DNA of 24,987 nt from Syncephalis plumigaleata. Taxonomy: Eukaryota > Zoopagomycota > Zoopagomycetes > Zoopagales > Piptocephalidaceae. The stretch covers positions 1 through 24,987 of the forward strand of contig JAIXMF010000192.1 of NCBI GenBank assembly GCA_025201365.1, read 5' to 3'. A program made the position numbers and the translations under genes. The notes beneath the pieces were generated by a model. The model saw only the letters and a list, made by a program, of their open reading frames with translations. It was not told the origin of the DNA and searched no databases. This document shows, piece by piece, positions 1-24,987 of the stretch. Position 1 is the stretch's first letter; each line of letters begins with the position of its first letter.

Positions 1-206
1 TGTACTAGTATAGTTGGATATTGCCATGTCATGTACTTACAAGTAGCTATTGATTATCGTGTATGGAATCGTGATATGGCTGCATGTCTGAACTTCATTC
101 AGATTATTCGCAGTGTTCGTGAGACATGGGTGTTCCAACACAATTCCATCGAGGTGCCGTTCCTCCTCCTGATCCTAAGCACGTCTGCAAAGCATTCACT
201 AAATGA
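1..206 (+). pseudogene. Decayed C-terminus of a TnpB/Fanzor-like (OrfB) protein
   Basis: One frame from about position 31 reads VWNRDMAACLNFIQIIRSVRET. This resembles the last RuvC motif (RDxNAAxN) that closes TnpB/Fanzor-type RNA-guided nucleases of IS607/IS605-derived elements. After base 126 the natural continuation (GVPTQFHRGAVPPPDPKHV, ending at TGA 204-206) lies in another frame, so there is a frameshift near 126-129. No clear zinc-ribbon cysteine pairs are visible before the motif; the rest would lie left of the window. I infer a broken mobile-element fragment. It could instead be an unrelated gene end: only about 45 residues support the call, from recall of the motif and not from a search. 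Confidence 0.33.
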
Positions 207-566
207 AGATCAAGATCAAGAGGGATCCAAACATCCAAAAAACAAATTAACCAGGTTGTATCGTCAACCGCCGCACTGTCGGCCCAAGCGACAATGGCAC
301 CCCAAAATACGGAGTAGAAATACTTGTAAGTGTTAAACTATTATTTATTTCGTAAAGACAAATGCTAACTGCGCAAATTGGATGGAAAAAGCCTGTAAGT
401 CTCGCAACAACATTTCCCTATTAATTGATATTCCCCTATTGTTTATTTGGTTAAACGAATTCCTATGACGTATGTTGCTGTTTTATTGTAGTGGATAATT
501 ATCGCTTATATAAGATACCTCCTTATTGTAACCGCTACTACTCTTCTATACTTTATACTTGTCAAT

Positions 567-1918
567 ATGGCAACGGAATCTCTAGTTCTTGTAAATAAAA
601 TAGGTCGAATAACGGTGGTGACCATTAACCGACCCGAGAAGCGTAACTGCGTGGATAGACCAACTGCAACTGCACTGGCGAAAGCATTTCGACAATTTGA
701 CCAGGATAATGAGGCGAGTATAAGATACCATAGTAGTTTAATACTAGTTAACAACAATCATATGCATATGTATATATGTATATATGTATATAGTCGGACG
801 TGGCTATTCTTACAGGTGCTGGTAAGTAAATAGTATAAATGTATATAGTTGATGTATGGATGTCAATTCTAATCGATACGGTTTAGGTGGCAATTTCTGT
901 GCAGGAGCAGGTATTTGCATGATATATGTATATATACACATGTGTGTATATAGTTGATTAAGTTTACATGACTAACAGCATGGTGGATATACATCTGATT
1001 AGACTTGACGGCTGTCCTCGAAGGCGGTGAACGTCGCAACCTAATGTCCACCAATATGAACGACGATGGACCTATGGGGTAAGACTATAGTGATGATGCA
1101 TCGGTAAACTGGTTCAAAGTGCTTAGCATTCATCTATCTATCTGTTTGTCTATTTGTCTATTTGTCTGCCTATCTACTAGGCCAACTCGAATGCGACTAT
1201 CTAAGCCGGTTATTGCTGCTGTTTCCGGTAATTTAAACGCTTATTATGCATGACTATCACACCCGTGCTTATACGACTAATTATAGGATATGCGGTAGCC
1301 GGTGGTCTCGAGCTTGCATGTTGGTGTGATTTACGCGTCATTGATCGCACGGCTATTTTCGGCGTTTTCTGTCGACGTCGAGGAGTTCCACTCATTGATG
1401 GCGGTACGATAAGGTGCGTGGGCATTATCGTGTAGCAATTTATCCACTCATTAGAGAAGATTGGTGATATTAATAATGCGATTGGAATGATCATATGAAC
1501 ATCATCGTAGATTACCACGTCTTATTGGAGAGAGTGCTGCGTTGGATTTAATTCTTACCGGGTGAGTTGCAAGCATAAACCGAATAGTATTGCTAGCTCA
1601 TTTACATTATCATTGCTAATTAATATCACTTGTAGACGAGAGGTACTGGCGAAAGAAGCACTTGAGTTACGCTTGGCCAATCGTTTGTCGCTTACCACCG
1701 CCTTGAAAGGTGCACTAGTATTGGCACAAGAGCTATGTAAGCATCCTCAATTGTGTATGCGTGGAGATTTACAATCGGTACACGCTGCATCCGACGCTAC
1801 TTCATTCGAGGAAGCTATGCGATCAGAGTTTGGATTTGGCGTTAAGGTACTCGCGAGTGATCAGTTCCGCGAACCTACCGCTCATTTCATTCAACGTAAC
1901 AATCGTGCCAAACTATAA
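567..1918 (+). CDS. Enoyl-CoA hydratase/isomerase (crotonase family), 8 exons
   Basis: Crotonase-fold protein, expected to hydrate 2-enoyl-CoA thioesters in fatty-acid or amino-acid breakdown; substrate unknown. Exons: 567-746, 794-821, 887-910, 1003-1078, 1181-1227, 1287-1413, 1511-1561, 1636-1918, giving about 271 residues. Visible motifs are an N-terminal strand (ITVVTINRPEKRN), the first oxyanion-hole loop (LTGAGGNFCAGADL), MGPTRMRLSKPVIAAVSGYA, and GGLELACWCDLRV with one catalytic-type Glu. The second classical Glu position appears to be Cys (FGVFCRRRGVPLIDGG), as I recall for a bacterial-type subgroup with this same sequence style. Exons 2-8 join in perfect phase. Exon 1 does not: the best-placed donor (GTATAA at 718) is out of frame, and the in-frame solution uses donor GTTAAC at 747, adding about ten residues. 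A stop and an AATAAA-like signal close the gene at 1916-1923. No obvious peroxisomal or mitochondrial signal. Confidence 0.85.
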
Positions 1919-2409
1919 TAAATAACCATTTTGAATGGTCATTATCCTTGTTAATATGTGTATGCGATCATTGCATAGTTTGCATGAAATGAATGAATGC
2001 ATGAATAGACATGTCATTATCAATGGGACATCTTAAGAATGATGAAAGTAGCAGTGTATCTAATTTATTCATGAATACTCATTATTTCAGCATAGCCAAT
2101 AGATGTATAAATGTAGGAAAATGCACTGAATAACAGTAATAATAGCAATGATAATAATAATAATAATAGCAGAAAGTAAATGCGCTGTATTGCGAACATG
2201 ATACAATGCCATGCAGCAATCATTGAAAGCAAAGAAATGCCCCCAAAATTGTAATCACACAAAGGATTACACACTACTTATCAAAGTGGAGAAAGGAAAG
2301 AAATGATGAAACAGTATATGACAGATAATGTCAACAATGAACGAAGATAATAATACTAACAACGACAATGACAACGACAATGATAGCAACGACAGCAACG
2401 ATAGCAAGC
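1919..2409. other. Convergent intergenic region
   Basis: Lies between the 3' ends of the hydratase (+) and the HMG-box gene (-). It is AT-rich, with trinucleotide runs (AATAATAATAAT near 2150-2166) and imperfect CAACGA/CAATGA runs near 2360-2405. No coding frame with family character on either strand. Confidence 0.6.
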
Positions 2410-3415
2410 TTAATAATCGAAACACGACGAAGCAACCAAATCAGTGGGACTGCCAGTGCTACTCGTGTCACGTTTAATGTCTTCGGCTTTTCGTCGATAA
2501 GCGTCTTTGAGGATGGGACTAGCCTCTCGCCACTCCTTGCCGGTTAGCTTGGATATGTCGCCATTTTTAATTTTAGGATCTTCACTTCGTATCTCTGCTG
2601 CACGCTCTCGACGGAATATGATAAACGCATTGGGCGGCTTTGTGGGAGCATGAGCTGCACGATGACGTCTTCCTGAACGTGACTGCTGTTGCTGCTGCTG
2701 CTGTAGCTGTTGATGTTGGTGTTGGTGTAATTGATATTGCTGTTGTAAATGGTGTTGTTGCTGTTGCTGTTGCTGCAGCTGATGTTGCTCAAGCTGTATC
2801 TGGAATTGTTGCAAGCGCTGATATTGTTGCAATTGTTGCTGCAGTTGCAGTGATTGGTTTACTGGTTGTGTATTCATTTGCGGTAGGACTATACAAGAAG
2901 TGAAAACGAATGAATGAATGAATGAATAAAGTAATTAATTAGTAAATCTTAACAGGCAAGCAATGATATAAGCATCAAGGCCACTTACGTTCAGGTGTTG
3001 GCCAGTTGCCAGCTAAACATTGATTATTATTGTTAGCGCCGTGGTTTGCGCTAATACTGAAGGGTTGATCTTCGCTATTGCCTATTAACTGCGCCTGTTG
3101 AAGTGGCGGTGCTTGGTTTAGTTTTTCATGGTTAATAGCTGAATTCAGCTGGTATTGCGACATTAAGTAGACCATAAGATACGGATCGATTTGTGTGCCA
3201 ATGTTGGCGCTTAAAAGTTGTTGAGCCGTTTCAACCATACGATTATCGACGCTTTGACAATCTATATATATATATGCATATGTATATAGGGAGGAAGAAT
3301 AAAGTAATAGCGCTTTAGTAACATGGCAAATAAAACTGATACACGAGAGAGAGCGAAAGAGAGAAGGTAACTTACCATCGGTATTCCCGGCGACTATTCG
3401 TCCATTGAGAGACAT
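2410..3415 (-). CDS. MATA-type HMG-box transcription factor with poly-Gln region
   Basis: Three exons on the minus strand: 3415-3376, 3261-2989 and 2888-2410, all GT-AG and phase-consistent, giving 263 residues. The ATG at 3415 is the first in frame. The C-terminal HMG box (about residues 186-244) starts PTKPPNAFIIFRRERAAEI and contains ISKLTGKEWREASPILKDAY, the MATA_HMG pattern of fungal mating-type and related regulators, which bend DNA at ACAAT-like sites. A Gln/His-rich stretch (about residues 117-175) precedes it and probably acts as an activation or low-complexity segment; it is encoded by mixed CAG/CAA/CAT repeats. The N-terminal 110 residues have no domain I recognise. Neighbours are an enoyl-CoA hydratase and a retroelement, not the TptA/RnhA pair that flanks sexM/sexP in Mucorales, so a mating-type role is possible but not shown. 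Confidence 0.88.
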
Positions 3416-5131
3416 TTTCGGAATAGGATTCAATAGGGTCCGTGTGGTTTATAGAAGCAATTTTATTTTGGCTAAGAAGGCAAAGACGAAAAGATAATTA
3501 CAATAGGAGGAAATCAAAGCTGAGCATATAGAAAAGTTGAATATGGAAGTGCACTGAGATGCGAGTGAGGTTTTTTGTCCTAATTTATAGGTAATCTAGA
3601 TTTGGATCGAGTAGGCCATTCTCAGTGGTGGTGGTGGTGGCGGTGGTGTAGAAGCCATCGTGGCAAGCGGCTCGAAATTCGACCCTTGCCCGACTTCGTC
3701 GTACAATGAGTTGGCCGGTTTTCGGCTCATTGTGCATAACATTTCACAGAAAAAGTGTTATTCACTTTTGTGCGTGTGTGTGTAGTCACTCGCTCATAGC
3801 TGAATCGATTAGAATTGGTCCAAGGCAAGGCGTATGACCCAGATCCCGGATGTCTCCTTTAAACGGCACCAAGAAGTGTATCGTTCGTTCATGCTCTGGG
3901 GGGCAGTTTGCATATATTGTTGACACATCTATTCGGAAATAGAATTGGAGGGGTGATGAGGATGGGGGATAAAGCGGGCAAGCGGGCAAGTAAGAGAGAA
4001 TGTGTGCGCGCGCGGAAGGGGGCAAGTGTATTGTCGCGTTGACAGGCGCAATGTCGAATGGTATAGAGTTAGTTTGTAATCCTCGCTTCCTGCCAAGTTA
4101 GTGAAGCGCGCACCAAGCGTGTTTGTAGGCGCGTGCGCGTTTGTAGCGGGTCAATATTCATGGCAATACATACCCAATTCAGAAACCATTACAATTACGA
4201 TCACCGCCATCACCGCCACAGTTATCATCGTACCTCATCTATACCTTACTCTCGCTCTCTCCCCCTCCCTACCATCTCCAATTCACTCGCTTCCTCGCTC
4301 TATCCCGAGAGCAACAACGTCTTTGTTTCGTCTCATCCATGTGATCAACTTAGGGCACATCAATCATTATGAGGCGTAGCTAAACGGATACTACACTACA
4401 CTGCACTACATATACATACGTGCACGCGCGCGCGGGTGACACAGCAGATAAAGCGTCGGTGCTTCAGAATACCAAACAACAACCATGAAGCTCGTTGCTG
4501 GAGCACGTGAACTGCCGAGCAGCAACGACAAGCCATCTTGGTTGATACAGATTAGCGTGTCTATACACTTGTTCGTTACATTTCATCTAGCTACAATGTA
4601 GATAGGAGTGTTGATGTCAAATGGCATGCTATACTATGGTATGCTGAAATAGTATGTCTCGTCATTGCTGGAATGTAATCCTCGAACTAATGGATAGATG
4701 TGGCGCGCACGCCTCGCATCATTAGCCTACCGTTTTGACAGTGTGGCCGACTGCTGAACCATGGTTGCTCGTCTGCAGTACTTTCCTAAGCTAGCAAGGG
4801 AAACAAGTGTGCCAGTCCTATTATCTCGTTTAGAGGTGTCAACACGCGAACGCACGTACGCGCAGCTTATTCAATGATTGGTGAACGGGCCCATATACCT
4901 AGAAGAAGAGGAGGAGGAGGAAGTAACCCTGTGGATTATGACAACATTCTCTGTTCTGACAGCGATGCGACTGACCAGTCAATTCCATTTTTGTACGTTT
5001 CAAAGAAGAGGAACGTTGACATATTCGTCGGCCGAATGCAGCTTGACAAGTTAGTATATTGCATACCGCCATAAAAATAGCACTATGAATAGGATGCACT
5101 GTCCTGTTTTACATCTTCTCCTTGCACGGTA
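3416..5131. other. Long non-coding stretch upstream of the HMG-box gene
   Basis: About 1.7 kb without a convincing gene. It holds (GGT)n near 3627-3648, a GT run near 3772-3784, purine-rich and CT-rich tracts (3955-4010, 4245-4310), and alternating purine-pyrimidine GCGCGC tracts near 4008 and 4425-4434. Open frames here are short and compositionally biased. A 38-codon frame at 4484 with a good ATG context has no recognisable product. The length suits a regulatory region of the minus-strand HMG gene (inference). Confidence 0.5.
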
Positions 5132-5148
5132 TAAACGATATACTAAGA
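5132..5148. repeat. Target-site duplication, 3' copy
   Basis: Identical over 17 bp to 6532-6548. It lies just beyond the 3' (minus-strand) end of the retroelement, adjoining a GAGAGAGA tract at about 5147-5155. Confidence 0.8.
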
Positions 5149-5293
5149 GAGAGAGAATAGTGTAGATTTATTTTAACTAATAATACATAAATAAATAAAT
5201 CATACGCAAGTGTGGAAAATTAAAAAACAGTTTTAGCAAACTATTTGTGCTTTGGCTGGTACATTGATGTAGACTGGATTGTCCGTTACTACA

Positions 5294-6478
5294 TTATTCA
5301 GAGAAATCCATGAGGCCAGCTTCGGTCAAGGCTTCTAGATCATCCATCTCTTCGTTCCAATCATGAGGAGGATCTTCGGCCGGCTTCGTCGCTGGTTGCT
5401 CTTCGGCTGCGCCTTCCCACAAAGCCGCGAACATGTTCTTGGCTGTGACAGAGCGAGTTATAGGTTTGTCTCCACTTACTGACTTTGCAGTCAGCTTCTT
5501 TTTAGTATTATCTTCAGCCGGCTTCGTCTGGGACGGCGGCTTATTTTTATCTGACGACCGATGCGTCGATGAAGATGAATCTGACTTGGCGCAGTTGCTC
5601 TTAGGCTGCTGGGCAGCTTGAGAATGGGTATCAATAGTCGAAACCGCATGCATGGGTGCTTCTGGAGCAGATGGAGATTCAGTAGTTGCATCGAGTTGCT
5701 CGTTTGAACTTGAATTTACTTGACGCCGACGTTTGCGGCTTCGTGGATTGGGGTTTGATTTGCCTTGTGCCTTCAAACGATCTTTCTTGCGCCGTAAAGC
5801 GCTACAGCCACCGACTGAGTGACCCGTTGCTTTGCAGTAAACGCAGAGGGGAGGCGCATTGCGCCAGCGAAGTGTAGCCACCTGTCCAAGAATGATGGGG
5901 CAGCGTTCGATTGTTTTCGCGACCGATGGCTCGGCCGATATGTCTAAGTAAACAGCAGCGGAAGGCTCCAGCCAGTTCGTCGAGCCAGCGTAATGCAGAC
6001 GAATGTCCGCAATGGTGCCATATTGGCGGAAATGCTGCTTGAGAGCCTTGGTGGTTCCGTCCGGATCTGTTACTGCAAGGTCAGATACCGTGATACACAG
6101 TACATGAGCGTTTGGGGCGTAAGCGCGATTTATAGGAATCGTGAAACTGCCATATGTGAAGCCATCTAACAGAACCTTAGTAAGGTCCTCGTTAGGCTTG
6201 AAACCTAGTTGGAACTTGGAATTCAACATACGGCGGACCGAGCGGACTCGTTCGCCATATTTCCCGTGTAGTGCTCTCAAGAATTCGTCAGGAAGTCCTG
6301 GAACACCAGTAAAGTTAAATTCAATGGCATTTGGAAGGAAGGTACGCGGCAGCGGGTGGCCGCTTTCAGGGTCACACTCAGGAGTACCTAAAAGAGACTG
6401 TTTATGATCGACTCCCAGTGCACTCCTAGAGATCCGCTTCATTGCTTCTGCGAAGGACAAGCCTTCGACGAGCGGCAT
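5294..6478 (-). CDS. LINE ORF1/gag-like protein: RRM-like domain plus CCHC zinc knuckle
   Basis: A 394-residue single-exon protein. I start it at ATG 6478 (MPLVEGLSFAEAM); the frame stays open upstream to 6703, but that part is translated simple repeat and crosses the target-site duplication. Residues about 124-205 look like an RRM fold (HVLCITVSDL, then LKQHFRQYGTIADIRLHY). Residues 212-225 form a CCHC zinc knuckle (CVYCKATGHSVGGC, spacing C-X2-C-X4-H-X4-C). A basic patch (RSRKRRRQ) follows, then a Ser/Pro/Lys-rich disordered tail and an acidic C-terminus. This is the architecture of LINE ORF1 nucleic-acid chaperones, which coat element RNA. The frame is intact, so it may still be expressed or may have been co-opted; no ORF2 is present. 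Confidence 0.8.
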   Translation of the reverse strand: MPLVEGLSFAEAMKRISRSALGVDHKQSLLGTPECDPESGHPLPRTFLPNAIEFNFTGVPGLPDEFLRALHGKYGERVRSVRRMLNSKFQLGFKPNEDLTKVLLDGFTYGSFTIPINRAYAPNAHVLCITVSDLAVTDPDGTTKALKQHFRQYGTIADIRLHYAGSTNWLEPSAAVYLDISAEPSVAKTIERCPIILGQVATLRWRNAPPLCVYCKATGHSVGGCSALRRKKDRLKAQGKSNPNPRSRKRRRQVNSSSNEQLDATTESPSAPEAPMHAVSTIDTHSQAAQQPKSNCAKSDSSSSTHRSSDKNKPPSQTKPAEDNTKKKLTAKSVSGDKPITRSVTAKNMFAALWEGAAEEQPATKPAEDPPHDWNEEMDDLEALTEAGLMDFSE

Positions 6479-6531
6479 TACCACAGATCTTATATTTGGT
6501 GTGTGGAGTGAGTGAAAAGAAAAAAGTGAGG

Positions 6532-6548
6532 TAAACGATATACTAAGA
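6532..6548. repeat. Target-site duplication, 5' copy
   Basis: Identical over 17 bp to 5132-5148. It marks the 5' boundary of the minus-strand element, about 54 bp upstream of the ORF start. Confidence 0.8.
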
Positions 6549-7022
6549 AGTAGTTGGCTAAAATGGTTGTATACACGACAGGAAGATCGGTCAGTAAGTA
6601 GGACTGATTTAGCCGATACTTCAATTGCAAAACATACGCACGCACGCACGCACGCACGCATAGCTATTTCCGCTTCTATCCATCTTTCTATCCATCTGTC
6701 CATCTATCTTTCTGTTTTCGACATCATGCATCGCAAAGGTCGTGGGACTGTCGTACGAACAACTCTTGAGCGGAACAAATGACCGTCGTTTCGTTCGTTC
6801 CTTTGCGGTGCGGGACATGTAGCATTTGACACGACCCGCATTCCTCTTCAAATGTACTGCTGTAACATTTGATGAAATGCTACGCGTTTTGCATCATTAT
6901 CAAGAAAGCGGAATTAGATGAACAAAAATAGTGACTGATGATGGTTTATGGACTCGAGTGTAAATCGGAAACCGACCAACTACCAGAGATGTTCCAATAT
7001 TAAACAATGCAGTGTCATTTCC
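6549..7022. repeat. Intergenic region with tetranucleotide microsatellites
   Basis: Contains an (ACGC)n tract at about 6636-6660, followed by TATC/CATC-type tetranucleotide repeats at about 6676-6715 and a TTCG run near 6787-6802. The open frames over it are translated repeats. No gene seen. Confidence 0.6.
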
Positions 7023-7102
7023 ATGAACACGGTGCTAACGTTGTTGTTATTAGTATACACGATTTCACGTATTGCAACTAATTCGACTACGAACAATCCA
7101 AC
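7023..7102 (+). CDS. Candidate signal-peptide exon of a small secreted protein
   Basis: An ATG opens MNTVLTLLLLVYTISRIATN, a good hydrophobic leader, followed by Thr/Asn-rich residues. A plausible donor (GTATGT at 7103) ends it in phase 2. If unspliced it stops at 7148 after 41 residues carrying N-X-S/T sites. A cysteine-rich open exon lies downstream at 7537, but the direct junction is out of phase with it. A 13-nt internal exon (7223-7235, AG before it and GTAAGA after it) would restore phase. I cannot prove this model. Confidence 0.3.
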
Positions 7103-7536
7103 GTATGTGAACAATATAACCACGATCTTTGTTAATAAAACGTCGTAAACACATCTATATTACACAGTATAGACTATTGATAATGTTTCTACTTATTTTG
7201 CTTAGTAATATAACAATGATAGTAACAATGTTTCTGTAAGATAATAATGACAATCTTTGTATTTATCACGCATTATCTGACATTATTGTTTATAGATTGT
7301 ATAGGAATATAGCTCTGTCTTTTCACCTAGATTCGTGTATATGTTAATACAAGATGCTATCGAGTATTCACTGATTGCGTTATACAATATTCTAAAGTGG
7401 TTCCACTGATAATTTTATTATATTTTATGTCGTAATGAACAACATTTGCAATATGTCATCACACTTACACTTGTTACCCTGCACTATTCACGCGTTTCCT
7501 TACACCGTGTAATGATTTCTTTCATCATTTCTGCAG

Positions 7537-7746
7537 GGCAAAGGCGTCAACATTTGCCGAACTCACATTGGTACGAAAACGTTATGCCCATCTTGCGCAC
7601 ACGCGACAACAACCACAAAATGCCGTGCATCACTGGTGTGCACGGTTGATGAATCCAACCCATCAGCGAATGAATGTGAAGCCATTTGTACGAGGATTCA
7701 ACATGCGGTAGCAACCGAAACCGGTTATTCACTAAATTGTTGCTAG
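7537..7746 (+). CDS. Candidate cysteine-rich terminal exon of a secreted protein
   Basis: After a good acceptor (TTTCTGCAG, ends 7536) the frame starting GGC AAA GGC runs 69 codons to TAG 7744-7746 with nine cysteines: a CPSC pair, a KCRASLVC pair, an NECEAICTRIQ pair and a final NCC. It has no internal ATG, so it needs upstream exons. Mixed third-base use and regular Cys spacing look like a disulfide-rich extracellular protein, but no family is recognised. Two other frames are also open here (one reads AKASTFAELTLVRKRYAHL), so frame choice rests on the cysteine pattern. Confidence 0.35.
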   Translation, partial: GKGVNICRTHIGTKTLCPSCAHATTTTKCRASLVCTVDESNPSANECEAICTRIQHAVATETGYSLNCC

Positions 7747-8119
7747 TGCAACTATTAGTGTAAAATACACTGTATTGGTAGTACAAGGAAGTGAAGTTGA
7801 CAAGCGTTGAAACGATATGGAAGCAGATACAGATTTAGTATGTCAGTGCAGAATATGCTGAGCGTCAAATTTCTCGGTGTTACAAATTAGTACGAACGAA
7901 ACATTGACGAACGAACGAATGAAGGAGCGAGATGATGAACACCCTTCTAAATTCGTTCTAGTCGATTTTTTTTACCTTTGAGGAACTTGTGCACATACAT
8001 TCTTCGTCGTCACTATTTTGTTACCTAGTGTCATCAGCCTAGTTACATTATATAATTACTAGATTGTCATTTTCTTTATTTTACTTCTTTCACGTGTTGA
8101 CTTGACGTTCGCCGTTACA
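7747..8119. other. Intergenic region before the SAMHD1-like gene
   Basis: AT-rich, with repeated GAACGAA motifs near 7890-7925 and no coding frame. It probably includes the promoter of the gene starting at 8120; no motif is diagnostic. Confidence 0.5.
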
Positions 8120-10348
8120 ATGACCCGTTTTTCAGAAGAACAACTATTGTCGGAGAAAGTCATTGCTGATCCGGTTCATGTAAGCAAAAGAGAAAAAGAA
8201 AGCAACAAAAATAATAACAAGCACGCGTTTAATATTTTGTTTTAACTACTAATCTACTACTGCTTCTACTTCTACTTTCGCAATAAAGGGCTATATTCGT
8301 ATGAATGGTACGTGTATCGATATTGTGGATACACCGCAGTTTCAACGGTTGCGTGACCTTAAACAAATGGGCGCCTCCTATTATGTATTTCCAGGCGCGA
8401 GTCATAGTCGATTTGAACATTCCATTGGTGAGTTATCGATGCTCCTGATATCGCAAGTAGTATTGTATTAACGCGATAATATAGGCGTCTCCTACATAGC
8501 AGGCGAGCTTGTGTCGTCATTTCGACGTAATCAACCGGATCTCGATATTAACGACTCGGATGTGCAGTGCGTTCAGATTGCCGGCCTTTGCCACGACCTT
8601 GGTATTTACACTTGTTGTAACATTCGTGCTAGATGTCCTGCTAACGTTGTTGTCTAGGCCATGGGCCATTTAGTCATATGTTCGACAGCGTGTTTATCCC
8701 AAAGGCGAGGTAGGCCACTTGCTAATAATGCCAACAATGCAGGCTAACACGACACGTAGACCGGGCGTAGTATGGAAGCATGAAACAGCTAGCGAGAATA
8801 TGCTTGATTATTTGATTGACGATAACGGCCTTGATATTGACTCGGATGACGTGAAATTCATCAAGGATCTCATTCGAGGTGAAGCATCACTTAGCGGGTG
8901 AGTAATTTGTAGTGTAACAGGATTGTAGTAATTGACTTGTTGTTGCCGTGTCATCTTGTTGCCTCAATATAGCGGAAGAGATGGTAAAAAGTTCCTATTC
9001 GATATTGTGGCCAATAAGCGAAATTCAGTAGATGTGGACAAATTCGATTATATCGCACGGGACTGCTACAACTTGGGTGAATCCATCAGCTATGATAGTT
9101 CTAGGTTAGATGTCTTCTTTAGTGATCTAATGAGGAAATACAACTAATTCTCGTTATAGACTGATGCAGTTCAGTAGAGTTATCGATGATCAGATATGCT
9201 ACTACCACAAGGAAGTGTATAATTTATACGAACTTTTCAATACACGTTATAGTTTATTCAAACGGATCTATACCCATCGTGTTGGTGAGTTTACCAAGAG
9301 AAATGACTAATATAATGTCATCTACTAATAAACGAGACAATACGTCGTACGCTACACAGCTTGTGCTATCGAGCATATGCTTACTGATGCACTTTTGGCA
9401 GCCGATCCGTACCTTAAACTATCGGATGCCATCGATGATATGGAGCAATATTCGCGATTGACGGATCACGTCATTAGAACTATCGAGTTTTCCAAGGAGG
9501 ATGTAAGTAATTAGTTTCAATTCAATTACTCGTTTGATTGATATAGTTGCTCCTTTGCATATGCTATAGGAACTTGCATCGGCACGTGCAATCATTCAAC
9601 GTATTAGAAAACGTCAGTTGTATCGTTTCGTAGAAGAGCGCATGATTCCTGCCGGGTCCAAGGCATACATGAAAGTAGGCATATCACTAATAGGCCATTG
9701 TTTTTATACTTGCTAACTTTAATGATTTAGAACAAAATTAACGCATTGGCCATTTGCTCGCATCAAAGCGAATACGCGTGCATAAAGGAGGATGATATTA
9801 TTGTCGATTGGCTCACCGTAGGCTATGGATTTAACGGGAAGAATCCAGTGGATTCGATCAAGTTTTACTCGAAATTCCAGGATGAATGTAGGTTACTATT
9901 ATTATTATTATGATTAGATATATAGGATATTAGTAGTAATAGTCGCTGGCATTGTTGTTATTGTTATGGGTAGCATTCCACATTCCTAGAGAACAAGTGA
10001 GTTTCCTGGCACCAGAGAATTTCGAGGAAGCTATTGTACGCATTTATGCACGTGATCCAAAACATGTAAGTAGTTATAGCAATAGGAATTTGTAGTATTC
10101 CCTCCGTTGTACTAAGTGTCGAATAGGTGAAAGCAATTCAAGAAGCGTTCCAGGCACTCATGCTTGACTTTGAGAAACACAAGCTGGCAACATCTCCAAA
10201 TCCCGGAGACAAACGACCCGCTCACTGGAGTAGTCCGCGTAAACGTCGTTACACGCTAAGTGACGAGGAGTGCACTAATGATTCATTGCTGACTATCGAT
10301 GGCCAGAATGGTAGTCGCAAACAAGGAATAAGAACTCAGCTGGATTAG
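8120..10348 (+). CDS. SAMHD1-like HD-domain dNTP triphosphohydrolase, 12 exons
   Basis: Exons 8120-8179, 8289-8427, 8485-8601, 8658-8709, 8760-8897, 8973-9104, 9160-9284, 9360-9502, 9570-9674, 9731-9887, 9974-10065 and 10127-10348 join in phase to give 493 residues. The family hydrolyses dNTPs to deoxynucleosides and triphosphate, limiting dNTP pools. Visible are the family signatures [17 protein letters not shown] and [14 protein letters not shown] (His64), the metal pair [14 protein letters not shown] (His103, Asp104), and [13 protein letters not shown] (Asp191, equivalent to catalytic Asp311 of human SAMHD1). The C-terminal lobe ([18 protein letters not shown], then [17 protein letters not shown]) is also present. 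The N-terminal SAM domain of the vertebrate protein is absent; the protein begins 19 residues before the catalytic core. Intron 6 uses a GTTAGA donor. AATAAA signals follow at about 10377-10390. Confidence 0.93.
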
Positions 10349-10911
10349 AGCAACATGCCAATGCATGCTCTTCTACAATAAAACAATAAAGAATAGATGT
10401 GTAAACTTAGATTATATCATTGTGTTAACCTATCAATGTGATGTGTTACGTATTAAGACGTATGTACTAGTAGGATTCAGTATGTGCTACACAAGTCCAT
10501 GAGCAATTGGGGAAGCTATTGATAGAGTATACTGCATGTGTGTATGTTAATGAATGAATGGATTTATTAGATCATCAAGTATGTTGGTTTATACAGCGTA
10601 ATTAATAATGATAATAGATCATATTGATTGGATGAATGTCGTATCGCATTATAGATACCATCAAGTATGTTCATGTCCATATGGTTGTGGGATCATTCGA
10701 TGACATGTCGTGATGCATTGCAATCAGTATCGATCATGTCAAATGACAATGGAATGAGTAATGATAGATGGCATACAAATGAACATGTCATGTAGATGTC
10801 ATGATAATGAATGGCATTTGTATGAATGTGTGGTGAATAATAAATTAGTATACATATAGATTTATTAATGGTATGATTATATGAATAAGTTACTACAGTG
10901 TTTTCTCTACC
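10349..10911. other. Intergenic region, no gene seen
   Basis: AT-rich with ATGAATGAATGG-like and CATCAAGTATGTT-like repeated words (for example 10573-10585 and 10660-10672). Poly(A) signals of the upstream gene lie at its start. The minus-strand open frame 10693-10920 has no family character. Confidence 0.5.
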
Positions 10912-10938
10912 AGTTAGCATTGTTAGTCTTCAACTTTT
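10912..10938 (+). repeat. Left arm of 27-bp inverted repeat around the lumazine synthase gene
   Basis: The reverse complement of this segment matches 11791-11817 at 25 of 27 positions (core AAAGTTGAAG then CTAACAATG). The two arms enclose about 850 bp that contain the whole gene. Confidence 0.7.
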
Positions 10939-11231
10939 TAAGTAGATTATTAACATTCCATTACAAATTCCTACACATTTATTAATAAAGAATCTATTTA
11001 ATTATCGTTAATAAAGTAGTATCTTACCTATATAGTTATGCTATATTGTTTGTAGACTATTCTGACCAGAAATAAAAATGAAACATTTGAAAAGGAAGGA
11101 AAGGTAAGTACCACATACAATCTTGTATTACACATTACGTAGTTTATTCGTCGTGTATACACTCCTTTCTATTTGCGTTCCACTTTTTTGCTTTGCTACT
11201 TTGCTACCACTTGCACGTATACATTCCTATT

Positions 11232-11774
11232 ATGGCTTCTAAAGACTTCAGTAAAGGATTGACTGCACCAAGCAATCCCGCTAACGGGCAGAAGCTACGT
11301 ATTCTAATTATACATACACGTTGGAATGCTGAAATTGTCGACGCATTAGTAGATGGCGCTATTAAGGCGCTCACTGAACGTCATCAAGTGGAGCGTAGCA
11401 ATATCACGGTGCATGCCGTGCCAGGCTCGTATGAGCTGCCGTTCGCCGCTAACCGTTTACTCGTGCTGTCCAAACATAGTGGCACACCACGAGCTCATAC
11501 TGCACCGAGCTATGCTTACGATGCGGTTATCACTATTGGCGTGCTCATTAAAGGGCAAACCATGCATTTCGAGTACATTGCCGACGCTGCATCTCAAGGA
11601 TTGATGCGCGTAGGACTCGACACCAACGTGCCAATTATCTTTGGTATACTCACCTGTCTAACGGAGGAGCAGGCATTGGCGCGTGCCGGTCTCACCATCG
11701 ATGGTCATAACCATGGTTCTGACTGGGGTTCAGCTGCTGTGGAAATGGCACTACTAGGGCAGAAAACTCCATAA
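11232..11774 (+). CDS. RIB4: 6,7-dimethyl-8-ribityllumazine synthase
   Basis: Penultimate enzyme of riboflavin synthesis: it condenses 5-amino-6-ribitylamino-uracil with 3,4-dihydroxy-2-butanone 4-phosphate. A 180-residue, intronless protein starting at ATG 11232 (MASKDFSKG). The family motifs are in order: LRILIIHTRWN (substrate-binding Trp), VDGAIKAL, HAVPGSYELPFAANRLL, ITIGVLIKGQTMHFEYIAD (catalytic-type His in the TMHFEYI block), VPIIFGILTC, TEEQALARAG, and the C-terminal NHGSDWGSAAVEMA. It closely resembles yeast Rib4 in length and motifs. A possible 5' UTR intron starts at GTAAGT 11105. A TAA microsatellite follows the stop directly, and the gene sits between inverted repeats. Confidence 0.97.
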   Translation: MASKDFSKGLTAPSNPANGQKLRILIIHTRWNAEIVDALVDGAIKALTERHQVERSNITVHAVPGSYELPFAANRLLVLSKHSGTPRAHTAPSYAYDAVITIGVLIKGQTMHFEYIADAASQGLMRVGLDTNVPIIFGILTCLTEEQALARAGLTIDGHNHGSDWGSAAVEMALLGQKTP

Positions 11775-11792
11775 TAATAATAATAATAATAA
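11771..11792 (+). repeat. (TAA)n microsatellite at the RIB4 stop codon
   Basis: About seven TAA units begin at the stop codon itself and run into the 3' UTR, ending just before the right arm of the inverted repeat. Confidence 0.8.
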
Positions 11793-11817
11793 AAGTTGAA
11801 GTCTAACAATGTTAACT
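11791..11817 (-). repeat. Right arm of 27-bp inverted repeat
   Basis: Matches the reverse complement of 10912-10938 at 25 of 27 positions; lies in the RIB4 3' UTR. Confidence 0.7.
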
Positions 11818-11932
11818 AATTGGAAGAATCTTGTAATCTTGTTCCATTATGTTAATAACACAAAAGCATTGGCAATGATAAATCATAGAAATAAATATAT
11901 ACTTTTTTATTGACGATATATCGTTCTATTAA

Positions 11933-13379
11933 CTAGCGAGACCAGTAAGTTTTAACATGTTCAGCGTCATTTGATAGACCAAATCCATTAGTCAATGTTG
12001 GCACCAAAGTACGTAGATCTTGTCCCATGATTGTGATGCGTATACGATAATCGCGTGCAGTCTCATGCGATTGAGTAGCTTTCGTGAGGGTACACCGTCC
12101 GAATGCACTATTAACAATCCATAGATCGTCACTATCATCACCATTCGATGATGATGATGTTGTTGTTGTTGTTGTTGTTGTTGTTGCAAGATGAACGAAA
12201 CCCTTTACACGATAAACTTGCTCGGAAGACAATGACGCTAGAAATGTCTCAAGTGCTGAGCGTGTTAATCGATTGCTCGATTCATTCATCGTCTGCGTTA
12301 GTTGTACAATATCAACCTCACGCGCGTGATGATGGCGTAACTGCTCTGCAATTTCATTGTGTTGATCCGGTTGCTTCGTAAACAACTGTGTATCAAGGCC
12401 AAATGCCACATCCGACAATAATCCTTCATTCAGATCTATCTTAAGCTTTGGCGTATCCGTATTAAGATCATTGACACGATCGATAACCACATCCAGTTGA
12501 CGCTCATCAACCTATATTTATATACATATATACATATACAAATGTCGTGTAAGAAGGCTTTAATAGTGTAATGATGACTAGCTTGCAACTAACCAATTCG
12601 TGCTTATTAAGTATAATAAGATCCGTGTATTTGGCCTGCATCTTGGCCGTATACGACGTGTCTTCGTAACCCGTGAAATTAACACAATCAATCACGGTTA
12701 GAATGGCATCTAGAACAAAACCATCATCGGCCATTTCTCGTAACTGCCAGGCAATCGGTGCTAATATCATGTCAAATGAATTCACGATTAATACACATGC
12801 GTGTATGTTAACTCATAAATAATAATAATAGCAATAATAACACTGCTCTTACCTGGAAAGGCAGATCCACTTGTTTCAATGATAACACGATCTGGGTTAT
12901 ACTTTTCTATACAAGTGCATTCGGTGTGAGTAAGCAATGGTAGCGGATTAATTGAGAGAGCAACATTCCGGATTACCTTGTAGTTCCAATAGTGCATTCT
13001 TCATTTGACCTACTAAAACACAGCACAAGCAGCCATTGAGCATTTCTTGAACCTATACAAGAGATCAATATTACTATTCATACGTCTCGCCACCATGCTT
13101 GACTACACGCTACCTCGACGTTACTCTCGCGTACAAGTGCGCTATCCACCTCAACGTCTCCAAATTCATTCTTCAACACCACTATAAACGATAATGAAAT
13201 GACAATAGTACTGTTATGATTAAATTCAATAAAGCTTTTCCTATATTCTTACCTATCTTGTAATTGCTAGGCACCCTATTAAGTAACGATAGAATAATAC
13301 TAGTCTTCCCTGCTCCGAGAAAGCCGGTAAATACCGTTACTGGCAAGGAAGGTTTACGGCTTTGTTGTAATTGACTCAT
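11933..13379 (-). CDS. COG0523/CobW-type GTPase metallochaperone
   Basis: Six exons on the minus strand (13379-13253, 13181-13114, 13052-12977, 12906-12853, 12760-12594, 12511-11933), all in phase, 356 residues. COG0523 GTPases insert metals into client proteins; eukaryotic members such as ZNG1 deliver zinc to methionine aminopeptidase 1. Motifs: P-loop VTVFTGFLGAGKTS (about residues 14-27), VLKNEFGDVEVDSALV, metal-binding NGCLCCVLVG, IIETSGSAFPAPIA in the Walker-B region, NKHEL as guanine-specificity motif, and a CobW C-terminal domain (VYRVKGFVHLA onward). A run of nine Thr plus four Ser, encoded by (TTG)n on the plus strand, interrupts the C-terminal domain. The NKHEL exon uses a GTTAGT donor. 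Which client or metal it serves cannot be told from sequence. Confidence 0.92.
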
Positions 13380-13631
13380 GAGATAAAGATTCAGCAACTA
13401 TTATTGACGTGTAGAGAAATGTAAAAAAGAGTTTACAAATCTAACAATTTCATAGCAATCGTCATCACAGCCCAGATTTGATGATGATAAGCATTGTTTG
13501 ACTCTCTACACGTATCCCTTCTTGTTCTCATCGCGTCCCTATCTCACTCGCTCTGTTTCTTTCGCTTTCACTCATCTTTTATTGCTTTTTCTGTTGTTTT
13601 GATTATCTGCTCAACTAGTGTGACTGTAATC
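13380..13631. promoter_or_regulatory. Shared divergent promoter region (COG0523 gene / SPC1)
   Basis: The start codons of two divergent genes are 252 bp apart, so both promoters lie here. The SPC1 side is pyrimidine-rich (CTCGCTCTGTTTCTTTCGCT at about 13548-13567). No named motif is certain. Confidence 0.45.
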
Positions 13632-14175
13632 ATGAGTATGACTTCGTGGAATCAGTGGTTAGAGGGCGGTATTGTACGTATACATACACATATATCTATC
13701 TGCCATGCAACAATCTAGTCAAAATGAACAGTAGTAATAACCCATCATAATAATATAGGATTTTGAAGGACAAAAGCTAGCGGAACAACTATCGCAACAG
13801 TTGCTCATAGTTAATATTGTAAGTTGAAGTCTACAACAAATAATTCAATACTATTAGTAATGAAGATGATGACGGTTGTATATTCCATAGATTATTAGTC
13901 TCGTATACGGCTACTGGACACAGTCAATAAGCAACATGCTACTTGTATATGGTATTGGTTATTTCATTTCCCTAATCGTAAGTTGCAACCATGGATAGAC
14001 AACATACTATTGTCGATGATGATGATGATGATGATTACTGACTAACTTGCGTATACATGTGTATGATGTGCTTGTGTAGGCATGTGTTCCCACTTGGTCT
14101 TTTTACAATCGACATCCGATCAGATGGTTGCCTGAAGTGACATCAACCAAGACCGAAGGAGAGAAAAAAGAGTAA
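13632..14175 (+). CDS. SPC1: Signal peptidase complex subunit 1 (SPC12-type)
   Basis: Four exons: 13632-13673, 13759-13818, 13891-13977 and 14080-14175, in phase 0 throughout, giving 94 residues. The family motif DFEGQKLAEQLSQQLLIV, two membrane segments around a glycine/tyrosine turn (IISLVYGYWTQS; MLLVYGIGYFISLI) and the cytosolic motif PTWSFYNRHPIRWLPE are all diagnostic of Spc1/SPCS1. This non-catalytic ER membrane subunit associates with signal peptidase and helps restrict cleavage of membrane segments. Length matches the family. It would serve the secreted peptides encoded further right, as it serves any secretory cargo. Confidence 0.95.
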
Positions 14176-14539
14176 TGCAATGTTTATAAACGCGCTTTTT
14201 TTCTTGCTTTCTTGAATCATTTCCATATCTTATTATCAATATATTGCTAGCATAGCGTCATTCTCTTTATTTGCAACTATACAATCAACATTGCAAAAGA
14301 AAACCCAATGGAGTATACTTGCTACTAAGCATTTAATAATAATGACAACAAATGCCATATAAATTATACTAAAAAGCATACATTTATTAATGATATTCCT
14401 CAGTTTATACGAGTAAATTGACATAGAATGAAAAGGCTATCGATAACAACAAATACGATCTACTTGCATCTCTCATCTTTTTTATTATTATTATCAACTA
14501 TTGTAATAAGCTATGCATGTATATATAGATATCGTATAA
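14176..14539. other. Convergent intergenic region between SPC1 and PAF1
   Basis: AT-rich 364-bp spacer holding both 3' UTRs; TTATTATTATTATC near 14480-14494. No gene seen. Confidence 0.5.
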
Positions 14540-16176
14540 TTAGTTTTTCTTATTCATTTCTACAACCATAGCTTGCGGTCTATTCCATTCACGATCATTA
14601 CCCTAGTTAAGTATGAAAATGATAGATCGTAACGATTGCACTATTGTCAGCAATGTTAATGCTCGATTAACGTCTTTAGTCACTTACCAAACGACGACGT
14701 CTTCGTAGAACAAGTTTTGTAGGTAGTTGTGCATAGCCTGCATATTCATTTGGTCGTATGAACAGCATAACATGACGACCACCTTCTGTGGGAGTAGCCT
14801 CGTAGCTGTAATCTCGAGACAAATTATAGTCGAGTGATATCTAACGATACATGTCGATTGCATCATTAGTACATTTCGCTAACTGTCGTAGTAACTACCA
14901 CATATGCATTAACTTACCTTGTCTAGGGTGGCGTCATGTTCATCTTCAATACGCTCTACCGCGTCATCCGTAGGTAGGAAACATGCCAGGAACTTTTCTC
15001 CCGTTTCTCCATTCTCTTCTGGTTTGAATAGAGCATGTTTTGCTTTTCGCATTATCATCGAATCATTGGCCAAGTTCTATTCAACGGGAAAGGGAGGAAT
15101 AAAGGAATATTAACTCACTACTACTGCTACTACCATTCAATTCACCTACCTCTTCTGTATTGACCGTTGCACCCGGTGGCTGTTCTAATACACAGTGCGT
15201 GTATGCCTCATCGGTTGCCTCCTCTGCACCTTGCATACGATGACCGATATATGCCGGTAGTAGTGGAATAGTGCTAACCGCTTTCAAATGCGGTTTACGC
15301 GGATGCCTCAATGTGGCAACATCGATGTGGGCTGTCTTCTCGAATGATGCCTCCACAATGGCTAGTTGTGCCTCACGCGAACAGTCCAAGGCTTGCGCAT
15401 TCCCACCAGCATGTTGCTCGCCCCTAATCGTTCAACGGTCGCTTCTTTGTAAATAAATCACGGTATGCCATCGGATGAATAGTCTCACCTTGTTTGCGAT
15501 GGACTTTGGTGTAGTCCACCACCACGACCCGTCTCCAGTGATATATACTCAGTTCGACGTAGCCATGGTACGTTTAACTTTCCTCGCGGTGAGTTATTAT
15601 TTAATAGACCTGTACTTGATTTACGTCCATCGAGATAGCGAACACCACCACCACCACCACCGATACTCATTGGTGTCACTAATAATGCCTGATCTTTTGG
15701 ATCAAGTGAGGCACCCGCTGGCTGTGGACGTTCCATGCCTATTACCGCGTTATTGCATCAGTTAATGTCATATATATAAATAAATATACTACTAGTAGTA
15801 GCATGTTGATATTACCTGCTGCCACGTCGAATAATCCCAGTTCGGGTGTCTCCACCGACATACCAAGATCCCAGTTGGTCAACAGCGGATACGTGGCCTT
15901 TTGTACAAGTGAGGTATGTCGGTAATTACTGAAACGATCCACCGTCGACGGCAGCTTAATAAGCTTCGGTGGAAACGGTAGCGGAGGCAGCTGTCCCGCG
16001 TATCGTGGACGACATAAGAAATCGTTGTGCTGTTGTGTTTGTGCTTTGGCACGAGATCGTCCTTCACTCGCGTGAGTACCGCTAGAACGGCCATCTCTAT
16101 TGGTACTAAGATGTTTGTTGTCGTTGTTTAAGTATGTTTATGATAATAATAATACGATAGCTTACCTTGTCGACAT
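14540..16176 (-). CDS. PAF1: RNA polymerase II-associated factor 1 (PAF1 complex subunit)
   Basis: Seven minus-strand exons (16176-16166, 16105-15816, 15738-15489, 15423-15150, 15076-14918, 14840-14688, 14602-14540), all in phase, 399 residues. Paf1 is the scaffold of the PAF1 elongation complex that promotes H2B ubiquitination and transcription through chromatin. Diagnostic blocks are GQLPPLPFPPKLIKLPSTVD with NYRHTSLVQKATYPLLTNWD, LDPKDQALL, NVPWLRRTEYIS, IDVATLRHPRKPHLKAVSTI, and a C-terminal ISLDYNLSRDYSYE ... LPTKLVLRRRR. The first coding exon is only 11 nt (ATG TCG ACA AG). A six-glycine run sits at about residues 129-134. The Asp/Glu-rich C-terminal tail typical of many orthologues is reduced to a short end. 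Confidence 0.93.
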
Positions 16177-16463
16177 TGTGGAATCAATAGGGTGGCAAAA
16201 GAATAAGAGTGTGGTGTTATGGTTTACAGGAAATGTGGTTTGTTGATTGTTATCCATTGATGTGATGATCAAGTAATATGGTGGATTGCCAATGTCAACA
16301 TATCTCACACACTTTCATTTTATACATGCATGCCATACAATTTATTTATTAGCTATCTGTATCAAATGCTATAGTTGTATAATAGCTTCATGTTAACAAT
16401 AGTGCTATGCATTATCATTCAAGACTCCACTATTTATATCATCAAGCAATGTGTTTATTTCTA

Positions 16464-16793
16464 TTAGAATGGATTGATACCGGAGACATCGTTCATCGTG
16501 ACGCCAAATTGACCTGATAGAAGAGGATCGGATAGTTGACGCTGACGCTTAATTGGTGCTCGTCCATTAGCGCCAGTTGTTAAAGGAACCTTTGGTGAAG
16601 TGGCGGTAGTGACGGTATGGGATGAAATAGGAATTGTAGTTACTTTAGCCAAGTGATGCGGTAGTTTGGCCATTCTACCACCCTCCTCTAAGGTCTTGAC
16701 TAGGATACCGGGAATGACTGGAGCAGCATCGGCATTATTCACGATGGCGAAAAGTAGCGTAACGGCAATAGTTAGATATTGGAATGAAACCAT
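16464..16793 (-). CDS. Small secreted precursor protein with a dibasic (Kex2-type) site
   Basis: A 109-residue intronless protein starting at ATG 16793; an upstream in-frame codon at 16832 is not ATG. Residues 1-23 form a strong signal peptide (SFQYLTIAVTLLFAIV, cleavage after NNADA). The middle is Thr/Pro/Ser-rich without cysteine. Lys82-Arg83 forms a KEX2/furin-type site, after which a 26-residue C-terminal segment begins QRQLSDPLLSGQ and ends in VSGINPF. I infer a pre-pro-peptide that may release this C-terminal peptide (N-terminal Gln could cyclise). No known family. It lies on the same side of PAF1 as the microexon peptide gene 2.1 kb away, and its leader ends in a similar way (NNADAAPV against SSADATPV). 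Confidence 0.7.
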   Translation of the reverse strand: MVSFQYLTIAVTLLFAIVNNADAAPVIPGILVKTLEEGGRMAKLPHHLAKVTTIPISSHTVTTATSPKVPLTTGANGRAPIKRQRQLSDPLLSGQFGVTMNDVSGINPF

Positions 16794-17982
16794 AATGTAG
16801 AATCTTGAGATACTGAAATGCAATCGTTGCAAAAAGTCAAATCACGTATAAATAAGATTGCACTGTAGCAGTTTATGCTGTATGAGAAGAATGGCAAAGA
16901 TATAATTGTAGCTGTAGTTGTAATGATTGGCAAGAGGAATAAGACGACATGTAGCGCTCGTTTATATACAATCTCAAAGATGACACTCTTTTCTTTTTGT
17001 TTGCACTGTTCGTAATACTGCCACGAGGTATCATGACAATGCTAATAGTAAGTACCATGTCGTATTTTTCTACATCATTCATGCTTAACAGTCATGCAAT
17101 AATGCAGTAGTGTAGTAATGCGAAGCTTTGATGAATGGTAATCATTCCAAGAAAGGAATGAAAGAAAGATGCCTTGAATCTGAAACGAAAACACGATGCT
17201 ATCGCTGTTGTCGCTCTGTATCGTTGTAGTTTCAATACGACTCATTTCCTATTCTAGTTGATGTAGTGTATATATCAAGTAATAAATCCACGTATTTGAA
17301 CCTATTTTGAGCGGTGAATTGCTACAATCAAGGAGTAAATGAACATGCAAAATCTCATGCAAAACAGCCACACTTTGTCATTAACATTATTACTAAGTTG
17401 GCATTACAAACGAAAAATAAGCTTCTTTCTTCTTTTCTTTCTGCATTGCTGCTATAATCTCACTAATAATAACAATAAACAATATACTTGGCACAAATCT
17501 ACGAATTGCTAACAATCCATTGTAATCGTATTAGGAATGAAACATTATGCTTCGTCAGTTGACGATTACAAATGCGACAATCGTGCATTCACAACAACAA
17601 CAACGGTAATGATGATGATATGCCTATCCTTCTAGAATTCCTTACCACCACCACCACGCGAATACTAATCTTTCTCCTTCTACTTTCACTACTTTAACTG
17701 TAGTTATACCACCATGTGTACACCATTATGGTACTCATTTACCAATGGCTCAATACCATAATTGGACATGGCTATAATTGGATGGATCAATGGCATATTT
17801 CTGACTACTCAACGGAATGATTGTTACTTCTTTTTCGTTTTCGTCTTATTGCTAATTAGAATATCGGCATTAATCGTACTAATATCGTTACTATCATTAC
17901 TATTTTGTTGTAATCTATTGGTTAACCAAAGATTAGACTGTCGTTTCCCTTTCGCTCGAAATACATTCGCTTCTATATAGAA
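16794..17982. other. Gene-poor region among the small secreted-peptide genes
   Basis: About 1.2 kb with no convincing conserved gene. It includes CCACCACCACCACG near 17645-17658, CAACAACAACAACG near 17592-17605, and a hydrophobic plus-strand frame at 17768-17980 (Leu/Ile/Phe-rich, 70 codons) that could be a small membrane protein but has no supporting motif. A 33-residue two-exon model from ATG 17538 with a 30-nt intron is possible but unsupported. Confidence 0.4.
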
Positions 17983-18129
17983 TTAGTAATTCACGATAAC
18001 GTTGTCGTAACAATAACGAAACCCATTCATGCTGTGACACATGTTCACCTTGGAGCTATCATTTTCTTTTGCATCAGCCGAACCTATCAATGGTATGCGC
18101 ATTGAGAAGCATACCAAGAAGAAAAGCAT
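17983..18129 (-). CDS. Possible small secreted two-cysteine peptide, relative of the microexon peptide
   Basis: A 48-codon frame from ATG 18129. MLFFLVCFSMRIPLIGSADA looks like a weak signal peptide (one Arg in the hydrophobic part) and is followed by a short part with Cys31 and Cys40, reading NGFRYCYDNVIVNY at its end. The SADA leader end and the basic-Cys-Tyr-Asp signature recall the 42-residue peptide at 18901-19523 (SADA, then RRRCYDD). It may be a decayed or live relative, or a coincidence in so short a frame. Confidence 0.3.
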   Translation of the reverse strand: MLFFLVCFSMRIPLIGSADAKENDSSKVNMCHSMNGFRYCYDNVIVNY

Positions 18130-18478
18130 TCTACTATCATATAGCAAGATGCTATGGATGGAATGGTAACCCATTTAGCATAAGCATGAGCGTATCATTC
18201 TTTTTACTAAATAAAATAATACCAAGGATACATCATCGAGCAGTTTCTCCTCTTGTGACACGACATCATTCAAGTTCAATGATCGGTGACGAGGCAATGC
18301 ATACGCAACAGAATAGCCTTGGCTCCATTACGTCTAATTAACTATGAACGATACAAGTTGTAACTTGTTATCGCTCTGTGGGTTCCATCGTTAGTACACA
18401 CTACGAATTACACTTGTGACCTCTCATTAAGCGATTCGACCTTTATTCTAATGTGTATGTCGTATCCACAGATCGTTA
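18130..18478. other. Spacer, no gene seen
   Basis: Contains only short open frames on both strands without recognisable features. Confidence 0.4.
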
Positions 18479-18724
18479 TTACCTACTTAGCATTACCTGT
18501 ATAACACACAGACAGCGGTATACGTGCATATCAATGCTATTCTCGTCAATGACACGGACATGCACTGGATTCCCGATGAATGAGCGTGCGATTTTATGGG
18601 ACGTGGCATAGCGATTGATGTCCAGGAAATATGGAAATTCTAGAACCAGTTTTCCATACATATCATGTGGACGACTTGTACCATCTCGGATGCATGACAG
18701 GCACCGAGTTTCTTTACATGACAT
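18479..18724 (-). CDS. Hypothetical protein, 81 residues
   Basis: Uninterrupted frame from ATG 18724, beginning MSCKETRCLSCIRDGTSR with an N-terminal Cys cluster, followed by mixed hydrophilic sequence (LVLEFPYFLDINRYATSHK, then VHVRVIDENSIDMHVYRC). It has no signal peptide and no family I recognise. It is divergent from the microexon gene, with about 176 bp between start codons. The last nine residues may be read-through into an intron. It could be a chance frame. Confidence 0.3.
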   Translation of the reverse strand: MSCKETRCLSCIRDGTSRPHDMYGKLVLEFPYFLDINRYATSHKIARSFIGNPVHVRVIDENSIDMHVYRCLCVIQVMLSR

Positions 18725-18900
18725 GGCATATGACCCTCAATTACCGTGGAAATCCTTTAAATACATCGCAATAGTGAAATGAGCCTGATACAGGAACATC
18801 TATCGCTTCCTATTCCAAACTACTATCACCATTCTTGCTTCAACAAACAATTAATAATACTTATCATTAGCGTTCTAGTAACAGCAATATCATCGGCATC

Positions 18901-19523
18901 ATGAAATTTTCTGTGGTTATCATTGTCGCTTTTGTCATGGCTATGGCCATCATCATGTCAAGTGCCGATGCTACTCCCGTGGCAGCTACTAGCAGTATGT
19001 ACTAGTATTGTATTATGTAACTTTTCTACTAATGATATACTCTCGATATTATCATTCGAATCCATTTGCATTTAGGTTCTTGTAAGTCTAAAACTAAATG
19101 CAATAGCTAGCTGCTAATAACTTATCGTACATGTATCATACGTGATAATACCATAAATAGGCAGTAAGTTGCTACCATACTAGTAATAGTATCAATGTTA
19201 ATCGATTCACGTATAACTAACTAATACGTTTGCAGCTCGTAAGTATACCTTCTCATAGACATATCCGCTTCGTACTAAATAAACTGAATTGCCCTTTCAT
19301 TCAACCATTCTAATCGATAGGACGTAAGTATAATTATCGAATGTCATAGGAGGCATGCTAATCATACGATATCTACTTCCTGTTATGAATAATTCCATTA
19401 AATAGGACGTAAGTTATAGGCAAGAAATGCAAATTATATCCAACTAACGATTCAATAATGATTCATTAATTGATGATGACGACAACGATGATAATGTCAT
19501 TTACAGGTTGTTACGACGACTAA
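18901..19523 (+). CDS. Secreted peptide encoded by a microexon array (exons of 94, 6, 3, 3, 3, 3 and 17 coding nt)
   Basis: Exons: 18901-18994, 19076-19081 (GTTCTT), 19161-19163 (GCA), 19236-19238 (CTC), 19321-19323 (GAC), 19406-19408 (GAC) and 19507-19523. Each microexon sits between an AG acceptor and GTAAGT; the first intron begins GTATGT. The six introns are 81, 79, 72, 82, 82 and 98 nt, each with a CTAAT or CTAAC branch-point-like word. All junctions are phase 1, so every microexon completes one codon and starts the next. The product is 42 residues: exon 1 encodes a signal peptide (MKFSVVIIVAFVMAMAII, cleavage expected after SSADA at residue 24), and the predicted mature peptide is TPVAATSSSCTRRRCYDD, with Cys34 and Cys39 able to form a small basic disulfide loop. 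The last exon also carries the 3' UTR. I know no family; the architecture recalls schistosome micro-exon genes, but with smaller exons. Splicing is inferred, not observed. Confidence 0.85.
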
Positions 19524-19837
19524 GTCTCACTATGCAATAGATGACTGGTGTAGCTGCACAAACTAGGCTAGAATCTTACTGAAATACATTCAAGCTAAGG
19601 AAATAGGAATGCGCTACTTGTATCAAGAAAGGCATAAATGCACCGCTGGTATCGGATCGTCTATGCTTATTATCCTAACTATCTATCTACATTATTCATT
19701 CCAGTATATTTTCATCGATGGCTAGTTGCCAATGTCATTTACTATTGGCTTGAATCGATCATATACACTAATCCCAAATAAATATGTTACTTTTCTTTCT
19801 TTTACGAAGGGTATACAATCATCATTATTACTACTAT
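19524..19837. other. Convergent 3' region
   Basis: 314 bp between the microexon gene and pyridoxal kinase stops; presumably both 3' UTRs (AATAAA at about 19778-19783). No further AG-NNN-GTAAGT microexon pattern is seen here. Confidence 0.5.
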
Positions 19838-21180
19838 TTACTCGTCAAATGGATCAATAGATAGATGGCTTGTGGATACAGTTTCTATCATATCTCGACA
19901 TTCGATAAGGCGTAACTCGCATGCTCTGGCAATGGCGGAATTACCACGTTTTGGCGCATCTGCCGGTATATCCTGCTGATACGATAGTGTATGGTTGAGG
20001 ATACGCGTCATACTACCTAGTACAATTCGACAGGCTTGAGCAAGCGGTGACGATGAAGAAGAAGACGTGTCACTAAGTTCAGTAGCATGCTTCGTAGTGA
20101 TCTCCTCTAGGCGTGCCAATAAAAGAGAAGCAAATAAATCGCCCGTTCCCGTGAAACTACCATTAAGTTTAGGGAAACCGATTTTAAATCGATTTACTTG
20201 CTCGCTACCCGATACTCGTTCACTACCGAACAAATACATCCTACCCTCGGGTGTATCGTCTAGTTCCGCACTGCTAATAACCACGTAACGCGGACCAATA
20301 TCGTGCAACTCATCAAGAGCTGCCCTAATATCGGCAGTAGTTTTCAATTTACGATCTAGTAACAATCTATTTTATAGTAGTTATTGTTATTATTATTACT
20401 CATTGATAATCGCATACTTACTCGACTTCGAATTGATTAGGCGTAATCACATCGGCTACAGGTAGTAGGACATTACGATAAATGGGAATTACCTCGGTAG
20501 ACACGTAGATAATACCTGCATCACCCATCACTGGATCGCATACTAGATCAAGAATGATATATACATATATATTGAAGCATAAGTAATTGCTTCGTTGCTT
20601 GATCATTCACTACATTGTCTATCCTTACCATAGACTAGTGATGGATTCTTGGCACGTAATTCACATACTATATTCGCAATAAGTTTTAGTGAATCTGCCG
20701 AACCATTATATCCTATATATACGCACGTACATTTTATTGATTAGCATATAGCATCCATCTATACATGATGATATCAATCTATCTATCTTTATTTACCTGT
20801 TAGTACGTGCGAATAGTTAAAGAGCTCGTTCTCCTTGAGACCACGAATGAGTTCACCAACATCGTCGGCAGATAAACGCTGTCCTGCAATTAGCTTGTAT
20901 CCTATACAAGAGAAAAGCACGTTAATACACGCTATCCTATCTTAACGACCAGTGTTCTTTTCCTTTCCCGTTTACTCTACCTGAATGATTCGAGAACTGA
21001 ACGGTATTCAACGGATCAACGTCGAAACCAAGTAGTTGCAAGGGAAATGTCGCACATTTATTGCCTATGCAGTATTATGTTAATACACTAGTATCTACAT
21101 AAAAGTATCTACTTACCGACATAACCTGACACGACGTGTGATTGAATAGATAGCACGCGTTTACCAGTAAAGGAATGCAT
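19838..21180 (-). CDS. Pyridoxal kinase
   Basis: Six exons (21180-21117, 21064-20981, 20901-20797, 20712-20629, 20542-20422, 20366-19838), in phase, 328 residues. Phosphorylates pyridoxal, pyridoxine and pyridoxamine to the vitamin B6 coenzyme forms (yeast BUD16/human PDXK family, ribokinase fold). The N-terminus [20 protein letters not shown] is diagnostic, followed by [64 protein letters not shown], and the anion-hole/catalytic motif [16 protein letters not shown] with the conserved Asp. A five-Ser run lies shortly after it. Start at ATG 21180 fits the family start exactly. Exon-intron boundaries are all GTAAGT/GTAGAG/GTAAAT to TATAG-type. Confidence 0.95.
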
Positions 21181-21346
21181 TGCTTGTTTGCTTGTTACTA
21201 CAACTTGACTACTAACTAATGAACAAAGGAATAAACCACACACTTACACACAAAATGTAATTGTAAACTTTGTATTTATCAATTTGTTTTCATTTAGCAT
21301 CTCTCATTAAGCAGACAAACAAACAAACAACAATGAAATATGACAT

Positions 21347-22951
21347 TTAAGCACCAGGTGATACACCCTCAACTGCTGGTGTCGCCGTCTCCTTTAGATT
21401 GTCTTGCCATACGCGTGCTTGATGTGGCTCGCCAAAGAACACGACTAGCACGGTGATATCATCACGGAAATGACGAGTTTTCGGTGCGGGTATACTCAAT
21501 AACTGCGCTGTCTTATGCGTGTCTAATCCACCGAATGCATTGCGTACTAGACCCGTGGCCGCATTCTTCTCTTCGTAGGACCATTTATCGGTAAGACGAG
21601 CCTTCTCGTCGACGTAACCCGCGACTACCTCGATAATCTCGTCATTCGACATGTCATCGTATAATCCATCAGTGGCAATCACCATAAATCGATCGTTCGC
21701 TTCAATCTTATGCGTAGTAACAACAGGACGTGCCGTAACGTATGGCGGTGTCTTGTACACGGAGGACGGCATACGAAGTTGCGGGAAATAATCATTGAAT
21801 ATCTGTCGTTGTATATCTACTGACCATTTGTAGCGTGCATCACCAAATGCTCTTAATGGTTCTATCGGCATTATTACAATAAATGTTAACAACTATAATT
21901 ATAACATACTATTATTGTTATGCTACTTACGTAATCCACCCAAGACACGATTACGTGCTAGAACAGCATCCTCTTCACCGGGATGCTCGCTCATGATACG
22001 CTTTCGCTCCGAGGGATTATGCGCCGTTTGATCCTCGCTCAACACTTTCGCTTGCCATTGTCCCTGTTGACCTTGTCCGATAATGGCGCGACTATCGCCC
22101 GTTAACGCGACAGTCACCTCACGATCCTGCGTATTTACATAGGTCACCAGCACGCATGAGCCATTGAGAGCACGCTCCAACCAGGTGGACGTCTCCTCCA
22201 ATTCTTTATCATCCGTGATCTCACCGGGTCGTTTCATACCAAGTGCTTGCAATCGTTTCACGCTGCCTTGCACGATCTCGTCGTCGATCGACACGAACGC
22301 CTCCTCCATTGCTTTTCCTTTAGTGGATGCATCCGCATCTTTCGGTAGTCGTGCGAATGCCTCGGCTATTCTTGTTGGCAATGCTTTAGATACCCATTTG
22401 GCACAAGCTGTACCGGAATGTCCGTCAAATACACCGAATAGATAGCCGGTACCATCCGATAACGCGTGTTGACAGTAGTAATCCTCGCATGGATTATTCG
22501 ATGGCAGCTGAGCCCGTTCGATCTTTTGTATCAATGGATGAAATGGTAGATCGACACTACGCTCACGTGCACGCAAGCGACGTGCCACCTCTTCACTTGT
22601 CGGTAGAACATATGGCCAAGTTTTAGATTTGTCTTTAGATGACGAAGAGGAAGAAGAAGAGGAAGAGGAAGAGGAGGATTTCGACGTGGTATAATGACGA
22701 CGCCATAGATAATAAGTGCCACCAGCTACTACGGCAGTACCACATACGCCAGCCACTGCTCGTCGTGTACTGTTGCTAGTAGTGGGACGTTCTCCGGTCG
22801 AGCTGTAATAACGCGTTTGTGCATTCATAGTCCGACTAGTTGCGCTAGTTAGCGATGTGCAATGACGCGTGACAACTGGACGCGCTACCCGACCGGTAGA
22901 CCAACGTGCCACGTCAGTTATCGTTCGTTTAAGAATAGGCATCGGTAGCAT
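21347..22951 (-). CDS. Mitochondrial PP2C-type protein phosphatase (PTC5/PDP-like)
   Basis: Two exons (22951-21931, 21861-21347), 511 residues, start ATG 22951. The N-terminus is Arg/Ser/Thr-rich without acidic residues over the first 40 or so (mitochondrial targeting), then one membrane segment (about 66-82, AVAGVCGTAVVAGGTYYLW) and a poly-Ser linker before the catalytic domain. Metal-binding motifs: NPCEDYYCQH, LFGVFDGHSGTACAKWV (about 171-187), VALTGDSRAIIG, GLQPLRAFGDARYKW across the exon junction, VIATDGLYDDMSNDEI and RDDITVLVVFF. This is the layout of the PP2C branch that dephosphorylates pyruvate dehydrogenase E1 alpha in mitochondria (family knowledge; substrate inferred). The PDXK gene follows 166 bp downstream on the same strand. 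Confidence 0.93.
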
Positions 22952-23117
22952 AGTGATGCGTGTTATTGTCGTCGTTGTAGCAGTAGTAGCAGTGAAATAG
23001 CTTGGATGGATACTTCTTGTATATTAAAAGATATAAGAGAGAGAGAGAGAGCAATGAATCGACAAGTATTACTCTATTTTTTCCACTTTTTCTCTTATAT
23101 TAAACATACGTGCAAGC
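22952..23117. promoter_or_regulatory. Divergent promoter with (GA)n tract
   Basis: 166 bp separate the start codons of the PP2C gene and the membrane-protein gene, so it must serve both. It holds a GAGAGAGAGAGAG tract at about 23038-23050 and a TTTTTTCCACTTTTTCTC pyrimidine tract next to the plus-strand gene. Confidence 0.5.
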
Positions 23118-23724
23118 ATGTCAGATTCTACAAAACATACACCGTTGAATGAACGTGACAATAAGCCACGAACCTTGTTTGCCACGTATATAGATCGATG
23201 GTCGCAATCTGCCTTACCAGTTACTGCAATGTCCGTCATGTGTATGTTGTATTCTTTGTATTGTCTATTATTATTCATATTCATATTCATATTCATATTA
23301 AAGTATTGTTATACTAGGTGGCGTGGCAATACCATTCTCGGGAATGGCACGTTTGGCACTGCCCTCTCATATGCAACTACTAGGGTTTACAAGTATATTT
23401 GGAATGGCAGCGTAAGTCGATAATACTCAACAGTATCGCTGTAGCATTTATTAACTATCTCGCTAGTTATGCCAATCATAAAAAGGATATTGATAATGCA
23501 GCAGGAATTGCTACAGGTAAGCACGTTAATCGAATTGATACTTGTAGATTGACTAGCTAATATCGTTTACATCATGCATTTATCTAGCATGGTCACTTGT
23601 ATATTTATTTGTTAATGGTCGTGCTGCTTTACGTACATTACGACCTGCACCACTACTACTATTGGCAGCAGCAACCGGTAATGCTACCATTTACGGGAAA
23701 CGCGCTATTAATTCATGGCTATAA
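23118..23724 (+). CDS. Small multi-pass membrane protein of unknown function
   Basis: Model: 23118-23241, 23318-23411, 23434-23516 and 23588-23724, 145 residues, in phase. A polar N-terminus (SDSTKHTPLNERDNKPRTLF) is followed by hydrophobic segments at about 35-55 and 60-85 (QLLGFTSIFGMAAIAVAFIN), a polar loop (ANHKKDIDNAAG), a further segment (TAWSLVYLFVNG), and RTLRPAPLLLLAAATGNATI near the C-terminus. I do not recognise the family; a mitochondrial or ER membrane protein would fit. The intron between exons 2 and 3 (23412-23433) is only 22 nt, far below the others; the alternative acceptor at 23443 shifts the frame to a stop. Intron 1 contains (TTCATA)n. Confidence 0.65.
23274..23298 (+). 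repeat. (TTCATA)n hexanucleotide repeat in an intron
   Basis: Four units of TTCATA lie inside intron 1 of the membrane-protein gene; on the opposite strand they create a spurious Met-Asn repeat frame. Confidence 0.75.
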
Positions 23725-23884
23725 TGAATGTGCATTGTGTATTACAGCATACATCAATGAAGATGGATACACATTATGTCATAAACAATTAATGAGATTA
23801 TTACTATTACTATTACTATTACTGTATATATACTGATAGACTATTGAGAAAGTGACGTGAATGCAATGTAGAATGATGATCTTC

Positions 23885-24987
23885 TTATACACGTATAATC
23901 TCCACTTTGGTACGTTCGGCAAATTTATGCGTTAGTCGACGACTTGCCTCGGTGGTGTAGAATAGTTCCGTACTAAATGGATGCACGGTCAATCGCGTAT
24001 ACGTGCCACCCATTTGATTGAGGGCAAGTCTGCCTGGATTTAAACAGAGTGATTCCGTTCCAATGGCTAAGCAATAGAATGAATAGTAAAGGAGAGGAGA
24101 GTAATTAGTATCAATGTACATACAAGTGTCGACTATCATAGAATGACTTACCTTGCAGAAATAGTTTAGTTTCGATGGTAATACCAGTAAATCCGGTTGT
24201 TGATGCAATGCCAATGCAGACATACGTTGCTGATCTACCGATTCACCAAGAGCAGGTGGATATAGCGGATAGAAACTGAATGAATCGAATTAGTCATCAT
24301 TGTTAAATGACAAAAGTACACTTCGTGATAATACGACACTTACGTGCGTTGTTCCAATAGATGACTCGCTAGTCGAGCTAATCTATCAGTGTTGCTGGGT
24401 GTACGGGCAATCTCCTCCTGACTAATATGCATTAGGATATCGGTACTGGTCAGGGCGAGTTGTAGCTCGTTAATCTGGATTTGTACCGGATTCGGCAAGC
24501 ATAGTATGTCATTTGATGTGGTACGCGATGCAGATTTACGCTTCAATAACAGTCATTATGATTATGATTACTACTATGCTTATTATATTATGATTATGAC
24601 TATTATTTACCTTGGATAGTAGACTGGTTAGATCCATGGGTGCTTGTGGCAATGACATATAATCAGACATTAGATCATTGGTGGAGGGCATCAATGCAAT
24701 CCTCGTTGAATGGCATCGAGGTAGCATGTCTAGAATTGGTTCGAGTATATGATCGTAAAACAATTCCTCGGGTAGTTTATCAGTTTGTCCACGCGACATC
24801 ATAGGATGTTGTCGATCGAGGAATGGACCCATCTATTATAATAGGACATATATATATAAATTATAATAGTGCCTATGATTATGATGGCAACATTACTAGA
24901 ATGAGTAATCCGGTGTTCATCTTCAATCGCTTTTAGTAGAGCGGTCAATGGTTCGAATAGTAATTATCATCGAGCGTGTATGGACCA
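23885..24987 (-). CDS. POLA2: DNA polymerase alpha subunit B (C-terminal part; 5' end outside window)
   Basis: The non-catalytic B subunit (yeast Pol12) of the polymerase alpha-primase complex that starts replication. Minus-strand exons visible: about 24987-24895 (partial), 24832-24611, 24540-24344, 24275-24152 and 24066-23885. Family blocks are GPYTLDDN at the right edge, FEPLTALLKAIEDEH, MGPFLDRQHPM, PEELFYDHILEPIL, LALTSTDILMHISQEEIAR, SDRFSR-like TDRLARLASHLLEQRT, FYPLYPP, PDLLVLPSKLNYF, and CLNPGRLALNQMGGTYTRL, ending VEIIRV as in other Pol12 proteins. Two faults: a one-base frame break near 24957-24962 between GPYTLDDN and FEPL, where a TT run is one T short of a good reading, and a one-base misfit at the 24152/24066 junction (intron of 85 nt). 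The exon before MGPFLD must use a GTTGCC donor to stay in frame. The rest of the gene is undoubted. Confidence 0.88.

What the first reader, a model, noticed from the sequence alone, without database searches (positions are those of the whole stretch)
18901..19523. Secreted-peptide gene built from five consecutive 3-6 nt microexons
Seen directly: after a signal-peptide exon come AG|GTTCTT|GTAAGT, AG|GCA|GTAAGT, AG|CTC|GTAAGT, AG|GAC|GTAAGT and AG|GAC|GTAAGT, spaced by introns of 72-98 nt, each with a CTAAY word, and then a final exon. All junctions are phase 1 and the joined frame ends in a stop, giving a 42-residue precursor whose 18-residue mature part has a Cys-X4-Cys loop. Five perfect AG-N(3 or 6)-GTAAGT units at near-constant spacing with a consistent phase are very unlikely by chance. 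Known micro-exon genes (schistosomes) use exons mostly of 6-36 nt; a run of four 3-nt exons in a fungus-like genome is, to my knowledge, undescribed.
Basis: partly seen in the sequence, partly recalled or inferred. Interest (0 to 1): 0.96.

Follow-up and report, generated by a model that had tools for sequence, protein, structure and literature searches.

The report
Genes with one codon per exon
In this fungal genome a large family of secreted-peptide genes appears to spell out most of each peptide one amino acid at a time, each codon in its own tiny exon between short introns; the gene in the window is a small, divergent member.

Summary
The window gene (18901-19523) has a 94-nt signal-peptide exon, then exons of 6, 3, 3, 3, 3 and 17 nt. 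In its genome, pairs of AG-NNN-GTAAGT units 55-85 nt apart occur 1,834 times (reversed-pattern control 16); the 4-nt version 4 times (control 3). In no pair is the first triplet TAA, TAG or TGA. In 18 modelled relatives, 635 of 705 internal exons are 3 nt, with runs of up to 73; 16 of 18 read their longest run in phase 0, one codon per exon; 8 spell Cys-Xn-CysCys-Xn-Cys. Donor sites are conserved against introns in three of four compared pairs; in one pair the codons differ more than the introns (24% against 9%). An intronless copy (L029), flanked by an 11-nt direct repeat, carries six joined microexons, like a cDNA left in the genome. The prepro exon has 150 matches. Eight searches of open-access papers listed no report of such arrays. 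The window gene's introns are unlike the repeat family, and it is read in phase 1.

The parts
18901..18994 (+). Exon 1, 94 nt, phase 1 at its end: prepro exon MKFSVVIIVAFVMAMAIIMSSADATPVAATS
   Evidence: Same length class (94 or 97 nt) as exon 1 of all 18 relatives modelled, MKFS start and A.P near the end; donor GTATGT, as in 15 of the 18, the other 3 having GTACGT
18995..19075 (+). Intron 1, 81 nt, GTATGT...TTTAG
   Evidence: Direct reading; model
19076..19081 (+). Microexon GTTCTT, 6 nt
   Evidence: AG|GTTCTT|GTAAGT; identical on the other haplotype
19161..19163 (+). Microexon GCA, 3 nt
   Evidence: AG|GCA|GTAAGT; identical on the other haplotype
19236..19238 (+). Microexon CTC, 3 nt
   Evidence: AG|CTC|GTAAGT; identical on the other haplotype
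19321..19323 (+). Microexon GAC, 3 nt
   Evidence: AG|GAC|GTAAGT; identical on the other haplotype
19406..19408 (+). Microexon GAC, 3 nt
   Evidence: AG|GAC|GTAAGT; identical on the other haplotype
19507..19523 (+). Last coding exon, 17 nt, ending in TAA
   Evidence: ACAG|GTTGTTACGACGACTAA
19777..19787 (+). AATAAATATGT, likely poly(A) signal region; the same word is near the 3' end of several relatives
   Evidence: Direct reading; 3' alignment of nine relatives
14526..24413 (+). Stretch matching C1:2251500-2261400 at 97.9%, most likely the other haplotype
   Evidence: blastn; own-genome DNA search

Best explanation
The window gene belongs to a large family of fungal genes for secreted peptides. 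A 94/97-nt first exon encodes a signal peptide and short propeptide, usually ending in a dibasic site. The mature peptide is then encoded mostly by single-codon exons, each 3 nt long and set between short introns with strong GTAAGT donors and TACTAAY branch words. In the main family the triplets are in phase 0, one residue per exon, and the introns are about 80 nt and homologous to each other. Each repeat unit is therefore a complete intron plus one codon, so duplicating a unit would add exactly one residue without breaking frame or splicing. The likely mode is intron definition: the spliceosome recognises each short, strong intron on its own and joins codon to codon into a normal mRNA. Shown here: arrays, size specificity, absence of stops, conserved donor sites, triplets that are diversified in one pair, and an intronless copy with joined microexons. 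Inferred: actual splicing in the cell, secretion, propeptide cleavage, growth by unit duplication. The window gene is a short divergent member with other intron sequences and phase 1 throughout.
For: Arrays: 1,834 unit pairs against 16 in the reversed control; the 4-nt version 4 against 3. No pair has TAA/TAG or TGA as its first triplet, while TAC/TAT occur 41 times. Sample: 0 stops in 505 triplets, 8.2 expected from column composition; the other two joined phases have 1 and 36 stops in 419. Gene models: 18 relatives at 17 loci, 635 of 705 internal exons are 3 nt, 16 of 18 longest runs in phase 0. Prepro exon 94/97 nt in 18 of 18, RR at its end in 17 of 18; 150 matches in the genome. Donors change less than introns: 3/258 against 276/3069 (p = 3e-7) in L023/L024, 10/252 against 341/3015 (p = 8e-5) in L027/L028, 1/408 against 138/4749 (p = 2e-4) in L021/L022. 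Triplets change more than introns in L023/L024 (29/120, p = 1e-6; 13 nonsynonymous, 2 synonymous codons). Eight of 18 models, from five distinct genes counting paired copies once, spell C-Xn-CC-Xn-C. Intronless copy L029: similarity begins near the expected mRNA start, without the TATA box, and ends after AATAAA; it is flanked by an 11-nt direct repeat and carries the six linker microexons of L011 joined, 20 of 21 nt.
Against: No RNA or protein data. The window gene's introns are little more like the family than shuffled sequence (0.54-0.60 against 0.50-0.52), and it has only five microexons. Codon usage does not discriminate: triplets against long ORFs r = 0.43, intron triplets against long ORFs r = 0.77. 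In L027/L028, L021/L022 and L025/L026 triplet and intron rates do not differ significantly. In L025/L026 donor conservation is not significant (0/294 against 28/3486) and acceptors even differ at 2 of 98. Growth by local duplication is not shown: neighbouring introns are 0.696 identical, introns of different arrays 0.670. No intronless copy was found for two spelled mature peptides. L029 differs in frame from the array genes, was matched to them only over exon 1, linker exons and untranslated parts, and its direct-repeat word also occurs once in L001, L003 and L006. The gene models avoid stops by construction, so only the pattern counts test that point; L001 and L008 are modelled off phase 0, the ends of L024, L025 and L028 are doubtful, L003 gave no model and L006 an off-length exon 1.
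Confidence: 0.88

Rival explanations
1. The arrays are spliced, but as alternatives: many or all microexons are skipped in most mRNAs, so the gene makes a set of peptides from one template. Every 3-nt exon can be dropped without a frameshift.
For: 635 of 705 internal exons modelled are 3 nt and so frame-neutral; in schistosome microexon genes symmetric exons are taken to reflect pressure for frame-preserving alternative splicing (passages, PMC4671649).
Against: The Cys-CysCys-Cys framework in 8 of 18 models suggests the full-length product matters. Exon counts are equal in two of four compared pairs (69/69, 50/50) and close in the others (44/45, 43/41). Nothing here measures isoforms.
Confidence: 0.3
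2. The arrays are an untranslated intron minisatellite: tandem units that happen to keep splice-like words, with the three bases between AG and GT meaningless.
For: Introns within and between arrays are homologous (about 0.65-0.70 identity against 0.515 shuffled), as in a repeat family; I saw no transcripts.
Against: No stop as first triplet of any pair in the genome; strict 3-nt size; donors conserved while introns drift in three of four pairs; prepro exon in front of all 18 models; an intronless copy with joined linker exons.
Confidence: 0.04
3. Recursive or nested splicing: the AG-NNN-GT points are ratchet sites for stepwise removal of one long intron, and the triplets are discarded.
For: AG next to GT is the form of a ratchet point (recalled knowledge).
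Against: Discarded triplets need not avoid stops or carry a cysteine framework; L029 retains joined linker triplets.
Confidence: 0.03
4. For the window gene alone: it is not a member of the family but an unrelated secreted-peptide gene, or a decayed relic, that resembles it.
For: Introns not clearly of the repeat family; exon 1 only 16-35% identical to the 12 other prepro exons aligned; no RR at the end of exon 1; phase 1 instead of phase 0.
Against: Same exon 1 length, MKFS start, donor type and microexon architecture; no exonic difference between haplotypes although introns differ; the same AATAAATATGT word as several relatives.
Confidence: 0.15

Closest known systems
Schistosome microexon genes (MEGs)
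   Same: Long 5' exon with the signal peptide, central coding part of microexons mostly divisible by 3, small secreted proteins (passages of PMC4671649)
   Different: MEG microexons are described there as under 36 bp, and 26 of 33 in MEGs 26-32 as symmetric; here most are exactly one codon, in runs of up to 73, with homologous introns, in a fungus. No sequence relation was tested.
Aphid bicycle genes, including megacycle
   Same: Putative secreted effectors, fast-evolving, many small exons of uniform phase (passages of PMC9168663)
   Different: Bicycle genes average about 17 exons with almost all internal exons in phase 2; here single codons, mostly phase 0
Isolated ultra-short exons: 1-nt exon in Arabidopsis APC11 and in Fusarium CYP621A, plant microexons of 15 nt or less
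   Same: Show that spliceosomes can handle exons of 1-15 nt (abstracts: PMC4674806, PMC12940212; search listing only: PMC8831610)
   Different: Reported as single tiny exons in ordinary genes, not arrays that encode a whole peptide
Introner elements and stwintrons of fungi
   Same: Families of related or composite introns in fungi (stwintrons: search listing PMC8469720; introners recalled)
   Different: There the introns interrupt normal exons or each other; here each homologous intron is separated from the next by one codon

Membership tests
Microexon gene (schistosome MEG type) | Signal peptide on a long 5' exon | tested here: met
   94/97-nt exon 1 in the window gene and in 18 of 18 other models; hydrophobic start. 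Signal peptide judged by eye, no predictor run
Microexon gene (schistosome MEG type) | Central coding region mostly of symmetric microexons | tested here: met
   Window gene 6, 3, 3, 3, 3 nt; relatives 635 of 705 internal exons are 3 nt
Microexon gene (schistosome MEG type) | Alternative splicing of microexons | not testable with these tools
   No RNA data
Microexon gene (schistosome MEG type) | Homology to schistosome MEGs | not tested
   No eukaryote sequence collection on hand; a Pfam scan of three peptides gave nothing above cut-off
Aphid bicycle gene | Internal exons almost all in phase 2 | tested here: not met
   16 of 18 relatives read their longest run in phase 0; the two models in phase 2 (L001, L008) are doubtful; the window gene is phase 1
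The prepro-exon family of this genome | 94/97-nt exon 1 beginning MKFS (or MRLL), A.P near its end, donor GTATGT or GTACGT | tested here: met
   the window gene is 16-35% identical to the 12 others aligned over 31 residues
The prepro-exon family of this genome | Dibasic RR at the end of exon 1 (17 of 18 relatives) | tested here: not met
   The window gene ends VAATS; RRR comes later in its spliced peptide
The prepro-exon family of this genome | Homologous introns of about 80 nt between codons | tested here: not met
   Window introns 0.54-0.60 identity to the family against 0.50-0.52 shuffled; lengths are similar
Processed retrocopy (for L029) | No introns, starts near the mRNA start, direct repeats at both ends | tested here: met
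   the repeat word also occurs once in L001, L003 and L006, so the direct repeat is weaker evidence than it looks
Processed retrocopy (for L029) | Poly(A) tail | tested here: not met
   No A run before the 3' direct repeat

The most novel reading that the evidence does not exclude
The arrays are an evolvable peptide-writing system. Because every codon is its own cassette (homologous intron plus one codon, phase 0), unequal exchange between introns adds, removes or swaps single residues without harming frame or splicing, and skipping any exon gives a shorter but in-frame peptide. The fungus may thus diversify a large set of secreted, often cysteine-rich peptides residue by residue, both over evolution and from one gene by alternative splicing.
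Probability: 0.33. Interest if true: 0.97.

Novelty: new variant of a known kind. Interest (0 to 1): 0.94.

Why it matters
If transcripts confirm it, this is an extreme of intron-exon structure: proteins of about 46-117 residues (18 models) whose mature part is split at nearly every codon, in many genes of one genome. It would be a natural system for asking how a spliceosome defines 3-nt exons dozens of times in a row, how introns multiply, and whether codon-sized exons speed the evolution of secreted peptides. Such peptides are probably missed by gene finders, which look for longer coding runs (inference); related fungi should be searched for them.

Tried and rejected

Led nowhere: the 18S rRNA search to name the organism failed three times. 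Rfam and tRNA scans of the window were empty. Pfam on three spelled peptides gave nothing above cut-off. Codon-usage comparison was not informative. tblastn of two spelled mature peptides found no intronless copies. A first gene-model program over-extended and was replaced. Dropped before the counts: L003 (no model), L006 (off-length exon 1), the window gene and its allele L009. L004 carries a long array but no prepro exon was found for it. Five regions of C3 asked for did not exist. L012-L016 (50 kb of C2) served only as reference ORFs. An earlier count of 645 of 741 3-nt exons and a run of 74 took in first exons in the total and stop exons; one search recounts internal exons only.

Paper searches: in a library of open-licence PubMed Central papers only. 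I saw the listed papers only: 0 of 0, 20 of 316, 12 of 742, 12 of 1,349, 7 of 7, 15 of 29, 8 of 10 and 12 of 16. So 'not found' is weak evidence of novelty. I saw passages of PMC9168663 and PMC4671649, and abstracts with outlines of PMC4674806 and PMC12940212; other papers named were seen in listings only.

Full report
What is in the window. The gene reads as exons of 94, 6, 3, 3, 3, 3 and 17 nt with introns of 81, 79, 72, 82, 82 and 98 nt, giving a 42-residue precursor. On the + strand of the window five of nine AG-N(3|6)-GTAAGT matches begin within 331 nt here; in 300 Markov simulations the mean was 0.74 matches and no run had more than two in a span under 330, where the real window has four. 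The window is contig C104 of a 32.6-Mb assembly of 383 contigs, and the 9.9 kb compared are 97.9% identical to C1, so it is most likely the second haplotype. Between the two, the gene shows 0 of 129 exonic and 17 of 446 intronic differences (p = 0.018), and none at donors (36 sites) or acceptors (12 sites).

The same thing across the genome. Two successive AG-NNN-GTAAGT units 55-85 nt apart occur 999 times forward and 835 reverse, against 14 and 2 for the reversed control pattern. With 4-nt instead of 3-nt exons the count is 4 against 3. A DNA search with one array hit 103 places, from 40 scored of 126 candidates. The counts include both haplotypes and only the strict GTAAGT donor.

The triplets are codons. 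No pair has TAA or TAG or TGA as its first triplet, whereas TAC/TAT occur 41 times. In the 21 array loci held, 505 triplets in strict arrays contain no stop, 8.2 being expected from their column composition; the two other joined phases contain 1 and 36 stops in 419 codons. Base 1 is G in 199 and base 3 is T or C in 388 of 505. Plain codon usage was not informative.

Gene structure. I held 21 array loci (L001-L011, L019-L028), chosen from the pattern list of C1 and from the DNA search, so not a random sample. Two carry altered prepro exons (L003, L006), and L004 has an array without a prepro exon that I could find. Leaving these and the window's allele L009 out, 17 loci gave 18 models. All 18 have an exon 1 of 94 or 97 nt; 17 end it in RR; the donor is GTATGT in 15 and GTACGT in 3. 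Of 705 internal exons 635 are 3 nt. The longest internal run is 73 (L019), the shortest of the longest runs 10 (L005). Sixteen models read that run in phase 0; L001 and L008 come out in phase 2 and are doubtful, as are the ends of L024, L025 and L028. Predicted proteins are 46-117 residues. After exon 1 come a few exons of 3, 6, 9 or 12 nt and then a 5-nt or 2-nt exon that turns phase 1 into phase 0; from there each exon is one codon, up to a stop. L021 and L022 mix 3- and 6-nt exons in 69-exon genes of the same structure. Eight models (both L020 genes, L021, L022, L025-L028; five distinct genes if paired copies count once) spell C-Xn-CC-Xn-C; the other ten do not. L001 has cysteine codons in the same order in its array, though its model is off phase.

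Selection. Between L023 and L024 introns differ at 276 of 3069 sites, donors at 3 of 258, acceptors at 0 of 86, and triplets at 29 of 120 (p = 1e-6 against introns), with 13 nonsynonymous and 2 synonymous codon changes; 10 of 40 codons differ at two or three bases where about 1 is expected. This suggests diversifying pressure in that pair. The other three pairs do not show it: L027/L028 7 of 117 triplet sites against 328 of 2967 intron sites; L021/L022 4 of 147 against 138 of 4749; L025/L026 0 of 141 against 28 of 3486. Donors are conserved against introns in L027/L028 (10 of 252 against 341 of 3015, p = 8e-5) and L021/L022 (1 of 408, p = 2e-4), not significantly in L025/L026 (0 of 294, p = 0.16), where acceptors differ at 2 of 98.

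A copy without introns. The prepro exon has 150 matches in the genome at E up to 1 (150 scored of 166 candidates). I looked at eight more of them, not a random draw: six chosen for long open frames were intronless (L029-L034), two chosen for the common 44-codon frame had arrays (L035, L036). The similarity of L029 to array genes begins about 125 nt before its ATG, where array mRNAs would start. It lacks the TATA box that most array genes share (TATAAAT in 12 of 16 rows, TACAAAT in one; not in L002, the window gene or its allele). It ends after AATAAA and is flanked by the 11-nt direct repeat AGTGTACGCGT. Behind exon 1 it carries the string of the six linker microexons of L011 joined together, 20 of 21 nt, with a length difference that changes its frame. 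I take it as a retrocopy of a spliced mRNA: indirect but physical evidence that such microexons are joined. The 11-nt word also occurs once each in L001, L003 and L006, so the duplication is less certain than it looks, and there is no poly(A) tail. L031, L032 and L033 are intronless but keep the TATA box, so they could be DNA-level paralogues; the direction of change is open.

Mechanism. Introns in one array are 0.696 identical when adjacent and 0.645 more than eight apart; between arrays 0.670; shuffled 0.515. Three arrays (L005, L007, L008) reach about 0.8 among near neighbours. A unit of intron plus codon is thus a member of one repeat family that could be duplicated in frame, but recent local duplication is evident only in those three. 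Recognition is probably by intron definition, since a 3-nt exon leaves no room for exon signals; this is inference. The window gene's introns are little above shuffled level, so it is either an old member or reached this form separately.

Organism. The lumazine synthase in the window has its best PDB matches in entries that I recall to be fungal (organisms not in the output), and the intron signals are fungal in style (recalled). I could not name the lineage.

Known or not. Schistosome MEGs and aphid bicycle genes are the closest kinds; single exons of 1-3 nt are known. None of the papers listed in eight searches (several lists capped) was about arrays of single-codon exons, by title and start of abstract. 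I rate it a new variant of microexon genes, at the far edge of that kind.

Noticed in passing
window 16464-16832 (-): A second ORF with a signal-peptide-like start (MVSFQYLTIAVTLLFAIVNNADA...) lies about 2 kb from the microexon gene; no Pfam match at E 0.01.
   Followed up: partly
window 5294-6703 (-): 469-codon ORF with a CCHC-like stretch (CVYCKATGHSVGGC) that looks like a retroelement gag (by eye); no Pfam match at E 0.01.
   Followed up: no
L004 (C1:1409500-1419400, - strand): A long array of single-codon units with no MKFS prepro exon found; possibly a second type of array gene.
   Followed up: partly
L023 and L024: Ten of 40 codon exons differ at two or three bases although introns differ at only 9% of sites; whole codons seem to be replaced. 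Unexplained.
   Followed up: partly
L031, L032, L033: Intronless relatives that keep the TATA box of the array genes; whether introns were lost or gained is open.
   Followed up: partly
L001 5236-5244: A GC-AG intron inside the array (TGG|GCAAGT); the models of L023 and L027 contain similar TGG|GC junctions.
   Followed up: no
L003, L006, L030, L033, L034: Relatives with altered, shortened or off-frame coding parts, apparently decaying copies.
   Followed up: no
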